This document shows, one piece after another, positions 1-64,000 of a DNA stretch of 64,000 nucleotides (positions are counted from its first letter, which is position 1; the number at the start of each line of letters is the position of its first letter). The position numbers were made by a program, and so were the translations under genes. The stretch comes from a bacterium SCSIO 12827. Lineage in GTDB: Bacteria; Pseudomonadota; Alphaproteobacteria; Rhodospirillales; Casp-alpha2. Location: assembly GCA_024397995.1 (NCBI GenBank), contig CP073746.1, forward strand, positions 1,488,001 through 1,552,000. The letters are read 5' to 3'. The notes below the pieces were generated by a model. It had not been told where the DNA came from. It searched no databases and saw nothing but the letters and a program-made list of their open reading frames with translations.

Positions 1-1073
1 TGGCCGTGCTGGCGCCCCATGGCGCGCTGGCCCAGATCGCCAATCCCTATGAGGTCCAGGGCGTTACCGTCGACGTGACGGCCGAAACCGCGTCCGCCGC
101 CCGGGCGCAGGCCCTGCGCGAAGGACAGCAGCGGGCCATGACGATCCTTCTGGAACGCATGACCCTGAAGTCCGATTATCCGCGCCTGCCCGCCCTGTCG
201 CCCGAGGAAATCACCGAATACATGCAGGACTTTTCCGTCGCCGAGGAAAAGACCTCCGCCGTGCGCTATCTGGCCAAGTTGAACTACCGGTTCCGGCCGG
301 GTGAGGTGCGCGAGTTGTTGCGCGCCTTCAACATTCCGTTCGCAGAAACACCGTCCAAGCCTGTGCTGGTTCTGCCGGTACTGCGCCGCGCCGGGGCGTT
401 GCTGTTGTGGGACGATCCCAACCCCTGGCGCTCGGCTTGGCAGCAACGGTCCAGCCAACTCAGTCTGGTGCCGACGGTCTTGCCGCTCGGCGATCTTGCC
501 GACGTCGCGGCGATCGGCGTTGACCAGGTCGTACAGGGCGATCAGCAGCGCCTGCAGGCCATGGCCAAGCGCTATGACGCGGGCAGCGTCGCCGTCGCCT
601 TTGCCTCGATCCGCCATGATCCGGCGCGCTCGCTCTGGGTGCTTGACGTGACCTTGACCCGCTACAACCTGACGATTGATCCGCAGACCACGGTCGTCAC
701 CTATGTTTCCGAATTTGGCGAGACGGCGGATTCGTTGCTGGCCCGCGCGGCCAAACTGGTCACTTCTTTGATTGAAGACAACTGGAAGCGCGACAACCTT
801 CTGTCGTCGTCTCATCAGGAAGCCATCGCCGTGCGCATCCCCATCACGGACCTGCGCGACTGGCTGGACATGAAAACCCGCGTTCATTCCGTCGCCGTCG
901 TGCGTGAGACGGAACTGGTTCAGCTGTCGCGGTCCGAGGCGCAGGTCATCCTGCATTACATCGGCGATATCGGTCAGCTGATCATCGCCCTGGAGCAGGC
1001 GGACCTTGCCTTGCGCGGCGAGGGTGACCAGTGGACGCTCGAGAAACTGAGCGGCCGGAAGAAAGCCGGATGA
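1..1073 (+). CDS. DUF2066 domain-containing protein (5' end outside window)
   Basis: The reading frame is already open at the window edge. The first visible residues look like the end of a signal peptide (an Ala/Leu-rich stretch ending in ALAQ), so the true start lies upstream and the GTG at 6 is probably internal. The remaining roughly 355 residues match the DUF2066 family: an N-terminal YEVxGVxVDVTA-type strand, a helix rich in Ala and Arg, and a central PVLVLPVL strand. DUF2066 proteins are exported proteins of unknown biochemical role. The stop codon overlaps the start of the downstream permease gene (ATGA), which suggests co-translation. Family membership is fairly sure; function is unknown. 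Confidence 0.8.
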   Translation, partial: AVLAPHGALAQIANPYEVQGVTVDVTAETASAARAQALREGQQRAMTILLERMTLKSDYPRLPALSPEEITEYMQDFSVAEEKTSAVRYLAKLNYRFRPGEVRELLRAFNIPFAETPSKPVLVLPVLRRAGALLLWDDPNPWRSAWQQRSSQLSLVPTVLPLGDLADVAAIGVDQVVQGDQQRLQAMAKRYDAGSVAVAFASIRHDPARSLWVLDVTLTRYNLTIDPQTTVVTYVSEFGETADSLLARAAKLVTSLIEDNWKRDNLLSSSHQEAIAVRIPITDLRDWLDMKTRVHSVAVVRETELVQLSRSEAQVILHYIGDIGQLIIALEQADLALRGEGDQWTLEKLSGRKKAG

Positions 1074-2149
1074 GCCGCGAAGCGCGCATGGCCTATTGGC
1101 TGATCGGCCTCATTGTCGCAGGGTTCCTAATCCACCTGCTGAGCGCCATTCTGCTGCCCTTCGTCGCCGGCATGGCGGTGGCGTATTTCCTGGATCCGGT
1201 CGCTGACCGGCTGGAAGCCAAGGGCCTGTCGCGAGCGCTGGCGACGACCGTTATCACCATCGCTTTCTTTGCCGGCGTCATCGGCATCATCGCGGTGCTG
1301 CTGCCGCTGTTGCAGCATCAGGTGGTCGGGCTGGTCAAATTGGCGCCGGAGGTTTTCGCCCATTTCCGCGCCTGGGTCGAACCGCTCCTGGCCGATCTGC
1401 AACTGCACTTGCCGGCAACCGACAGCCAGGATCTGCGCGACGCCGCCAGCAAGTACGGATCGAAAGTGATTCAATGGGTGACCAACCTGCTGGCGGAGAT
1501 CTGGAGCGGTGGGCTCGCGTTCCTCAACGTCGTGTCCCTGGTCCTCATCACACCGATCGTATCGTTCTACCTGCTGCGGGAATGGGATGAGATCGTTGCC
1601 TGGGTCGATTCCTATCTGCCGCGCGATGCGGCCCCTGAAATCCGTGAACAGGCCCGCCGGATCGACGAAACCATGGCCGGGTTCATCCGTGGTCAGGCCT
1701 GTGTGTGCCTGACGTTGGCGACGATTTACGGTGCCGGGCTGACCATGGCCGGGTTGAATTCGGGGTTGCTGGTCGGCGTCGCTGCCGGGGCCGTGTCCTT
1801 CATTCCCTATTTTGGCGCGGCGTCGGGCATGACCGTGGGCCTTGCCATCGCCTTCTTCCAGTTCGGGTTCGAAAATTGGGGACCGATCGCCGCTGTGGCC
1901 GGTGTGTTCCTGCTTGGCCAGACTTTGGAAAGCTACGTGCTGACCCCGCGCTTCGTCGGCGACCGGGTCGGCCTGCATCCCTTGTGGATCATCTTTGCCC
2001 TGATGGCGGGTGGGGCCATGTTCGGTTTCACCGGCGTGTTGCTGGCCGTGCCGGCGGCGGCCGTCATCGGCGTGCTGATCCGCTATGCCCTCGGCCGCTA
2101 CAAAAGAAGCGCGCTCTATAACCACGAGGCGGGAGGCGGCGGCACTTGA
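1070..2149 (+). CDS. AI-2E family transporter (PerM/YdiK-type permease)
   Basis: A 359-residue polytopic inner-membrane protein with two hydrophobic segments near the N-terminus (about residues 8-40 and 60-85), a soluble stretch, and a C-terminal membrane bundle. It carries the family hallmark around SFIPYFGA and the later GLHPLWIIFALM and LLAVPAAA segments. The family includes exporters of autoinducer-2 and Na+/H+ antiporters, so the substrate cannot be read from sequence. The ATG at 1070 overlaps the preceding TGA. The end overlaps the downstream hdaA start in a TTGA arrangement. Placing a PerM-type permease before an HdaA-type gene is, as I recall, common in Rhodospirillales. Confidence 0.88.
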   Translation: MSREARMAYWLIGLIVAGFLIHLLSAILLPFVAGMAVAYFLDPVADRLEAKGLSRALATTVITIAFFAGVIGIIAVLLPLLQHQVVGLVKLAPEVFAHFRAWVEPLLADLQLHLPATDSQDLRDAASKYGSKVIQWVTNLLAEIWSGGLAFLNVVSLVLITPIVSFYLLREWDEIVAWVDSYLPRDAAPEIREQARRIDETMAGFIRGQACVCLTLATIYGAGLTMAGLNSGLLVGVAAGAVSFIPYFGAASGMTVGLAIAFFQFGFENWGPIAAVAGVFLLGQTLESYVLTPRFVGDRVGLHPLWIIFALMAGGAMFGFTGVLLAVPAAAVIGVLIRYALGRYKRSALYNHEAGGGGT

Positions 2150-2802
2150 CCGGCCCGCGCCAAATCCCCATCCCCTTCGAGCACCGCCCGGCCCTGCAAC
2201 GCGACGACTATCTGGTCACTCCCGCCAATGCCGAGGCCGTCGCCTGGATCGACCGCTGGCCCGACTGGCCGGGGCCGCTATTGGCCGTATGGGGGCCCGA
2301 AGGCTGCGGCAAAAGCCATCTTGCCCAGGTGTTCCTGGCGCGTACCGGTGGGCGGCTTCTGACAGTGCCCGATGCGGACGTGGTCGAGGCCGGCGGCGCC
2401 TATGTCCTTGAAGACCTGGACCGCATCCCGTCCTTGGACGAGGAAGCCCTGTTCCACCTGTTCAACGCCTTGAAATCGGCGGAGGGCCGCATCCTGGTCA
2501 CTGCCCGCACGGCGCCCGCCCGTTGGCCCCTCGCGCTGGCCGATCTGGCGTCGCGGCTGAAGGGATCGCCCGCGGTCGAGATCACGGCCCCCGACGACGC
2601 GCTTCTCGCGGCCTTGCTGGTCAAGCATTTCTCGGACCGGCAACTGCGCGTGGATGCGGAGGTCGTAGCCTACATGGTGCCGCGCATGGACCGCACCTTT
2701 CAGGCGGCGGCCGACCTGGTCGCCGCTATCGACGCCGAGGCGCTGGCGCGCAAGCGGGCGGTCACTGTGCCGCTTGTGCGGAAGGTTCTTGAGGCGGGGT
2801 GA
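2146..2802 (+). CDS. hdaA: HdaA-type regulatory inactivator of DnaA
   Basis: A 218-residue AAA+ protein related to the DnaA ATPase domain but without the DNA-binding domain. Walker A is at residues 50-58 (GPEGCGKSH) and Walker B at 87-92 (VLEDLD). Residues 6-11 read QIPIPF, a good sliding-clamp-binding motif, which fits an Hda homologue that works with the DNA-loaded clamp to stimulate ATP hydrolysis by DnaA and limit re-initiation of replication. The start is a TTG embedded in the TGA of the upstream permease gene. The 3' end overlaps the convergent glycosyltransferase by 41 bases. It could be called a generic DnaA-like ATPase, but length and clamp motif favour HdaA. Confidence 0.85.
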   Translation: MTGPRQIPIPFEHRPALQRDDYLVTPANAEAVAWIDRWPDWPGPLLAVWGPEGCGKSHLAQVFLARTGGRLLTVPDADVVEAGGAYVLEDLDRIPSLDEEALFHLFNALKSAEGRILVTARTAPARWPLALADLASRLKGSPAVEITAPDDALLAALLVKHFSDRQLRVDAEVVAYMVPRMDRTFQAAADLVAAIDAEALARKRAVTVPLVRKVLEAG

Positions 2803-3820
2803 ACGGCGCCAGGTAGTCGACGAATTCGCTGACCACTGTGTCCCAGGAAAATTTCAGGGCGTGTTCGCGGCACAGCACCGGGTCGATACCCTGGGCCCTG
2901 ACTGCGGCAATCGCCAGGTCGGTGTCGAGAACGCCCACGGTCGAGGTGCCGATCACGTCCTTCGGCCCTGTCACGGGAAAGGCCGCCACGGGCACGCCGC
3001 AGGCAAGCGCTTCCAACATCACCAGACCGAAAGTGTCGGTCACGGATGGAAACACGAAGACGTCGGCGGCGTTGTAGTAACGCACCAGATCCTGATCGCC
3101 ATCGGCGATGAAGAACGGCGTTTCCGGATATCTGGCCATCAAGCCTTGGCGGGCCGGGCCGCTGCCGACGACGACTTTGGAGCCGGGCAGGTCCAGATCA
3201 AGGAACGCCGGCAGGTTCTTTTCCACCGTGACCCGGCCCAGGAACATGAACAGCGGGCGCGGCAGGTTCAGGTGATCCAGATAATCCTTGGGGCCCGGTT
3301 TGAAGATGTCGGTGTCGACGCCGTGCGACCAGGGCCGCAGGTTGGTGAAGCCCTTGGCCGCCAATTCGTCGTGGACGGAATGGCTGGGCACCATGACCCG
3401 CGACGACGGCGCATGAAACCCCCGGATCCAGCGGTACAGCAGACCGAGCGGCACGAACGGGGCGCGGGCGTGGATGTATTCGGGGAATTTGGAGTGATAG
3501 GCCGTTGTAAACGGAAGGTTGCGGGCCTTGCAGTAGCGCCGCGCGGCGGCGCCCAGGGGGCCTTCGGTGGCGATGTGGATCGCCCCGGGCGCGAAGCCGT
3601 CCAGCATGTCGGCCACCCCGCGGCCGGGAAACAGGGATAGCCTGATTTCCGGATAGGTCGGGCAGGGCAAGGTGGTGAACAGATTGGGCGAGATCACCTG
3701 GATCTCATGTCCCAGCGCCTGAAGGCGGTCGACCACCGTGCCCATGACGCGGACCACGCCGTTGGGTTGCGGGTACCAGGCATCGGTGACGATGGCAATG
3801 CGCAGGAGGGGGCTGTTCAA
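2762..3820 (-). CDS. Glycosyltransferase family 4 (GT-B fold), mannosyltransferase-like
   Basis: A 352-residue GT-B glycosyltransferase. The N-terminus has the acceptor-domain pattern (IVTDAWYPQPNGVVR). The C-terminal donor domain shows FLGRVTVEKN, VVGSGP, and the nucleotide-sugar region DTFGLVMLEALACGVPV with the EX7E-type arrangement. It resembles GDP-mannose-dependent alpha-mannosyltransferases of the MgtA type, so a role in glycolipid or cell-envelope synthesis is likely; donor and acceptor are inference. The assigned start is a TTG with no strong Shine-Dalgarno sequence, so the exact N-terminus is uncertain. It is convergent with hdaA and overlaps its end by 41 bases. Confidence 0.82.
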   Translation of the reverse strand: MNSPLLRIAIVTDAWYPQPNGVVRVMGTVVDRLQALGHEIQVISPNLFTTLPCPTYPEIRLSLFPGRGVADMLDGFAPGAIHIATEGPLGAAARRYCKARNLPFTTAYHSKFPEYIHARAPFVPLGLLYRWIRGFHAPSSRVMVPSHSVHDELAAKGFTNLRPWSHGVDTDIFKPGPKDYLDHLNLPRPLFMFLGRVTVEKNLPAFLDLDLPGSKVVVGSGPARQGLMARYPETPFFIADGDQDLVRYYNAADVFVFPSVTDTFGLVMLEALACGVPVAAFPVTGPKDVIGTSTVGVLDTDLAIAAVRAQGIDPVLCREHALKFSWDTVVSEFVDYLAPFTPPQEPSAQAAQ

Positions 3821-4006
3821 GGGCAGGGCCTTTGGCCGGTTTCAACCAGCTTCTTCTGGGATCCGGCCCCATGGAAGTAAAGTGACGTTCTCATGACAGG
3901 GCGGGCCTGTGACGGGGGCTCTTGACCGGGTGGGGTCTTCCCATGTCCTATAGCGGCCAATGATCGGCGCGAGATTGCCGCCGCAACATAAAAAAGGAGA
4001 CATCAC

Positions 4007-4786
4007 ATGGATTTAGGGATCAAAGGCAAGACGGCGCTGGTGTGCGCCGCGTCCAAGGGCCTGGGCCGGGGCTGCGCCTTTTCGCTGGCCCGCGAAGGCG
4101 TCGACGTGGTTATCACGGCGCGCACGCCGGGCCCGCTTGAGGAGACGGCCGAGCAGATTCGCAAGGAAACCGGCGTCAAGGTCACCGCCGTGGCCTGCGA
4201 CATCACGACCGAGGAAGGCCGCAACCTAGCCCTCGCAGCCTGTCCCAATCCCGACATTCTGGTCAACAACGCGGGCGGCCCGCCGCCGGGCGATTTCCGC
4301 GACTGGGACCGCGACGACTGGATCAAGGCGGTGGACGCCAACATGTTGACGCCGATCTTCCTGATCAAGGCGACCGTGGACGGCATGATCGAACGCAAGT
4401 TCGGCCGGGTGGTCAACATCACCTCGGGTGCGGTGAAGTCGCCGATCGAAATTCTCGGCCTGTCGAACGGCGCGCGCGCCGGTCTGACCGGCTTCATTGC
4501 TGGTCTGTCGCGCAAGACCGTGCGCCACAACGTGACCATCAACAATCTGCTGCCGGGGCCGTTTGACACGGACCGCCTGCACACCAACATGAAGGTCAAG
4601 GCCGATCAGGCCGGCATCAGCGTCGCCGAGATGACGGCCAAGCGCGCGGCAGAGAATCCTGCTGGTCGCTTCGGCACGGCCGAGGAATTCGGCGACATGT
4701 GCGCCTTCATCTGCTCCGATCAGGCTGGTTTCATGACCGGGCAGAACTTCCTGATGGACGGCGGCGCCTATCCGGGAACCCTATGA
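4007..4786 (+). CDS. SDR-like protein with degenerate catalytic site
   Basis: A 259-residue Rossmann-fold protein of the short-chain dehydrogenase family, preceded by a strong AAGGAG ribosome-binding site. NNAG is present (87-90) and Asn112 is kept. The nucleotide-binding Gly motif is changed to AASKGLG (14-20). Counting from Ser140, the positions of the catalytic Tyr and Lys (13 and 17 residues later) hold Ser153 and Arg157. This matches the atypical SDR subgroup likened to beta-ketoacyl-ACP reductases but lacking a perfect tetrad. It may have lost classical dehydrogenase activity or use another mechanism. It is followed 37 bases later by a receiver-domain gene. Confidence 0.8.
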   Translation: MDLGIKGKTALVCAASKGLGRGCAFSLAREGVDVVITARTPGPLEETAEQIRKETGVKVTAVACDITTEEGRNLALAACPNPDILVNNAGGPPPGDFRDWDRDDWIKAVDANMLTPIFLIKATVDGMIERKFGRVVNITSGAVKSPIEILGLSNGARAGLTGFIAGLSRKTVRHNVTINNLLPGPFDTDRLHTNMKVKADQAGISVAEMTAKRAAENPAGRFGTAEEFGDMCAFICSDQAGFMTGQNFLMDGGAYPGTL

Positions 4787-4823
4787 TGGCAGCAGCACGG
4801 GCCGAAACGACACCGGTGTCCGC

Positions 4824-5198
4824 ATGACGGTTATTCTTGTCATTGATGACGACGAGGATATGCGTGACGTCATCTCCATGACGTTGATCCGTGCCGGATA
4901 CGAGGTGGTGACCGCGACGGACGGCGAGCACGGCATGGCCGCTGTGAAGGGTCGTCTGGATACACCATTCGATCTGGTCATCAGCGACATCTTCATGCCG
5001 GCCAAGGATGGGATTGAGTTTCTGGGCAGCCTGCGCCAGCTTTATCCCAACCTTCCGGTCATCGCGGTGACCGGTGGGTTCACAGGCGTCAAGAAGCCGT
5101 ATGCGGATTCCATGACCGCCATGGGCGCCACGCAAAGCCTGTTGAAGCCCTTTACACCGGCAGAACTGCTGTCTGCCGTGGAAGCTGCCTTGAAATGA
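4824..5198 (+). CDS. Single-domain response regulator (CheY-like)
   Basis: A 124-residue stand-alone receiver domain. The acidic pocket is Asp8-Asp10, the phospho-acceptor Asp55 lies in the DLVISDIFMP strand, Thr83 is in AVTGG, and Lys108 is in LLKPF, so it should be phosphorylatable. There is no output domain. It is convergent with a chemoreceptor gene across a strong terminator-like hairpin, and no histidine kinase is nearby, so its partner kinase is unknown. The short distance from the SDR-like gene (37 bases) suggests shared transcription. Confidence 0.88.
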   Translation: MTVILVIDDDEDMRDVISMTLIRAGYEVVTATDGEHGMAAVKGRLDTPFDLVISDIFMPAKDGIEFLGSLRQLYPNLPVIAVTGGFTGVKKPYADSMTAMGATQSLLKPFTPAELLSAVEAALK

Positions 5199-5201
5199 CG
5201 T

Positions 5202-5242
5202 GCAGGCGGGGCGGGGGCAATGCCGCCCCGCCTGCGTGTTTT
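5202..5242 (+). terminator. Rho-independent terminator after the receiver gene
   Basis: A perfect 13-bp GC-rich stem (5202-5214 pairs with 5223-5235) with an 8-base loop is followed by GTGTTTT. It lies immediately after the receiver-gene stop, with the T tract on the plus strand reaching the stop codon of the convergent chemoreceptor gene. Confidence 0.85.
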
Positions 5243-7379
5243 CAGAGGGCCTTTACGTCCGCAAGGAACGTCTGAACCTGAACCTTGAGTTCTTCGGCCT
5301 GCTGCGACAATTCTTCGGCAGCGGTCAGGACCTCGGTTGCGGCGGCGCCCGTTTCCTGTGACGCGGTATTGACGCCCACCACGTTTTCCGCAACCTCGTT
5401 GGCACCCTGCGCCGCCTCTTCGACATTGCGGGCGATTTCTTGGGTTGCCGCACCTTGTTCCTCAACCGCGGATGCGACGGAGGCGGAAATTTCATCGACC
5501 TGGGAAACGGTTTTGCCGATGCCTTCGATCGCCGACACGGCGGCGTTGGTCGCATTCTGAATGCCGGAAATCTGGTCGGTGATGCTTTCGGTTGCCTTGG
5601 CGGTCTGGTTGGCCAGATTCTTGACTTCCGAGGCGACGACGGCAAACCCCTTGCCTGCATCGCCGGCCCGGGCGGCCTCGATCGTCGCATTCAGGGCCAG
5701 CAGATTGGTCTGTTCCGCGATGTCGGTGATCAGCGCGACGACTTCCCCCACCTTGTTGGCCGACAGGGCCAGGTTCCGGATCAAGTCTTCCGCCGTTTTG
5801 GATTCCTGGACGGCATCCCGGATGATGGTGGTCGTCTGGGTCATCTGCCGGTTGATCTCGGTGATCGAACTGGACAGTTCCTCGGCGGCCGCCGACACGG
5901 TCTGCACGTTGGCCGATGCCTGTTCGATGGCGGCCGACACGTTGGCCGTTCTGTCCTGGGTCGTGCTGGCGGTTTGCGTCAGGGTCTCCGCCGTTGACTG
6001 CATTTCGACCGAGGCCGCCGACACGGTCTGCAGGCGTTCGCTGACCTTGGCGTCGAATGCGCTTGTCAGTTCCTCCATGCGCTTGGTCCGTTCCTCGCGG
6101 CGGGCCTGGTTCGCCCGTTCCTGTTCCTCCAGCTTCCGGCGTTCGATGCCGTTCTCCTGAAACACCACAAGCGCCTTGGCCATGGCGCCGATTTCATCGC
6201 TGCGGTTGACGCCGTCGATCTGGGCTTCAAGATTGCCGGCGGCGACGTCGGACATTTCCCGGGTCATTGCGGTAATCGGCTTTGAAATGCTTCGGCCGAT
6301 CAGAATACCCATGGCGGCGACGATCGAGATGACGATGGCGGCGGAAACGGCGATAGCCACCAACAGGTCGTGCAGCGGGGCGAAGATTTCCGATTGATCG
6401 ATTTCCGCGATGACGGCCCATCTGGTGCCCAGGAAATCCAGCGCGGTATAGGCGGAGACGACGGGAATACCGCGGTAATCCGCGATCTCGTCAATTCCGG
6501 TCCCGCCTTCCAGGGCGTGTTTCACGGATTCGGATTCAACCTTCGTCTTGAGGATGGTCGAGTCCTTGGCAAACCGCGAGTCGCTGCGCATCAGGAAATC
6601 GCGACCGACTAGGTAGGTTTCTCCGGTTTCGCCCATACCGTCCGCGGATTGCATGATCTCGTTAATACGCGCGATCGGCATCTGAAACGCGAGCACGCCG
6701 ATGATCTTGCCGTCGAAATTCTTAACTGCGGTCGAGATGAAGCTGGCCGGCGCTCCGTTGCTCGGCGCATAGGGCTTGAAGTCGAAAAACGCCGCCTCGC
6801 CCGGCGTCTTGTCCATTGCGCTTTGATAGGCGCGGCCCAAATCCGTATCGCGCCATTTGCCCGACAGAACGTTTGTCGCGAAGTCCGGTTCCTTGAACAC
6901 GGTGTACACAAGGTTGCCCCGGGCATCGAAAATGAAGACGTCGTAGTATCCCCGCTCTGTCATGAATTCGCGCAGCCAGGGGTGATACGCTTTATGGGCG
7001 GAGGCATAGCTTGACCCGTCCGGTGCGACGTCGAGCAAATGCTTGTTGCCGATGGGGTTTGGATTGTCGGTGATATAGCGCTTCTGGAGTTCGGGGCCCG
7101 CTTTGTCGCCAAGCTCGTTCCATGCGCGGGAGAATCACCCAGCGCGCGGCGGATCAAGGGGCTGTCCGATTGAACCTTCAAGTCCTGACGGATGCTGTCC
7201 AGGTAACTGTTGATAAATTGGGTTTTGGCGCCGCCAAGCGCGGTCAGTTTTTTCTCGGCTTCTCCTTGCAGTTCGATTGCGGCTTTCCGATAGGACAGCG
7301 CGCCGGTTACCACCGTTGCGAGGACAGAAGCGATGACAATCGCCAACGGGACCTTTTTCGATATCTTTAAAGTGGGCAT
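5242..7379 (-). pseudogene. Methyl-accepting chemotaxis protein, interrupted by a frameshift
   Basis: Together the two frames encode a full chemoreceptor: ATG at 7379 after an AGGAG site, TM1 (about residues 11-30), a periplasmic dCache-type sensor, TM2, a HAMP domain and the cytoplasmic signalling hairpin with [20 protein letters not shown]. The frame breaks near 7123-7129. Upstream the protein reads RRALGDSPA; the continuation [12 protein letters not shown] and [16 protein letters not shown] lies in another frame and is resumed by the long downstream frame (first in-frame start codon 7038). One missing base, for example a G in the GCGCGGG run, restores a continuous protein. Either this is a sequencing error or a recent inactivating mutation, because the rest of both halves is intact. 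Confidence 0.85.
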
Positions 7380-7694
7380 GTAAGGACTTCTCCTGATGTT
7401 GATTTCCGGTCCGCGCGTGGGCTCGATGGGTGGCTCGGCTCTGCATCGATGTGGGCGCCAGCCGGCAGAATTTTCAAAATGAATGCATTTTTGACAAAGC
7501 TTCCCCCGGATTCCCGGAGAAAAGAGGCGCGCCAGCGCCAATGGTGCCGAATAACGCAACATCTGTGCCGAATGCCGATGGATGAGAAAGGGGGGCGTTT
7601 ATCGAACGTAACTTAATCCCCTTTAAAGGTTGTCATAATACGATAACCTTTGGCCCCGGTGACTTCCCGGAGGCAGAGGGATAAGATCATCGAC
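7380..7694. other. Divergent intergenic region between the chemoreceptor and ppk
   Basis: A 315-base gap with no supported gene. It holds the AGGAG ribosome-binding site of the chemoreceptor just above 7380, AT-richer sequence around 7570-7650, and the inverted repeat annotated at 7625-7651. Promoters for both divergent genes must lie here, but I could not assign -35/-10 boxes with confidence. Confidence 0.6.
7625..7651 (+). promoter_or_regulatory. Inverted repeat upstream of ppk, possible operator
   Basis: Two 10-base arms (AAAGGTTGTC at 7625-7634 and GATAACCTTT at 7642-7651) are complementary at 9 of 10 positions, with the tenth a G:T, around a 7-base AT-rich centre. The left part reads TTGTCATAA, close to one half of the Pho-box consensus; the second half is poor. 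It lies 43 bases before the chosen ppk ATG, within the probable promoter or leader. Confidence 0.4.
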
Positions 7695-9899
7695 ATGGAC
7701 GATATTCAGTTGGAAACCCCGGCCAAGACCGGAGAACACGCCGAAGGCGCCGGCAACGGCGGCGCCAAGGAAGGCGGGGCACGGGCACCGCAGCGCCGGG
7801 CCCGCACCCAGCAGCTGCGTGAACGTTACATCAACCGGGAAATCTCCTGGCTGGCCTTCAATTCGCGGGTTCTTGAGGAAGCCAACAACCCCCACCATCC
7901 GTTGCTGGAACGGCTGCGTTTCCTGTCGATCTCGGCATCGAACCTGGATGAGTTCTACATGGTCCGTGTCGCCGGCCTTAAGGGGCAGGTGCGGGCCGGT
8001 GTGGGCACGCCGTCCGAAGACGGCCAGACCCCGGCGGAACAGCTTCACGCCATCCATCAGGAGGTCGGCCGCCTGATGCAGGCTCAGCACGCCTGCTGGA
8101 GCAACCTGATGAAGGAACTGCGCGGCGAAGGCATCGCCGTGGTCGGTCCCGACGAACTGACCTCGCGGGAAAAGACCTGGTTGCGCAAATATGTCGACGG
8201 CATCATGCCGGTGCTGACGCCGCTTGCCATTGATCCGGCCCATCCGTTCCCCTTCATGCCCAACATGGGCTTCTCCCTGGTCCTGGCGCTGACCCAGCGC
8301 GGGATGGAAGAACCGTTGCGGGCCCTGTTGCCGGTTCCCAATCAACTTGATCGGTTCGTCCGCCTGCCGGGCGAGGCCATCCGCTTCATCCCGCTGGAAG
8401 ACGTTATCGGCCTGTTCCTGGACCTGTGGTTCCCCAGCTTTGAGGTGCTGCAAAAAGCCACATTCCGCGTCATCCGCGACAGCGAAATGGAAATCGATGA
8501 AGAGGCGGAAGACCTGGTCCGGACCTTCGAATCGGCGCTCAAGCGCCGGCGCCGGGGCACGGTCATCCGTCTGACCTTCAATGCCGACGCGCCCCAGGAA
8601 TTGCGCGATTTCGTGATTTCCGAAACCCATGCCTCGCCCGAGGACGTGATGCCGAACCCGGGCCTGCTCGGGCTGGTCGACACCAAACAGCTGATCCTCA
8701 GCGAACGGCCGGATCTTCTGTTTGCGCCGTTCAACGCGCGCTTTCCGGAACGTATCCGCGATTTCGGTGGCGACATCTTCGCCGCCATCCGCCAAAAGGA
8801 CATCATCGTCCACCACCCCTATGAAAGCTTCGACGTGGTGGTGCAGTTCGTGCGTCAGGCGGCGCGCGACCCCAACGTGGTGGCGATCAAGCAGACGCTT
8901 TACCGGACCAGCAACGATTCCCCCATCGTCGCGGCCTTGATCGAGGCGGCGGAGGCGGGCAAGTCCGTGACCGCCCTGGTCGAACTGAAAGCCCGGTTCG
9001 ACGAGGAAGCGAATATTCGCTGGGCCCCCGACCTGGAACGGGCGGGTGTGCAGGTGGTCTACGGCTTCGTCGACATGAAGACCCATGCCAAGGTCAACAT
9101 GATCGTACGGCGTGAGGGCAGCGACCTGCGTCCCTACTGTCACTTCGGAACCGGCAACTATCACCCGATTACGGCCAAGATTTACACGGACCTCAGTTTC
9201 TTTACCTGCGATCCGTTGTTGGCCCAGGATGCGTCCAAGCTGTTCAATTACATGACTGGTTATGCCAAGCCGACGGCCATGCAGAAGCTGTCGTTCTCGC
9301 CGCTGACCCTGCGTGACCATTTGGTGGATCTGATCGAGGCCGAGGCCGCCAATGCCAAGGCCGGCAAACCCGCCGGGATTTGGGCCAAGCTCAATTCCGT
9401 CGTCGACCCGGTGATGATTGAATCGCTGTACAAGGCGTCACAGGCCGGCGTGAAGATCGAACTGATCATCCGCGGTATTTGCAGCCTGCGCCCGGGCGTG
9501 ACCGGCATGTCCGAGAACATCCGGGTCAAGAGCATCGTCGGACGTTTCCTGGAGCATTCGCGAATTGTTTGTTTCGGCAACGGCCACGCATTGCCGTCGC
9601 GTCATGCCAAGATCTTCATTTCCTCCGCCGACTGGATGCCGCGCAATCTTAACCGCCGCATCGAAACCCTGGTCCCTATCGAAAACGAGACCGTGCATGC
9701 CCAGGTTCTCGACGAAATCATGGGCGCCAACCTGAAGGACACGGCACAAAGCTGGATCCTGAATGGCGACGGCAGTTTCTCGCGGTTGGATTCCGACGGC
9801 TTTTCCGCGCATAATTACTTCATCACCAATCCCTCGCTGTCGGGCCGCGGAAGTGCGCTCGACAAAAAGCCTGGGAAGAAGGGGCAGAGCGGCAGGTAG
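7695..9899 (+). CDS. ppk1: Polyphosphate kinase 1
   Basis: Reversibly transfers the gamma phosphate of ATP onto polyphosphate. The protein has 734 residues with the N-terminal helical domain ([19 protein letters not shown] and [11 protein letters not shown]), the head domain, and two phospholipase-D-like domains. [12 protein letters not shown] carries the region of the autophosphorylated histidine, and [21 protein letters not shown] is the second conserved histidine block. The ATG at 7695 is preferred because the preceding in-frame TTG (7650) lies within an inverted repeat. The extra charged N-terminal tail is typical of alphaproteobacterial Ppk. The next gene, 34 bases away, encodes a Ppx/GppA phosphatase, so synthesis and breakdown of polyphosphate appear linked. 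Confidence 0.95.
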
Positions 9900-9933
9900 C
9901 CGTCCATCGACCGAAAAGAAGCCCGGCGGAAGT

Positions 9934-11481
9934 ATGAGCCTTTTCAGAGACACCGGCACCGGCGATGCCGCGTCCAAGCGTGGCCTGTTCGGCGATGACC
10001 GTGCCCATGGGCGCGTCGCCGTGGTCGATATCGGATCGTCGTCGGTGCGCCTGGTCGTCTACGACACGCCGGCGCGCCTGCCGGTTCCCATCTTCAACGA
10101 AAAATCCGACTGCGGCCTGGTGCGCGGCCTGGCCAAGACGGGCAAGCTGAACAAGAAGGGCGTGGTGCGCGCGCGGGCGGCCCTGGCCCGATTCATCCGC
10201 CTGGCCAAGGTGATGGGGGTCGAGCGCCTGGAACTGGTCGCCACGGCCGCCGTGCGCGACGCGGCCGACGGGCTTCACTTCGTCGAGGAAATCGAGAACA
10301 CGTTCAAGGTTTCGGTGCAGATCCCGTCAGGCGCGGAAGAAGCGCGGCTGTCGGCGTTGGGCCTGTTGATCGGTGTGCCCAAGGCGGATGGGCTGCTCGG
10401 CGACTTGGGCGGCGGGTCGCTTGACCTGATCAGTCTGGACAAGGGGCAGTTCGGCGCCAATGCGACCTTGCCGCTGGGCCATCTGCGGCTGCCCGACGCC
10501 GTTGGCAGCGACATCCGCAAGGCGGGGCCGCTGGTTGAGGAACAATTGGCCCAGCATGACTGGCTGAAGGACATCCGCGGCCGCACCCTGTTCGCCGTCG
10601 GCGGGTCATGGCGTGTGCTGGCGCGTATCTTCATCGAACAGACCCATTATCCGGTCCATATCATCGACGGCTTCACCATGGGCTATTCCGACCTGCGCCA
10701 TCTGTGCCAGGTGCTGTCCGGCCTGGGCAAGGATTCCCTGCAGCAGATGCCGATCCCCCGGCGGCGTATTGAAACCTTGCCGTTTGCGGCCCTGACCATG
10801 GACAAGCTGTTGAACGTGGCGCGTCCGGAAAAGATCGTGTTTTCCGGCTTCGGCATGCGTGAAGGGCAGATGATCAAAGGACTGCCCAAGGAAATCCGCA
10901 GCCAGGATCCCCTGGTTGCCGGTTGCGAAACCCTGGCAGAGCGCAGCGGCCGTTTTACCGTGTCCGGCATTGAAATGCGTGACTGGATGTCGCCCCTGTT
11001 CCCGGGCGAGTCGGCGCGGCATGCGCGGCTCCGCTATGTTGCTTGTCTGTTGTCGGATATCGGCTGGACCGAACATCCCGACTATCGGGCGGAACACGCC
11101 TTTTTCCGTGTCCTGCGTCTGCCATATGCAGGACTGACGCATCTTGATCGGGCGTTCCTGGCCATGGCCGTGCTGGTTCGCTACAACGGCAATCCGGAGC
11201 TGCCCTATGCGGCCCCCGTCCTGCACCTATTGGACGAGGACGACCGGCGGATCGCCAACGCGATCGGCCTGGCTTTACGTCTGGGGCATACGGTGTCCGG
11301 TTCGGCCCCGGACTTGATTGGGCGCACGACGTTGAAGCCGACACGGGAAAAGCTGTTTCTGGGCCTGCCGGTCAAGGACCGCGACGTGTTTACCGGCGAT
11401 GCGGTCGAACGACGGCTGAAGACCCTGGCGACGGCCATGGGATTCGGCGCTTCGGCCTTCGGCAAGGCAGCGGAAAGCTGA
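9934..11481 (+). CDS. ppx: Ppx/GppA family exopolyphosphatase
   Basis: A 515-residue member of the ASKHA phosphatase superfamily. The phosphate-1 motif is VDIGSSSVRLVVYD and the phosphate-2 motif is GDLGGGSLDLISL. Family members remove terminal phosphate from polyphosphate or hydrolyse pppGpp. The C-terminal part shows helical HD-like character. The start is ATG 9934 after a GGCGGAAG site; upstream in-frame codons would run back into ppk. It follows ppk by 34 bases in the same direction, which favours exopolyphosphatase as the main role, although guanosine pentaphosphatase activity cannot be excluded. Confidence 0.9.
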   Translation: MSLFRDTGTGDAASKRGLFGDDRAHGRVAVVDIGSSSVRLVVYDTPARLPVPIFNEKSDCGLVRGLAKTGKLNKKGVVRARAALARFIRLAKVMGVERLELVATAAVRDAADGLHFVEEIENTFKVSVQIPSGAEEARLSALGLLIGVPKADGLLGDLGGGSLDLISLDKGQFGANATLPLGHLRLPDAVGSDIRKAGPLVEEQLAQHDWLKDIRGRTLFAVGGSWRVLARIFIEQTHYPVHIIDGFTMGYSDLRHLCQVLSGLGKDSLQQMPIPRRRIETLPFAALTMDKLLNVARPEKIVFSGFGMREGQMIKGLPKEIRSQDPLVAGCETLAERSGRFTVSGIEMRDWMSPLFPGESARHARLRYVACLLSDIGWTEHPDYRAEHAFFRVLRLPYAGLTHLDRAFLAMAVLVRYNGNPELPYAAPVLHLLDEDDRRIANAIGLALRLGHTVSGSAPDLIGRTTLKPTREKLFLGLPVKDRDVFTGDAVERRLKTLATAMGFGASAFGKAAES

Positions 11482-11493
11482 CGCCGGGCCAGA

Positions 11494-12114
11494 TTAACCC
11501 TCAATCAGCGGCACGGACTGGAAACAGTCGAGCGCCATGGCGGCGTCGTAAATACGCTTCAGCCGGGGATGCTTGTCCCAATCCAGTTCCCGTTCGTGGC
11601 GGAACCGGACATGGCCCATGGCGGCCGCTGCGGTGATGTCCGCCTGGGTTAAGTTCTCACCGAAGAACCAAGGGCTGTCGGCGGATGCTTCGGTCTCCAG
11701 CCATTCCAGGCACAGCTTGATCTGGTGGCGCACGCGATGGCGCCATTGCAGGGATGGCGCGTTGGCGTGCAGATTCTTATCGATGGACAACGCCACGCTT
11801 TTTTCCGCCAAACCCCAGCCGATGGTGACGGCGCGCAGGACGGCGCGGCGCTCGGCCCCTTTCTCCGGGGTCAGGGCCTTTTCCGGGCCTGCTTCCTCGT
11901 CCAGGTAATCCAGGATCATCTGGCTGTCGAAGATCTTCTCCCCGTTCGGCAGGATCAGCACCGGCACCTTGATCAGCGGATTGATCTCGGCGACCTGATC
12001 GGCATTGCGGAATACGGACAGCACGTCCCGTTCATACGGAATGCCGTAATACTGCATGGTCACGGCGACGCGCCGCAGGAACGGGGAATCGTACTGTCCG
12101 ACAAGACGGTGCAT
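11494..12114 (-). CDS. Glutathione S-transferase family protein
   Basis: A 206-residue protein with an N-terminal thioredoxin-like half (YDSPFLRRVAVTMQYYGIPYE, then INPLIKVPVLILPNGEKIFDSQMILDYLDE, the glutathione-binding cis-Pro and Asp-Ser region) and an all-helical C-terminal half. It probably conjugates or reduces electrophiles with glutathione; substrate unknown. It is the last gene of a three-gene minus-strand set, 18 bases after the rnd stop. Confidence 0.88.
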   Translation of the reverse strand: MHRLVGQYDSPFLRRVAVTMQYYGIPYERDVLSVFRNADQVAEINPLIKVPVLILPNGEKIFDSQMILDYLDEEAGPEKALTPEKGAERRAVLRAVTIGWGLAEKSVALSIDKNLHANAPSLQWRHRVRHQIKLCLEWLETEASADSPWFFGENLTQADITAAAAMGHVRFRHERELDWDKHPRLKRIYDAAMALDCFQSVPLIEG

Positions 12115-12132
12115 GAAAGCCGGGCTCCGTAG

Positions 12133-13284
12133 CTACAGGTCGACGACCGTCAGGACACGGTCCTTGATGGCCAGGCCCATGCGTCCGTCACGCAGCTTCA
12201 GGGCGGCCTCACCGAACAGTTCGCGCCGCCAGCCCTTGAGCGCCGGCACATCGGCGTCCTCGCCAAAGGCGGCGATGGTGTCGATGTCTTCCGAATTGGC
12301 GATCAGGCGCTGCGCCACGCCGGACTCCTCGGCGCACATCTTCAGGTACACCTTCAACAGGTCGGCCACGGGTCCGATGCCGCGCGGCAGGACGAGTTTC
12401 TCCACCGGTGTGGGGCATTCGTCATCGGGCAGGGCCCGACCGCGCTCGACGGCTTCCATGATCTGGCGGCCCTGCCAGCCCTCGGCCATCTTTTGCGACA
12501 GGCCGCGGATGCGGGCCAGGTTCTCGACCGACTTGGGTGGGTGGTGGGCGATCTCGACGATGGACTCGTCCCGCACGATGCGGTTCCGGGGCACATCGGC
12601 TCGTTGGGCCTCGATCTCGCGCCAGGCCGCGACTTCGCGCAGGATCGCGAGCAGTCGCGCCGTCGGGCGCCGGACCTTGAGCCGTTGGTAGGCTTCCATG
12701 GGATCGGTTTCGTAGAAGCTGCGGTTGTGCAGGGCTTCCATCTCGGAGGCGACCCAGGCAAGGCGGCCGCTTTTTTCTAGCTTGGCCTGCAGCTTTTCAT
12801 AAACCGTGCGCAGGTGCGTCACATCCGACAGGGCATAGCTGATCTGTTTGTCCGACAGCGGCCGGGCGGCCCAGTCCGTGAACCGCGAGCTTTTGTCCAC
12901 GGTCGCCTTGGCCAGCTTGGCGACCAGGGTTTCGTAACCCACGGAATCGCCGAACCCGCAGACCATGGCGGCGATCTGGGTGTCGAACACAGGGGCAGGG
13001 CAATCGTCCATGGCGCGGCAGAAGATTTCCATGTCTTGGCGGGCGGCGTGGAAGACCTTCAGCACGTTGCGGTTGGCCAGCAGCTCGAACACGGGCGTCA
13101 GGTCGATGCCCGGCGCCAGGGCGTCGACCGCCGCCGCACCGTCGGGCCCGCCGATCTGCAGCAGGCAGAGCACCGGCCAATAGGTCCGCTCACGGATGAA
13201 CTCCGTGTCCACGGTTACGTATTCCACGGTCGCAAGCGGTGCGCAGAACGCCCGCAGTTCGTCGTTGTCGGTAATCAGGTTCAT
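12133..13284 (-). CDS. rnd: Ribonuclease D
   Basis: A 383-residue 3'-to-5' exoribonuclease that trims stable RNA precursors, notably tRNA 3' ends. DEDD catalytic residues are visible: Asp26 and Glu28 in TVDTEFIRE, the Asp of HAARQDMEIF, and the Tyr/Asp pair in SYALSDVTHLR. HRDC-type helical repeats follow in the C-terminal half. The start overlaps the NIPSNAP stop by 4 bases, and the GST gene follows after 18 bases, so the three genes look like an operon. Length is normal for the family. Confidence 0.93.
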   Translation of the reverse strand: MNLITDNDELRAFCAPLATVEYVTVDTEFIRERTYWPVLCLLQIGGPDGAAAVDALAPGIDLTPVFELLANRNVLKVFHAARQDMEIFCRAMDDCPAPVFDTQIAAMVCGFGDSVGYETLVAKLAKATVDKSSRFTDWAARPLSDKQISYALSDVTHLRTVYEKLQAKLEKSGRLAWVASEMEALHNRSFYETDPMEAYQRLKVRRPTARLLAILREVAAWREIEAQRADVPRNRIVRDESIVEIAHHPPKSVENLARIRGLSQKMAEGWQGRQIMEAVERGRALPDDECPTPVEKLVLPRGIGPVADLLKVYLKMCAEESGVAQRLIANSEDIDTIAAFGEDADVPALKGWRRELFGEAALKLRDGRMGLAIKDRVLTVVDL

Positions 13285-13592
13285 TTCAGCGGCGAGAAAC
13301 TGACGGGCGTGATCAGCTTGTTTTCCTGCTTCACCAGCATCCCGGCGGATTTCTTTTTGTAGACGGCCCAGTCCGGATCGGCGTCGCGGGCGGCGCGGCG
13401 GCGTTCCATGTCGGTCAGGTCATCATAGCTCCAAAGATGCACGAATTCGTTCTGTGGCCCGACGGAGGTCGTGAAATATCCGATGAGGTTCAGGTGGCGA
13501 AGCTGAACGGGCAGGCCTTCGGCCTCAAACAGGTCCAGGTACTGTTTGTTCATGCCGTGCTGAACGGTATAGGTGCGGTGGTCGATGATCAT
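13281..13592 (-). CDS. NIPSNAP family protein
   Basis: A 103-residue single-domain ferredoxin-like alpha/beta protein. The pattern IDHRTYTVQHGMNKQYLDLFEAEGL, then LIGYFTTSVGPQNEFVHLWSYDD and ERRRAARDADPDW, is diagnostic of NIPSNAP. No enzyme activity is established for most bacterial members. It is the promoter-proximal gene of the NIPSNAP-rnd-GST set. Confidence 0.88.
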   Translation of the reverse strand: MIIDHRTYTVQHGMNKQYLDLFEAEGLPVQLRHLNLIGYFTTSVGPQNEFVHLWSYDDLTDMERRRAARDADPDWAVYKKKSAGMLVKQENKLITPVSFSPLK

Positions 13593-13745
13593 GTTGGGCT
13601 ATCCTCCTTGGGCGTCGGGCGGTCCTTCGTGCCGGGCCGCTACGCCGTTATACGCTAGAGAATTGCCGCGCCAAAGTGAAACGCTGCGATCTTGCCAACG
13701 TGGCCAAGGCACGGAATGCTGCGCGCAACAAACATGGAGGACATT

Positions 13746-14510
13746 TTGAGCGATACCATTTTGCGTGACGACCGCGGCGGGGTGACTTGGCTGAGCGTGA
13801 ACCGGCCGGACAAGCTGAACGTACTTAATTCGGCCCTGATGACCGAACTGACGCAGACCCTGCGTGCCCTGGCCGAAGACCGGGATTTGCGCGCCGTGGT
13901 GATCACGGGTGCAGGCGATCGGTCATTTGTCGGCGGCGCCGACATCGGCGAGATGGCGGCCCTCGACCCCACGTCGGCCCGGGCCTTCATCACGCGCCTG
14001 CATGGCGTCATGGCGGCGATCCGCGACCTGCCGGTGCCGGTGATCGCGCGCATCAACGGCTATTGCCTGGGCGGTGGCATGGAATTGGCGGCGGCCTGTG
14101 ATTTCCGCATCGCGGCCGACAACGCTAAATTCGGCATGCCCGAGGTCCGGGTTGGTCTGCCCAGCGTAATCGAAGCCGTGTTGCTGCCGCATCTGGTCGG
14201 CTGGGGGCGCACCCGCTGGCTGCTGATGACGGGCGAGATGATCGATGCGGCGACGGCCCATCAGTGGGGCTTTGTCGAATTTCTGACCAAACCGGAAGAC
14301 CTGGACGCCGTGCTCGATCGCTCCGTGCAGGCCATCGTCGAATCCGGCCCGCACGCGATCCGCACACAAAAGATGCTGATCCAGTCGTGGGAGAGCCTGA
14401 CCCCGGACGACGCCATCGCCGCGACCATTCCCGTGTTCGGTGACAGTTTCGAGACCGGCGAGCCCCAGGCCATGCTTGGGGGCTTCCTGGCGCGCAAGGC
14501 GAAGGGTTAG
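13746..14510 (+). CDS. Enoyl-CoA hydratase/isomerase family protein
   Basis: A crotonase-fold enzyme (254 residues from the preferred start) acting on acyl-CoA thioesters. The oxyanion-hole segments GADIGEM and CLGGGMELAAACDFRIA are present, and both catalytic glutamates of true hydratases appear (GGGMELA and FGMPEVRVG). A TTG at 13746 is preferred because a GGAGG sits at 13736-13740, just before it, while the ATG at 13734 overlaps that site. It stands alone, with no thiolase or dehydrogenase nearby, so the pathway is unknown. Confidence 0.88.
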   Translation: MSDTILRDDRGGVTWLSVNRPDKLNVLNSALMTELTQTLRALAEDRDLRAVVITGAGDRSFVGGADIGEMAALDPTSARAFITRLHGVMAAIRDLPVPVIARINGYCLGGGMELAAACDFRIAADNAKFGMPEVRVGLPSVIEAVLLPHLVGWGRTRWLLMTGEMIDAATAHQWGFVEFLTKPEDLDAVLDRSVQAIVESGPHAIRTQKMLIQSWESLTPDDAIAATIPVFGDSFETGEPQAMLGGFLARKAKG

Positions 14511-14542
14511 ACTGCGGGCGCAACACCTTTGGGGGAAGGGCA

Positions 14543-15277
14543 ATGGGCGACCGCTCGGAAGTCGTATTCAGCATCCTGATGGCGGCCTTCGTGGTCGTCC
14601 TGGTGATGACCAATGTTCTCGCGGGCAAGCTGTTTCTGGCCTTTCCCGAGACTTTCCCTGACGGCCTGTTCGGCGAAACGGTGACCCTGACCGCGGGGTT
14701 GATCACCTATCCCTTGACGTTCCTGATTACGGACGTGGTTTGCGAGGTTTATGGCCAGCGTCGTGCCAATCTGATGGTTTACACAGGCTTCGCCATGAGC
14801 GTGCTGATCCTGGGCGTGATCCAGATCGCCCTGGTCGTGCCGGGATCGCCCGTCTGGCCCGCCGGCAATGCCAACTACGACACGGTGGAGCAGATGCAGC
14901 AGGCTTATGAAAGCGTGTTCACCCTGCCGGGCATGCTGATCCTGGGATCCATGACCGCCTATCTGGCGGCCCAGTTGCTGGACGTGAAGCTGTTCCATTT
15001 TTGGAAGCGGGTGACGCGGGGCAAGCATCTGTGGCTTCGCAACAATGCTTCGACCATGATCAGCCAGCTTGCCGACACCTGCATCGTCAATTCGATCTTC
15101 CTGGGGTTCGGGCTTGGCCTGGCCTGGGACGTGGTGTTCAAGATCATCGTCGCCAGCTATCTGGCCAAGCTGGTCATTGCCCTGGCAGACACGCCATTTA
15201 TCTACCTGGGTGTCTGGTTGGTCCGCCGGATCGCCCATCTGCCGGACCCGGACGGCGGCATCGACAACCTGGTGTAA
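14543..15277 (+). CDS. yhhQ: Queuosine precursor transporter (VUT family, YhhQ-like)
   Basis: A 244-residue integral membrane protein with about six hydrophobic segments, preceded by a GGGGGAAGGG purine run. FLITDVVCEVYGQRRANLMVYTGF is a signature of the VUT/YhhQ family, which imports 7-cyano- or 7-aminomethyl-7-deazaguanine for queuosine tRNA modification. Further conserved pieces are ASMTAYLAAQLLDVKLFHFWKR-like and NNASTMISQLADT. It lies 32 bases after the enoyl-CoA hydratase gene and is closed by a terminator. Confidence 0.9.
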   Translation: MGDRSEVVFSILMAAFVVVLVMTNVLAGKLFLAFPETFPDGLFGETVTLTAGLITYPLTFLITDVVCEVYGQRRANLMVYTGFAMSVLILGVIQIALVVPGSPVWPAGNANYDTVEQMQQAYESVFTLPGMLILGSMTAYLAAQLLDVKLFHFWKRVTRGKHLWLRNNASTMISQLADTCIVNSIFLGFGLGLAWDVVFKIIVASYLAKLVIALADTPFIYLGVWLVRRIAHLPDPDGGIDNLV

Positions 15278-15295
15278 TCCCCGCGCAGAACAGCG

Positions 15296-15330
15296 ATCAG
15301 GGGCGCGTGTGCCGCGCCCCTGATGTGTTT
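15296..15330 (+). terminator. Rho-independent terminator after the queuosine precursor transporter
   Basis: A perfect 12-bp stem (15296-15307 pairs with 15313-15324), 5-base loop, then GTGTTT and a second T run shortly after. It separates the transporter gene from the convergent TPR gene. Confidence 0.85.
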
Positions 15331-15361
15331 AAGAGACTTTTAGGGCGGTGGCGCCTAGCGC

Positions 15362-15886
15362 CTACCAGCGTCGTTCCGCTGTCTCGCTCATGCCGTCGAT
15401 GAAGCTCTTGAGCATGGCCACTTCGGTGCAGCCCTGCGGGCACAGGCCTTCGAGCCGGGCCAGGAGTTCCCGGGCCGTGTCCTGCTGGCCCATTTCCACG
15501 TAAAGCTCGCCCATGTATTCAAGGGCTCCCTTATGGTTGGGCTCGATGGTCAGCGCGCGTTCATAATAGTCGAAGGCGACATCGTAATGGCCAAGCTTGC
15601 GTGAGGCATAGCCTCGCAGGTTCCAGCCGTCGGCGTTGTCGGGGTATTGGGCCGTATAGGGCATCAGGGCCGCCAGGGCCGGTTCGAACTGGCTCTTTTT
15701 CAAAAGTTCCTGAATGTCGCGAAGCGCCTTGCCTTCCTTGTTGTCTTTGTCCTTATCGTCGGTCGACGTCGTCGGCGTGTCACTGCCCGCGGCTTTGGCC
15801 TGCTGGGCGGTGACGAACGGGGAGAAGGCAATCAGGGCGCCAAGCGCCAGGACGGGAAGGGCGGTACGCCAAGTGGTGGTCATCAT
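15362..15886 (-). CDS. Secreted tetratricopeptide-repeat protein
   Basis: About 174 residues. A signal peptide (TALPVLALGALIAFSPFVTAQQAKAA) is followed by a short acidic linker and two or three TPR-like helical pairs (DNADGWNLRGYASRKLGHYDVAFDYYERALTIEPNHKGALEYMGELYVEMGQ). Two cysteines near the end (LCPQGC) could form a disulfide in the periplasm. The start is chosen at 15886 because an AGGAG lies just before it; 15883 is equally possible. It probably acts as a periplasmic scaffold; partner unknown. Confidence 0.8.
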   Translation of the reverse strand: MMTTTWRTALPVLALGALIAFSPFVTAQQAKAAGSDTPTTSTDDKDKDNKEGKALRDIQELLKKSQFEPALAALMPYTAQYPDNADGWNLRGYASRKLGHYDVAFDYYERALTIEPNHKGALEYMGELYVEMGQQDTARELLARLEGLCPQGCTEVAMLKSFIDGMSETAERRW

Positions 15887-15988
15887 TGGGGCTCCTAACA
15901 TCTTATGTCAGGCCGTCGCTGGCCGTGTTCGCAGGTGCAGTATAGCAGCTTTTTCAGAAAATCACCTGTCTCGCGTATGTAGTGCCGA

Positions 15989-16011
15989 CGACCGGGGGCG
16001 GTGGCCGGTCG
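15989..16011. other. Hairpin in the aspS upstream region
   Basis: A perfect 7-bp inverted repeat (15989-15995 with 16005-16011) around a 9-base G-rich loop. No T tract follows on either strand. It may be part of the aspS leader or of the divergent promoter; no specific function can be read from it. Confidence 0.3.
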
Positions 16012-16172
16012 GCAAATTCCCTCTGGATTTTCGCCGTTCGACCGCCTAGAAACCCGGGACGTTTGGGCCGCCGGTTCCGGACGTCGGCGGCGTCGTCAGA
16101 CGAACTTTCAGGGCGCGCGATTGCCCCGCCGGACCAACTCCATCGCGCGCGCGAACCATGAGAAGTAATCCA

Positions 16173-17981
16173 ATGCACCCTTACCGCACCCATACCTGTG
16201 GCCAATTGCGCGAAGACAACGTCGGCGACACCGTTCGCCTGTCGGGCTGGGTCCACCGCAAACGCGACCACGGCAACCTGCTGTTCGTCGACCTGCGTGA
16301 CCATTATGGCCTGACGCAATGCGTGATCGACGTGTCCGGCAGCCTGTTCCCGGCGGTCGAGGGCGTGCGCCCGGAAAGCGTGGTGACGATCACCGGTCCC
16401 GTGGTCAAGCGGTCGGAAGAAACCATCAACCCGTCGATCCCGACGGGCGCCATCGAAGTGCGCATTGATGAATTCCATGTTGAGAGCGCGGCCGAGATGC
16501 TGCCGCTTCAGGTGTTCGGTGATGCCGACCTGGGCGAGGAAACGCGCCTGCGTTACCGCTTCCTGGATCTGCGCCGCGAACAGCCGCACGCCAATATCAT
16601 CCTGCGCTCCAACGTCATTTCATCGATCCGCCGCCGCATGGTCGATCAGGGCTTCCTGGAAATTCAGACCCCGATCCTGACCGCGTCGTCGCCCGAAGGG
16701 GCCCGCGACTACCTGGTGCCGGCGCGCAATCATCCGGGGCATTTCTATGCCCTGCCGCAGGCCCCGCAGCAATTCAAGCAGCTACTCATGGTGTCCGGCT
16801 TCGACAAGTATTTCCAGATCGCGCCCTGTTTCCGCGACGAGGACGCGCGGGCCGACCGTTCGCCCGGCGAGTTTTATCAACTCGACCTGGAAATGGCCTA
16901 TGTCACCCAGGAAGACGTGTTCGCGGCGCTGGAACCCGTTCTGTCCGGCGTGTTCAAGGAATTCGCGAACGGCCGCAAGGTGACGGAAGGCGCGTTCCCG
17001 CGCATTCCCTATAAGGAATCAATGCTGAAATACGGCAACGACAAGCCGGACCTGCGCAACCCGATCGAAATGTCGAATGTCACCGATACCTTCGCCGGTT
17101 CCGGCTTCAAGGTGTTCGCCGGTATGATCGAAAAGAACGAGAAGGTCCGCGTCCACGCCATTCCGGCGCCGGGCGGCGGCAGCCGCGCGTTCTGTGATCG
17201 CATGAATTCCTGGGCGCAGAGCCAGGGCCAGCCGGGCCTGGGCTACATCTTCTTCCGTGACGGCGAAGGCGCCGGCCCGGTCGCCAAGAATATCGGTGAA
17301 GATCGTACCGCGGCGCTCAAGGCATCGCTTGGCTTGAACGACGGCGATGCGGTGTTCTTCGTGGCCGGTGTGCCGGGCGAGTTCGCATCCTTCGCCTCGG
17401 CCGCGCGCACCAAGATCGGCCAGGATCTGGACCTGATCGCCAAGGACCGCTTCGATTTCTGCTGGATCGTCGATTATCCGATGTACGAGCTGAATGAGGA
17501 CACGGGGCGCGTCGACTTTTCGCACAACCCGTTCTCCATGCCCCAGGGCGGGCTGGAGGCCTTGGAAACCATGGATCCCCTGGATATTCTGGCCTACCAG
17601 TACGACATCGTGTGCAACGGGGTCGAGTTGTCCTCGGGCGCGATCCGGAACCACAAGCCGGACATTATGGTCAAGGCGTTCGAGATCGCGGGCTATTCCA
17701 AGGAAACCGTGGAAACGGAATTCGGCGGCATGTATCGGGCTTTCCAGTTCGGCGCCCCGCCGCATGGTGGTTCCGCCCCGGGCATTGACCGCATCGTGAT
17801 GATGCTGGCCGACGAGCCCAACATCCGCGAGGTCATCGCCTTCCCCATGAACCAGCAGGCACAGGATCTGCTCATGGGGGCACCGTCCCTGGTGCCTGAC
17901 GAGCGACTCAAGGAACTGCACCTTAAACTCGCCCTGCCGAAGAAAGCAGGCCCCCAGGCCGGCGGTGAATCGCAGGGGTAG
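16173..17981 (+). CDS. aspS: Aspartyl-tRNA synthetase
   Basis: A class II synthetase of 602 residues that charges tRNA-Asp. An N-terminal OB-fold anticodon-binding domain ([34 protein letters not shown]) is followed by the catalytic core with motif 2 ([19 protein letters not shown]), the bacterial GAD insertion, and motif 3 ([14 protein letters not shown]). The ATG at 16173 gives the usual family N-terminus; an ATG at 16158 is possible. Alphaproteobacterial AspRS often also charges tRNA-Asn for the amidotransferase route, which cannot be judged from this window. Confidence 0.95.
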
Positions 17982-18056
17982 AAAATCTTCTGCCGTCAAC
18001 CACCCGGGATTCTGTAAATAATAAAAAGAGGTTAGCCGGCTAGAAAAAGCTGGCCC

Positions 18057-18087
18057 CCGATTCGCGCCTTCGGCTATAACGAATCGG
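18057..18087. other. Hairpin between aspS and the SPOR lipoprotein gene
   Basis: A perfect 8-bp stem (CCGATTCG at 18057-18064 with CGAATCGG at 18080-18087) with a 15-base loop, 76 bases after the aspS stop. An A-rich stretch follows. It could serve as a weak terminator for aspS or as part of a leader RNA. Confidence 0.4.
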
Positions 18088-18110
18088 TAGAAGACTTAAA
18101 AAATAATAGT

Positions 18111-18146
18111 CGTTTCGGTTGGCCGCGACGGCCGGGGAGCGAAACG
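18111..18146. other. Two-tier hairpin upstream of the SPOR lipoprotein gene
   Basis: An outer perfect 7-bp stem (18111-18117 with 18140-18146) encloses an inner perfect 5-bp GGCCG/CGGCC stem with a 3-base loop (18121-18133). On the minus strand the element is followed by a T-rich run, as in a terminator, yet no minus-strand gene ends here. On the plus strand it lies 70 bases before the SPOR lipoprotein start. Confidence 0.4.
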
Positions 18147-18216
18147 GCGATAGGGTGAACCATTTTTACGGGGTGAGTTTGCCGGTGCGGCTGCCGGTGC
18201 CCTACTGGGGGTTAAG

Positions 18217-19143
18217 ATGCGGAAATCCGTAATCGTCGTCGGTGCGTGCGCGCTATTGGGCGGATGCGCCCTGCCGGTTCCCATCCAAGTCGCGTCCTGG
18301 GCCATCGACATCATCTCTGTCGTCACCACGGAAAAATCCATCACGGATCACGGCCTGTCGGCACTGACCAGCAAGGACTGCGCGCTCTACCGCGCGGTAA
18401 CCGAGGAAGACAACGTCGTCTGCCGCGACGTCGACGACCGTAAGGACGTCATGACTGCCGACGCGGGTAAGGACGCCAAGGCCTTGGCGGACAAGGACAT
18501 CCTGCCAACGGCCCCGGGCTTCGAAGCCATTGAGGCCCAGGTGGCCAAGGCGGACACGGTTTCTGCCATTGACCCGACCGTGGTGCCGTCCTCCGAGACC
18601 GCCGTTCAACCTGCGCCCGGTAACGAACAGCCGGTGACCGTCAATATCGATCTGGCCGCATTGCAGCCGGTGACGGAAAAGATTGATCGCCCATTCGTCC
18701 GCTTCACACAGCCTGAGGTCGATGTCGTTCAGGTTCCGGCCGCGGCCTTGCAGACTGCCGCGGCCCTGCCGTCGGCTGCCGTGGAGAATGGTAAGCCCAA
18801 GGAAGGGTTCTATTACGTGATCGGCAGCTTCCGGGGCAGCGAGCGGGCGAAGCGTCACATGCAGACCTTCAGGTCCCTCATGCCGGCGGTTCTGCACGGC
18901 AAGATCGGCCGCGATGGACGCGACGTGTACCGCGTCGTCGTCGGGCCGTTCGACGGACAGGAACGGACCGGTGCGTTCCGCCGTATCAAGCGGGCGGGGA
19001 TTGCCGATACCTGGGCGATTCGGGTGTCACCAAAGGACTGGTCGATCGCCGCCAAGCTGCGTCCGATCGAGCAGGCCGACGCCAGCGCCGCGCTCAGCGC
19101 GCGGGATTGGCCCGGCCTGGCGCACTTCATCGTCCAGCATTAA
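18217..19143 (+). CDS. Lipoprotein with N-terminal conserved module and C-terminal SPOR domain
   Basis: A 308-residue protein with a lipobox LLGGC (Cys17), so probably a membrane-anchored lipoprotein. Residues about 20-75 form a module with TTEKSITDHGLSALTSKDCALYRAV and a second Cys (VVCRD). A long low-complexity linker follows. The C-terminus (about 193-270) is a SPOR domain: GFYYVIGSFRGSERAKRHMQTF, then VYRVVVGPF. SPOR domains bind denuded peptidoglycan at the division septum, so a role in cell-wall remodelling or division is likely. The N-terminal module occurs again in the small lipoprotein at 46123-46488. A structured 5' region precedes the gene. Confidence 0.82.
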   Translation: MRKSVIVVGACALLGGCALPVPIQVASWAIDIISVVTTEKSITDHGLSALTSKDCALYRAVTEEDNVVCRDVDDRKDVMTADAGKDAKALADKDILPTAPGFEAIEAQVAKADTVSAIDPTVVPSSETAVQPAPGNEQPVTVNIDLAALQPVTEKIDRPFVRFTQPEVDVVQVPAAALQTAAALPSAAVENGKPKEGFYYVIGSFRGSERAKRHMQTFRSLMPAVLHGKIGRDGRDVYRVVVGPFDGQERTGAFRRIKRAGIADTWAIRVSPKDWSIAAKLRPIEQADASAALSARDWPGLAHFIVQH

Positions 19144-19230
19144 GCCGCTTTCCGGTTTAAGAGATTATCGGTAGAGCCCGAGAGCCTGCCGTCGGGCGAC
19201 TTTGCCCGGGGCATCCAATCGATGCGTCGT

Positions 19231-19767
19231 TCAGGCCGCCATCGGTCTGCCGGAACCGTCGGGCGGGCCGTCCAGGGTCAGCAGCAGGTTGACGATGTGT
19301 TCGGTCTTGCGCACGAGCCGGGTGTTCTGCGGATTATAGCGGCGCTCGAAATTCAGCCGATCCTCCCATTGCGTGACATAGTCCCGGGGCCGGTCGGGCC
19401 CGGCAGGCTCACCGGTCAAGGCGCCCACCGTGTCGTTGTAGTCGGGGTGGAGTTCGGGCTGGAATGCCAGCAATTCATAGTCTTCATAGGTCAGCACCCC
19501 GGCGGCGTAGAGGTCCAGGCTGACCTCGGCCATTTGGCGGGGGGTGAGGTCGCGCAGGGACAGGCCGCTCGTCAGAACACTGAATAGAGTCGGTTCGGGG
19601 GTTTCATCCTGTGCCGGCCCTTCGCTTTCACAAGCGTCAGGCGGCGAAATCGGGGTCAGGGGGACAAGTTCGCGTGACGGGCTGCCCAGGCCGGAAAACG
19701 GAGAGGCGGGGGCTGGGGATGTTGAAAACAGGTCTACATACGAAATTGGCTGATGTTCTGCTCCCAT
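19231..19767 (-). CDS. Hypothetical protein, 178 residues
   Basis: Not recognised. The start at 19767 is supported by an AAGGAG sequence about eight bases upstream. The N-terminal half is Ser/Pro-rich and probably disordered; the C-terminal half is predicted helical (SLRDLTPRQMAEVSLDLYAAGVLTYEDYELLAF, then RRYNPQNTRLVRKTEHIVNLLLTL). There is no signal peptide or membrane segment. It is convergent with the SPOR lipoprotein gene; a weak stem with a short T run lies between them. Codon use fits a real gene. Function unknown. Confidence 0.65.
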   Translation of the reverse strand: MGAEHQPISYVDLFSTSPAPASPFSGLGSPSRELVPLTPISPPDACESEGPAQDETPEPTLFSVLTSGLSLRDLTPRQMAEVSLDLYAAGVLTYEDYELLAFQPELHPDYNDTVGALTGEPAGPDRPRDYVTQWEDRLNFERRYNPQNTRLVRKTEHIVNLLLTLDGPPDGSGRPMAA

Positions 19768-20226
19768 GAGCAAGGCTCCTTCTTCGTCCGAACGCGATCC
19801 GTTCGAGAAACTGAAGGTGTCGAGACCCGGACATGCCAAAGGCGCTGGTCTCCCGTGGACAGTGTGAAACGCGCCTCAGGTGCGGGTTCGGCTGCGGGCC
19901 GAAGCACTCCTCATCGCATTTCGTCCTGGCACGGGCTTCGGGGTCTGTTCTATCGCCGTCATGAGTGCCTCCAAATCGTCGGCATGTGGGCTTCGCCACA
20001 TCCATTTACTCGCTGAAATCCAACGCAAAAGTCGGGCCAGCCGGCAGATGGCGGTTTTTCATATGCTTAACGGAAAATGACTAGGCATAAACCTGTCCGG
20101 CCCGGCAATTCCTGCCGACTTGGCGGGCATAAATTGCCGGTCGAAACGGCCGTCCGGCCATGGACAGAGCGCGTTGCGGAGCCTAGTCTCGGCATTGCGG
20201 AATTGCTCTTGGGAAGAAACACCGTC
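19768..20226. other. Gene-poor divergent region between the 178-aa unknown and the EipB-like gene
   Basis: About 460 bases with no gene I can support; the frames that cross it have no ribosome-binding site or family resemblance. It contains the AAGGAG of the minus-strand gene, a small 6-bp hairpin at about 19983-20000 (ATGTGG/CCACAT), and the stronger nested hairpin annotated at 20102-20140. Promoters for both divergent genes should lie here. Confidence 0.55.
20102..20140. other. Strong nested hairpin upstream of the EipB-like gene
   Basis: CCGGCAATT (20102-20110) pairs perfectly with AATTGCCGG (20132-20140). Inside it, CCTGCC pairs with GGCGGG (one G:T pair) around a 5-base loop. There is no T tract, so it does not look like a terminator. 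It lies 86 bases before the chosen start and could be a structured leader or a protein-binding dyad. Confidence 0.4.
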
Positions 20227-21105
20227 ATGCCGATCCAACGGTCTACCCGTCGCCGGGACCTGCCGGCGTTCCGCCGCCGGGCATTTGCCGCCGGGGCGGC
20301 GATGCTTTTGTTCGCGGGGCTGGCCGTGGCGGTCATGCCGGGGGCTAAGGCGGCAGGGGCGACGGAGCCGAAACTGACCAGCCACCGGGCGGCCTACGAG
20401 ATCACCCTTAATCAAAGCCGCGAAGGCGTCGGGCCGACGGCGGCGCGCGGCCTCATGGTCTATGAATTCACCGACGCCTGCGAGCGCTGGGTTGCCGAAA
20501 GCCGCATCGTGCTTGATGTGGTCTATGGCGAGGAAACGCCGGTGCGCACGGATTGGGGCTTCACCAGTTGGGAATCGAAAGACGGTCGTGACTATGGCTT
20601 CAGCATGACCCACAAGCGCAATGAGCGACTGGAAGAGGATCTTAAGGGGACGGCGCGGCTTGATCCCGGCAAGGGCGGCGAAGCGGCCTTCGCCGGCAAT
20701 GTCGCCAAGCAAATTCCCCTGCCCAAGGGCACGCTGTTTCCCACGGCCCACCTGCAGGCCAGTCTGAAGGCGGCGCTTGCCGGCCAAAAAGTGTTTTCCC
20801 GCCCGATGTTCGACGGCGGTAGCCTGGACAACCCCTATGACACCAATGTCTATATCGTCACCGCGAAGGACCGCAGCGACAAGACGCGCGCACTTTTGAA
20901 AAAGGCCGGATTCACGCCCGAACTGCCTGTGTGGCGCCACCAGTCGGCGTTCTTTTCCATGACATCCGGGGAAAGCACGCCCGTGTTCGAGCTTGAAGTC
21001 GATTACCGCGCAGACGGTGTCGCCGAACGGATCATCCAGTCCTTCGGTGATTTCGCCATCCGCATGACGCCGGTCAAGATGGAACGGATCAAGGGCGGCT
21101 GCTGA
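20227..21105 (+). CDS. eipB: EipB-like cell-envelope integrity protein (DUF1849)
   Basis: A 292-residue exported protein. After an Arg-rich N-terminus, a hydrophobic stretch (AAGAAMLLFAGLAVAVMPGAKAAGA) serves as signal peptide. The body matches DUF1849: SHRAAYEITLNQSREG, GLMVYEFTDACERW, DWGFTSWESKDGRDYGFSMTH, and FPTAHLQASLKAALAGQKVFSRPMFDGG. Cys85 and the last residue Cys292 correspond to the conserved disulfide pair described for Brucella EipB, a beta-spiral periplasmic protein needed for envelope integrity. The start at 20227 is chosen because it yields the usual signal peptide; the ribosome-binding site is weak. It overlaps the convergent ROK kinase by 17 bases. Confidence 0.85.
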   Translation: MPIQRSTRRRDLPAFRRRAFAAGAAMLLFAGLAVAVMPGAKAAGATEPKLTSHRAAYEITLNQSREGVGPTAARGLMVYEFTDACERWVAESRIVLDVVYGEETPVRTDWGFTSWESKDGRDYGFSMTHKRNERLEEDLKGTARLDPGKGGEAAFAGNVAKQIPLPKGTLFPTAHLQASLKAALAGQKVFSRPMFDGGSLDNPYDTNVYIVTAKDRSDKTRALLKKAGFTPELPVWRHQSAFFSMTSGESTPVFELEVDYRADGVAERIIQSFGDFAIRMTPVKMERIKGGC

Positions 21106-22006
21106 TTTCTGCCGGCCACAGCCAGGCCGCACCCCGCACGCCCGAGGCGTCGCCGTGACGGGCCGGGACAAGGCGGGTCGCCACCTCATCGGAAAATACC
21201 CATTGCCCCCAAAGTCGCGGCACGTTCGCATATAGCCGGCCCAGGTTCGACAGCCCGCCGCCCAGGACGATGGCGTCCGGGTCCAGGATGTTGATGATGA
21301 TGGCAAGGGCGCGGGCCAGGCGGTCTTCGTAGCGCGCCAGGGTGGCGCCGGCGGCGGCATCGCCGGATTCGGCGCGGGCGGCAATGTCCGGCGGGAACAG
21401 GTTCTCACCCGTAGTGGCCAGATGATCGCGGGCCAGGGCGGGGCCGGACAAAAAGGTTTCGATGCAGCCGGACAGACCGCAATAGCAGCCTGGACCCGGC
21501 CGTTCGTCGTCCTGGGGCCAGGGCAGGGGGTTATGGCCCCATTCACCGGTGATGGCGTTCCGGCCCGTGACCGGTCGGCCGTTCAGGGCGATGCCGCCGC
21601 CGACGCCGGTGCCCAGGATCACGCCGAACACCATTTCGGCTCCTTCGGCGGCGCCGTCGGTGGCTTCGGACACAGCGAAACAGTTGGCGTCATTGGCCAG
21701 GCGCACGGGGCGGGCCAAGGCGTCTTCCAGGTCCCGGTCGAATGGATGGCCGATCAACCAGGTCGAATTGGCATTCTTGATCAGGCCGGTGGCCGGAGAG
21801 AGGGTTCCGGGAATGCCGATGCCGACATGCGTGATCGCCGCACCTGCCATTGCCTCCAGATCATTGACCAGGCCGCGAATGGCCTCAACGGTGGCGCGGT
21901 AGTCGCCTTGTGGCGCGGCAATGCGGCGGCGCGCGGCGACCGACCCGGCGTGGTCCAGCACCAGGCCTTCGATCTTGGTGCCGCCCAGGTCAATTCCGGC
22001 GCGCAT
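21089..22006 (-). CDS. ROK family sugar kinase
   Basis: A 305-residue ROK kinase. The ATP-binding motif GIDLGGTKIEGLVLD is at the N-terminus, LANDANCFAVSEA contains the catalytic Asp, GVILGTGVGGGI is the phosphate loop, and the zinc site is GHNPLPW followed by CYCGLSGCIETFLSG. This pattern fits hexokinases of the N-acetylglucosamine/fructokinase/mannokinase type; the sugar cannot be fixed from sequence. No transporter or repressor is next to it. It ends convergently with the EipB-like gene (17-base overlap). Confidence 0.9.
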   Translation of the reverse strand: MRAGIDLGGTKIEGLVLDHAGSVAARRRIAAPQGDYRATVEAIRGLVNDLEAMAGAAITHVGIGIPGTLSPATGLIKNANSTWLIGHPFDRDLEDALARPVRLANDANCFAVSEATDGAAEGAEMVFGVILGTGVGGGIALNGRPVTGRNAITGEWGHNPLPWPQDDERPGPGCYCGLSGCIETFLSGPALARDHLATTGENLFPPDIAARAESGDAAAGATLARYEDRLARALAIIINILDPDAIVLGGGLSNLGRLYANVPRLWGQWVFSDEVATRLVPARHGDASGVRGAAWLWPAEISSRP

Positions 22007-22135
22007 GACCGAAGAGAAAATTAATATTCATGGTGTGACCGCCGTCATGTCCAAAACGAAACGAGGTTAATACTTTTTTACCATTCGGTCCTTAGAACTA
22101 AGCGGAACGATCGCTTAGGGACGAGGAAACCGAAG

Positions 22136-22603
22136 ATGACCATCATCGCCGAAATTACGACCGAGAAAAGGGACGTTTATCCGGTGTTTCGCGGACTGAC
22201 CGAATTGGGCGTAAGCAACGCTGACCTGGCCGAGGCGCTTGAAGCTTCGCCGGCGGCCGTGGCGGCCTGGCGCAGCGGCGAGGCGCGCATGCCGGCCCGT
22301 CTGATCGCGTTTCTGACGCTGATCCTCGATTCCCTGGTTGAACGCAAGGGGAGTGAGGCCGCCGTCACCGCCTCGATGTTCCCGGGACTGCCGGAGGCGG
22401 GCCAGATCCGCACCGTGCGGGCGCGCGACAATCTTCAGCAGCAGCAGGCCTTCAATTGCGGTTTTGACCGCGCGCATATGGAATCGGGCCTGCGCTTGTT
22501 CCTGAACTGGCGAAATCGTAAGGTGTTCACGGATACACGGTTCGTGGGCGTGGAACGCGGCCGAGCCGCGGATATCGGGCATTTGGGCGTGGCTGCCACC
22601 TGA
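22136..22603 (+). CDS. Hypothetical protein with HTH-like N-terminal region
   Basis: A 155-residue protein that I do not recognise by name. Residues about 18-65 (LTELGVSNADLAEALEASPAAVAAWRSGEARMPARL) have the spacing of a Cro/XRE-type helix-turn-helix, so DNA binding is plausible. The C-terminal half is charged, with a cluster around RLFLNWRNRKVFTDTRF. There is no signal peptide. A GAGGAAAC site precedes the ATG. A promoter-like AT-rich region lies upstream, including an imperfect CtrA-like sequence at 22067-22082. The unknown 250-residue gene follows 75 bases downstream. Confidence 0.65.
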   Translation: MTIIAEITTEKRDVYPVFRGLTELGVSNADLAEALEASPAAVAAWRSGEARMPARLIAFLTLILDSLVERKGSEAAVTASMFPGLPEAGQIRTVRARDNLQQQQAFNCGFDRAHMESGLRLFLNWRNRKVFTDTRFVGVERGRAADIGHLGVAAT

Positions 22604-22678
22604 CGCCGATCAATGCGGTCGGGGGACCGCAGGCGAAAGGGGCCCGCACAGGGTGCCATGGGGTAAGACGAGGGAAGT

Positions 22679-23431
22679 ATGAGCGACAAACTGTTCGGAT
22701 TGACGGAAGAAGGCGTCAAGACCGCGCTGGATATCAAGACCCGCTATAAAAAGCGGGAACCGCTGGTTGTGCCCTCCGACGGCGACAAGTTCCTGGCGCC
22801 CGAGAATTTCCTGAATTCGACTATTGATCTGGGCGGTCTCGAAGACCCGCTGCCGCTTGCCCTGGTGTCGGCCCGAGACCCGGAAGCCCCCATGGCCCTG
22901 GCCGCCGTGGCGCGCCTGTCGCCGCTTGGCCGCAAGACGCGGTTGATTTCCGGCATGTTTGAGATCGTCGGCGACATCTCCAAGCACGAAGCGGTCAAGA
23001 ACGCGATTTCGCTGATTACGGAAAGTGCGTTCGATCCCAACGCCATTGCCAAGCTGCGCCGCGAAACCTCGCGCTTCATCGTGCGCACGCGGGCCGAATA
23101 CACCACCGCGCTTCGCCAGAACCTGCACAACCTGATGGACGGCAGCGTGTCGCCCCGTTACTTCGTGCAGGAATTCTTCCAGCTGACCGAAGCTGGCAAC
23201 ATGCGCAACGACATCCGCAAAAAGCTGGTGATCAGCCTGCTGATGTCCGAAACCGTGCGCCCCAGCGTCAAGTTCCTGATGCTGGAAAACTTCCATGAAA
23301 TGCCGGCGCCGGTGCAGACGGCGATCATTCAGGCGCTGCTGCGCGCTGATTCCTCGCGCCATGTCGACCTGATGAAGGAAGAACTGCGCTGGATCGTCGC
23401 CCAGGGCGTCGAATACAGCCGCGCCCACTGA
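22679..23431 (+). CDS. Conserved hypothetical protein, 250 residues
   Basis: Not recognised. It is a soluble protein without signal peptide or membrane segments, with mostly helical character. The middle (LARDPEAPMALAAVARL-like, KTRLISGMFEIVGDISKHEAVKNAISLITESAFD) and end (EFFQLTEAGNMRNDIRKKLVISLLMSETVRPSVKFLMLENFHEMPAPVQTAIIQALL) suggest alpha-solenoid-like packing. The start ATG follows a GGGAAG site. Codon use is like the surrounding core genes. It lies 75 bases after the HTH-like gene in the same direction, so the two may be co-transcribed. Confidence 0.65.
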   Translation: MSDKLFGLTEEGVKTALDIKTRYKKREPLVVPSDGDKFLAPENFLNSTIDLGGLEDPLPLALVSARDPEAPMALAAVARLSPLGRKTRLISGMFEIVGDISKHEAVKNAISLITESAFDPNAIAKLRRETSRFIVRTRAEYTTALRQNLHNLMDGSVSPRYFVQEFFQLTEAGNMRNDIRKKLVISLLMSETVRPSVKFLMLENFHEMPAPVQTAIIQALLRADSSRHVDLMKEELRWIVAQGVEYSRAH

Positions 23432-23568
23432 TCCAATCCCACCGATCCTCTTGGCGCCATGACCTGATCCGGTAAACCCGTTCTGGGTCCTCCCAAGGCG
23501 CGTTCTCGCCCTAATTGAAATATTTTCCCATGCGCGTAGGATGTGTAGGCGCTTGGGGAGTAAGTGCA

Positions 23569-25731
23569 ATGCGGATGACGAAATTGCCAGGGATGGGTAT
23601 GCGGGAGCATATGCAACCGGCGCGGATCATGACGTATTTGCGGATCACCGCCGCCTTTGGTGTCACTTACGTTCTGATGACGGCGGCCGCAAGTACCACT
23701 TTGGCCCAATCGACGCTGGAACGGGTCAAGGCACGAGGGGCCGTGACCTGCGTAACGTGGCAACAGCCCTATTTCTTTTCGCATTACGGCAAGGGGGGCG
23801 GCAGAGGCATGGACGCCGACTCATGCCGGGCCGCGGCCGCCGCAGTGTTCGGCGATCACAAGCGGGTCAAATATGTATTGGGCCAGAGATCCTTCAACGA
23901 AATAGTGGTTGCGGCGGTGCAAGGTGAAATCGATCTCATTCCCAGAGTGTCCTGGCAATCAATTCAAAAGTTCAAAAAAACCATGCGTCCGACGTCGCCC
24001 GTGTTCATGGATGGTCAGGGCATTCTTTTGTTCGACCCTGGGCAGCGGGGCGTTTCAGCCGATCTCGGCGGCAAGACAATCTGTACGTATTCGGGGCACA
24101 AGTATGAGAAACGTCTGAGAGATTATCAGCAGACGTCGGGAATGGCGTTCAAGATTGACAGCAAATTGTTCGAAAGCCGCCAGTTGTCGCGCACGGCCGA
24201 TACCCTGTACAGCGCGGTCAAGGATGGCAAGTGTGATGCGTTCAGCGATAGCATCCTTCGGCTGGACGAGATCGCGCGCAAGGTTGATCTTAACGCCTAT
24301 GTTTTCAACGACACGGTTGCCGTCGATGCCATGGTTCCCGCCGTGGGGCGCGGTGACAATGATTGGGCCAGCGTTGTCTCCGGCGTGGTGAACATGATGG
24401 CGTTGGCGGATCAACTGGGATGGTCCGACAAAGAGAAGACCTTCACGAGAAGACACTACTTCGGCGTGTCGCCTAAGGAAGTCGTGTCGTGGATATCGAG
24501 CGCGGGAAAGAAATTCGGCCTGTCCGGCGAATGGGCTTTCGATGTGCTTGGGCAGGTGGGTAGCTATCAATCCACTTTTGCGGCGAATTTGGACGGCTTG
24601 CGCGGGTTCCCGCTCGTCAGGCGGATCAATGCCGTGGCCACCGAAGGCGGCTTGCGGTCGGCTGGTGTTCCCTTGGAGCGGTCATGGGAGTTGAAGGCGA
24701 TCCCGAAAGACGTCTCTCCTGCGGTGCGGACGGTCTTTGTTGCGACAGATCGCGTCATTGACACCGAAGCCGACCGCTTCCGCTTTAAGTTCAAAAGCGC
24801 GCATGCTGACAACATCAGGTTGGCAAAAGCCGTCGTGGCCTTGCGCAAGACCACGAAAGAGGCGTCGGGCGATATCTGGGGCCTAGTGTATCAATCGATG
24901 GATGCAGACGGCATTCCTGAGATCGGGCTGCGTGATACAGAAAGTTCCCTTTACGGTGCGGCCTCCGACTTTTTCGATGATATTCGGCAAGCGCTTCAGG
25001 CCTTGAAGAGCGCGCCGAATTATAAGGCACCAGCAATTCTGGTCTACGTCCACGGGTTCCAAAACTCCTTCGCCAATTCCGTCGAGACCATGGCTCGGAT
25101 GATGAGCAACATAGGGTTTCCTTGCGTCCCCGTCGTATTCGCCTGGCCGACGAACGGCGGCCCCAATTACATCGCCCAACGGGACCGTGTCGCCGATGCG
25201 GGGGATGCCCTGTCGGTCTTTCTGCAGACGTTGCACGCGGAGTTCAATGGCGCGGACGTCCATGTGCTGGCCCATAGCCTGGGCAGCGCCGTTACGATCA
25301 AGGCATTGCATGAACTGCAGAAGCAGGGGGCCGCGCCGGTCAAGCTCTCGGAATTGATCTTCGCGGCCGCCGACCATCCGCCGGGCGATTTCTACAACAC
25401 GGCGAAAGAGACCGTTCAGGGGCACATCGTGGACAGGGTGACGTCCTATGCATCATCGAATGACAGGGTATTTGGAGGACGCGGAATCGTCACCGCAAGC
25501 CCGCGCGCTGGCTATATCGAGAACGGTCGGATGCGCCAGTCAAAATGGGTGGATTCAATTGATGCATCTGATGCAATCGGCGAATGGAAAGGGCATTCGA
25601 ATATCTTCAAGTCGCCCTATTTGCTGTTCGATTTTAGCGAAGTCCTGGCCGGACAACCCATGACCCTCCGCAGCGTGACGCTCGAATGTGCGTCAGAGAC
25701 GGGTTATTGCCGGGTACGCCAAGTGAAGTGA
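23569..25731 (+). CDS. Fusion of AapJ-like amino-acid-binding protein and DUF900 alpha/beta hydrolase
   Basis: A 720-residue exported protein. The ATG at 23569 follows GGGGAG by eight bases; the signal peptide ends near residue 47 (TLAQS). Residues about 48-375 match periplasmic general amino-acid-binding proteins: TLERVKARGAVTC, MDADSCRAAAAAVFGD, MDGQGILLF, EWAFDVLGQVGSY and INAVATEGGL. Residues about 385-680 match the DUF900 hydrolase family: VFVATDR, LVYVHGFQNSF (His495), and AHSLGS with nucleophile Ser570; Asp602 and His676 are reasonable triad partners. Base composition is lower in GC than that of its neighbours, which hints at transfer. No ABC permease is adjacent. A periplasmic esterase guided by an amino-acid-like ligand domain is inference. 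Confidence 0.85.
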   Translation: MRMTKLPGMGMREHMQPARIMTYLRITAAFGVTYVLMTAAASTTLAQSTLERVKARGAVTCVTWQQPYFFSHYGKGGGRGMDADSCRAAAAAVFGDHKRVKYVLGQRSFNEIVVAAVQGEIDLIPRVSWQSIQKFKKTMRPTSPVFMDGQGILLFDPGQRGVSADLGGKTICTYSGHKYEKRLRDYQQTSGMAFKIDSKLFESRQLSRTADTLYSAVKDGKCDAFSDSILRLDEIARKVDLNAYVFNDTVAVDAMVPAVGRGDNDWASVVSGVVNMMALADQLGWSDKEKTFTRRHYFGVSPKEVVSWISSAGKKFGLSGEWAFDVLGQVGSYQSTFAANLDGLRGFPLVRRINAVATEGGLRSAGVPLERSWELKAIPKDVSPAVRTVFVATDRVIDTEADRFRFKFKSAHADNIRLAKAVVALRKTTKEASGDIWGLVYQSMDADGIPEIGLRDTESSLYGAASDFFDDIRQALQALKSAPNYKAPAILVYVHGFQNSFANSVETMARMMSNIGFPCVPVVFAWPTNGGPNYIAQRDRVADAGDALSVFLQTLHAEFNGADVHVLAHSLGSAVTIKALHELQKQGAAPVKLSELIFAAADHPPGDFYNTAKETVQGHIVDRVTSYASSNDRVFGGRGIVTASPRAGYIENGRMRQSKWVDSIDASDAIGEWKGHSNIFKSPYLLFDFSEVLAGQPMTLRSVTLECASETGYCRVRQVK

Positions 25732-25747
25732 TTGGTCTCTGCGTGCG

Positions 25748-26341
25748 TTAGGTCGGCTCTGGAATTCGACTTGTCATCGCTTTATCGATCAACACCGCCG
25801 CCGCCGTCTTGGCGACCGCCGCCGCGCGCGTGCGGTTCTGAGATACTTGGGCGGTGACGGTGGCACCCTCCAGCACCATGGCCAGTTCTTCAGCCAGGCT
25901 GGCCGGGTCAGGTGCTCCCATGCCCCGGCACTGTTGCTCGATATAATCGCAGATCATGGATTTGAACGCTTTGCACTGGTGCCGCACGGGGGTGTCCGGG
26001 TCGGAAAATTCGCCGACCGCGTTGATGAACATGCAGCCGTAGAACGAATTGTCCTCGAACCAGGCGCGGGCGGCGTCGAACACGGCAAGAAGCCGTTCCT
26101 TCGGCGTGGTTCCGCGGCTTTCGACCTCGCGCATGAAGTTATTGCGGAATAGGCCGTCATATTTGCGAAGGGCTGCCAGGATCAGTTCATCTTTGGACCG
26201 GAAGTGGCGGTACAGCGTCTTTTTCGACACCCCCGATACGGCCAGGATCCGGTCGATGCCCGTCGCGTGAAAGCCGTGTTTGGCGAACAGGTCGATGGCC
26301 GTGTCGATCAGTTGTTCGCGTCTTTGAGAGTCGCTCATCAT
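25748..26341 (-). CDS. TetR family transcriptional regulator
   Basis: A 197-residue repressor with an N-terminal HTH (residues about 8-55: LIDTAIDLFAKHGFHATGIDRILAVSGVSKKTLYRHFRSKDEL). The ligand domain has four cysteines (103, 123, 131, 138), so sensing an electrophile or oxidant is possible but is inference. It is divergent from the AhpD-like and P460 genes. One copy of an 18-base dyad lies just before its start codon and two better copies precede the AhpD-like gene, which indicates autoregulation plus control of the neighbours. It is convergent with the fusion gene upstream. Confidence 0.9.
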   Translation of the reverse strand: MMSDSQRREQLIDTAIDLFAKHGFHATGIDRILAVSGVSKKTLYRHFRSKDELILAALRKYDGLFRNNFMREVESRGTTPKERLLAVFDAARAWFEDNSFYGCMFINAVGEFSDPDTPVRHQCKAFKSMICDYIEQQCRGMGAPDPASLAEELAMVLEGATVTAQVSQNRTRAAAVAKTAAAVLIDKAMTSRIPEPT

Positions 26342-26351
26342 TGCACCATGG

Positions 26352-26369
26352 GGATACTAAGTTGTCTCC
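26352..26369. promoter_or_regulatory. Putative TetR operator O1 (tetR-proximal)
   Basis: This 18-base site matches the O3 sequence (GGAGACA-N4-TGTCTCC) at 14 of 18 positions, with one perfect half (TTGTCTCC). It lies about 10 bases upstream of the tetR start codon. Confidence 0.55.
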
Positions 26370-26485
26370 AATTTATAGGTAATTTGTGGCCGGCGCAAAT
26401 CTTCATAAAAATCAGATAGCTAAAAAATATTGGGAAATACCTATGTTCACAAAGGTGTGAGTGACGGATTTTTCGTTTTTCGAAT

Positions 26486-26503
26486 GGAGACAGATCTGTT
26501 ACC
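26486..26503. promoter_or_regulatory. Putative TetR operator O2
   Basis: GGAGACAGATCTGTTACC shares its left half with O3 and holds a perfect ACAGATCTGT palindrome. It starts 32 bases, about three helical turns, before O3. Confidence 0.65.
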
Positions 26504-26516
26504 TAGTGCGTCACCA

Positions 26517-26536
26517 GGGAGACAGATTTGTCTCCC
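26517..26536. promoter_or_regulatory. Putative TetR operator O3, perfect dyad
   Basis: GGGAGACA and TGTCTCCC form a perfect 8-base inverted repeat around GATT. It sits 34 bases before the ATG of the AhpD-like gene and 19 bases before its AAAAGGAG site, a position where binding would block transcription. Confidence 0.75.
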
Positions 26537-26570
26537 TCCTTTAACCGACAACGCAAAAGGAGTTACGCAC

Positions 26571-27125
26571 ATGCCCAGAATTCAACCCGTCAATCCCGCC
26601 GAAGCCAACGGTGATGCCAAGGTTTTGCTGGACGGGGTCAAAGCCTCGATCGGCGCGGTGCCCAACATTTTCGCCACCTTCGCCCAGTCGCCGAAAGTCC
26701 TCGAAGGCTATCTCGGCCTCAACAAGGCGTTGAGCGGCGGCCTTCTCAACGCCCGCCTGCGCGAACAGATCGCCCTGGCCATCGCCGGCGCTAATGCCTG
26801 TGATTATTGCGCCTCGGCACACACGGCCATCGGCAAGATGACCGGTGTCGCCCCGGACGAGTTGACCCGAAATCTTGCTGGTCAGTCCGAGGATGCCCAG
26901 GTGCAGGCGGCCCTGACCTTCGTGCGCAAGGCTGTGGCGGCCCGCGGTTTGGTCGCCGACGCCGATGTTCAGGCCCTGCGTGACGCGGGCTTTGGCGACG
27001 GCGAAATCGTCGAGATCGTGGCGCATATCGGCGTCAACCTGCTGACCAACTACTTCAACCACATCGTCGGTACGGATATCGACTTTCCCGTGGTTCGCGC
27101 CAACGCCGACGCGGCGGCGGCGTGA
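26571..27125 (+). CDS. AhpD-like carboxymuconolactone decarboxylase family protein
   Basis: A 184-residue protein of the AhpD-like superfamily. The core motif is complete: Glu65 in LREQIALAIAGANACDYCASAHT, Cys77 and Cys80 (CxxC) and His84. This is the peroxidase/disulfide-relay arrangement of AhpD. The start at 26571 is fixed by AAAAGGAG eight bases upstream. The stop overlaps an in-frame GTG of the next gene, but the cytochrome P460 start is better placed further on. Control by the divergent TetR regulator is strongly suggested by operators O2 and O3. A role in peroxide or electrophile resistance is inference from family. Confidence 0.9.
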   Translation: MPRIQPVNPAEANGDAKVLLDGVKASIGAVPNIFATFAQSPKVLEGYLGLNKALSGGLLNARLREQIALAIAGANACDYCASAHTAIGKMTGVAPDELTRNLAGQSEDAQVQAALTFVRKAVAARGLVADADVQALRDAGFGDGEIVEIVAHIGVNLLTNYFNHIVGTDIDFPVVRANADAAAA

Positions 27126-27205
27126 TCCGGCACGGGGGCGGCACCGCCACCGCCGCCCCCGTCGTCGGCCGTTGGTTTTCAATTTTCGATGGGGAATTCG
27201 CAGAT

Positions 27206-27811
27206 ATGACATCGACAGAATACAGCGGGTGCTGCGTCCTGCGCCTGATCCTGGTGGCCGCGGCCTCGGCGATGGTTTTGATCCTGGCCATTGCCGTTGA
27301 TACGGCCTTCGCGCAATCCAACCGTTCCAATTTCGCCGACGGCGCCGTCGCCGCGGACGGCAGCCTTCGCGTTCCCGAAGGCTTTCGCGCTCGCTACGTC
27401 ATGCTCGGCGCCTGGGCCGTGGCCGGTGACGCGGACACGGACGGCAAACTTGGCCTGCACGTCGTCTACGCGCCCGGCGATGCCGTCACGGCCTATCGGC
27501 AAACCGGACAGTTCCCGGACGGTAGCGTCCTGGTGAAGGAACTGTTCAACGGCAAAACCGAAGACCTGACCACCGGCCAGGCAACCAGCGCCGCCGACGT
27601 TGCCGGATACTTCGTCATGGTCAAGGACAGGAAAGGGCGGTTTTCCGGAAATCCCCTGTGGGGTGACGGCTGGGGATGGTCGTTCTTCGCCGCCGGCGAG
27701 ACGGAAAAAGCCCAGACCAAGGATTACGTAACCGATTGCCTGGGCTGTCATGAGCCGGCCCGCGCCACGGACCTGGTCTACGACTACGCCTATCCGGTTC
27801 TCCGGAAATGA
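27206..27811 (+). CDS. Cytochrome P460 family protein
   Basis: A 201-residue exported mono-haem protein. The hydrophobic signal sequence (LILVAAASAMVLILAIAVDTAFAQS) is followed by the P460 fold: PEGFRARYVMLGAWAV, DGSVLVKELFNG, WGDGWGWSFF, and the haem-binding CLGCH near the end. P460 enzymes oxidise hydroxylamine through a lysine-crosslinked haem; the crosslinking lysine cannot be assigned safely here. The start at 27206 gives a normal signal peptide; a GTG at 27122 overlapping the previous stop would give an odd extension. It probably shares the promoter of the AhpD-like gene and TetR control. Confidence 0.88.
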   Translation: MTSTEYSGCCVLRLILVAAASAMVLILAIAVDTAFAQSNRSNFADGAVAADGSLRVPEGFRARYVMLGAWAVAGDADTDGKLGLHVVYAPGDAVTAYRQTGQFPDGSVLVKELFNGKTEDLTTGQATSAADVAGYFVMVKDRKGRFSGNPLWGDGWGWSFFAAGETEKAQTKDYVTDCLGCHEPARATDLVYDYAYPVLRK

Positions 27812-27818
27812 TGACACG

Positions 27819-27852
27819 GCATGCCGGGGCGGCAGGGGCTGCCTCGGTATGC
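27819..27852. other. Nested hairpin after the cytochrome P460 gene
   Basis: An outer 8-bp stem with one G:T pair (27819-27826 with 27845-27852) encloses a perfect GGCAG/CTGCC stem with a 3-base loop, beginning eight bases after the stop codon. No T tract follows, so it may act in 3'-end protection or factor-dependent termination. Confidence 0.4.
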
Positions 27853-27994
27853 TTGTGGTCGTGCATACCTATTCACGCTGAATCCTATACTTTCGGTCAA
27901 TAGTGTTTGATCGCGTTGTCTGCGATAAAGAACGCGGACAACAACGTCCTCCTTCAAAAACATCCGCTTAAGGAAGATGAGGAGAACCAAGCCG

Positions 27995-28225
27995 ATGAGA
28001 CCGCAATTGTTGGTTTACGTATCGCGCAACGACCCGGAATATTTCGTCATCACGCCAACCCATTTGGCGCATCAGGCGCATGTCGATTTCTATTGGAGTG
28101 CTTCCGACGATCAGCTTTCCCTGGTTCCCCGGGAACGGGCGCGGGAGGTGCTTGAACGCCTTGGCTGTGAAAATGCCGAGACCGTGGCGATTGATGAATC
28201 CGGGCCGTTCTGCCATGCCGCTTAG
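27995..28225 (+). CDS. Small hypothetical protein, 76 residues
   Basis: Not recognised. A GAGGAG sequence about ten bases upstream supports the ATG at 27995. The protein (RPQLLVYVSRNDPEYFVITP, HVDFYWSASDDQLSLVPRERAREVLERLGCE) has an alternating strand and helix pattern, and no signal peptide. The opposite strand is also open over this stretch but lacks a ribosome-binding site. It stands alone between the P460 gene and the metallo-hydrolase. Existence is plausible rather than certain. Confidence 0.5.
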   Translation: MRPQLLVYVSRNDPEYFVITPTHLAHQAHVDFYWSASDDQLSLVPRERAREVLERLGCENAETVAIDESGPFCHAA

Positions 28226-28356
28226 GGCGGGCCTCATCCCCCTCAGCCGTCCTTAATCCGTTCCCTGACGCCGCGACCACCCGGCTTGCCGGGGCGCCGT
28301 CATGCGTGGTAGCAGTCACATTCCCGCCCTGACGACCATTCGGAGCCCATCCTTCC

Positions 28357-29403
28357 GTGTCTTTCCAACCCGATTATGCCTTCGACGGTGAACCGCCCCT
28401 TGGCGAAACCTGGGAGGTCGCGCCCGGCGTGCGCTGGCTGCGCATGCCCCTGCCGTTCAAGCTGAACCACATCAACCTGTGGATGCTGGAAGACGGCGAC
28501 GGCTGGACCCTTGTCGACACCGGTATCAACACCGAGGAAACCCGCACCGCCTGGGACCGTGTGTTCGAGAACACCCTGGGCGGCAAGCCCGTCACACGCA
28601 TCATCGTCACCCATTTCCATCCGGACCATGTGGGCCTGGCCGGCTGGTTGGCGGCGCGCTTCAAGGTGCCGCTGTGGATGCCCTACACGGAATGGGCCAC
28701 CGGGCGGATGCTCAGCTTCGAAACGGGACAAACGGCGGGGCCAGTGTCTCACGCGTTTTACAAGGCCGCCGGCTTTACCGGCGACCGTCTGGACCAGGTC
28801 GAACATCGGGTCGGGCGTTACGGCGGCAATATTTCGCCCATTCCGGCGGCCATCCGGCGCATCGCCCATGGGGATGAATTCGCTGTCGGGACCCATTCCT
28901 GGCGTGTGATCGAAGGCAACGGCCATTCGCCGGAACATGCCTGTCTGTACTGTGCGGACCTGGGTGTGCTGATATCCGGCGATCAGATTCTGCCCAAGAT
29001 CAGCCCCAATGTCTCCGTCTGGCCGCAGGAGCCGGAGGCCGATCCCCTGGCGCGGTTCCTGGACAGTCTGAAGCGGTTCAAGGACTTACCGGCCGATACC
29101 TTGGTGCTACCGTCCCACAACTGGCCGTTCCGAGGGCTTCTGGAGCGCCTGGACGACCTGGCCGCCCATCATGTGGAACGCCTGGACGCCGCCCAGGCCG
29201 CCTGTGCGGCGCGGGACGGCGACGGCGGGGCGACGGCGGTCGACGTGTTGGAACACCTGTTCAAGCGCGAGATGGACACCCACCAGATGTTCTTCGCCAT
29301 CGGCGAAAGTCTGGCGCATTTGCATCACCTGATGACGCTTGGGCGGGTGAGCCGCTCCGTCGACGCCGCCGGGGTCTACCGCTATCAGGCGGCCGCCGTA
29401 TAG
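28357..29403 (+). CDS. MBL-fold metallo-hydrolase
   Basis: A 348-residue metallo-beta-lactamase-fold hydrolase. The zinc motif THFHPDH is at residues 85-91. Further metal ligands are likely in GNGHSPEHACLYC and VLISGDQILP, with a late His in LPSHNWPF. The long C-terminal helical region (DDLAAHHVERLDAAQAA, HLFKREMDTHQMFFAIGESLAHLHHL) resembles the C-terminal domain of LACTB2- or BLH-like members. The start is a GTG with a GGAGCCC site. Substrate unknown; glyoxalase-II or nuclease-like roles are possible. It overlaps the convergent DJ-1 gene by 19 bases. Confidence 0.85.
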   Translation: MSFQPDYAFDGEPPLGETWEVAPGVRWLRMPLPFKLNHINLWMLEDGDGWTLVDTGINTEETRTAWDRVFENTLGGKPVTRIIVTHFHPDHVGLAGWLAARFKVPLWMPYTEWATGRMLSFETGQTAGPVSHAFYKAAGFTGDRLDQVEHRVGRYGGNISPIPAAIRRIAHGDEFAVGTHSWRVIEGNGHSPEHACLYCADLGVLISGDQILPKISPNVSVWPQEPEADPLARFLDSLKRFKDLPADTLVLPSHNWPFRGLLERLDDLAAHHVERLDAAQAACAARDGDGGATAVDVLEHLFKREMDTHQMFFAIGESLAHLHHLMTLGRVSRSVDAAGVYRYQAAAV

Positions 29404-29984
29404 GGCGGGGCGGGGAAGTATTCGATCCCTTTCTGGACGAAGCGGGCGAATTCAGGGCTTTTCAGCTGGCCCAGCAGCCACAACGACATGTCCATGCCGG
29501 CGGAAATGCCCGCCGAGGTGACGACATTGCCGTCGCGCACGAAGCGCACATCGTCCATAACCTCGACATTGCCGCCGCCGCGCAACAGGTCGACCGCCGC
29601 CCAATAGGTCGTCGCCCGCTTGCCCTGCAGCTGACCCGCCCGGTGCAGCAGCAGCGCACCCGTGCACACGCTGGTCACCCAGCTGCAGTCCGGCGCAACC
29701 TTCTTCAGCCAGTCGATTTCCGGCCCGCCGTTGGCGAAGATCGCCCGCGTGCCCTGGCCGCCGGGGACCAAGACGATGTCCAGCTTGGGGTGGTCGTCCA
29801 GGGTGTAATCGGTGACGATCCTGAGGCCCTTCGCGCAGGTGATTTCACGGCTGCCCGATCCGATGGTGCAGACGGCGAGGCCGGAATCTTCCTGCTTGGC
29901 GGCCCAGGAGAACACTTCCCAGGGGCCGATGGCGTCCAATTCTTCCATGTCGTTGAAGGCGAGAATGCCGATTTGCGTGGTCAT
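29385..29984 (-). CDS. DJ-1/PfpI family protein (isonitrile hydratase-like)
   Basis: A 199-residue single-domain glutamine-amidotransferase-like protein. The nucleophile elbow SVCTGALLL places Cys107; the opening strands ILAFNDMEELDAIGPWEVF match the isonitrile-hydratase/GATase1 branch. The substrate is unknown. It lies 38 bases after a GlxA-type regulator on the same strand whose sensor domain is its own paralogue, so the regulator probably controls it. It overlaps the convergent metallo-hydrolase by 19 bases. Confidence 0.87.
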   Translation of the reverse strand: MTTQIGILAFNDMEELDAIGPWEVFSWAAKQEDSGLAVCTIGSGSREITCAKGLRIVTDYTLDDHPKLDIVLVPGGQGTRAIFANGGPEIDWLKKVAPDCSWVTSVCTGALLLHRAGQLQGKRATTYWAAVDLLRGGGNVEVMDDVRFVRDGNVVTSAGISAGMDMSLWLLGQLKSPEFARFVQKGIEYFPAPPYTAAA

Positions 29985-30022
29985 AATGATGTCTCCGGTC
30001 AGGGTTGGGTTTCGGGAAAGGG

Positions 30023-31057
30023 TCAGGCGGGTGCCAGGGAGGCAAACCGCATTCGGTAGTCCTGGGGGCTGACCCCCAGATTGCGATGAAAGGCCCGGCG
30101 CATGCGTTCTTCGTCACCGAAGCCGCATTGCCCGGCGATCAGCTTGACGGGCAGGTCACTGTCTTCCAGGAGGTTGCGGGCCGCCTCGATGCGGGCCTCT
30201 TGGACAAAGCCGGCGGGCGTGCGGCCCGTGGCTTTCTTGAAATGACGATTGAAGGTGCGCAGGCTCATGGCGGCCTGTTCGGCCATGGTTTCGACGCTGA
30301 TGTCCTCAGCCAGCCGGTCCAGCAGCCAGATCTGCACGTCGCGGATGTTTCCCCGCGGTGCCATCTGCGCCGATAGTTGGCGCGAGAACTGGGTCTGGGA
30401 GCCCGGACGCTTCATGTACATGACCATCTCCCGCGCCACCTCGAGCGCCAGGGCCTTGCCGTGGTCTTCCTCCAGCAGCGCCAAGGCAAGGTCCATGCCC
30501 GCGGTCACGCCGGCCGAGGTATAGATGTTACCGTCCTTGATGAAGATCGGGTCAGGTTCGACCCTGACGTTGGGAAAGCGGTCGGCCAGATTTCGGCAAT
30601 GGGCCCAATGGGTCACCGCGCGGCGTCCGTCGAGCCGCCCGGCGGCGGCCAGAACATAAGCTCCGGTGCAGACGGAAACCACGCGCCGCGCCGATTTCGT
30701 CAAGCGGCGGATGTCGTCGATGGTATCCGCGTCTTCGGTGAACTTCAGGGACCCCTTGCCGCCGGCGCAGATCAATGTGTCGAACGGCGGGACCGCGTCT
30801 TTGAGGGCGCTATCGGCGAATAGGGAGACGCCGGTCGATGTGCGTACGGGGCCCGAGCGGCCGGCGATCATGCGCAGGTCATAAAGTGGTCCGTTGCCGC
30901 CGGCAGCCATATGGATTTCGTTGGCGGATCCGAATACGGCGGCGGGCCCGGTCGCGTCGATGATCTGGCAACGGTCGAAAATGACGATGCCGATCCGCTT
31001 CGGTGCGGTCTGTCGGCGCGCGGATATATCCGCCTGTGATGTCGTATCGGGTGCCAT
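30023..31057 (-). CDS. GlxA-type AraC regulator with DJ-1/PfpI sensor domain
   Basis: A 344-residue regulator. The N-terminal DJ-1/PfpI domain (IGIVIFDRCQIIDATGPAAVFG; Cys130 in SVCTGAYVL) keeps the nucleophile cysteine. The C-terminal AraC-type double HTH covers about residues 235-340 (LLDRLAEDISVETMAEQAAMSLRTFNRHFKKATGRTPAGFVQEARIEAARNLL). The start at 31057 gives the usual length; the frame stays open further upstream into the intergenic region. It is divergent from the BKACE gene and is followed by the single-domain DJ-1 gene. Inducer unknown. Confidence 0.87.
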   Translation of the reverse strand: MAPDTTSQADISARRQTAPKRIGIVIFDRCQIIDATGPAAVFGSANEIHMAAGGNGPLYDLRMIAGRSGPVRTSTGVSLFADSALKDAVPPFDTLICAGGKGSLKFTEDADTIDDIRRLTKSARRVVSVCTGAYVLAAAGRLDGRRAVTHWAHCRNLADRFPNVRVEPDPIFIKDGNIYTSAGVTAGMDLALALLEEDHGKALALEVAREMVMYMKRPGSQTQFSRQLSAQMAPRGNIRDVQIWLLDRLAEDISVETMAEQAAMSLRTFNRHFKKATGRTPAGFVQEARIEAARNLLEDSDLPVKLIAGQCGFGDEERMRRAFHRNLGVSPQDYRMRFASLAPA

Positions 31058-31218
31058 GGCCGTAGTGTGCGGCGGCCCGGTGTTTGGCGCAATGACAACG
31101 ACCCCGCTTTTTATGCCATTTGTTCTGGGCAGATGTTTACCGACCTGTTGGCGACTTTCCGCCCGGCCGCCGCTGTGCGTATGATGTCGGCACAATAAAC
31201 CAGGAGGAAATGGCCACC

Positions 31219-32091
31219 ATGAGCCAAAAGACAATTATCACCTGCGCCGTCACCGGGTCGGCGCCGACCACACAGAAAACCAAGGCGACGCCCGTCACGC
31301 CGGAACAGATCGCGCAGTCGTCGCTCGACGCCGCAAAGGCGGGGGCGGCGATCTGCCACATCCATGTGCGTGAACCCGACGGTACGCCGAGCATGAAGTT
31401 CGAGTACTACGAAGAAGTCGTGAAGCGCATCCGCGACGCCGGCTCGAACATGATCATCAACCTGACCACCGGACCCGGTGCCCGCTATATGCCGAGCGAC
31501 GAAGATCCGCTGATCGCCGGCCCGGGCACGGAATATGTCACCCCGGAAAAGCGCACGGCCCACGTGGAAAAGCTGAAGCCGGAGGTTTGCTCGCTCGACG
31601 TCGCGACCATGAACTTCGGCGAACGCGCCTTCATGAACGTGCCGCGCCATATGCGCGTCATGGCCGACCGCATCAAGGCGGCGGGCGTGAAGCCGGAATT
31701 GGAAGTGTTCGACACCGGGCACATCGAACTGTGCAAGCAGCTGATCAAGGAAGGGCACATTGAATCGCCGCCCTATTTCCAGCTGTGCCTGGGCATTTCC
31801 TACGGCGCCACGGCGACCCCGGAAGCCATGATGCACATGCGCGACCGGCTGCCCGAAGGGGCACCCTGGTCGGCGTTCGGCATCTCGCGCCAACAGTTCC
31901 CCATGGTCGCCCAAGCGGTCCTTCTGGGGGGCAACGTGCGGGTCGGGTTGGAAGACAACATCTATTTGGGGGCCGGCGAACTGGCACCGTCCAACGCGGC
32001 CCTGGTCGAACGCGCGGCAGCGATCATCGAGAATCTGGGATCGTCGGTTGCCACGCCGGACGAGGCACGGGGCATTCTCGGCCTGGGCTGA
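31219..32091 (+). CDS. BKACE family beta-keto acid cleavage enzyme (DUF849)
   Basis: A 290-residue TIM-barrel enzyme that condenses a beta-keto acid with acetyl-CoA and splits it into acetoacetate and a CoA ester. The N-terminus KTIITCAVTGS, the zinc motif CHIHVREPDG, and NLTTGPG are family signatures, and SLDVATMNFGERAFMN follows. The start at 31219 follows AGGAGG; 31210 is too close to it. The substrate varies among members (3-keto-5-aminohexanoate, dehydrocarnitine, others) and cannot be told here. It is divergent from the GlxA-type regulator, a possible controller. Confidence 0.9.
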   Translation: MSQKTIITCAVTGSAPTTQKTKATPVTPEQIAQSSLDAAKAGAAICHIHVREPDGTPSMKFEYYEEVVKRIRDAGSNMIINLTTGPGARYMPSDEDPLIAGPGTEYVTPEKRTAHVEKLKPEVCSLDVATMNFGERAFMNVPRHMRVMADRIKAAGVKPELEVFDTGHIELCKQLIKEGHIESPPYFQLCLGISYGATATPEAMMHMRDRLPEGAPWSAFGISRQQFPMVAQAVLLGGNVRVGLEDNIYLGAGELAPSNAALVERAAAIIENLGSSVATPDEARGILGLG

Positions 32092-32139
32092 TCCTATCTA
32101 GGGAACTGCCGGGCGGCGTTACGCCACCCACATGAAATA

Positions 32140-32178
32140 ACCGGCACGGGGGCGGCAATGCCGCCCCCCAAGCCGGTT
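32140..32178. terminator. Strong hairpin between the BKACE and arsR genes, probable bidirectional terminator
   Basis: A near-continuous GC-rich stem: CCGGC outside, then GGGGGCGGC (32148-32156) pairing with GCCGCCCCC, with a short AAT loop. T-poor tails lie on both sides (TTTCAT on the plus strand, TTATTTCAT on the minus strand). It separates the two convergent genes. Confidence 0.65.
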
Positions 32179-32185
32179 TCATGCA

Positions 32186-32512
32186 TCAAACGGCGATACG
32201 CGCCTTTTCGATGACGGCGGGCATTTCGAACAGCCCGGCCAGCGCCTCAAGGATCGTCATCGCTTCATCACCGCGCAGGGAATAATAGATCGTCTGCGCG
32301 TCGCGGCGGGTTTTGACCACGCCGTCATGGCGCAGGCGCGCCAGATGCTGCGACAGGGCGGACTGAGACAGTCCGACGATGGTTTCAAGTTCGCCCACGC
32401 ATTTTTCGCCGCGGGCAAGGTGGCACAGCACGAGAAGGCGGTGAGGGTTGCTCATCGCCTTGAGAAGGGCGCTGGCCTGTTCGTGATTCTGTTCTACGGT
32501 ATAAGTTGGCAT
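32186..32512 (-). CDS. ArsR/SmtB family transcriptional regulator
   Basis: A 108-residue winged-helix repressor (SALLKAMSNPHRLLVLCHLARGEKCVGELETIVGLSQSALSQHLARLRHDGVVKTRRDAQTIYYSL). Cys residues occur in LCHL and KCVGEL, but the classic CVCDLC metal site is absent and there is no C-terminal Cys, so the signal is unknown; sulfur- or redox-sensing relatives share this overall sequence. The 5' leader on this strand is a CAA/AAC-rich tract and a 12-base palindrome lies about 90 bases upstream. It may regulate only itself or distant genes. Confidence 0.88.
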   Translation of the reverse strand: MPTYTVEQNHEQASALLKAMSNPHRLLVLCHLARGEKCVGELETIVGLSQSALSQHLARLRHDGVVKTRRDAQTIYYSLRGDEAMTILEALAGLFEMPAVIEKARIAV

Positions 32513-32602
32513 GGCGGTTGTTATTGTCCTTATTGCGATGGTTGTTGTTGCTATTGACCGCGCCCGTTCACCCTCAGGTTTACGCGCGGTGGGGTGCTAG
32601 GG

Positions 32603-32614
32603 GCTTATATAAGC
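32603..32614. promoter_or_regulatory. Palindrome GCTTATATAAGC upstream of arsR, candidate operator
   Basis: A perfect 12-base AT-rich palindrome in the 206-base gap between arsR and the RND permease gene. ArsR-family repressors often bind imperfect AT-centred dyads that overlap promoters, so it is a candidate autoregulatory site. Confidence 0.4.
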
Positions 32615-32718
32615 ATTTTCTCGGGCGGATAAAACCGGACAAAAGGCCAGGGTATGCCCATACTTTTGGACAGACCGTGGTCTAGACGTTTCGATTCTTC
32701 GATTTATGGTCATCACGG

Positions 32719-35700
32719 TTATTCAGCTGCCTGGGGGTCTGCGGTGGGGGCATCGGTGCCGTGGCCGGCCGAAGGTTTCCCCCGTTTTTCACCGACCCCG
32801 ATGACAAGGGTTAAAAGGGGCGGAATGATGGCAAGGGTCAAGATCGCCGACAGCGACAGGCCACCCAACACGACCGACCCCAACCCGCGATAAAGCTCCG
32901 AACCGGCCCCCGGGAACACCACCAGCGGCATCATCCCGAACACGCTGGTCAAGGTGGACATGAAGATCGGCCGGATTCGGTTGCTGGTCGCCTCGCGGAT
33001 TGCCTCGGCCGCGGTCATGCCGTCTTCGCGGAGGTGCACCAGAGTTTGGTGAACCAGCAGGATGGCGTTGTTGACGACGATGCCGATCAAGATCACGAAG
33101 CCCAGCAGGGTCAGCATGTCCAGCGGCTGGAATGTGAACATGTTCAGCAACGACAGCCCGACCACACCGCCCGCCGTGGCCAGCGGCACCGAGAGCATGA
33201 TGATGAGCGGATACAGGAAGCTTTCGAACAGAACCGCCATCACCAGATAGACAATGATCACGGCAATCCCCAGGTCGAGCTTCATGGCCTGCCAGGTCTG
33301 GTTCAGCTTGTCCGCCGTGCCGGTGAGGCGCAGCGATGTGCCGGGCGGCAGGCCCTCTGCATACATGGGGTCGATGATCTTGGTTTTGATGATGTCGAGC
33401 GCCTGTTCCAGCGGCACGTCGTCCCGCGGCAAGATCGATAGCGTCACCGCGCGCTGACGTTCGAAGTGATTGATCTGGGTCGGGCCCGTGGTCATTTCAA
33501 TGTCGGACAGGGACGCCGCCGGAATGATCAGCCCGGCCGAGGTCACGACCGGCAGGTTGCTGATGCCTTGTGTTTCGGTGACCTGATCCAAGGGGCCCTT
33601 GATCATCAAATCGACCAGTTTGTTGCCGACGGTGATTTCGGCGATGCGCAGGCCGTCGTTGAAGGCGTCGATGGTGTCCGACAGCTGGCGCGCGGTCACG
33701 CCGTTGTCGGCGAGCTTCACCCGGTTGGGGCGGATGCGCAGTTCGGGCGCCCCCAGGACCAGTTCCGGCTGCGGGCGGACTTGGTTGCCTTCCTTGCGGG
33801 GGAACTCCTGGTTGACGCGGTTGAAGGTCTTGAGCGCCACCTCCATCAGCGGCTCCAGGTCCGGGCCCAGGATGTTCAGGTCGATGGCGCGGGTACCGGT
33901 GACGCCGCGCCCAAATAGGGAGCGTTGGGTGATCTGGCCAAGGGTGCCCGGTTCCTTGAAGGCGGCCTCGCTGAGGATCGGGATCAGGTCCTTGACCCGC
34001 GTCGGATCATGGGCGGCGGCGCCCAGAATGGTGCGGCCGCGGAAGGTGACGAAGAAGAAGCGGTTCAGCTTGGGCCGGCCCTGAGCGTCCGGCTCCGGTC
34101 CCGAGACCTCGGCCAGCAATGGGAAGACCTCTTTCTCATAGCCGCGGGCGATCTGTTCCATGGTGTCCAGGTTGTAGCCCGGCGGCGGCACGATGAAGCC
34201 GATGATGAGGTTACGGTTGCCGCTGGGGAGATACTCCAGCTTGGGCAGCAAAAGCCAGGTGACGCCGGTGCAGATGCTGCACAGAACGGTGACCATGATG
34301 ACGGAGCGCAGACGCGACGCGGTGACCCATTTGGTCAACCCCATCAGCGACTTCATGAACAGGGCCGCGAAATCGTCGATCACCGGGATATGGCGGCGGA
34401 CGATGCTGTCCTCGCCGGGCGATCCCAGAATGCGATTGGCCAGCGCCGGGATCAGGGTGACGGCGACCAGCAGCGAAATCAGCACAGAGACGGAGAGCGC
34501 CACGGCGATGTCGCGGAACAGCTGGCCGGCCTCCAGATCCATGACCAGGACCGGAATGAACACCATCACCGTGGTCAAGGCGGATACCAGGACAGCGACC
34601 CAGACCTGCTTGGCCCCGCGGTAGGCGGCTTCGGCCCGCGTACGGCCCAATTCGCGGTGGCGGAAGATGTTTTCCAGCACCACGATCGCCGCATCGACGA
34701 CCATGCCGACGGCGAAGGCGATCCCGGCCAGCGAGATCACGTTCAGCGACCGGCCCATGGCGGCCATGGCGACGAAGGCGCCGATGACGGACACGGGGAT
34801 CGCCATGGAGACGATCAGCGTCGCCCCGCCCGACCGCAGGAATAGCAGCAGCATGAGCGCGGCGAGTGCCCCGCCAACCACGATGTTCTGCTGCACAAGG
34901 TCGATGGACGAATTGATGTAGATGGTTTCGTCATAGACCTGACGCAGTTCCAGGGCTTGGGAGGGAAGGGCGTATTCGTTCAACTCCTTCACGGCTTCGC
35001 GGATGCCGCGCATGACCTCGATCACGTTGGCGCCGCCTTCACGCACGGCGTTGAAGGCCATGGCCGGCTGGCCGTTGAAGCGGATGCGTTCGGTCGGCTT
35101 GGAGGTGTCCCAGGCCACGGTCGCGATATCGCCCACGGTAACGCGGGCGAAGCGGCCGGTCGTGGGGTCGCGGTCCGAGCGCAGGATCACGCTGGATACG
35201 TCTTCCAGGCGCTGGAATTCACCCTCGGTGCGCACCACGTAGCGGCGCTTGCCTTCGTCCACGTCGCCCGCCGAGACCGAAGAATTGGCGGCGCGCAGCT
35301 TGTCGACCACGTCCGTCACGGTCAGGCCGTAGCGGGCCATGCGGTCCGGTTCGACGAAAATGGTCATTTCCTTGCGCGCGGCGCCATACAGGTTGACCCG
35401 CGCCACGCCGGCCACGCGTTCGATGCGGTCCTGGATCACCTCCTCGGCGAAATCGCCGAACCGGTGAATTTCCTCGTTGTTGCCGGGCTTGCGGATGATC
35501 ACGAACCAGGCGATGGGGTTGTCTTCGGCACTGGCGGTCTGGATCGACGGCTCGTCCGCTTCCTCGGGATAGCCGTTGACCCGATCAAGCCGGTTGGACG
35601 CCAGCAACAGGGCCTTGTCCATATTGGTGCCGATGGCGAATTCCAGATTGATGCGCCCGCGCCCGTCCTGGGATTCGGAGCGGATTTCCTCCAGCCCCTC

Positions 35701-35922
35701 GATGCCCTTCAGGACCTCTTCCTGTTTGACGATGATTTCGCGCTCGACCTCGGCAGGGGCGGCGCTGGGCCAGACTGTTTCGACGCTGATGACCGGTTTG
35801 CGGATGTCCGGCGTCAACTGGATCGGGATCGAATAGAGGGCCACCACACCGAACAGAATCAGCATCAGCACCGCCGCCATGACGGCGATGGGTCGCTGGA
35901 TAGATAGCCGGATCAGGTCCAT
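32719..35922 (-). CDS. RND efflux transporter permease subunit
   Basis: A 1067-residue inner-membrane proton-driven pump of the AcrB/HAE type. It has the two-fold layout: TM1 (MAAVLMLILFGVVALYSIP), porter loops (GIEGLEEIRSESQDGRGRI), a TM2-6 block, second-half TM7 near residue 550, and TM8-12 at the end. In TM4 the relay motif reads VGMVVDAAIVVLENI, with one Asp rather than the AcrB DD pair. In TM10 it reads GIVVNNAILLVHQ, with Asn where AcrB has the relay Lys. The adaptor gene lies 19 bases upstream. No outer-membrane channel gene is nearby, so a shared TolC-like channel is likely. Confidence 0.92.
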   Translation of the reverse strand: MDLIRLSIQRPIAVMAAVLMLILFGVVALYSIPIQLTPDIRKPVISVETVWPSAAPAEVEREIIVKQEEVLKGIEGLEEIRSESQDGRGRINLEFAIGTNMDKALLLASNRLDRVNGYPEEADEPSIQTASAEDNPIAWFVIIRKPGNNEEIHRFGDFAEEVIQDRIERVAGVARVNLYGAARKEMTIFVEPDRMARYGLTVTDVVDKLRAANSSVSAGDVDEGKRRYVVRTEGEFQRLEDVSSVILRSDRDPTTGRFARVTVGDIATVAWDTSKPTERIRFNGQPAMAFNAVREGGANVIEVMRGIREAVKELNEYALPSQALELRQVYDETIYINSSIDLVQQNIVVGGALAALMLLLFLRSGGATLIVSMAIPVSVIGAFVAMAAMGRSLNVISLAGIAFAVGMVVDAAIVVLENIFRHRELGRTRAEAAYRGAKQVWVAVLVSALTTVMVFIPVLVMDLEAGQLFRDIAVALSVSVLISLLVAVTLIPALANRILGSPGEDSIVRRHIPVIDDFAALFMKSLMGLTKWVTASRLRSVIMVTVLCSICTGVTWLLLPKLEYLPSGNRNLIIGFIVPPPGYNLDTMEQIARGYEKEVFPLLAEVSGPEPDAQGRPKLNRFFFVTFRGRTILGAAAHDPTRVKDLIPILSEAAFKEPGTLGQITQRSLFGRGVTGTRAIDLNILGPDLEPLMEVALKTFNRVNQEFPRKEGNQVRPQPELVLGAPELRIRPNRVKLADNGVTARQLSDTIDAFNDGLRIAEITVGNKLVDLMIKGPLDQVTETQGISNLPVVTSAGLIIPAASLSDIEMTTGPTQINHFERQRAVTLSILPRDDVPLEQALDIIKTKIIDPMYAEGLPPGTSLRLTGTADKLNQTWQAMKLDLGIAVIIVYLVMAVLFESFLYPLIIMLSVPLATAGGVVGLSLLNMFTFQPLDMLTLLGFVILIGIVVNNAILLVHQTLVHLREDGMTAAEAIREATSNRIRPIFMSTLTSVFGMMPLVVFPGAGSELYRGLGSVVLGGLSLSAILTLAIIPPLLTLVIGVGEKRGKPSAGHGTDAPTADPQAAE

Positions 35923-35941
35923 GGGGGGGCGTCTCCGGGCC

Positions 35942-37117
35942 TCAGGTCTTCGGCTTAGGCGCCGGGGCCGTGTCGGCGGCGGGGGCAGCCTCGCCGCGGT
36001 TCGGCGGCGGGGTGAACGAGATGTCCTGGCCGGGGCGCAGGCGTTCGTTGCCGCGCACGACCACTAGGTCGCCCGCGGCCAAGCCGCTCTCGACGATCAG
36101 GCGGCTGCCCATGGCGGCGCCCAGGCGCACCGGGCGGACAAGGGCTTTGCCCCCTTCGTGCAGGAACACGACGGTCTTGCCCAGGCGGTTGAGGATGGCG
36201 TCCTTGTGCACGGTGACCACCGAGGCGGCGCGTGCGGCGGGAATGCTGAGCGTCACGCTTTGGTTCGCGGCGATGCCGGTCCCGTCGGCCAGCGCATCAA
36301 GGCGGAAGCGTACCGTGCGGGTGCGGGTCTGTGGATTTTCATCGGGCACGACGGCGCGCACGCTGGCTCGGATCGTCGTGGCGGCGGACACCGCAGCAGT
36401 GACGCCGACGCCGGGAACCAGACCGCCCACGTTGCGTGACGGCACGTCGGCCTCAATCTCCAGATTCGTGTCGTTGATCAGGGTGATCAGGGGATCGCCC
36501 AGGTTGACGAAGGCGCCGGCCTCCGTGTGACGGCGGGACACGACGCCGCCGTAGGGGGCAACGACATCGGCATAGGACAAGGCGATCTCTGCCAATCTAA
36601 GGTTTGCCTTGGCGCTGGCCATCTGGGCGCCGGCAACGGCGATTTCGGCCCTGGCGACGGCGACTTCCTGCAGTTTGTCGTCAAGCCGGGCCTGCGAGAA
36701 CGCGGCCGATTTGCGCAGGCCTTCCAGGCGTGACAGTTCCTGTTGGCGGAGCTTCAGGGTTTCCTGGGCTGTTTCCAGGGCGGCCTGGAAGCGGTTCAAT
36801 TCGGCCGCCTTCAATTCCTGTTCCCACTTCAGGCTGTCCTTGACCAGCACGGCCAGGACGTCGCCCTTGGCGACCCGATCGCCGACATCGACCCTGAATT
36901 CGGCGACGGGACCGCTGATCCGCGCTGCGACGGGGCCGGCCTGGCGGGCGATGAAGCGACCGATCACCGGTACGTTCTGATGCGAAGCCTCGGTTACCAC
37001 CCGGTCGACGACAACGGGCACGGCCTGCGGTGCTTGCGCCCGGGCGGTTGCCAGAGATAGCAAGGCGGCAGCGATTGTCGATAGGGCAAAGACGGTGGGC
37101 CGGGCTGCGGACATCAA
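35942..37117 (-). CDS. RND efflux periplasmic adaptor subunit (HlyD/MFP family)
   Basis: A 391-residue adaptor that links the inner-membrane pump to an outer-membrane channel. A signal peptide (STIAAALLSLATARAQA) is followed by a lipoyl half (GPVAEFRVDVGDRVAKGDVLAVL), a helical hairpin (about residues 95-180), the second lipoyl half (VVAPYGGVVSRRHTEAGAFVNLGDPLITL), and beta-barrel and membrane-proximal domains, ending in an Ala/Pro-rich tail. The permease gene follows 19 bases downstream. The divergent WD40-cytochrome gene is on the other side; a GCAAATTTGC palindrome lies in the gap. Confidence 0.92.
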   Translation of the reverse strand: MMSAARPTVFALSTIAAALLSLATARAQAPQAVPVVVDRVVTEASHQNVPVIGRFIARQAGPVAARISGPVAEFRVDVGDRVAKGDVLAVLVKDSLKWEQELKAAELNRFQAALETAQETLKLRQQELSRLEGLRKSAAFSQARLDDKLQEVAVARAEIAVAGAQMASAKANLRLAEIALSYADVVAPYGGVVSRRHTEAGAFVNLGDPLITLINDTNLEIEADVPSRNVGGLVPGVGVTAAVSAATTIRASVRAVVPDENPQTRTRTVRFRLDALADGTGIAANQSVTLSIPAARAASVVTVHKDAILNRLGKTVVFLHEGGKALVRPVRLGAAMGSRLIVESGLAAGDLVVVRGNERLRPGQDISFTPPPNRGEAAPAADTAPAPKPKT

Positions 37118-37212
37118 GGGGCGTTCCTCTGGTTCGGGCCCGAATTCGGGTCTGGGCCTGCGGCGGGCGCCAGTTTAGGCAGGGGCCGTGCGCCCCGCAA
37201 TCAGTATTGCAA

Positions 37213-37222
37213 GCAAATTTGC
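37213..37222. promoter_or_regulatory. Palindrome GCAAATTTGC between the divergent RND and WD40-cytochrome genes
   Basis: A perfect 10-base palindrome roughly midway in the 189-base divergent region, next to a second TTGCAAG element. It may be a regulator-binding site for either gene; no regulator gene is adjacent. Confidence 0.3.
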
Positions 37223-37306
37223 ACGTAAATCCCCGTCAAGGCGGTCTATTTGCGCATGGCGAAAAGGCGGTTGGCAAGGGGCGGGGCTTCTTCCAATATA
37301 TTTACC

Positions 37307-38695
37307 ATGCCGATGCTGACCGCCCCGCGCGCCGACCTTCCCATCCATGGGCCGACTGTCCGGTTGCCCCGCGTTTTCCAGTTTTTGGTGGGTTGCTTTG
37401 CGATGCTGTTGGCCGCGGCGATGCCGGGCGATGCGCGCGCCGACCTGATCGGTCACGGCGGTATGGTGCGGGCCGTCGACGTATCGCCGGACGGCCATTG
37501 GGTCGTCACGGCCAGTTTCGATTTCACGGCGCGGTTGTGGGATTTCGGGACGCAGGCGGAAGTGGCCGTCCTTGACGCCCACGAAGGGCCGGTGACCAGT
37601 GCCGTGTTCACCCCCGACGGCAAGCATGCCGTGACCACCAGTGACGACAAGTCGGCAATTATCTGGGACGTACCTGCGGGCAAGCTTGTCCGGCGGCTGA
37701 CCGGGCACGGTCATAAGGTCATGGCGGCGGCCGTGTCGCCCGGCGGCAAGCAGATCGCCACCGGTTCCTGGGATAAGACCCTGCGGATCTGGGATATGGC
37801 GACAGGCGAGGCAATCCGTGTGATCACACATTCCGCGCCGATCAACGATGTCGCTTTCGTCAACGGCGGCGCCTGGGTAGCCGCCGGCGGGCACGACGGC
37901 AAGGTCGGAATGTGGTCGATCAAAGACGGTCGCCTACAAGGTGTTCTTGAGGGGCACCGTCAGGGCATTACGAAAATGAATGCGTTGCCCGGGGGGAAGC
38001 GCCTGTTGACGGCCAGCATCGACCGCACGCTGCGCCTGTGGGACATCAAAACGGGCGCGGCCGTCTCCGTCCTTACCCATAGCGAGGATCGCACCGGCCA
38101 GGTCTATGCCGCGGCCGTATCGCCGGATGGGCGGCGGGCTTTGTCGGCGGGCCGGGACGGGCGCCTGATGGAATGGGATCTGGCGACCGGGGCGATCCTG
38201 ACAACCATTCCCGCCCACGAAAAAATCATCTGGGCCGCCCGCTTCGCACCGGACGGCCGCTTTGCGTTGACTGCAAGCGCCGATGAGACCACCGCCGTAT
38301 GGCATCTGGAAACGGGGGACCGCATCGGGCTCAAGGCCAGCGACAAGACCGGCAAGCAACCCTGGCTGTCGAGCGATCACCCCGGGGCCCGGCTGTACAC
38401 CAAATGCGCCAATTGCCATGCCTTGAACACCCAGGCGGCGACGCGCTCCGGCCCGCATTTCGAAGGGTTGTGGGGGCGGCGGGTCGGTGCGGTCGAGGGC
38501 TATAACTATTCCGGTGCGCTCAGAAACAAGTCCTTTACTTGGAATGAAAAAACCCTATTTGATTTGTTTTACCAGGGGCCTGACAAGTTTTTGCCGGGTA
38601 CCAAGATGCCGGTGCAGCGGGTGCCTGACAAAGAACAACTTGCCAATCTCGTGGACTATCTCCGGGTTCTGACGACAGGCGGGGCGAAACAGTGA
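37307..38695 (+). CDS. Exported WD40 beta-propeller fused to a class I cytochrome c
   Basis: A 462-residue protein. A hydrophobic segment ending in DARA serves as signal peptide. Seven WD40 repeats follow, each ending WD or WH, from LIGHGGMVRAVDVSPDGHWVV through IWAARFAPDGRFALTASADETTAVWHL, so the propeller is complete. The C-terminal 90 residues are a mono-haem cytochrome c: CANCH at residues 367-371, GPHFEGLWGRRVGAVEGYNYS, and the axial ligand Met434 in PGTKMP. The product is probably a periplasmic electron carrier or docking protein. The start at 37307 is chosen to give a normal signal peptide. Confidence 0.87.
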   Translation: MPMLTAPRADLPIHGPTVRLPRVFQFLVGCFAMLLAAAMPGDARADLIGHGGMVRAVDVSPDGHWVVTASFDFTARLWDFGTQAEVAVLDAHEGPVTSAVFTPDGKHAVTTSDDKSAIIWDVPAGKLVRRLTGHGHKVMAAAVSPGGKQIATGSWDKTLRIWDMATGEAIRVITHSAPINDVAFVNGGAWVAAGGHDGKVGMWSIKDGRLQGVLEGHRQGITKMNALPGGKRLLTASIDRTLRLWDIKTGAAVSVLTHSEDRTGQVYAAAVSPDGRRALSAGRDGRLMEWDLATGAILTTIPAHEKIIWAARFAPDGRFALTASADETTAVWHLETGDRIGLKASDKTGKQPWLSSDHPGARLYTKCANCHALNTQAATRSGPHFEGLWGRRVGAVEGYNYSGALRNKSFTWNEKTLFDLFYQGPDKFLPGTKMPVQRVPDKEQLANLVDYLRVLTTGGAKQ

Positions 38696-38741
38696 CGCGA
38701 ACCCGTCCTGAGGACAGGAGCGGGAGAAAGGAACGACGCCA

Positions 38742-39671
38742 ATGACGACGCAGCTATATTTCCATCAAGCCTGCGTGGAGCATGACCCGGGTCGCGGCCA
38801 TCCGGAATGTCCAGAACGCCTGCGCGCGGTCATGCAGGCCTTGGAGGCTGAGCCGTTCGCCAATCTGCTGCGCCTTGAAGCGCCGATGCTCGACCTGGGT
38901 GTGGTCGAGAACACTCACGGTCACGACTACGTGGAAACGGTGATGGACAACGTGCCCACGGAAGGGCGTGTCTACCTGGATCCGGACACCAGCATGTCGC
39001 CGAAATCGGCGGAAGCCGCACTCCGCGCCGCCGGCGGCGCCTGTTCCGCGGTCGATGCGGTTCTCAGCGGCGAAGCACGCAACGCGTTCTGTGCCGTGCG
39101 GCCGCCGGGCCATCACGCGGAATCGTCGCAGGCCATGGGGTTTTGTCTGTTCAACACGGTCGCCATCGCCGCCCGTCACGCCCAGCGGGCCGAGGGCATC
39201 GAGAAGGTCGCCGTTGTGGATTTCGACGTTCACCACGGCAACGGCACGCAGCATTCGTTTCAGAACGACCCCAACCTGTTCTATGCGTCGTCCCATCAAT
39301 GGCCCGCCTATCCGGGCACGGGCAAACTGCAGGACACGGGCGTGGCGGACAACATCTGCAACCTGCCGCTGAACCCGGGCGACGGCACGGATGCCTTCCG
39401 CCGGGGCTATCGCGACCGCATCCTGCCGGCGCTGCGTAAGTTCAACCCTGATCTTCTGATCATTTCCGCTGGATTCGATGCCCATGCGCGGGACCCATTG
39501 GCATCGCTGATGCTCACGACCGAGGATTTTGTCTGGGTCACGGTCGAACTTTTGCGGGTTGCCCGCGACTGCTGCGACAACCGGGTGGTGTCTTGTCTTG
39601 AGGGGGGGTATGACCTGAACGCCCTGGCGGAAAGCAGTGCGGGGCATGTGCGTGCCCTGATGACACAGTAA
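38742..39671 (+). CDS. Histone deacetylase family protein (acetylpolyamine amidohydrolase-like)
   Basis: A 309-residue zinc hydrolase of the arginase/deacetylase fold. [19 protein letters not shown] holds the tandem catalytic His pair; [11 protein letters not shown] gives two zinc ligands and [15 protein letters not shown] the third; EGGYD closes the site. Bacterial members act on acetylated polyamines, acetoin-pathway proteins or other acetyl amides; which one is unknown. It is preceded by a GAAAGGA site and directly precedes the xseB-ispA-dxs block. Confidence 0.92.
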
Positions 39672-39760
39672 ACCTCTGAATTCCGCCACCGCCGGGGCTT
39701 CGCACTTGCGGTACGGGGGCGGGGGCCCTACACTCCCGCGCCTTGTCGATAAGGTATTCC

Positions 39761-40039
39761 ATGGCCAAGCAGAAAACCCCAGACACCGACACCCAGACGG
39801 AAATTCCGGCGGATGTCCGCGCGCTGAGCTTCGAGGACGCGATGAGCGAGCTTGAAGATATCGTGCGCGGGCTGGAGCAGGGGGCCGGGTCCTTGGATCA
39901 GGCCATCGATTCCTATTCGCGGGGCGTCGCGTTGAAGACTCATTGCGAGGCCAAGCTCAAGGAAGCGCAACTGCGTGTCGATAAGATTGTCGTCGGCAGC
40001 GGCGGCACCCTGACGACCGAACCCGCCGACCAAGAATAG
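39761..40039 (+). CDS. xseB: Exodeoxyribonuclease VII small subunit
   Basis: A 92-residue protein with the family core SFEDAMSELEDIVRGLEQGAGSLDQAIDSYSRGVALKTHCEAKLKEAQLRVDKI. It binds XseA to form exonuclease VII, which degrades single-stranded DNA. The ATG at 39761 gives the normal length; a TTG at 39743 is possible. The next gene, ispA, is 18 bases downstream, the usual alphaproteobacterial order; xseA is not in the window. Confidence 0.93.
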   Translation: MAKQKTPDTDTQTEIPADVRALSFEDAMSELEDIVRGLEQGAGSLDQAIDSYSRGVALKTHCEAKLKEAQLRVDKIVVGSGGTLTTEPADQE

Positions 40040-40057
40040 TCCCGGAAAAAGAAGTAA

Positions 40058-40957
40058 ATGAAAGATTCCAATTCGGAGTTTCAGGCCGCACTGGGCGACA
40101 ACGCCAAGCAAGTGACGGACATGCTCGATGCCTTGATGCCGCTGACGGACACGCCCGAGGCGCGCGTGGTCGAAGCCATGCGCTATGCCTCCTTGGCCGG
40201 TGGCAAGCGGGTTCGTCCGTTTCTGGTAACGCAGAGTGCTGCACTGTTCGGCGTTGATACGACATCGGCCCTGCGCGCGGCGGCGGCGGTTGAAATGGTC
40301 CATTGTTATTCCCTGGTCCACGACGATCTGCCGGCCATGGATGACGATGACCTGCGCCGCGGCCAGCCGACTTGCCATATCAAGTTCGACGAGGCGACGG
40401 CAATTCTGGCCGGCGACGCCCTGCTGACCAAGGCGTTTGAGGTGCTGGCTGCACCGGAAACCCATTCCGATGCCCGGGTGCGCGCCGATCTGGTTCTCGC
40501 CCTGGCCAAGGCGGCCGGCGACCACGGCATGGTCGGTGGGCAGATGATGGATCTATGGGCGGAAAAGAACCACCTGGACATGGCCCAGATCACCCGTTTG
40601 CAGCGCATGAAGACCGGCGATCTGATTGCCGTTTCCGCGGAAGCAGGGGCGATCCTGGGCAAGGCCTCGGACGAGGCCCGCACGGCCCTGCATGCCTATG
40701 CCCACGACATTGGCTTGGCCTTCCAAATTGCCGACGACCTGTTGGATGTCGAAGGTGATGCGGCGCTGGTCGGCAAGGCGACCGGCAAGGACGCCGATGC
40801 CAACAAGGCCACCTTCGTATCCCTGCTGGGCGTTGACAAGGCACGTCAGCAGGCTGACATGCTCAGTGAACAGGCCGCGGCACACCTTGAAATATTCGGC
40901 GAAAAAGCCGACCTTCTAAAGCAATTGGCGCGATTCATCGTCGAACGGCGCACCTGA
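40058..40957 (+). CDS. ispA: Polyprenyl synthetase (farnesyl diphosphate synthase)
   Basis: A 299-residue prenyltransferase making farnesyl diphosphate from DMAPP/GPP and IPP. The first Asp-rich motif is in VHDDLPAMDDDDLRRGQ and the second in QIADDLLDVEGD; GGKRVRPFL binds diphosphate. The position between xseB and dxs places two isoprenoid genes side by side. Geranylgeranyl synthase activity is the main alternative. Confidence 0.93.
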   Translation: MKDSNSEFQAALGDNAKQVTDMLDALMPLTDTPEARVVEAMRYASLAGGKRVRPFLVTQSAALFGVDTTSALRAAAAVEMVHCYSLVHDDLPAMDDDDLRRGQPTCHIKFDEATAILAGDALLTKAFEVLAAPETHSDARVRADLVLALAKAAGDHGMVGGQMMDLWAEKNHLDMAQITRLQRMKTGDLIAVSAEAGAILGKASDEARTALHAYAHDIGLAFQIADDLLDVEGDAALVGKATGKDADANKATFVSLLGVDKARQQADMLSEQAAAHLEIFGEKADLLKQLARFIVERRT

Positions 40958-41034
40958 TTCGACCGATACGACAGAAGCAACAGCAACAAGTGGTCCGGAC
41001 CGTGTGTCCGGATATCAATTTGAGGGTCTGAAAC

Positions 41035-42960
41035 TTGGAACAAGAAAGCCTCACCCCGATCCTGGACCGTGTCAGCGATCCCAAGGACATGCGGGATTTT
41101 TCAGTCGATGAGCTGAAGCAGCTGGTCCGTGAACTGCGCGACGATACGGTGCGTAGCGTGTCGATCACCGGTGGCCATCTGGGCGCGTCCCTGGGCGTGG
41201 TCGAGCTGACCGCCGCCATCCATCATGTCTTCGATACGCCGAATGATCGTCTGATCTGGGACGTCGGCCATCAGTGCTATCCGCACAAGATTTTGACCGG
41301 GCGTCGTGAACGCATGCATACCCTGCGTCAGGGCGGGGGCCTGTCGGGCTTCACCAAGCGCACGGAAAGCGAATACGACCCGTTCGGCGCGGCCCATAGC
41401 TCGACCTCGATCTCGGCCGGCCTGGGCATGGCCGTGGCAAGCAAGCTGGCCGGTGTGCCCAAGAACGTCATCGCCGTGATCGGCGACGGCGCGATGACCG
41501 CCGGTATGGCCTACGAAGCCATGAACAACGCCGGGTCCATGGACGCCAAACTGATCGTGATCCTGAACGACAACGACATGTCGATCGCCCCGCCCGTGGG
41601 CGCCTTGTCGGCATACCTTTCGCAGCTGATTTCGTCGAAGCAGTTCCGCTCCGCCCGTCATTTCGCCAAGGAACTTGCCAAGAAGTTCCCGCGCTCCATC
41701 GAGCAGGCGGCGGCCAAGGTCGATGAATACGCCCGCGGCATGGTGACCGGTGGCACCCTGTTCGAGGAACTGGGTTTCTATTACGTCGGTCCCATCGACG
41801 GCCACAACCTGGACCATCTGCTGCCCGTGCTGAAGAACCTGCGCGATGATGCGGTGCCGGGTCCGGTCCTGCTGCATGTCGTCACGGAAAAGGGGCATGG
41901 CTACAAGCCGGCCGAGGAATCCGCCGACAAGTACCACGGTGTGTCCAAATTCGATGTCGTCACCGGCAAGCAGCACAAGGCCATCGCCAATGCGCCGAGC
42001 TATACCTCGGTGTTCGCCAAGGCTCTGATCGCGGAAGCCAAGGACGACGACAAGATCGTCGCCATCACCGCCGCCATGCCCGGCGGCACGGGGGTCGATA
42101 AGTTTTCCGAAAACTTCCCGGACCGTTCCTTCGACGTCGGCATCGCGGAACAGCACGGCGTGACCTTTGCCGCCGGCATGGCGACCGAAGGCTACAAGCC
42201 GTTCTGCGCGATTTATTCCACCTTCCTGCAGCGCGCTTACGATCAGGTCGTCCACGACGTGGCGATCCAGTCGTTGCCGGTGCGCTTCGCCATCGACCGG
42301 GCCGGTTACGTCGGGGCCGACGGCTCGACCCATTGCGGCGCTTTCGACCTGCCGTACCTCTGCACCCTGCCGGGGTTCGTCGTGATGGCGCCCTCGGACG
42401 AGGCCGAACTGATGCACATGACGGCAACCGCCGCCGCCATCGACGACCGCCCGTCGGCGATCCGCTATCCGCGCGGCGAAGGTGTCGGCGTCGAACTGCC
42501 GGCCAAGGGCACGGCGCTTGAGATCGGCAAGGGCCGTATCGTGCGCGAAGGCTCGGCCATCGCCATTCTGTCCCTGGGCGCTCCCTTGCATGAATGCCTG
42601 AAGGCGGCCGAAGACCTTGGCACGCGGGGGCTGTCCGTGACCGTCGCCGACGCACGGTTCGCCAAACCGATTGACGAGGACTTGGTGCGCAAGCTGGCCA
42701 ATGACCACGAAGTTCTGGTTACGGTCGAGGAAGGCTCCATCGGCGGCTTCTCCGCCCAGGTGCTGCAATTCATGGCAAACGACGGGCTGTTGGAAAACGG
42801 CCTGAAGGTGCGCGCCGTGACCATGCCCGACGCGTTTATCGAACAGGACAAGCCCGAAGCCCAGGTCGCCCAGGCGGGCCTGGATGCCGCCGGCATCGTC
42901 GCCACGGTGATGTCGGCCCTCGGCCGCGCCGACGAATTGACCGAACCCGCCCGCGCTTAA
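41035..42960 (+). CDS. dxs: 1-deoxy-D-xylulose-5-phosphate synthase
   Basis: A 641-residue thiamine-diphosphate enzyme that condenses pyruvate with glyceraldehyde-3-phosphate, the entry step of the MEP isoprenoid pathway. The ThDP/Mg motif is [31 protein letters not shown] and [10 protein letters not shown] follow, then the transketolase-like domain ([33 protein letters not shown]) and the C-terminal domain. The start is a TTG with GAGGG upstream; the first ATG (41089) would remove part of the conserved N-terminus. It lies 77 bases after ispA. Confidence 0.95.
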
Positions 42961-43019
42961 AGGCTGTGCGGGTGGCGGCCGGCGTCGCCAAGCCGCGTTC
43001 GGCGGGGTAGTCTCGCGCC

Positions 43020-43766
43020 ATGGCAAAAGCACCGAAAATCCGGCTTGACCAATTGCTGGTCGACCGTGGCCTGGCCGACAGCCGGACCAAGGCCCAGGCC
43101 CTGGTCATGGCGGGACTTGTCTACGGCACCGATCGCCGCTTCGACAAACCCGGCGCGCAAATCGCGGCCGACACGGACATCTCCGTCAAGGGCAAAGACC
43201 ATCCCTGGGTGTCGCGCGGCGGGCAGAAGCTGGCCAAGGGCATCGACCATTTCCACATCGACCCCACGGGCCTGATCTGCCTCGATCTTGGCGCCTCCAC
43301 CGGCGGCTTCACGGATGTGTTGCTGACCAATGGCGCCGCCAGGGTTTATGCCATCGACGTGGGGCAGGGGCAGTTGGATTGGAAACTGCGCACGGACGAC
43401 CGGGTGGTGGTGCTGGAAAAAACCAACGCCCGGCACCTGACGGCGGACCAAGTGCCCGACCCGATTGATCTGATCGTCTGCGACGTCAGCTTCATCGGCC
43501 TGGAAAAGGTCCTGCCGCCGGCCATGGCATTGGCCAAGCCGGGGGCTCGTCTGGTCGCCCTCATCAAGCCGCAGTTCCAGGCCGGCCCTGGCCAGGTCGG
43601 CAAGGGCGGCGTGGTCCGCGACCCGGCCGTTCACCAAGCCGTCTGTGACGAGGTCGAGGCCTTCGTCGCGAACGACTGCGGCTGGACGGTGCTGGGCATC
43701 ACGCCAAGCCCCATCAAGGGGCCGGAAGGGAACATCGAGTTTCTGATCGGGGCGGTGAAGCCCTAG
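43020..43766 (+). CDS. tlyA: TlyA family rRNA (cytidine-2'-O)-methyltransferase
   Basis: A 248-residue protein with an N-terminal S4 RNA-binding domain (IRLDQLLVDRGLADSRTKAQALVMAGLVY) and a Rossmann methyltransferase domain. The SAM motif is CLDLGASTGGFTDVLL; KIxD-like catalytic segments are LIVCDVSFIGLEKVLPP and LIKPQFQAG. TlyA proteins methylate ribose in 16S and/or 23S rRNA; some were earlier called haemolysins. It follows dxs by 59 bases, a widespread pairing in Alphaproteobacteria. Confidence 0.93.
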   Translation: MAKAPKIRLDQLLVDRGLADSRTKAQALVMAGLVYGTDRRFDKPGAQIAADTDISVKGKDHPWVSRGGQKLAKGIDHFHIDPTGLICLDLGASTGGFTDVLLTNGAARVYAIDVGQGQLDWKLRTDDRVVVLEKTNARHLTADQVPDPIDLIVCDVSFIGLEKVLPPAMALAKPGARLVALIKPQFQAGPGQVGKGGVVRDPAVHQAVCDEVEAFVANDCGWTVLGITPSPIKGPEGNIEFLIGAVKP

Positions 43767-43773
43767 GCGTGGA

Positions 43774-44097
43774 TCAGCCGGTTTCGACCTCGTACCCCGC
43801 CATGACCCAGGCCTGGATGCCGCCGGACAGGTTGTAGGCGTCGTCGACCATGTCGTTCTGCAACAGATAGCCGCCGACCTGCATGGAGCGCATGCCCATG
43901 GCGCACATGAAGACCAGGCGCTTGCCCTCCAGCCCGGCCAGCATTTCCAGATCGAATCCCGACATCGGGTTGTGCAGGGCGCCGGGCACGCGGGCCTGGG
44001 CCAGTTCATCGGCCTCGCGCACATCGATGATGACAGCGCTGCCGTCGTCCAGCCATTGTTTGACCTGGCGCGCGTCGGTTTCGATCATCTGCTTCAT
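43774..44097 (-). CDS. Single-domain rhodanese-like protein
   Basis: A 107-residue rhodanese domain (VIIDVREADELAQARVPGALHNP, active loop VFMCAMGMRS with catalytic Cys, and YNLSGGIQAWVMAGYEVETG). It may transfer sulfane sulfur or act as a persulfide carrier. It is cytoplasmic, with no signal peptide. The ATG at 44097 follows an AGGAAA site. It is divergent from the TTC38-like gene and convergent with tlyA, seven bases apart. Confidence 0.9.
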   Translation of the reverse strand: MKQMIETDARQVKQWLDDGSAVIIDVREADELAQARVPGALHNPMSGFDLEMLAGLEGKRLVFMCAMGMRSMQVGGYLLQNDMVDDAYNLSGGIQAWVMAGYEVETG

Positions 44098-44208
44098 ATC
44101 GGTTTCCTGCTTTGTTGGTTGGGACGGGATCGTGCCCGGTCGCGTCCCAGGACCATATGGTGTAATTTTCCCGCCTGCAAAATGGAATACGGGATCGAGC
44201 ATCTGACC

Positions 44209-45537
44209 ATGGCCATCTTTACCGACAAACGTGACCTCACCCTGACGGCGGCCGGCGCGGAGGCAGCCCAGGCCTTCGACCATGTCATGGACGGCTATCT
44301 GTCCATGGCGCCCGATACGGGGGACCGGCTGAAAGGCGCTTTCGCCGCCGATGGGGATATGGCCATGGCGCATTGCCTGAAGGCCTATTTCATGATGCTC
44401 ATGGCCATGGGCGGCTTGATGCCGAAGGCAGAGCAGGCCGCCGCCAAGGCGCAGGAACTGGCGGTCGATGCCAGTCCGCGTGAACAGATGCATGCCCGCG
44501 CGGCGGGCCTGTGGACGGCGCGCAACATGGATGGTGCCGCCCGGGTGTGGGAGGAAATCCTGCTGGACCACCCGCGCGATATCCTGGCCGCACGCCTAGC
44601 TCATTTCGCCAATTTCTATTCCGGCGACGCCCGACGGCTGCGCGATTCCGTGAACCGGATCATGCCGGCCTGGGGCGAGGGCGTGCCCGGGTTTTCCTAT
44701 CTCAAGGGCATGCAGGCCTTCGGATTAGAGGAATCGGGCGATTACGCCCAGGCCCAGGCGGCGGCGGAAGCGGCCATCGAACTGGAGCCCATGGACCCCT
44801 GGGCGACCCATGCCTTTGCCCATGTCATGGAAATGCAGGACCGTCAGGACGACGGCCTGGCCTGGATCGAGCGCCTGCGCCCCCATTGGACCCAGGCCAA
44901 TAATTTTCAGAACCACATCTGGTGGCACGAAGCCCTGATGATGATGGACCAGAAACGGATGGACGATGTCATGGCGCAGTACGACGCCCATGTCGCCGCA
45001 CCGGAATCGGAAGAATATCTGGACATCTGCAATGCGGTCTCGCTGCTGCAGCGGTTGGAGATCATGGGCCTGGATGTGGGCGGGCGCTGGGCGCCGCTGG
45101 CGGCCAAGGTGCGGGACCGCACGGAAGAACACATCCTGACCTTCGTCGACCTGCACTATGCCTTGGCCCTGGCCGCCATGGGCGACGGCAAGGTCCACGA
45201 GATGCGGGAATTCATGGCGGCCTATGAAGGGGTAGAGGACGACAGCAATCTGCCGATCATGAAGGCGCTCGGCGTGCCCCTGGTCGATGCATTGATTGCC
45301 TACCGCGAAGGGCGATACGGCGACGCAACCGACGCCATGATCCCGGTGCGCTACGAGATATGGATGATGGGCGGCAGCCATGCGCAACGCGACCTGTTCA
45401 ACCTGATCCTCATCGACGCCGCCCGAAAATCGGGTAATGCGGCGCTGACCCGCGCGTTGCTGGCGGAGCGCCGCGCCGTCATGCCGCATGACGATTGGAC
45501 GGAAAAAGCGTTCAACGAATTTTCTGCGGTTAGCTAG
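44209..45537 (+). CDS. TTC38-like tetratricopeptide repeat protein
   Basis: About 442 residues of helical repeats with no signal peptide. The opening (RDLTLTAAGAEAAQAFDHVMDGYLSMAPDTGDRLKGAFAADGDMAMAHCLKAY) and the middle (DPWATHAFAHVMEMQDRQDDGLAWIERLRPHW, NHIWWHEALMMM) match the TTC38 family, whose role is unknown. The start is uncertain between 44209 and 44182; neither has a strong ribosome-binding site. The NnrU-type gene follows 15 bases downstream, so they are probably co-transcribed. Confidence 0.83.
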   Translation: MAIFTDKRDLTLTAAGAEAAQAFDHVMDGYLSMAPDTGDRLKGAFAADGDMAMAHCLKAYFMMLMAMGGLMPKAEQAAAKAQELAVDASPREQMHARAAGLWTARNMDGAARVWEEILLDHPRDILAARLAHFANFYSGDARRLRDSVNRIMPAWGEGVPGFSYLKGMQAFGLEESGDYAQAQAAAEAAIELEPMDPWATHAFAHVMEMQDRQDDGLAWIERLRPHWTQANNFQNHIWWHEALMMMDQKRMDDVMAQYDAHVAAPESEEYLDICNAVSLLQRLEIMGLDVGGRWAPLAAKVRDRTEEHILTFVDLHYALALAAMGDGKVHEMREFMAAYEGVEDDSNLPIMKALGVPLVDALIAYREGRYGDATDAMIPVRYEIWMMGGSHAQRDLFNLILIDAARKSGNAALTRALLAERRAVMPHDDWTEKAFNEFSAVS

Positions 45538-45552
45538 GCGGAGGTTGAATTC

Positions 45553-46107
45553 ATGATCTGGCTCATTCTCGGGCTCGTCATTTGGAGTGCCGCCCATCTG
45601 TTCAAGCGCGTGCTGCCGCGACAGCGCGAAGCCCTGGGCAATAAGGGGCGGGCGCTGGTCGCCCTGTTGGTGCTGATCAGTTTGGGCCTGATGATCATGG
45701 GCTACCGGGCGGCGGAAACGGACTTTCTCTACGCCCTGCCGATGTGGACCTGGCACGCCAACAACGCACTCATGCTGGCAGCCTTGTTCCTGATGGACAT
45801 CGGCCGGGTGAAGGGCGTCGTCCGCACCAAGATCCGCCATCCCATGCTGTGGGGGGTGACGCTCTGGGCGGCAGCCCACCTGTTGGTCAACGGGGACACG
45901 GCGGCGGTCGTGCTGTTCGGCGGGCTGGGTCTATGGGCGTTGATCGAAATGGCGGTCATCAACTGGGCCGAGGGGCCGTGGACGCCACCGGAACGCGGCA
46001 GCTACGCCAAGGACGCCATGATGCTGGCGGCGGCGGCCGTCCTGTTCGCCGTGATCGTCGGCATTCACTACTGGCTGGGCTATTCGGTGATCGCGGCCCT
46101 GAACTGA
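45553..46107 (+). CDS. NnrU family membrane protein
   Basis: A 184-residue protein with about five hydrophobic segments (LILGLVIWSAAHLF, ALVALLVLISLGLMIMGY, MLAALFLMDIGR, WGVTLWAAAHLLVNGD, MMLAAAAVLFAVIVGIHYWLG). The AAHLLVNGD and IRHPMLWGV pieces are typical of NnrU. NnrU is linked to nitrite/nitric-oxide metabolism in some denitrifiers, yet no denitrification genes are here; the family is related to isoprenoid/carotenoid isomerases. A GCGGAGG-like site precedes the ATG. Confidence 0.88.
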   Translation: MIWLILGLVIWSAAHLFKRVLPRQREALGNKGRALVALLVLISLGLMIMGYRAAETDFLYALPMWTWHANNALMLAALFLMDIGRVKGVVRTKIRHPMLWGVTLWAAAHLLVNGDTAAVVLFGGLGLWALIEMAVINWAEGPWTPPERGSYAKDAMMLAAAAVLFAVIVGIHYWLGYSVIAALN

Positions 46108-46122
46108 ACCGCTGCCTTGCGG

Positions 46123-46488
46123 TCAGTCCAGATAGATCGGCGGGGTCTGCATGGCGCCTTCGAAGGTTTCGGGGATTTCCGCTTTTTCGATATCGTCGGC
46201 TTTTTCGTCGCGGGGCGCGCAGACGGGTTCGTCAAACAACGTGCGGTACATGGCACAATCCCGGTCGGTGACGCCGGAAATGACATGGTCGGTCGGGCCC
46301 TTGCCCGTGGTGGCATAGGAAATCCCATCAAAGACCAACGAGACGACCGTCAACGGATTGATCACGGGCGCGCAGCCGGACAAGGCCGTAATGACGTGCG
46401 CAGCCGGAAGCAACCGGCTTAGGGGCCGGGCAGGGCGCTTTTGGCGCGAAATGACGGTTTTGTCGTGCGCGAGTTTCTGACTCATCAT
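46123..46488 (-). CDS. Small lipoprotein sharing a module with the SPOR lipoprotein
   Basis: A 121-residue protein. A positively charged N-terminus and a hydrophobic stretch end in a lipobox ALSGC (Cys39). Residues about 40-95 (ISYATTGKGPTDHVISGVTDRDCAMYRTL, then PVCAPRDE) align with the N-terminal module of the 18217-19143 SPOR lipoprotein, including TT-x-K, TDH, the DCAxYR motif and the second Cys. It lacks the SPOR domain. Function unknown; probably envelope-anchored. It is convergent with the NnrU gene. Confidence 0.75.
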   Translation of the reverse strand: MMSQKLAHDKTVISRQKRPARPLSRLLPAAHVITALSGCAPVINPLTVVSLVFDGISYATTGKGPTDHVISGVTDRDCAMYRTLFDEPVCAPRDEKADDIEKAEIPETFEGAMQTPPIYLD

Positions 46489-46566
46489 GGCCGGTCTGGT
46501 ACCACATCAATGCTGCAACGCAGCATACACGATTGGTGCCAGCAGCCATGCGTGAGGCGCGTAGGG

Positions 46567-47730
46567 TCACTCGGCCAGGTCGCGCATCACCTTGATCAGG
46601 TCCGACTTGCCTTCGAAACCGATGCCGGGCAGGTCGGGCATGACGATGTGGCCGTCCTCGACTGTGACCGTGTCCGGGAACCCGCCGTAGGGCTGGAACA
46701 GGTCCGGATAGCTTTCATTCCCGCCGAGGCCCAGGCCCGCCGCGATGTTGAGCGACATCTGATGCCCGCCGTGGGGGATGCAGCGGGCGGGCGACCAGCC
46801 GGCCCTTTCCAACTCGTCCAGCGTGCGCAGGTATTCGACCAAGCCGTAGGCGAGGGCGCAGTCGAATTGTAGCCAGTCGCGGTCGGGCCGCATGCCGCCG
46901 TAACGCAACAGGTTGCGCGCATCCTGGTGGGAGAACAGGTTTTCCCCTGTCGCCATGGGGCCGGGATAGAACTCGGCGAGCGCCGCCTGCAAGGCGTAGT
47001 CCAGCGGGTCGCCCGCTTCCTCGTACCAGAACAGGGGATAGTCCCTGAGCATCTTGGCGTAGGCGACAGCGGTTTCCAGGTCGAACCGGCCGTTGGCATC
47101 GACAGCCAATTGCGCTTCCGAGCCGATTTCGCTCAGCACGGCCTCGATGCGGCGGCGGTCGTCATCGATGGGCGCGCCGCCGATCTTCATCTTCACCACG
47201 TTGTAACCGCGGTTGAGGTATCCGCGCATCTCGGCCCGCAGAGCCGTGTCGTCCTTGCCGGGATAGTAGTAACCCCCGGCGGCATAGACGAAGACCTTGG
47301 GGTCGGCATCGCGGCTCTTCATCTGCGCCAGCAGGCGGAACAGAGGCAGGCCCGCGATCTTGGCCGTGGCGTCCCAGACCGCCATGTCGATCGTGCCGAC
47401 GGCGACGGAGCGCTCGCCATGGCCGCCCGGTTTTTCGTTCTGCATCATGGCGGCCCAGATCTTGTGCGGGTCCAGGTTGCCGCCGCCGTCGTCCAGCAGG
47501 CTTTCCGGATCGGCTTCCAGGATGCGGTCACGGAACCGTTCGCGGATCAGCCCGCCCTGACCATAGCGGCCGTTGGAATTAAAGCCGTAGCCGACGACCC
47601 GCCGCCCGTCGCGCTCCACATCCGTGACCACGGCGACCAGGCTCGCGGTCATCTTGGTGAAATCGATATAGGCGTTGCGGATGGGCGATGAGATCGGCTT
47701 GGTGACCTCGCAAATGTCGATGATGCGCAT
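46567..47730 (-). CDS. Enolase superfamily enzyme (mandelate racemase/muconate lactonizing type)
   Basis: A 387-residue enzyme with an N-terminal capping domain and a TIM barrel. The K-x-K base motif is KMKIGG, the metal ligands are in DANGRFD, YEEAGDPLDY and TGENLFSHQDA, and the second base region is HGGHQMSLN. It should abstract an alpha proton from a carboxylate, as in sugar-acid dehydratases or cycloisomerases; the substrate is unknown. The ATG at 47730 is chosen over longer options. It is divergent from a LysR regulator, its likely controller. Confidence 0.88.
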   Translation of the reverse strand: MRIIDICEVTKPISSPIRNAYIDFTKMTASLVAVVTDVERDGRRVVGYGFNSNGRYGQGGLIRERFRDRILEADPESLLDDGGGNLDPHKIWAAMMQNEKPGGHGERSVAVGTIDMAVWDATAKIAGLPLFRLLAQMKSRDADPKVFVYAAGGYYYPGKDDTALRAEMRGYLNRGYNVVKMKIGGAPIDDDRRRIEAVLSEIGSEAQLAVDANGRFDLETAVAYAKMLRDYPLFWYEEAGDPLDYALQAALAEFYPGPMATGENLFSHQDARNLLRYGGMRPDRDWLQFDCALAYGLVEYLRTLDELERAGWSPARCIPHGGHQMSLNIAAGLGLGGNESYPDLFQPYGGFPDTVTVEDGHIVMPDLPGIGFEGKSDLIKVMRDLAE

Positions 47731-47847
47731 GGGGGGCGTTCTCTTCGGCTGTAGCTGTTCAGGGAATGTTGCTAAGAGTGATACATAAAGCCCCGGCCGC
47801 AGGGCCAATGCCAAGAATGAATTGAGTTATGCGCGAGCCACATTGCC

Positions 47848-48720
47848 ATGGAAATTGACTGGTTGAAGGATTTCCTGGCGCTTGAGGAGTATGGGACTTT
47901 TTCCCGTGCCGCTGATGCCCGCAACGTCTCACAGCCGGCGTTCAGCCGCCGCATCCGCGCGCTTGAGGATTGGATCGGCGCCCCCCTGTTTCGGCGCGGT
48001 GCGCAGGGGGCGGGGTTGACCCTGGCGGGGGCGCATTGCAAACCCCTGGCCGGAGATCTGTTGCGGGCCATTGAGCAGGCCCGCCGTGATACCCACGCCG
48101 TTGGCGAACGCGATACAGCCTCCCTGTCCATCGCCGCGACCCATGCCCTGTCCTTCACCTTCTTTCCCGCCTGGATCCGTGCCCATGCGGATTTCCAGGA
48201 CCTGGGCACGGTCAACCTGGTGTCCGACAGCATGGACGCCTGTGAGCGCATCATGCTGGCCGGTGAGGTGCATTTCCTGCTCTGCCATTGCCATGACGGC
48301 ATGCCGAACCGCCTCAATTCCGAGCGGTTCGAGAGCATCGTCGTCGGCGGCGACACCCTGGTTCCGCTGCGCGCGCCGGACGGGGCGGAAGGACGCTTGC
48401 TCGGGTACGGCCCGGCCTCGGCGCTTGGGCGCATCCTGGAGGGGGTAGCGCCGGTGAAGGCCGCGACGGCAGCCTTGGAAACGGCCTTTACCTCTCATCT
48501 GGCTGCAACCCTCCTGACCATGGCGCGCGAGGGCCATGGCGTCGCCTGGCTGCCCCATACTTTGGCGGCGGACGATCTGCACGACGGTCGGTTGGTTCGC
48601 GCCGGGGGTGAAAACTTGGACGTGGCGATGGAAATTCGACTGTTCCGTGCGCCCGATTGCCGCAACAAGACCGCCGATGATCTATGGGCGCGGCTGCGGG
48701 ACGCTGGGAGCGGGGGGTAA
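47848..48720 (+). CDS. LysR family transcriptional regulator
   Basis: A 290-residue regulator with an N-terminal winged HTH (WLKDFLALEEYGTFSRAADARNVSQPAFSRRIRALEDWIGAPLFRRG) and a C-terminal substrate-binding-like effector domain. It is divergent from the enolase-superfamily gene across 117 bases, the classic LysR layout, so it probably activates that gene and represses itself. A clear T-N11-A box was not singled out. It ends two bases before the convergent aroC stop. Confidence 0.9.
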   Translation: MEIDWLKDFLALEEYGTFSRAADARNVSQPAFSRRIRALEDWIGAPLFRRGAQGAGLTLAGAHCKPLAGDLLRAIEQARRDTHAVGERDTASLSIAATHALSFTFFPAWIRAHADFQDLGTVNLVSDSMDACERIMLAGEVHFLLCHCHDGMPNRLNSERFESIVVGGDTLVPLRAPDGAEGRLLGYGPASALGRILEGVAPVKAATAALETAFTSHLAATLLTMAREGHGVAWLPHTLAADDLHDGRLVRAGGENLDVAMEIRLFRAPDCRNKTADDLWARLRDAGSGG

Positions 48721-48722
48721 GC

Positions 48723-49793
48723 TTATCCGCACTGCGCCCGATGGCGCAGCAGATGGTCCGCCAGGACGCAGGCCATCATGGCCTCGCCGATGGGCACGGC
48801 GCGGATGCCGACGCAGGGATCGTGGCGGCCCTTGGTGACGATTTCCGTGTCTTCGCCGGACTTGGTGACGGTCTTGCGCGGCGTCAGGATCGACGACGTC
48901 GGCTTGACGGCGAAGCGGCAAACCACATCCTGACCCGATGAAATGCCGCCCAGAATGCCGCCCGCGTTGTTGGACAGGAATTCGACGTCGTTGCCATGGG
49001 CGCGAATCTCATCGGCGTTCTGCTCGCCGGTGATGCGTGCGGCTTCGAACCCGTTGCCGATTTCCACGCCCTTGACGGCGTTGATGCTCATCATCGCCGA
49101 CGCCAGGTCCTGGTCCAGCTTGCCGTAGATCGGCGCCCCCAACCCGGCGGGCACGCCCGAGGCCACGACCTCGATCACGCCGCCGACGGATGACCCCGCT
49201 TTGCGGATGCCTTCCAGATAGGTCGCGAATTCCTCCGCCGCCTTGGCATCGGGGCAGAAGAAGGGGTTGTTGTTCACTTCGTCCCAGTCCAGGCGCGCGC
49301 GGTCGATCTCTTTCTCGCCCATGATGACGAGGCCGGCCTTGATGGTGATGCCGGGGCCCAAAATCTTTCGCGCAACGGCACCGGCGGCGACCCGCATGGC
49401 GGTCTCCCGCGCGGACGACCGCCCGCCGCCCCGGTAATCGCGGATGCCGTACTTTTTCCAATAGGTGTAATCGGCATGGCCCGGGCGGAATTTCTCGGAA
49501 ATCTCCGAATAATCCTTGGACCGCTGATCCATGTTTTCGATCAACAGGCCGATGGGGGTGCCCGTGGTCACGCCGTCGAACACGCCGGACAGGATTTTCA
49601 CCTGGTCCGGTTCCTGGCGCTGGGTGGTGTATTTGGATTGTCCCGGGCGGCGTTTGTCGAGATGAACCTGGATGTCGGCCTCGGTCAGGCTCAGCCCCGG
49701 GGGGCAGCCGTCGACCACGCAGCCGAGGGCCGGCCCATGGCTTTCGCCGAAGGTCGTGAAACGGAACAGATGGCCGAAAGAATTGTGGGACAT
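48723..49793 (-). CDS. aroC: Chorismate synthase
   Basis: A 356-residue FMN-dependent lyase that converts 5-enolpyruvylshikimate-3-phosphate to chorismate. Signatures are [22 protein letters not shown], the RRPGQS region, and [24 protein letters not shown]; the C-terminal PTSSI and [17 protein letters not shown] blocks are present. It lies 27 bases after fabI on the same strand, so a fabI-aroC operon is likely. Confidence 0.95.
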
Positions 49794-49820
49794 GGGGCCC
49801 CTTTTAGCACAAGCGCCTGA

Positions 49821-50633
49821 TCAGACGACCGAAATATCCGGCGCGTCGACGGCCTTCATGCCGACGATGTTATAGCCGCAATCGACGTGATGGGTTTCGC
49901 CCGTGACCCCCGACGCCATGTCGGAAATCAGGTAAAGCCCGGCACCGCCGACGTCTTCCAGGGTCACGTTGCGGCGCAGCGGCGAATTGTATTCGTTCCA
50001 CTTCAGGATATAGCGGAAATCGCCGATGCCGCTGGCGGCCAGGGTCTTCATGGGCCCGGCGGACAGCGAATTCACCCGGATGCCTTCCTTGCCCAGGTCT
50101 TCGGCGAGGTAGCGCACGCTGGCTTCCAGCGCCGCCTTGGCCACGCCCATGACGTTGTAGTGCGGCATCACGCGCTCGGCCCCGAAATAGGTGAGGGTGA
50201 TCATCGAGCCGCCTTCGGTCATCAGCTTGCGCGCGCGTTGTGCGACGGCCGTGAACGAATAGCAGGAGATGTTCATGGTTTTCAGGAAGTTATCCAGGGT
50301 GGTGTCGATATACCCGCCCTTGAGCTCTTCCTTGTCCGAATAGGCAATGGCGTGGATGACGAAATCCAACTTTCCCCATTTGTCGGCGATGGCGTCGAAC
50401 ACGGCATCGACGGAGGCCATGTCGGTCACGTCGCAGGGCAGGACAAGGTCAGAGCCGACGCTTGCGGCGAGCGGCGCCACGCGCTTCTGGAGGGCTTCGC
50501 CCTGGTAAGTGAAGGCCAATTCGGCGCCCTGGTCGTGGGCGGCCTTGGCAATGCCCCAGGCGATGGAACGGTCGTTGGCCACGCCCATGACCAGGCCCTT
50601 CTTACCGGACATCAACGGCGATGCAGAAGCCAT
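49821..50633 (-). CDS. fabI: Enoyl-ACP reductase (NADH)
   Basis: A 270-residue SDR-type enzyme for the last step of fatty-acid elongation. It has GLVMGVANDRSIAWGIA (the nucleotide motif of FabI), the Y-x6-K active site in HYNVMGVAKAALE, and LSAGPMKTLAASGI. The ATG at 50633 follows GAGGAGACAG directly. As FabI enzymes are, it is a likely triclosan target, which follows from the family. It is the first gene of the fabI-aroC pair. Confidence 0.95.
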   Translation of the reverse strand: MASASPLMSGKKGLVMGVANDRSIAWGIAKAAHDQGAELAFTYQGEALQKRVAPLAASVGSDLVLPCDVTDMASVDAVFDAIADKWGKLDFVIHAIAYSDKEELKGGYIDTTLDNFLKTMNISCYSFTAVAQRARKLMTEGGSMITLTYFGAERVMPHYNVMGVAKAALEASVRYLAEDLGKEGIRVNSLSAGPMKTLAASGIGDFRYILKWNEYNSPLRRNVTLEDVGGAGLYLISDMASGVTGETHHVDCGYNIVGMKAVDAPDISVV

Positions 50634-50787
50634 CTGTCTCCTCGAGTTTTTTGTTAGGAACCGGTTCGTCACCAGCGGGTTAGCTTAGTGCGTTCGGGCG
50701 AATACTTGCAGTTTGCCCGAACTCCCATGCCATATAGTATGGGGCGGGGGACGTCAACGGGAGGTTCCCTTAGGAGGCGTCAAAGCC

Positions 50788-52089
50788 ATGGATAACCGCG
50801 GTTTCGTGCGGCTTGCAAAGGCCCAATGGCGCATCTGGCGCAGCGTACTTGTCATCGCCTTTCGGCGGTTTCAGGCCGACCAATGCCTGCGCATGGCGGC
50901 ATCGCTCAGCTATACCTCGCTGCTGGCGGCCGTTCCGCTGACCGCCATCGCCTTCGCCATGCTGGCGGCCTTCCCGGTGTTTGAGGGCGTGCGTGAAAGC
51001 TTCCAGGACGTGCTGTTCGCCAATTTTCTACCCGATGCGGCGGAATCCATGCGCGAACATTTCGACAAGTTCGTGCGCAACACGGCGACCTTGTCGGCGG
51101 TCGGGATCGTCGCCCTGGCGCTGACCGCCATCCTGCTGCTGGGCACCATCGAATCGGCGCTTAACACCATCTTCCGGGTCACCCGGCCGCGGCGGCTGGG
51201 CCCACGTCTTCTTGTGTTCTGGGCGATCATCACCCTGGGGCCGCTTTTGCTGGGCGCCAGTTTCTCGCTGTCGGCCTATTTCTTCGCGGCGACGCAATGG
51301 ATCGGGGTCGATCCCGCAGTGGGCACTCTGGGCGAGGCGGCAAAGCTTCTGCCCACGGCCATCATGATGGTGCTGCTGACCCTGTTCTACGTGACCATTC
51401 CAAACCGTCCCGTGGCCTTTATGGGGGCTGTCATGGGGGCGATCGTCGCTGGGCTTCTGATCGCCCTGCTGCGCAAGGGGTTTGGTTTCTACGTCACCAA
51501 TTTCCCGACGTATCAGAACATCTACGGGGCGCTTTCGGCGGTGCCCATCTTCCTGATCTGGATGTATCTGTCCTGGGCCGTGGTGCTGCTGGGCGCGACA
51601 TTGACCGCAACCATTTCCGAATGGCGGGAGGCCGGGGGACGGCCGGTTCATCACGGCAAGTCCCCGGCGTCACGCCTGACCACGGCCATGGCGGTGCTGG
51701 CCTGTCTGTTCGCGAAAAACCGTGACGGTGGCGGGGCCAGCCGCCGGGAACTGATCCGCGCCGCCAGGGTGTCCCTGGCGGTGTTGGAACCGCTGCTGGA
51801 AGACCTGCGCGGGCGGGGTTATGTGGAGCGCACGTCCCGCAATGCCTGGGTTCTGTCCCGCGACCTCCATGTTGCGACGCTCCATGAACTGTATCGGGAC
51901 CTGGGATTGGGCATAAATGACGATGACGAAAGCCTGGGCGTGGGCGGCTGGCAGGGCGTCTTGGCCCAGCAGCTTGACGGTCTGCGCCGCCGCAACACCG
52001 AAGCCATGGGGCTGCCTTTGGCAGAAATCCTGGCGGTGGAAGATGATGGTGACGACAAGGGGGCCGCGTCCCTGAAAAGCGTTTCCTAG
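50788..52089 (+). CDS. YihY/BrkB family membrane protein with C-terminal winged helix
   Basis: A 433-residue inner-membrane protein. Six hydrophobic segments between residues about 40 and 280 (RMAASLSYTSLLAAVPLTAIAFAML, SAVGIVALALTAILLLGTIESALN, YQNIYGALSAVPIFLIWMYLSWAVVLLGA) are characteristic of YihY/BrkB. The cytosolic C-terminus (about 310-400) looks like a winged helix (SRRELIRAARVSLAVLEPLLEDLRGRGYVERT). The start at 50788 follows TAGGAGG. Despite the old ribonuclease BN name, family function is unsettled. It is convergent with the DnaJ-type gene, two bases apart. Confidence 0.9.
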   Translation: MDNRGFVRLAKAQWRIWRSVLVIAFRRFQADQCLRMAASLSYTSLLAAVPLTAIAFAMLAAFPVFEGVRESFQDVLFANFLPDAAESMREHFDKFVRNTATLSAVGIVALALTAILLLGTIESALNTIFRVTRPRRLGPRLLVFWAIITLGPLLLGASFSLSAYFFAATQWIGVDPAVGTLGEAAKLLPTAIMMVLLTLFYVTIPNRPVAFMGAVMGAIVAGLLIALLRKGFGFYVTNFPTYQNIYGALSAVPIFLIWMYLSWAVVLLGATLTATISEWREAGGRPVHHGKSPASRLTTAMAVLACLFAKNRDGGGASRRELIRAARVSLAVLEPLLEDLRGRGYVERTSRNAWVLSRDLHVATLHELYRDLGLGINDDDESLGVGGWQGVLAQQLDGLRRRNTEAMGLPLAEILAVEDDGDDKGAASLKSVS

Positions 52090-52091
52090 GG

Positions 52092-52958
52092 TTAGGACGC
52101 GCGGGCGCCGGTTTTCTTTGCCCATTTTTCAACGAAGGCACGCAGTTCCGGATCGGGCTTTTTGGGCAGCATGACCTTCAGCGTCACGAATTGGTCGCCG
52201 GGTTTGCCGCCGTCATCATCCTTCAGCCCCTTGCCCTTGAGGCGCAGAACCGTGCCCGTGTTGGCGTTTTCCGGCACGGTGACGCTGACCTCGCCGTCCA
52301 GGGTCGGGGCCTTGATCTTGCCGCCCAGGACCGCGTCCGCCAGGTCAACGGGCACCTCGACATGGACGTCGCGGCCGTCGATGCGAAACCGCCCATCTGC
52401 ATCGACCTTGACGATGACCAGCGCATCACCGGGCTTGCCGCCGCCCAGGCCGGGCATGCCCTGTTCCTTCAGGCGCAGAACCTGCCCGTCGCGGGTGTCC
52501 TTGGGAATGGCGACCTTCAGGCGTTTGCCGTTGGTCATGCTGATGAATTTGGTGCCGCCCTGCATGGCTTCGGCGGCGCTCAAGGTCAGGGAATAATTGA
52601 CGTTGGCGCCATCGACCGTGACGGTCTTTTCCTGGCGTTTCTTCTGGCGGAAGGTTTCGAACGGATCCTTCTTCCACCGCCGGGTTTTGGCCCGACCCTT
52701 GGCGTCGTAACCCGCCGTCCCTTGGCCGGATAGGGGCTGACCGGTCGCGTCAATTTCGCCGTCGTCATAGCGTTTGCGACGGTCGGCGTTGGACAGCACC
52801 TCGTAGGCGGCGGTCAGTTCCTTGAAATCGTCCTCGGCCCAGGGGTTGCCGGGATCCAAATCCGGATGGCGCTCACGCGCCGCTTTGCGGTAGGCGGATT
52901 TGATTTGGTCCGGCGTGGCATTCTTGGCCACACCGAGAATTTTATAGGCATCCTTCAT
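52092..52958 (-). CDS. DnaJ-type co-chaperone without zinc finger (CbpA-like)
   Basis: A 288-residue protein. The J domain (DAYKILGVAKNATPDQIKSAYRKAARERHPDLDPG, with the HPD tripeptide) fills the first 65 residues; a charged linker and a pair of C-terminal substrate-binding beta domains follow (GMPGLGGGKPGDALVIVKV, LRLKGKGLKDDDGGKPGDQFVTL). The Cys-rich zinc domain of DnaJ is missing, so it is a type II/CbpA-like partner of DnaK. It follows the 17-kDa-antigen-like gene by 42 bases. Confidence 0.9.
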   Translation of the reverse strand: MKDAYKILGVAKNATPDQIKSAYRKAARERHPDLDPGNPWAEDDFKELTAAYEVLSNADRRKRYDDGEIDATGQPLSGQGTAGYDAKGRAKTRRWKKDPFETFRQKKRQEKTVTVDGANVNYSLTLSAAEAMQGGTKFISMTNGKRLKVAIPKDTRDGQVLRLKEQGMPGLGGGKPGDALVIVKVDADGRFRIDGRDVHVEVPVDLADAVLGGKIKAPTLDGEVSVTVPENANTGTVLRLKGKGLKDDDGGKPGDQFVTLKVMLPKKPDPELRAFVEKWAKKTGARAS

Positions 52959-53000
52959 GCCGCCCCCAGCCCCCGCTGCGTGCCTTCACAGACGCGGAGA

Positions 53001-53477
53001 TCAGTTGACGACGCGCCAGGTTCCGTCGGGCTGCCGACAGGCCGTGCCGGTCGCCTTTTCGGTCTTGCCGTCGACGACGATGGAGGTTTCGTATTCGCGG
53101 CAGTTGTGGCCCTCGGCCGTCTGGTAGGTCTTGGTCGGGGTGAAAGTGCCGGCGGCCTTGGAATCTGGGTTGTTCCAGGACGCGGTCTGGTTGGTCTTGT
53201 TGTATTCCAGGGCGTCCTGGGCGGTGCGCTGGGCATAGGCTTTATCGGCCTTGTCGAGGGACTTGCCCGTTTCGCCGCCAAGCCAGGCACCGGCAAGAGC
53301 ACCCACGGCGACTGCCGCCAACTGGCCCTTGCCGCCGCCGAACTGCGAGCCGGCTAAGGCACCCAGGCCGGCGCCCAGAAGGGTGCCGACGGTTTGCTTG
53401 TCGCCCTGCTTGTCCGTTCCGCAAGCGGTCAGCGCCAAGGCCAGAACCGCAACCCCGGTGAATTTCACGATGTTCAT
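53001..53477 (-). CDS. 17-kDa surface antigen-like lipoprotein with glycine zipper
   Basis: A 158-residue lipoprotein. The signal ends with lipobox ALTAC. Next comes a glycine-zipper pair ([40 protein letters not shown]), then a small C-terminal domain with two Cys ([29 protein letters not shown]) as in the Rickettsia 17-kDa antigen family. It is an outer-membrane lipoprotein of unknown role. It is divergent from pdxH. Confidence 0.88.
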
Positions 53478-53657
53478 TCCGATGACCTCTTCGAATGTGC
53501 GTCCGTCTGGTTTCCTGCGTCCGCGCTGTTACCGGCGGCGGGATCTGCATTTTATACGCAATCGCCGTTAAAATCCCATATCCGCCGTCATGGACATTAT
53601 CATGTCAAAGGATTATGGCAGACCTTTGACCATATTCGCCGATCGGAAACGAGACCC

Positions 53658-54278
53658 ATGGACCAGAAATCCCAGGATGACGCGCTGCCGCGCAAACCGG
53701 CTACGGACGACCCCATCGAAAAGTTCCGGGGCTGGCTGGGCGAAGCCGAGGGCAAGGAAATCAGCAACCCGAACGCCATGGCGCTTGCCACGGCGACGGC
53801 GTCGGGACGGCCCAGCGTGCGCATGGTTCTGTTGAAGGACGTCGATGACCAGGGCTTCGTGTTCTACACCAACCTGGAAAGCCGCAAAGGCGGGGAATTG
53901 GCGGAGAACCCCTTTGCTTCCCTGTGCTTTTACTGGAAGACCCTGGAACGTCAGGTCCGTGTCGAAGGGGCGATCCGGCCGGTCAGCCCGGCCGAGGCTG
54001 ATGCCTATTACGAAAGCCGTCACCGGTCTTCGCGCATCGGCGCCTGGGCATCGCGTCAGTCGCGGCCCATGAAGACCCGCTTCGACCTGGAAAAGCGGGT
54101 TGCCGAGTTCACGGCCAAGTTCCATGTCGGCGCCATTCCCAGGCCGGATTTCTGGTCGGGATTCCGCGTCGTTCCCGAACGCATCGAATTCTGGACCGAA
54201 GGTGCCTTCCGCCTGCATGAACGCATTGTCTATCACCGCCTCGGCACGGGCTGGGAGACGGAGCGCCTGTTCCCGTGA
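53658..54278 (+). CDS. pdxH: Pyridoxamine 5'-phosphate oxidase
   Basis: A 206-residue FMN enzyme that makes pyridoxal 5'-phosphate. Signatures: [70 protein letters not shown], and the C-terminal [25 protein letters not shown]. The ATG at 53658 gives the family length; the frame is open further upstream but without homology. The gene for the cation-efflux protein overlaps its stop by 4 bases (GTGA), indicating coupling. Confidence 0.94.
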
Positions 54279-55249
54279 GCGACGCGACCGAGCCCCCGAT
54301 CAGTGAACAGGCAACCGCCACCCAGGCGGCGACCGTGGCGGCGAGTGGCGGCCTCGACAGCCGGGCGGCGAGGCTCATGCGGGCCGCAACCTATGCTTCC
54401 GTTGGGGCCGCCCTGGTCCTGATCAGTGTCAAATTCGCTGCCTGGACGCTGACCGAGTCGGTCAGTCTGTTGTCGACTCTGATCGATTCCATGCTCGATG
54501 CCTTGGCCTCGATCGTCAACCTGATCGCGGTTCACCATGCATTACAGCCGGCCGACCGCGAACACCGTTTCGGCCACGGCAAGGCCGAGCCGCTTGCGGG
54601 CTTGGCCCAGGCCGCTTTCATCTGCGGGTCGGGGGCGTTCCTTTTGCTTCAGGCGGGTGAGCGTCTGATCCACCCCAAGGCCATCACCAATACGGATGTC
54701 GGCTATGCGGTGATGGTGTTCTCCATCGTCGTCACGGTCGCCTTGGTGCTGTTCCAGCGTTATGTGGTGCGGCGCTCGGGATCGGTGGCGATCAGCGCCG
54801 ACAGCCTGCATTACCAGACCGACGTGATGATCAACATCAGCGTCATTGCCTCGCTCTATATCGCATCGGAATTCGGCATCACCATTGCCGACCCCCTGTT
54901 CGCCGTGGCCATCGCCGGCTACATCGTCATCGGCGCATTGAAGATCGGCAAGCAGGCGCTCGATATCTTGATGGACAAGGAATTGGCCGATGAGGAACGG
55001 GCCCGCATCCGCGAGATCGTGACCCGCCACGCCGATGTGCATGGCATGCACGACCTGCGCACACGGTCGTCGGGCGCCCAGGTATTCATTCAGATGCACG
55101 TGGAAATGGCGCCGGACATGACCTTGCTGGAGGCCCATGACGTGACGGACGCGGTGACGGCGGATCTGCTGGCGGTCTATCCCAACGCAGAGATCATCAT
55201 CCACGAGGATCCGGAAGGCCTGGAGGAGGACCGGGCGGTCTTCCGATGA
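54275..55249 (+). CDS. Cation diffusion facilitator (FieF-like)
   Basis: A 324-residue metal/proton antiporter. Six TM segments are visible with the paired metal-site motifs [20 protein letters not shown] and [16 protein letters not shown], and [17 protein letters not shown]. The C-terminal cytoplasmic domain carries [23 protein letters not shown]. Iron and zinc are the usual substrates; which is exported here cannot be told. It starts with GTG overlapping pdxH and ends overlapping the kinase gene by 4 bases. Confidence 0.92.
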
Positions 55250-56820
55250 GTGGGACCGACAACCAAGATCAGCGCGCGGTCATCGATTTTCTTGCCGATC
55301 CCAGAGCCTTCGGCCTGCCGCCTGGGGCGGTGGTCGCGCGCCAGGAAACCCATGTGTCCCACATATTCCTGGCTGGCGACCGGGCCTACAAGCTGAAGAA
55401 ACAGGTCCGCTTTCCCTATCTTGATTTCTCAACCCTGGAAGCGCGCCGCCGCGCTTGCGAAGTCGAGGTGACCATTAACCGGCGTACGGCGCCTGCGATT
55501 TACCTGGGCACGGTGGCGGTTACGGATGAAGGGGGCGGGCGTCTGGCGCTCGGTGGTGCGGGCGACCCGGTCGACTGGCTGGTCGAGATGCGGCGGTTTC
55601 CCGACGGTGCCCTGTTCACTCATCTGGCCGACGCGGGGGCGCTCAACCGCCGCCTGATGGAAAGCTTGGCCGACAGTGTTCAGGCCTTTCACGGCACGGC
55701 CGAGATCGACCATGAACGCGGTGGGGCGGCGGGGATTCGCGCCATCATCGACAACAATGACGCCAGTTTCCGCAGTGCCCGGGGCGGCTTGTTCAATGCA
55801 GGCGACATCAATGCCCTGACCGAGGAGTCCCGGCAACTACAGGATCGTCTGGCGGCCCTGCTGGACGCGCGTCGGGACGGTGAGCGGGTGCGTCATTGCC
55901 ATGGCGACCTGCACCTGGCGAACATCTGTCTGTTCAACGGTCAGCCGACCCTGTTCGACGCCATTGAATTCAACGACGCCTTCGCGCGCATTGACGTTCT
56001 CTACGACCTTGCCTTCCTGCTTATGGACTTGGACCTACGGGGGCACCGGCGTTTGGCGTCCTTCGTGCTCAACCGTTACCTCGACCGCGTCCCCCTGGAT
56101 AGCGGCGATCTCGACGGTCTGGCCCTGATGCCGTTGTTCCTGTCCATGCGTGCCGCTGTGCGTGCCCATGTCGGGGCGTCCCAGGCGGCGGCTTTGGCGG
56201 ATGCGGCCGAAAGCCGCCGCCGCGCCGGGCGCGCGCGGGAATACTTTTTCCGTGCCCAGGAATACCTGGCCCCACCGCCGCCGGTGCTGATCGCCGTCGG
56301 CGGCCTGTCCGGCAGCGGTAAAAGCCGCCTGGCGCGGGAACTGGCGCCCCATCTGGGGGCCGTGCCTGGGGCCCGCGTGGTGCGCACGGACGTGCAGCGC
56401 AAGCGCCTTGCGGGCATCGACCTGTTCGATCGTCTGCCGCCGGAAAGCTATACGCCCGAGTCTTCGCGCCGTACCTATGACGCCTGTTTCGATGAGGCCG
56501 CCCGGGCGCTTGCCGCCGGCCAGTCCGTGGTGTTCGATGCGGTGTCGCTGAAGCCCCAGGAAAGGGACGGGATCGAGGCCCTGGCCGGGCGGTACAAGGT
56601 GCCGTTCCTCGGCCTGTGGGCCGACGCGCCGCTTGCCGTGCGTCTGGAACGGATCGAGGCCCGCGAGCATAACGTCTCCGACGCGGGGGCCGAGGTTGCC
56701 CGCCGTCAGGAAGAACTCGATCTGGGCGAGGTGACCTGGACTGTCATCGACAGTTCAGGGACACGCAAGAACACGGTCGCGGGGGCCCTGGCGATGATCC
56801 GCGACCGCGGGCTGGCGTGA
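55246..56820 (+). CDS. Bifunctional aminoglycoside phosphotransferase-like/AAA kinase protein
   Basis: A 524-residue two-domain protein. Residues about 1-335 form an APH-like kinase fold (AGDRAYKLKKQVRFPYLDF with the ATP Lys, RHCHGDLHLANICLF with the catalytic Asp, FDAIEFNDAFARIDVLYDLAFLLMDL with the DxD metal site). The C-terminal half is a P-loop kinase (AVGGLSGSGKSRLA). Genes with this fusion are common and uncharacterised. It is translationally coupled to the cation-efflux gene and pdxH. Confidence 0.88.
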   Translation: MSGTDNQDQRAVIDFLADPRAFGLPPGAVVARQETHVSHIFLAGDRAYKLKKQVRFPYLDFSTLEARRRACEVEVTINRRTAPAIYLGTVAVTDEGGGRLALGGAGDPVDWLVEMRRFPDGALFTHLADAGALNRRLMESLADSVQAFHGTAEIDHERGGAAGIRAIIDNNDASFRSARGGLFNAGDINALTEESRQLQDRLAALLDARRDGERVRHCHGDLHLANICLFNGQPTLFDAIEFNDAFARIDVLYDLAFLLMDLDLRGHRRLASFVLNRYLDRVPLDSGDLDGLALMPLFLSMRAAVRAHVGASQAAALADAAESRRRAGRAREYFFRAQEYLAPPPPVLIAVGGLSGSGKSRLARELAPHLGAVPGARVVRTDVQRKRLAGIDLFDRLPPESYTPESSRRTYDACFDEAARALAAGQSVVFDAVSLKPQERDGIEALAGRYKVPFLGLWADAPLAVRLERIEAREHNVSDAGAEVARRQEELDLGEVTWTVIDSSGTRKNTVAGALAMIRDRGLA

Positions 56821-56903
56821 TGGCCTGCCGCGGCTGAAGGGTCGTGGCCACGCATCCGCCATGTTAGATTGCCGGGCCAAAGACAGAAAATCCGGACCTC
56901 CCC

Positions 56904-57362
56904 ATGTCCCAGTTTCACCGCCGTATCCTGACCGCCGCGCTGGGCGGGCTTGAAGAAGAACAGGCCGTCTATTTCGCCGATATCGCGGAAAAGCTGGGCG
57001 AGGATCCGCGCACGGAACGCATGCCTAATCTGGTCTATCTGGTGCTGGCCGACACGGTGCAATTCATGCCGACCTATTTGGCCAAGAAGGAATTCATCAA
57101 TCGGCTGCTGCGCTTCGTCGAGCGCAATCACCGACGGCTCGCGCGCATCATCTATGACCCGGCCTTCCTTAGCGATAAGACCCTGCTGACCCCCGTCACG
57201 GGCGCTTTCGTGGCCGAAGTCGTGGAGGCAACCCTCATCCATTACGAGGAGGGCGAGATCGATGCGGGCGAACAGATCGTCCACCGCATGGCCTTCGACG
57301 AAAGCGGCGGCACGCTCAATTTTCCCTATGTCGATGATGAGGACGAAGACGAAGAGGACTAG
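56904..57362 (+). CDS. Conserved hypothetical protein with acidic tail
   Basis: A 152-residue soluble protein, not recognised. The middle is helical (MPNLVYLVLADTVQFMPTYLAKKEFINRLLRFVERNHRRLARIIYD), and the last 12 residues are almost all Asp and Glu (VDDEDEDEED). The ATG lies after a weak purine stretch. Codon usage is normal for the region. The stop overlaps the convergent SRAP gene by 4 bases. Function unknown; the acidic tail suggests a protein partner or metal binding. Confidence 0.75.
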   Translation: MSQFHRRILTAALGGLEEEQAVYFADIAEKLGEDPRTERMPNLVYLVLADTVQFMPTYLAKKEFINRLLRFVERNHRRLARIIYDPAFLSDKTLLTPVTGAFVAEVVEATLIHYEEGEIDAGEQIVHRMAFDESGGTLNFPYVDDEDEDEED

Positions 57363-57934
57363 AACAATTCGCCCTGCACCCGCTCGGGCATCTGTTCCTC
57401 GTACATCAGGTCGCCCGCAAAGGGGTGCAGTACGGAGCGGGCATCGGCGAAAGACGGCGCTTTCAGCCATGTATCCGTCCCCGCGTCATCCAGGATCACC
57501 GGCATGCGGTTGTGGATATGTGCGATGGCAGGGGCGGGGGCGCAGGTGACGATGGTAAAGGCCGCGCCATCGGTCAGGCCGGCGAAGGCGGCGGGGCCGG
57601 CGGTGGTCACGGCGATGCGATTCTTACGTTTGCTGCCGTCGTTGGCCTTGCGCCATTCCAGATAGGCGGTCATCGGCACTAGACAACGCCGTTCCAAAAG
57701 CGGGCGGAAGGTCGGCTTTTCCGCGAGCGTTTCCGTCCGGGCGTTGATCAGCGGCTTTTTGTCCCAGGTGACGGTAAGGCCCCAGCACATCAGGCGCGGC
57801 CCGGTTCCGTCGATGATCAGGGCCTGGTCCGTCGGCCGCATGTCGTCCGTGTTGGGCACGGGCGGCGGGGCGTCCAGATGGAACTGATCCATGATCACCT
57901 GGGGGCTTGCCGACATTTGGTAACGGGCGCACAT
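57359..57934 (-). CDS. SRAP domain protein (HMCES/YedK family)
   Basis: A 191-residue SOS-response-associated-peptidase domain protein that crosslinks to abasic sites in single-stranded DNA through its N-terminal Cys. Start Met is followed by Cys2 (MCARYQ), and NARTETL, the YLEWRK glutamate and HIHNRMPVIL histidine make up the active site. The start at 57934 is fixed by the need for Cys2. No alphaproteobacterial LexA box (GTTC-N7-GTTC) was seen in the 67-base divergent region. Confidence 0.92.
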   Translation of the reverse strand: MCARYQMSASPQVIMDQFHLDAPPPVPNTDDMRPTDQALIIDGTGPRLMCWGLTVTWDKKPLINARTETLAEKPTFRPLLERRCLVPMTAYLEWRKANDGSKRKNRIAVTTAGPAAFAGLTDGAAFTIVTCAPAPAIAHIHNRMPVILDDAGTDTWLKAPSFADARSVLHPFAGDLMYEEQMPERVQGELF

Positions 57935-58001
57935 GGCGGCAGTATAGGACAGGGCAAACGGGCCCTGGAATAGCCAGCATGTTTGCCGTAACGTCCAGCC
58001 C

Positions 58002-58778
58002 ATGACAGGGAGCGGAGACACACAGCCCACGGCGGCAGCCGATCAGCGCGTGCGCACGGTGGTTATCACCGGGGCCAGCCGTGGTATCGGCCATGCGACG
58101 GCGCGGTTCTTTCTGGCGCGCGGTTGGCACATCATCACCTGTTCGCGGGAAGACACGCCCGAAGAGTGCAAGCGCGATCCGCAATGGACCTGCCACATCC
58201 CGACGGACCTGTCCGACGTGGCCAGCGTCGAAAACTTTATCGAAAAGGCCAACGCGGCCCTGCCTGAAGGGCGGCTGGAAGCGCTGGTCAACAACGCCGG
58301 GATGTCGCCTAAGACACCGTTCAAGGAACGGCTCGGCTGCCTGAACGGGGACTTGAATGCCTGGCAGGAAGTCTTCGACCTTAATTTCCTGGCCCCGCTG
58401 CGCCTGTCGCGGGGGTTTGCGTCGGCCCTGCACAAGGGCGACGGCGCCATTGTCAACGTGACTTCCATCGCCGGCCATATGATCCACCCCTTCGCGGGCT
58501 CGGCCTATTCCATCTCCAAGGCGGCCCTGTCGGCGTTGACGCGGGAAATGGCCAACGAGTTCGCGGCCCTCGGCGTGCGGGTCAACGCAGTGGCGCCGGG
58601 CGAGATTGAGACGGAAATGATTCAGCCCGAATACGAGGCCCTGATCCCGCGCATACCGCTCGACAAGATGGGCTCGCCCACGGACGTGGCCGGGGCCATT
58701 CATTACCTGTGTTCTGACGATGCGCGCTATGTCACCGGTACCGAGATCTGGGTCACCGGCGGCCAGCATATGGTTTAA
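58002..58778 (+). CDS. Short-chain dehydrogenase/reductase
   Basis: A 258-residue classical SDR. The glycine motif is TGASRGIG, NNAG is present, and the active-site triad reads SIAGHMIHPFAGSAYSISKAALSALTREMANE, with Tyr and Lys in the normal spacing, in contrast to the SDR-like protein at 4007. It should reduce or oxidise an alcohol/ketone with NAD(P)H; substrate unknown. It is divergent from the SRAP gene. Confidence 0.9.
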   Translation: MTGSGDTQPTAAADQRVRTVVITGASRGIGHATARFFLARGWHIITCSREDTPEECKRDPQWTCHIPTDLSDVASVENFIEKANAALPEGRLEALVNNAGMSPKTPFKERLGCLNGDLNAWQEVFDLNFLAPLRLSRGFASALHKGDGAIVNVTSIAGHMIHPFAGSAYSISKAALSALTREMANEFAALGVRVNAVAPGEIETEMIQPEYEALIPRIPLDKMGSPTDVAGAIHYLCSDDARYVTGTEIWVTGGQHMV

Positions 58779-58874
58779 TCAGCCGGCACGGGCCGTTCAC
58801 GAAATCGTCGCTTGCACCGAACTGGGGAGGGGGATCACACTCCCTGGTCATCATTCCTTGCAGCGGGGGTCGTC

Positions 58875-59819
58875 ATGCGGGCATTCGGTCGATTGGTTCT
58901 GGTGTGTGTCCTGGTTCTTGGGTTTCAGGGGGCGGCCCTGGCAGGCAAGACCAAGGTGTCCCTTGGCACGGCGACCAAGGGTGGCGGGTTCGAGGTGTTC
59001 GGTGGCGGTGCCGCCCAAGTCGTTAACGAAACCGACCCGACCTTGGATGTGATGCCCGTCGGCACCAAGGGCAGCCGTGAGAACATTCCCCTGTTGGAAG
59101 CGGGAAAACTCGATACCGCCCTGGTCGCCAGCCTGCCGGCCTATGAGGCCTTCAACGGCGTCGGCCGGTCACCCACAAACCTGAAAATCATCACCGCCAT
59201 CTATTCCACCTTCGGCATGTTCGCCGTGCGCGGCGACAGCCCGGCCGCGTCGTTTCGTGATCTGGTCGGCAAGCCGGTCGCCTGGGGCACCAAGTCGTCG
59301 GGGCTGACGCTGCTCGGCAAGTATGTGTCGGAGGCCCTGAGACTGGACCGTGACAAGGATTTTCAGGCACATTTCCTGGCCAAGGCCGGGGATGGGGCGC
59401 CCATGCTGCTGGATGGCCGGATCGACGGTTTCTGGGGTGGCGGGGTCGGCTGGCCCGGCTTCGTCAAGGCCATGAAGGGGGGCGGGCGGCTCGTCGGGCT
59501 GAGCAATCCCGATGTTGCCTTGGTCAACGCCAAGTATCCGTTCCTCAAGCCCTTCACCCTGCCTGCCGGCTCCTACGAAGGACAGAAGGAGGCCGTGACC
59601 TCTGTGGCGTCCTACAGTTTCCTGCTGGCCCGCGCCGACCTGCCCGATGATGTCGCTTACCGCTTGGCCAAGGCCTTGCACCAGGGGCATGGCGTGTTGG
59701 CGGGGCGGCTCAAGCAGGCGCGGGAGACGACGCCGGAAAATACGATCCTAGCGGCGCCGACGCCGGGGCATATCCATCCGGGTGTCCGAAAATACCTGGA
59801 TGAGATCGGCCTGCGATGA
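58875..59819 (+). CDS. TAXI-type TRAP transporter solute-binding protein (orphan)
   Basis: A 314-residue periplasmic binding protein. A signal peptide (LVLVCVLVLGFQGAALAGK) precedes the TAXI-family fold (VSLGTATKGGGFEVFGGGAAQVVNE, LVGKPVAWGTKSSGLTLLGKYVSEAL, GAPMLLDGRIDGFWGGG). TAXI proteins bind small carboxylates such as glutamate for a TRAP permease, but no permease gene is beside it. The start at 58875 follows a G-rich stretch; a longer start at 58812 is possible. Confidence 0.87.
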   Translation: MRAFGRLVLVCVLVLGFQGAALAGKTKVSLGTATKGGGFEVFGGGAAQVVNETDPTLDVMPVGTKGSRENIPLLEAGKLDTALVASLPAYEAFNGVGRSPTNLKIITAIYSTFGMFAVRGDSPAASFRDLVGKPVAWGTKSSGLTLLGKYVSEALRLDRDKDFQAHFLAKAGDGAPMLLDGRIDGFWGGGVGWPGFVKAMKGGGRLVGLSNPDVALVNAKYPFLKPFTLPAGSYEGQKEAVTSVASYSFLLARADLPDDVAYRLAKALHQGHGVLAGRLKQARETTPENTILAAPTPGHIHPGVRKYLDEIGLR

Positions 59820-59854
59820 CCGACGCGTGTTTACGCTTTTGAGACAACTGGTTA

Positions 59855-59878
59855 GCAGGTTTTCCTGCGGGTTTCTTT
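59855..59878 (+). terminator. Rho-independent terminator after the TAXI gene
   Basis: GCAGG (59855-59859) pairs with CCTGC (59864-59868) across a TTTT loop, followed by GGGTTTCTTT. It overlaps by two bases the CtrA box that starts at 59877. Confidence 0.65.
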
Positions 59879-59892
59879 AACCCCGTCTTAAC
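59877..59892 (+). promoter_or_regulatory. CtrA box (TTAA-N7-TTAAC)
   Basis: The sequence reads TTAA, CCCCGTC, TTAAC, an exact match to the full CtrA-binding consensus. It lies 106 bases before the coiled-coil gene start, at a distance usual for CtrA-controlled promoters. In Alphaproteobacteria CtrA couples cell-cycle, motility and polarity genes. Confidence 0.7.
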
Positions 59893-59997
59893 CACGATTC
59901 CACTATTCTGCAGGCTGACCCAAAGGCGTTTCATCCCCACTGGGCGGGGGTGTATCATGCCTTTTGCGCGTTTTGCCCGTGAAGGAGGGCGCAAACC

Positions 59998-62900
59998 ATG
60001 GCGAAGCAGGTATCGCAGCAAGGCAATCCGAAACAGGCTGCGGCCCCGAAACCCGGGGAGGTTTCCGCCGCCGGCAAGGCGGCTCAGGCCCGCGCGGCTT
60101 TGCCCGAGGTCGATGACCTGTTGGCGCCGGACGACGTGCCTGTGCCGCTTTATCTGCGATGGAAATTGCATCTGCTGCTGGGCGGCACGTTGACCGTGCT
60201 GTGGCTCGCCCTGGTTGTTGATTTCATTGATCAGTCCCTGGGGCTCGGCAATCTGACCGAATTACTGCCTCACGAGGTCGGTGGCTTGGCCGCTGGCGCT
60301 TTCACGCCGGTCGCCTTCCTGTGGATGCTGATCGCCTTTTTCGAACGTGGCCGCCAACTGCGTCAGGAAACGGCCATCCTGCGCAGCCATTTGAAGCAAC
60401 TGATTTATCCGTCGGACCGGGCGGACAGCCGGATGCAGGAAATCACGGCGTCCCTGCGCAATCAGACCAAGGAATTGCTGTCTGCCTCGGAAGAGGCCGC
60501 GCGCCGCGGTCAGGCTCTGGGCGACCTGATCCGCGACCGGACCCGCGACCTCGCCCAAGTGTCAGAGGACGCGGACCTGCGCGCCCATGCCGTGGCCGAT
60601 GCCTTGAAGCGGCAGACGGCGGACCTGAGCTCGGCCTCGGAACGGGCTGCCGAGCGGGCCCGCGATGCCGGCGAAACCTTGTTCGAACAGGCCCATGGTC
60701 TGACCGTCACGACAGACCGTGCCTCGGCCCGCGCCGAGGACATGATCCAGACCCTGAAGCGCAGGGCCGAAGAACTGGGCGGCGCCGCCCAGGAAGCGTC
60801 GGACCGCACCCTGAAGGCGGCCGAGGCATTCGATCGTCGCACGGAGCGTCTGGACACGGTCTCGCGCGAGGCCCTGGCCCGTGGCGTTCAGGCCGACAGC
60901 CTGCTGGAGCGCCGCATCGGCGAGATCGTGGATGTCACCGGCAAGGCCAACGCAGCGGTCACCGACGCGGCAGGAACGCTCGACCATAGCGCCCAGGATC
61001 TGTCGCAGCGCGCGGAGCGGGCCAAGGATGCAGCGGCGGAGCTGGAATTGGGGCTGGGCCGTCAGGCCGATGTGCTCGATGCCTTGGGCGGGCGTGTTTC
61101 GGACCGTATTTCAGTGATTTCATCGGCGCTGCGCGACAATGCGGATGCGCTGGCAACCGTCACCGAACAGGCCGTGGTCCAGGCGACCGACGCCGGTATG
61201 CGACTGAGCCGCCAGGCCACCGCCATTACCGAAACCGTCGACCGCGCGGTCAGCCGCCTGACCCAATCGGGTGACGGACTGTCGGCGCAGGTCGACAATC
61301 TGCACGGTCAGGCCCAGCGCGTCGCCGAACAGGCCGATACCGCCGCGGGCAACCTGCAACGGGCGACCAGCGAACTTGGGGAAAATGCCGAACGCACGAT
61401 CACGCGCGCGGAACAGGCTGGCGGCGAACTGCGCGGCCGGTCCGAAGACCTGCGCGGCGTCGCCGATCAGGCGGTCGAGCGGCTGACGGAATTCGGCCGC
61501 GAAATGGCACAACGCCGCAACGAGCTGGCCCAGGCAGCTGATGCCGCCGCCAACCGCCTGGCCGCCGTTGGCGCCGACCTGATGCGCCGCCAGGGCGATC
61601 TTTCTGCCGCCGCCGACACGGCGGACGGCCGGGTCACGGGCCTGATCGAGGGCCTGCGCGAAACCGAAACCAGCCTTGCCCGGACCGTCGACAAGGGGTC
61701 CGCCGACGTCGCGTCCGTCACGCGGGCCATGCTGCACAGCGCGGACAGGGTTCAGGCCTCGACCCAGCGCGCCGAAACCACCGCCCAGGCCTTGCAGGAA
61801 ACCCTGTTGGGTCTGACGGACGCCAGCACCCAGGCCGTCGAACGGTTGGGCCAATTGGGCGGCCAGATGAACAGCCAGTCGACATTGATCGGCGATGCGT
61901 CGGGCCAAGCCATCACGAACCTGGAAAAGGTGTCGGCCCTGCTGCGCTTCCATTCCGATCGCCTGCGCGAAATTTCCCAGCGCGCGGTCGAACAGGTCGG
62001 TAACGCCGGGGGGGCCGTCGAAGGGGCTGGCGACCAGGTCAATGCGGCGGTCAACGAGACGGCGAGCCAGCTGCACGAATTGGATGCGACCATGCGCGGG
62101 CGTCTGGAACAGATCGTCGCCGCGTCGACCCAGACCACTGCCGCGATCGGTGCGACCCTGGACGCGGTCAAGCGGGGCACCACGGGCTTGCAGGTATCCG
62201 GGGCCGAGGCCGTGGGCGAAATGACCAAGGCCGGTGCCGCGCTGAACGGCCAGTCGCGGGCGATCCGTGAAGTGGCGGATCATGCGGCGAACCTGTTGTC
62301 CATGGTCACGGAAATCCTGTTCCGTCAGGGCGAGGCCGTGTCGGAAACGTCGGACGCCGCAAACCGCAAGATGAATGCCCTGCGTGACGCGATGGAGCTG
62401 CGCACGGTGGAACTGGAGCGGGTCAGCACCCTGACGGATGAGCGCATCGCCAGCGCCCGGCGCTTCTTGAAGGATGCGGCGGGTGAATTGGACGAGGCGA
62501 CGGCGCGGGCATCTGGCCGGGTGGCGGAAGCATCCGACTCCCTTACGGCTGGCAGCGTCAAGGTCGAGGAAGTGGTCGACCATGCGGTGTCGCGCTTGGG
62601 CACCATCGGCGATGTCGTTAAGGAAGTGGTACAGGAAGCGGTCACCGATTCAGACCGTACGACGGCGCGTCTGGCCGGCATCCGCAATGGGTTGACGCAA
62701 TACAGGGGCGAGTTGGAACAGGCGGTGACGGACGCCCGCGAACGCCTGACCAGTCTGTCGACTGTCATGCGCACCTCGGCCGCCGATGTGACCAAGGCGT
62801 CGGAAACTGCCGGCACGGATCTGCATGGGTTCTCGGAACGCCTGCAGGAACAGGCGGTCAACGTCACGCGCATGGCCAACGACGCGGCGGCGCGCTTGAT

Positions 62901-64000
62901 GCGTGTGGGCGAAGGGCTGCAAAGCCGCGCCAACGAGGTTGCCCAAACCGTCGACAAGTCATCCAACATGGTGACCCTGATTTCTGATTCCCTGCATTCG
63001 TCGTCGCAGCAACTGACCGGCGTTGTCGAGCGGGCCTCGGGCCAGGTCGAAGCCATCGGCACCATGCTGCGTCAGCGCACCGTGGAATTGGAAGGCATGT
63101 CGGACAGCACCCTGGCGGGGCTGAAGGACCTGGGCCGGGAGTTCCGTGCGCGCCTGGACGAATTGGAAAACGTGTCGCGTGACCTGACATCGCGGGTCGA
63201 TGAGGCATCCCATTCCCTCGATACCCGGGCCGAACAGCTTGACCGCGTGTCGGAACGCGCCGTTCAGCGCTTGGATCAGGCCGGTGAGGCGGTGGCCCGC
63301 ACCTCGACCGAGGCTGACGGCTTGTGGCGCGAAAGCAGCGAGAAAATTAACCGCCTGTCGGAAGTCCTACGTGCCCATACGGACGAAGCCGGCGGCCTTG
63401 CCGATAAGGTTCTGACCAAGATGGATGGCGCTGCCGAAACGCTGCGCCGCCAGATGGACCACCTGTCATCCAACTACCGACTGGCGGAGCAGAGTATTAC
63501 CGCCCTGGGTCAGTCGATCAGCGAGCGGGGACGTCAGCTTGGCAAGGCGTCGGACGAAGCCATTTCCAAGGTCGGGCTGTGGGATTCGGCACTGCGCAAT
63601 CAGGCGGAGAACATCAACCGTTCGCTCGGCGACTTCAGCCGCCGTGCCCAGGAAACCAGCACCAATCTGGAAGCCCAGTCGCGCCAACTGCAATTTGCCA
63701 GCGATGATGCGCGCTCGATCCTGGATGCCCTCACCAAGCGCAAGGAAGACGTTCAGGTATCTGACTTCCTGCAGCAGATGGGTTTTGTCACGGAACGTCT
63801 GCAATCCGTCGCGGTCGATCTTAACCGATCACTGGAAGTGCCGATCAGCGAAGACGAATGGCGTCGCTTCAACCAAGGCGAAAAAGGCGTCTTCGTGCGC
63901 AAGATGCTGGGCTTCCGGGAAAAGACGAAGCTTGATGCCATCGCCAAGCTGTATCGCGAGAACCCGGAATTCCGGGATTATGCCGGCCGCTACCTCAGCG
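59998..64000 (+). CDS. Long two-TM coiled-coil protein, TipN-like architecture (3' end outside window)
   Basis: The frame stays open from ATG 59998 (AAGGAGGG eight bases upstream) to the window edge, over 1330 residues. Residues 1-56 are Ala/Pro-rich and cytoplasmic; two TM helices follow at about 57-77 (LHLLLGGTLTVLWLALVVDFI) and 95-115. The remainder is an almost unbroken coiled coil rich in Ala, Arg, Glu and Thr. Near residue 1282 a compact end domain begins (PISEDEWRRFNQGEKGVF, then DAIAKLYRENPEFRDYAGRYLS). Two N-terminal TM segments plus a long C-terminal coiled coil resemble the polarity marker TipN of Caulobacter; equivalence is inference. A CtrA box lies upstream. Confidence 0.8.
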   Translation, partial: MAKQVSQQGNPKQAAAPKPGEVSAAGKAAQARAALPEVDDLLAPDDVPVPLYLRWKLHLLLGGTLTVLWLALVVDFIDQSLGLGNLTELLPHEVGGLAAGAFTPVAFLWMLIAFFERGRQLRQETAILRSHLKQLIYPSDRADSRMQEITASLRNQTKELLSASEEAARRGQALGDLIRDRTRDLAQVSEDADLRAHAVADALKRQTADLSSASERAAERARDAGETLFEQAHGLTVTTDRASARAEDMIQTLKRRAEELGGAAQEASDRTLKAAEAFDRRTERLDTVSREALARGVQADSLLERRIGEIVDVTGKANAAVTDAAGTLDHSAQDLSQRAERAKDAAAELELGLGRQADVLDALGGRVSDRISVISSALRDNADALATVTEQAVVQATDAGMRLSRQATAITETVDRAVSRLTQSGDGLSAQVDNLHGQAQRVAEQADTAAGNLQRATSELGENAERTITRAEQAGGELRGRSEDLRGVADQAVERLTEFGREMAQRRNELAQAADAAANRLAAVGADLMRRQGDLSAAADTADGRVTGLIEGLRETETSLARTVDKGSADVASVTRAMLHSADRVQASTQRAETTAQALQETLLGLTDASTQAVERLGQLGGQMNSQSTLIGDASGQAITNLEKVSALLRFHSDRLREISQRAVEQVGNAGGAVEGAGDQVNAAVNETASQLHELDATMRGRLEQIVAASTQTTAAIGATLDAVKRGTTGLQVSGAEAVGEMTKAGAALNGQSRAIREVADHAANLLSMVTEILFRQGEAVSETSDAANRKMNALRDAMELRTVELERVSTLTDERIASARRFLKDAAGELDEATARASGRVAEASDSLTAGSVKVEEVVDHAVSRLGTIGDVVKEVVQEAVTDSDRTTARLAGIRNGLTQYRGELEQAVTDARERLTSLSTVMRTSAADVTKASETAGTDLHGFSERLQEQAVNVTRMANDAAARLMRVGEGLQSRANEVAQTVDKSSNMVTLISDSLHSSSQQLTGVVERASGQVEAIGTMLRQRTVELEGMSDSTLAGLKDLGREFRARLDELENVSRDLTSRVDEASHSLDTRAEQLDRVSERAVQRLDQAGEAVARTSTEADGLWRESSEKINRLSEVLRAHTDEAGGLADKVLTKMDGAAETLRRQMDHLSSNYRLAEQSITALGQSISERGRQLGKASDEAISKVGLWDSALRNQAENINRSLGDFSRRAQETSTNLEAQSRQLQFASDDARSILDALTKRKEDVQVSDFLQQMGFVTERLQSVAVDLNRSLEVPISEDEWRRFNQGEKGVFVRKMLGFREKTKLDAIAKLYRENPEFRDYAGRYLS

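Follow-up and report, generated by a model that had tools for sequence, protein, structure and literature searches.

Among the proteins that bacteria export, solute receptors are some of the most common, and they are usually interpreted as parts of transporters. In MltF, engagement of the N-terminal domain by muropeptides triggers the switch to the active form, according to the sections of PMC10746161 drawn on here. The function of DUF900 domains is stated as unknown in the portion of PMC11878206 that we used, and such a domain terminates some brown-algal ROCO proteins, presented as candidate immune receptors in the title of PMC11378527, of which an excerpt was used. In one class of conflict systems, caspase domains always occur with an alpha/beta-hydrolase neighbour, as described in the part of Kaur et al. 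(PMC7159879) considered here, a paper whose main text does not name DUF900. Here we analyzed a gene in which a receptor-like domain and a DUF900 hydrolase share a single chain, located in a 64,000-nucleotide stretch of bacterial DNA that we refer to in its entirety as the window.

The fusion gene (23569..25731, forward strand, as are all of its parts given below) encodes 720 amino acids, in which a signal-peptide-like start precedes first a family-3 solute-binding domain and then a DUF900 hydrolase, as delimited from the frame and from profile and PDB matches. Translation of this stretch yielded 720 codons and zero stops on one contig. The ATG at 23569 is accompanied by GGGGAG eight bases upstream; the longest version of the frame, from a TTG at 23515, would give 738 amino acids, and alternative in-frame starts include ATG 23611, with GGGAG three bases upstream. 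By sequence inspection, residues 21-46 (23629..23706) read like a Sec signal peptide, with probable cleavage after TLA (residue 46). The family-3 (AapJ-like) domain then spans residues 47-365 (23707..24663), followed by the junction and the hydrolase module's N-terminal portion (residues 366-486, 24664..25026, placed by alignment, with ATDR at 392-395) and by the DUF900 alpha/beta-hydrolase core (residues 487-706, 25027..25686). Both halves have nearly the same composition (GC, 0.572 and 0.573; GC3, 0.701 and 0.685), and the empty site found in two relatives, described below, lacks the whole gene. We therefore reject a misassembly or a pair of distinct genes, on the strength of the single frame, the single contig, the equal GC of the halves and the clean empty site, and the exported-type fusion proposed in the initial annotation, with its signal-peptide-like start and both domains matched, is genuine.

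The binding half scored 16.4 bits against PF00497 (SBP_bac_3), under the gathering score of 26.4, and TIGR01096 matched residues 39-336 with an E value of 9.4e-8, although its 31.9 bits fall short of the cut-off (256.35). A Brucella ovis receptor (PDB 4z9n) matched residues 48-369 (E 3.4e-21). When the binding half was modeled alone (pTM 0.76, mean pLDDT 73.4), the same structure, whose title reads "with glutathione bound," came first in Foldseek (E 1.5e-19, TM of about 0.7), while the MltF structures 4p11 and 5uh0 occupied ranks 47 and 48 among the 50 matches listed. In the full-length model the binding half was poor, unlike the hydrolase part, probably, we think, because rows holding only DUF900 and rows holding only a receptor had been aligned together.

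We compared the binding half with 10 stand-alone AapJ-like proteins of the same taxonomic family and found that 37 of the 78 columns invariant among them are kept in the fusion, while 41 are changed. The TWTxxRD signature reads SWQSIQK in the fusion (residues 128-134, 23950..23970), amounting to T130Q, R133Q and D134K; in addition, R112 is replaced (R112I), and GTTTE, present in most of the 10 relatives, appears as GHKYE. We take the lost signature arginine to be the residue that holds the carboxylate of the ligand in family-3 receptors. Loss of TWTxxRD makes an amino-acid ligand doubtful, and, judged from these residues, a plain alpha-amino acid is probably not what the domain binds. What had been described as an AapJ-like amino-acid-binding domain is therefore supported in fold and homology by 4z9n, but its presumed ligand is weakened by the 41 changed columns and by the loss of TWTxxRD and R112. 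Our best idea is that the domain may sense or hold a ligand; the lost signatures would also be compatible with a domain that has given up binding altogether.

The hydrolase half matched Pfam DUF900 (PF05990) over residues 487-664 with an E value of 2.9e-24 and 86.3 bits, against a gathering score of 20.5. In an alignment of the fusion protein with 144 DUF900 relatives, G496, D602 and D632 were kept in 144 of 144 rows and H495, S570 and H676 in 143 of 144, the H676 column (25594..25596, catalytic base) showing one gap. An intact serine-hydrolase site was thus recognizable from the residues HG495-496, S570, D602 and H676. The Ser570/Asp602/His676 triad suggested initially remains plausible, with the nucleophile Ser570 in AHSLG (25276..25278) and the histidine both well supported, but Asp602 (25372..25374) does not stand as the sole acid: Asp632 (25462..25464), which follows the next predicted strand in the full-length model, is equally conserved, and both therefore stay candidates for the catalytic acid. 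Starting at residue 467, pLDDT values in the hydrolase part of that model were mostly 85 to 96, a few blocks having 68 to 83, and this part matched Bacillus LipA (TM 0.69 on the target) as well as lipoprotein lipase, pancreatic lipases and cutinases. The predicted fold resembles that of a lipase or esterase, and the DUF900 half presumably hydrolyzes an ester or a lipid. In the tree, the DUF900 domain of the window sits on a long branch and was left unplaced. Two other DUF900 proteins (L074 and L141) have a short N-terminal part that, by eye, resembles an acyl-carrier-type domain.

The full-length protein used as a query gave matches at an E value of 1e-20 or better in 34 of 48 same-family genomes, the window's own genome (G000) included, and in all matching genomes except G000 the match covered the binding half only. 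The hydrolase half, searched at 1e-5, was matched in 6 of 297 genomes of the order, 25 of 385 of the class and 82 of 398 of the phylum, these three draws overlapping and each including G000. Both halves were matched in only two of 72 loci (L001 and L012), both of which are the window's own gene; the remaining matches to the hydrolase half in the class and phylum draws were judged by frame length alone. No full-length relative of the window fusion was found in the genomes and collections searched, nor did a scan of the genome-contig collection with the full window protein return one. Long frames around AapJ-like matches in three genomes (G859, G848 and G576) turned out, by eye, to be plain receptors behind unrelated frame sequence.

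The gene occupies an inserted segment of 2,339 bp (23435..25773). At the same site, two of the 7 other same-genus genomes compared have short intervals only: 42 bp in G028, between flanks that are 94.9 and 91.2% identical, and 27 bp in G032, between flanks that are 89.6 and 88.5% identical. In G030, G031 and G034 the left flank matches, but the gene does not and the right flank is different, and the gene's own stretch had no match in any of the 7 genomes. The GC content of the insert is 0.571, against 0.598 to 0.684 in 11 other window genes measured, the two genes next after it (0.598 and 0.599) lying near the insert value. Since the empty site in G028 and G032 makes gain in this lineage the simplest reading, and since the equal GC and similar GC3 of the halves indicate that the unit probably arrived already fused, the fusion was most likely gained in this lineage as a ready-made single-gene unit, loss elsewhere being an alternative. 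Horizontal acquisition, first suspected from the lower GC content, is supported much more strongly by the empty site in two relatives.

The SBP_bac_3-DUF900 gene stands alone at its locus. No integrase gene was present among the neighboring genes read and no tRNA within the window; the repeats around the insert were imperfect, short and chance-like, and the insert scored at chance level when scanned for promoters and terminators. A phage or plasmid gene was likewise unsupported, with no match among 50,697 phage records at 1e-5, none of 444 matching plasmid records reaching 80% coverage, no plasmid DNA match and no match of the fusion protein to PHROG families at 0.01. The gene left of the insert (window:22679-23431) is kept in same-genus genomes and has no Pfam match at 0.001; on the right, a TetR-family gene (window:25748-26341) has its last codons at the edge of the insert, and the C-terminal tail that it encodes is unlike the one in G028.

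Although no second SBP_bac_3-DUF900 protein was found, the search for other fusions suggested by the initial annotation did reveal chains joining DUF900 to other receptors. Reading of long frames uncovered four DctP (PF03480)-DUF900 chains, namely, L020 (G423), L024 (G382), L136 (a Rhodoplanes piscinae MAG) and L159 (a Geminicoccaceae MAG), and two TctC (PF03401)-DUF900 chains (L134 and L142, from two Curvibacter species), each above the Pfam cut-offs for both domains. DUF900 is thus joined at its N terminus to three receptor families: SBP_bac_3 in the window, DctP in four chains and TctC in two. L020 and L024 were single in the sampled genomes of their orders, with a full-length match in 1 of 23 and 1 of 4, respectively. 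Another scan of the genome-contig collection matched at least 594 stretches, including at least 549 relatives; Pfam searches on the best 80 of these relatives detected TctC in two and DctP in two, and SBP_bac_3 was absent among the 25 of 33 Pfam families listed for these 80 proteins. Others among them carried TPR, HEAT, carboxypeptidase-regulatory-like or C14 domains. Finding DctP or TctC in just 4 of the 80 indicates that the enzyme does not need a receptor.

In the Curvibacter pair, dN/dS was 0.270 for TctC and 0.071 for DUF900, showing that both domains are constrained, and L134 retains the PYAAGGVTD motif. The DctP fusions, set beside two DctPs that stand alone, have lost DGQEN in four of four cases and the signature arginine in three of four. 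A first tree placed the TctC pair (SH-aLRT 93) and L159 (96) in different groups, and a single clade for all seven receptor fusions was only barely rejected (p-AU 0.045) in a smaller, quick tree with the group named after the architectures had been seen. The joins with DctP and TctC suggest that bacteria may have built exported enzymes carrying a binding domain more than once. We found no description of receptor-DUF900 fusions in the open-access papers searched, and they apparently form a recurrent, undescribed class.

The caspase (C14) domain, which may occur with DUF900, was encountered in 9 of 80 DUF900 loci, once in the same chain (L130) and eight times in the fetched flanks, always over the Pfam cut-off. 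This compares with 0.42 expected (P 8e-10), a guide only, given two caspase queries, non-independent loci and a background density taken from other genomes. None of 80 viral-collection receptor loci had a C14 match, in an unmatched comparison of 291 kb versus 771 kb and of other organisms. Across 45 genomes, 69 DUF900 and 113 C14 matches formed two pairs within 5 kb against 0.28 expected (P 0.03), a weaker test than the 80-locus count. These genomes had been chosen mostly for their DUF900 matches. One pair lies 2.7 kb apart in G418, and the other shares one open frame of 1,072 amino acids in G687 (G687:C25:66407-69403); in L130, both domains are in one chain (L130:1510-5058). In L159, a caspase-FGE-sulfatase gene ends about 90 bp upstream of the DctP-DUF900 gene.

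A C14 gene adjoins the DUF900 gene in four records, which we take to be alphaproteobacterial, being divergent in L132, L151 and L175 and in tandem in L145. G015, which belongs to the same taxonomic family as the window's genome, has, on the reverse strand, an 888-amino-acid protein (L271, G015:C19:2000-7500) that combines C14 (residues 26-242, E 7.1e-43) with an AapJ-like SBP_bac_3 domain (residues 369-579, E 8.8e-12); this chain has a signal peptide and, by eye, a second receptor-like tail. The window's genome itself contained no C14 match, and PADLOC returned 0 families for the window protein at E values up to 0.01 and none for five other receptor fusions.

With about even confidence, we propose that the window protein is an exported, probably periplasmic DUF900 serine hydrolase governed by an N-terminal Venus-flytrap domain that descended from an amino-acid-uptake receptor. 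The evidence that we count for this reading comprises the domain matches, the intact catalytic residues, the folds, the three receptor families, the constraint on the TctC pair and the absent transport partner. The protein would be exported, probably to the periplasm; binding of a small ligand would then probably close the flytrap, and closure, by analogy with MltF, could alter access to the DUF900 hydrolase or its activity. It is from the architecture, its recurrence and the constraint that we infer control of the hydrolase by a ligand.

The absence of an adjacent permease, pointed out initially, was borne out: at E values up to 1e-5, the window's genome has its closest PF00528 match about 140 kb from the fusion gene, and we rejected a role as a transport receptor on account of this distance. 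The same genome has a stand-alone AapJ-like receptor at G000:C1:1770132-1773630, adjoined by two permease matches. That the fusion is an ordinary transport receptor to which a hydrolase became attached by accident has next to no probability: the binding half does resemble the AapJ family, but besides the missing ABC permease its pocket signature is gone, and fusion to DUF900 recurs with other receptor families. Recurrence also bears on the idea that the binding domain retains or enriches a substrate or product of the attached hydrolase, giving a bifunctional scavenging enzyme without regulation, because a single substrate would predict one receptor type, not three receptor families on one hydrolase family, and the lack of an ABC permease beside the gene adds to this. 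Even though the nearest fold, 4z9n, holds glutathione, an amide, and there are precedents for exported fusion enzymes in which one domain is considered receptor derived (PMC10520331, in the part used), we hold such substrate capture to be fairly unlikely. The binding half might alternatively be a leftover of which only the fold persists, as a spacer or a protein-docking surface, with the hydrolase working alone. The 41 changed columns and the motif losses in the DctP fusions favor this degenerate state, whereas the still-predicted binding fold of the window protein and the purifying selection on the Curvibacter TctC half, with its motif kept, speak against it, making it quite unlikely.

The links of DUF900 to caspase-fold proteases, fused or adjacent, and the exported caspase-receptor chain in a same-family genome underlie a further reading, in which the protein would act on the envelope as the effector of a network for conflict or cell death, its hydrolase attacking a lipid or other envelope component upon a foreign or danger signal at the receptor, in parallel to exported caspases that bear a receptor of the same type. 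The 80-locus count, the shared G687 frame, the G015 chain, the caspase-FGE gene next to L159 and the sporadic distribution of the fusions are in line with it, as is the caspase/alpha-beta-hydrolase pairing described in the used part of PMC7159879. The silence of that paper's main text on DUF900, the lack of a PADLOC match, the presence of C14 within 5 kb of only 2 of 69 DUF900 matches in the 45 genomes, and a window genome that has no C14 match and in which the fusion gene stands alone weigh against it, and we consider this role very unlikely. A broader scheme, improbable when taken as a whole, would have interchangeable receptors (SBP_bac_3, DctP and TctC) control a few catalytic domains (DUF900 and C14) in an undescribed class of exported effectors whose genes move as single units, the receptor having left transport behind and an envelope signal that it reads releasing a lipase on the cell's own or a neighbor's envelope; that signal might be a wall fragment, a thiol peptide or a metabolite derived from a phage or a rival. 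The joining of three receptor families to DUF900, and of the receptor type seen in the window to a caspase, would imply a second use for receptors, as controllers of exported enzymes, that is not confined to MltF-like cases. A receptor-fused member would also offer a handle on a widespread family, its receptor hinting at the trigger.

Compared with described proteins, the fusion shares the fold and about 24 to 30% identity over its binding half with AapJ-type receptors and 4z9n, which stand alone, whereas the fusion is without TWTxxRD and without a permease partner. With DUF900 hydrolases it has in common a score above the Pfam cut-off and the conserved catalytic columns, but the window member sits on its long branch, and some others carry TPR, HEAT, carboxypeptidase-regulatory-like, C14, DctP or TctC domains. 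Bacterial conflict systems are alike in pairing caspase-fold and alpha/beta-hydrolase genes (PMC7159879, in the part used), as in the DUF900-C14 links seen here, and differ in their NTPase cores, the window gene being alone in a genome with no C14 match. Exported chorismate mutase-cyclohexadienyl dehydratase fusions are similarly rare and exported, with a domain thought to be receptor derived (PMC10520331, as far as used), but there this domain is itself enzymatic and DUF900 is not involved. MltF resembles the fusion in being exported, as judged for the fusion from its sequence, and in having a family-3 binding domain at the N terminus and a catalytic domain at the C terminus, a domain order that we take to be the same in both. 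The alignment with 4p11 comprises 311 columns, all in the binding half, and none of the six Pfam families matched by the fusion at E values up to 1 is an SLT domain: where the catalytic domain of MltF is a lytic transglycosylase, that of the fusion is a serine hydrolase.
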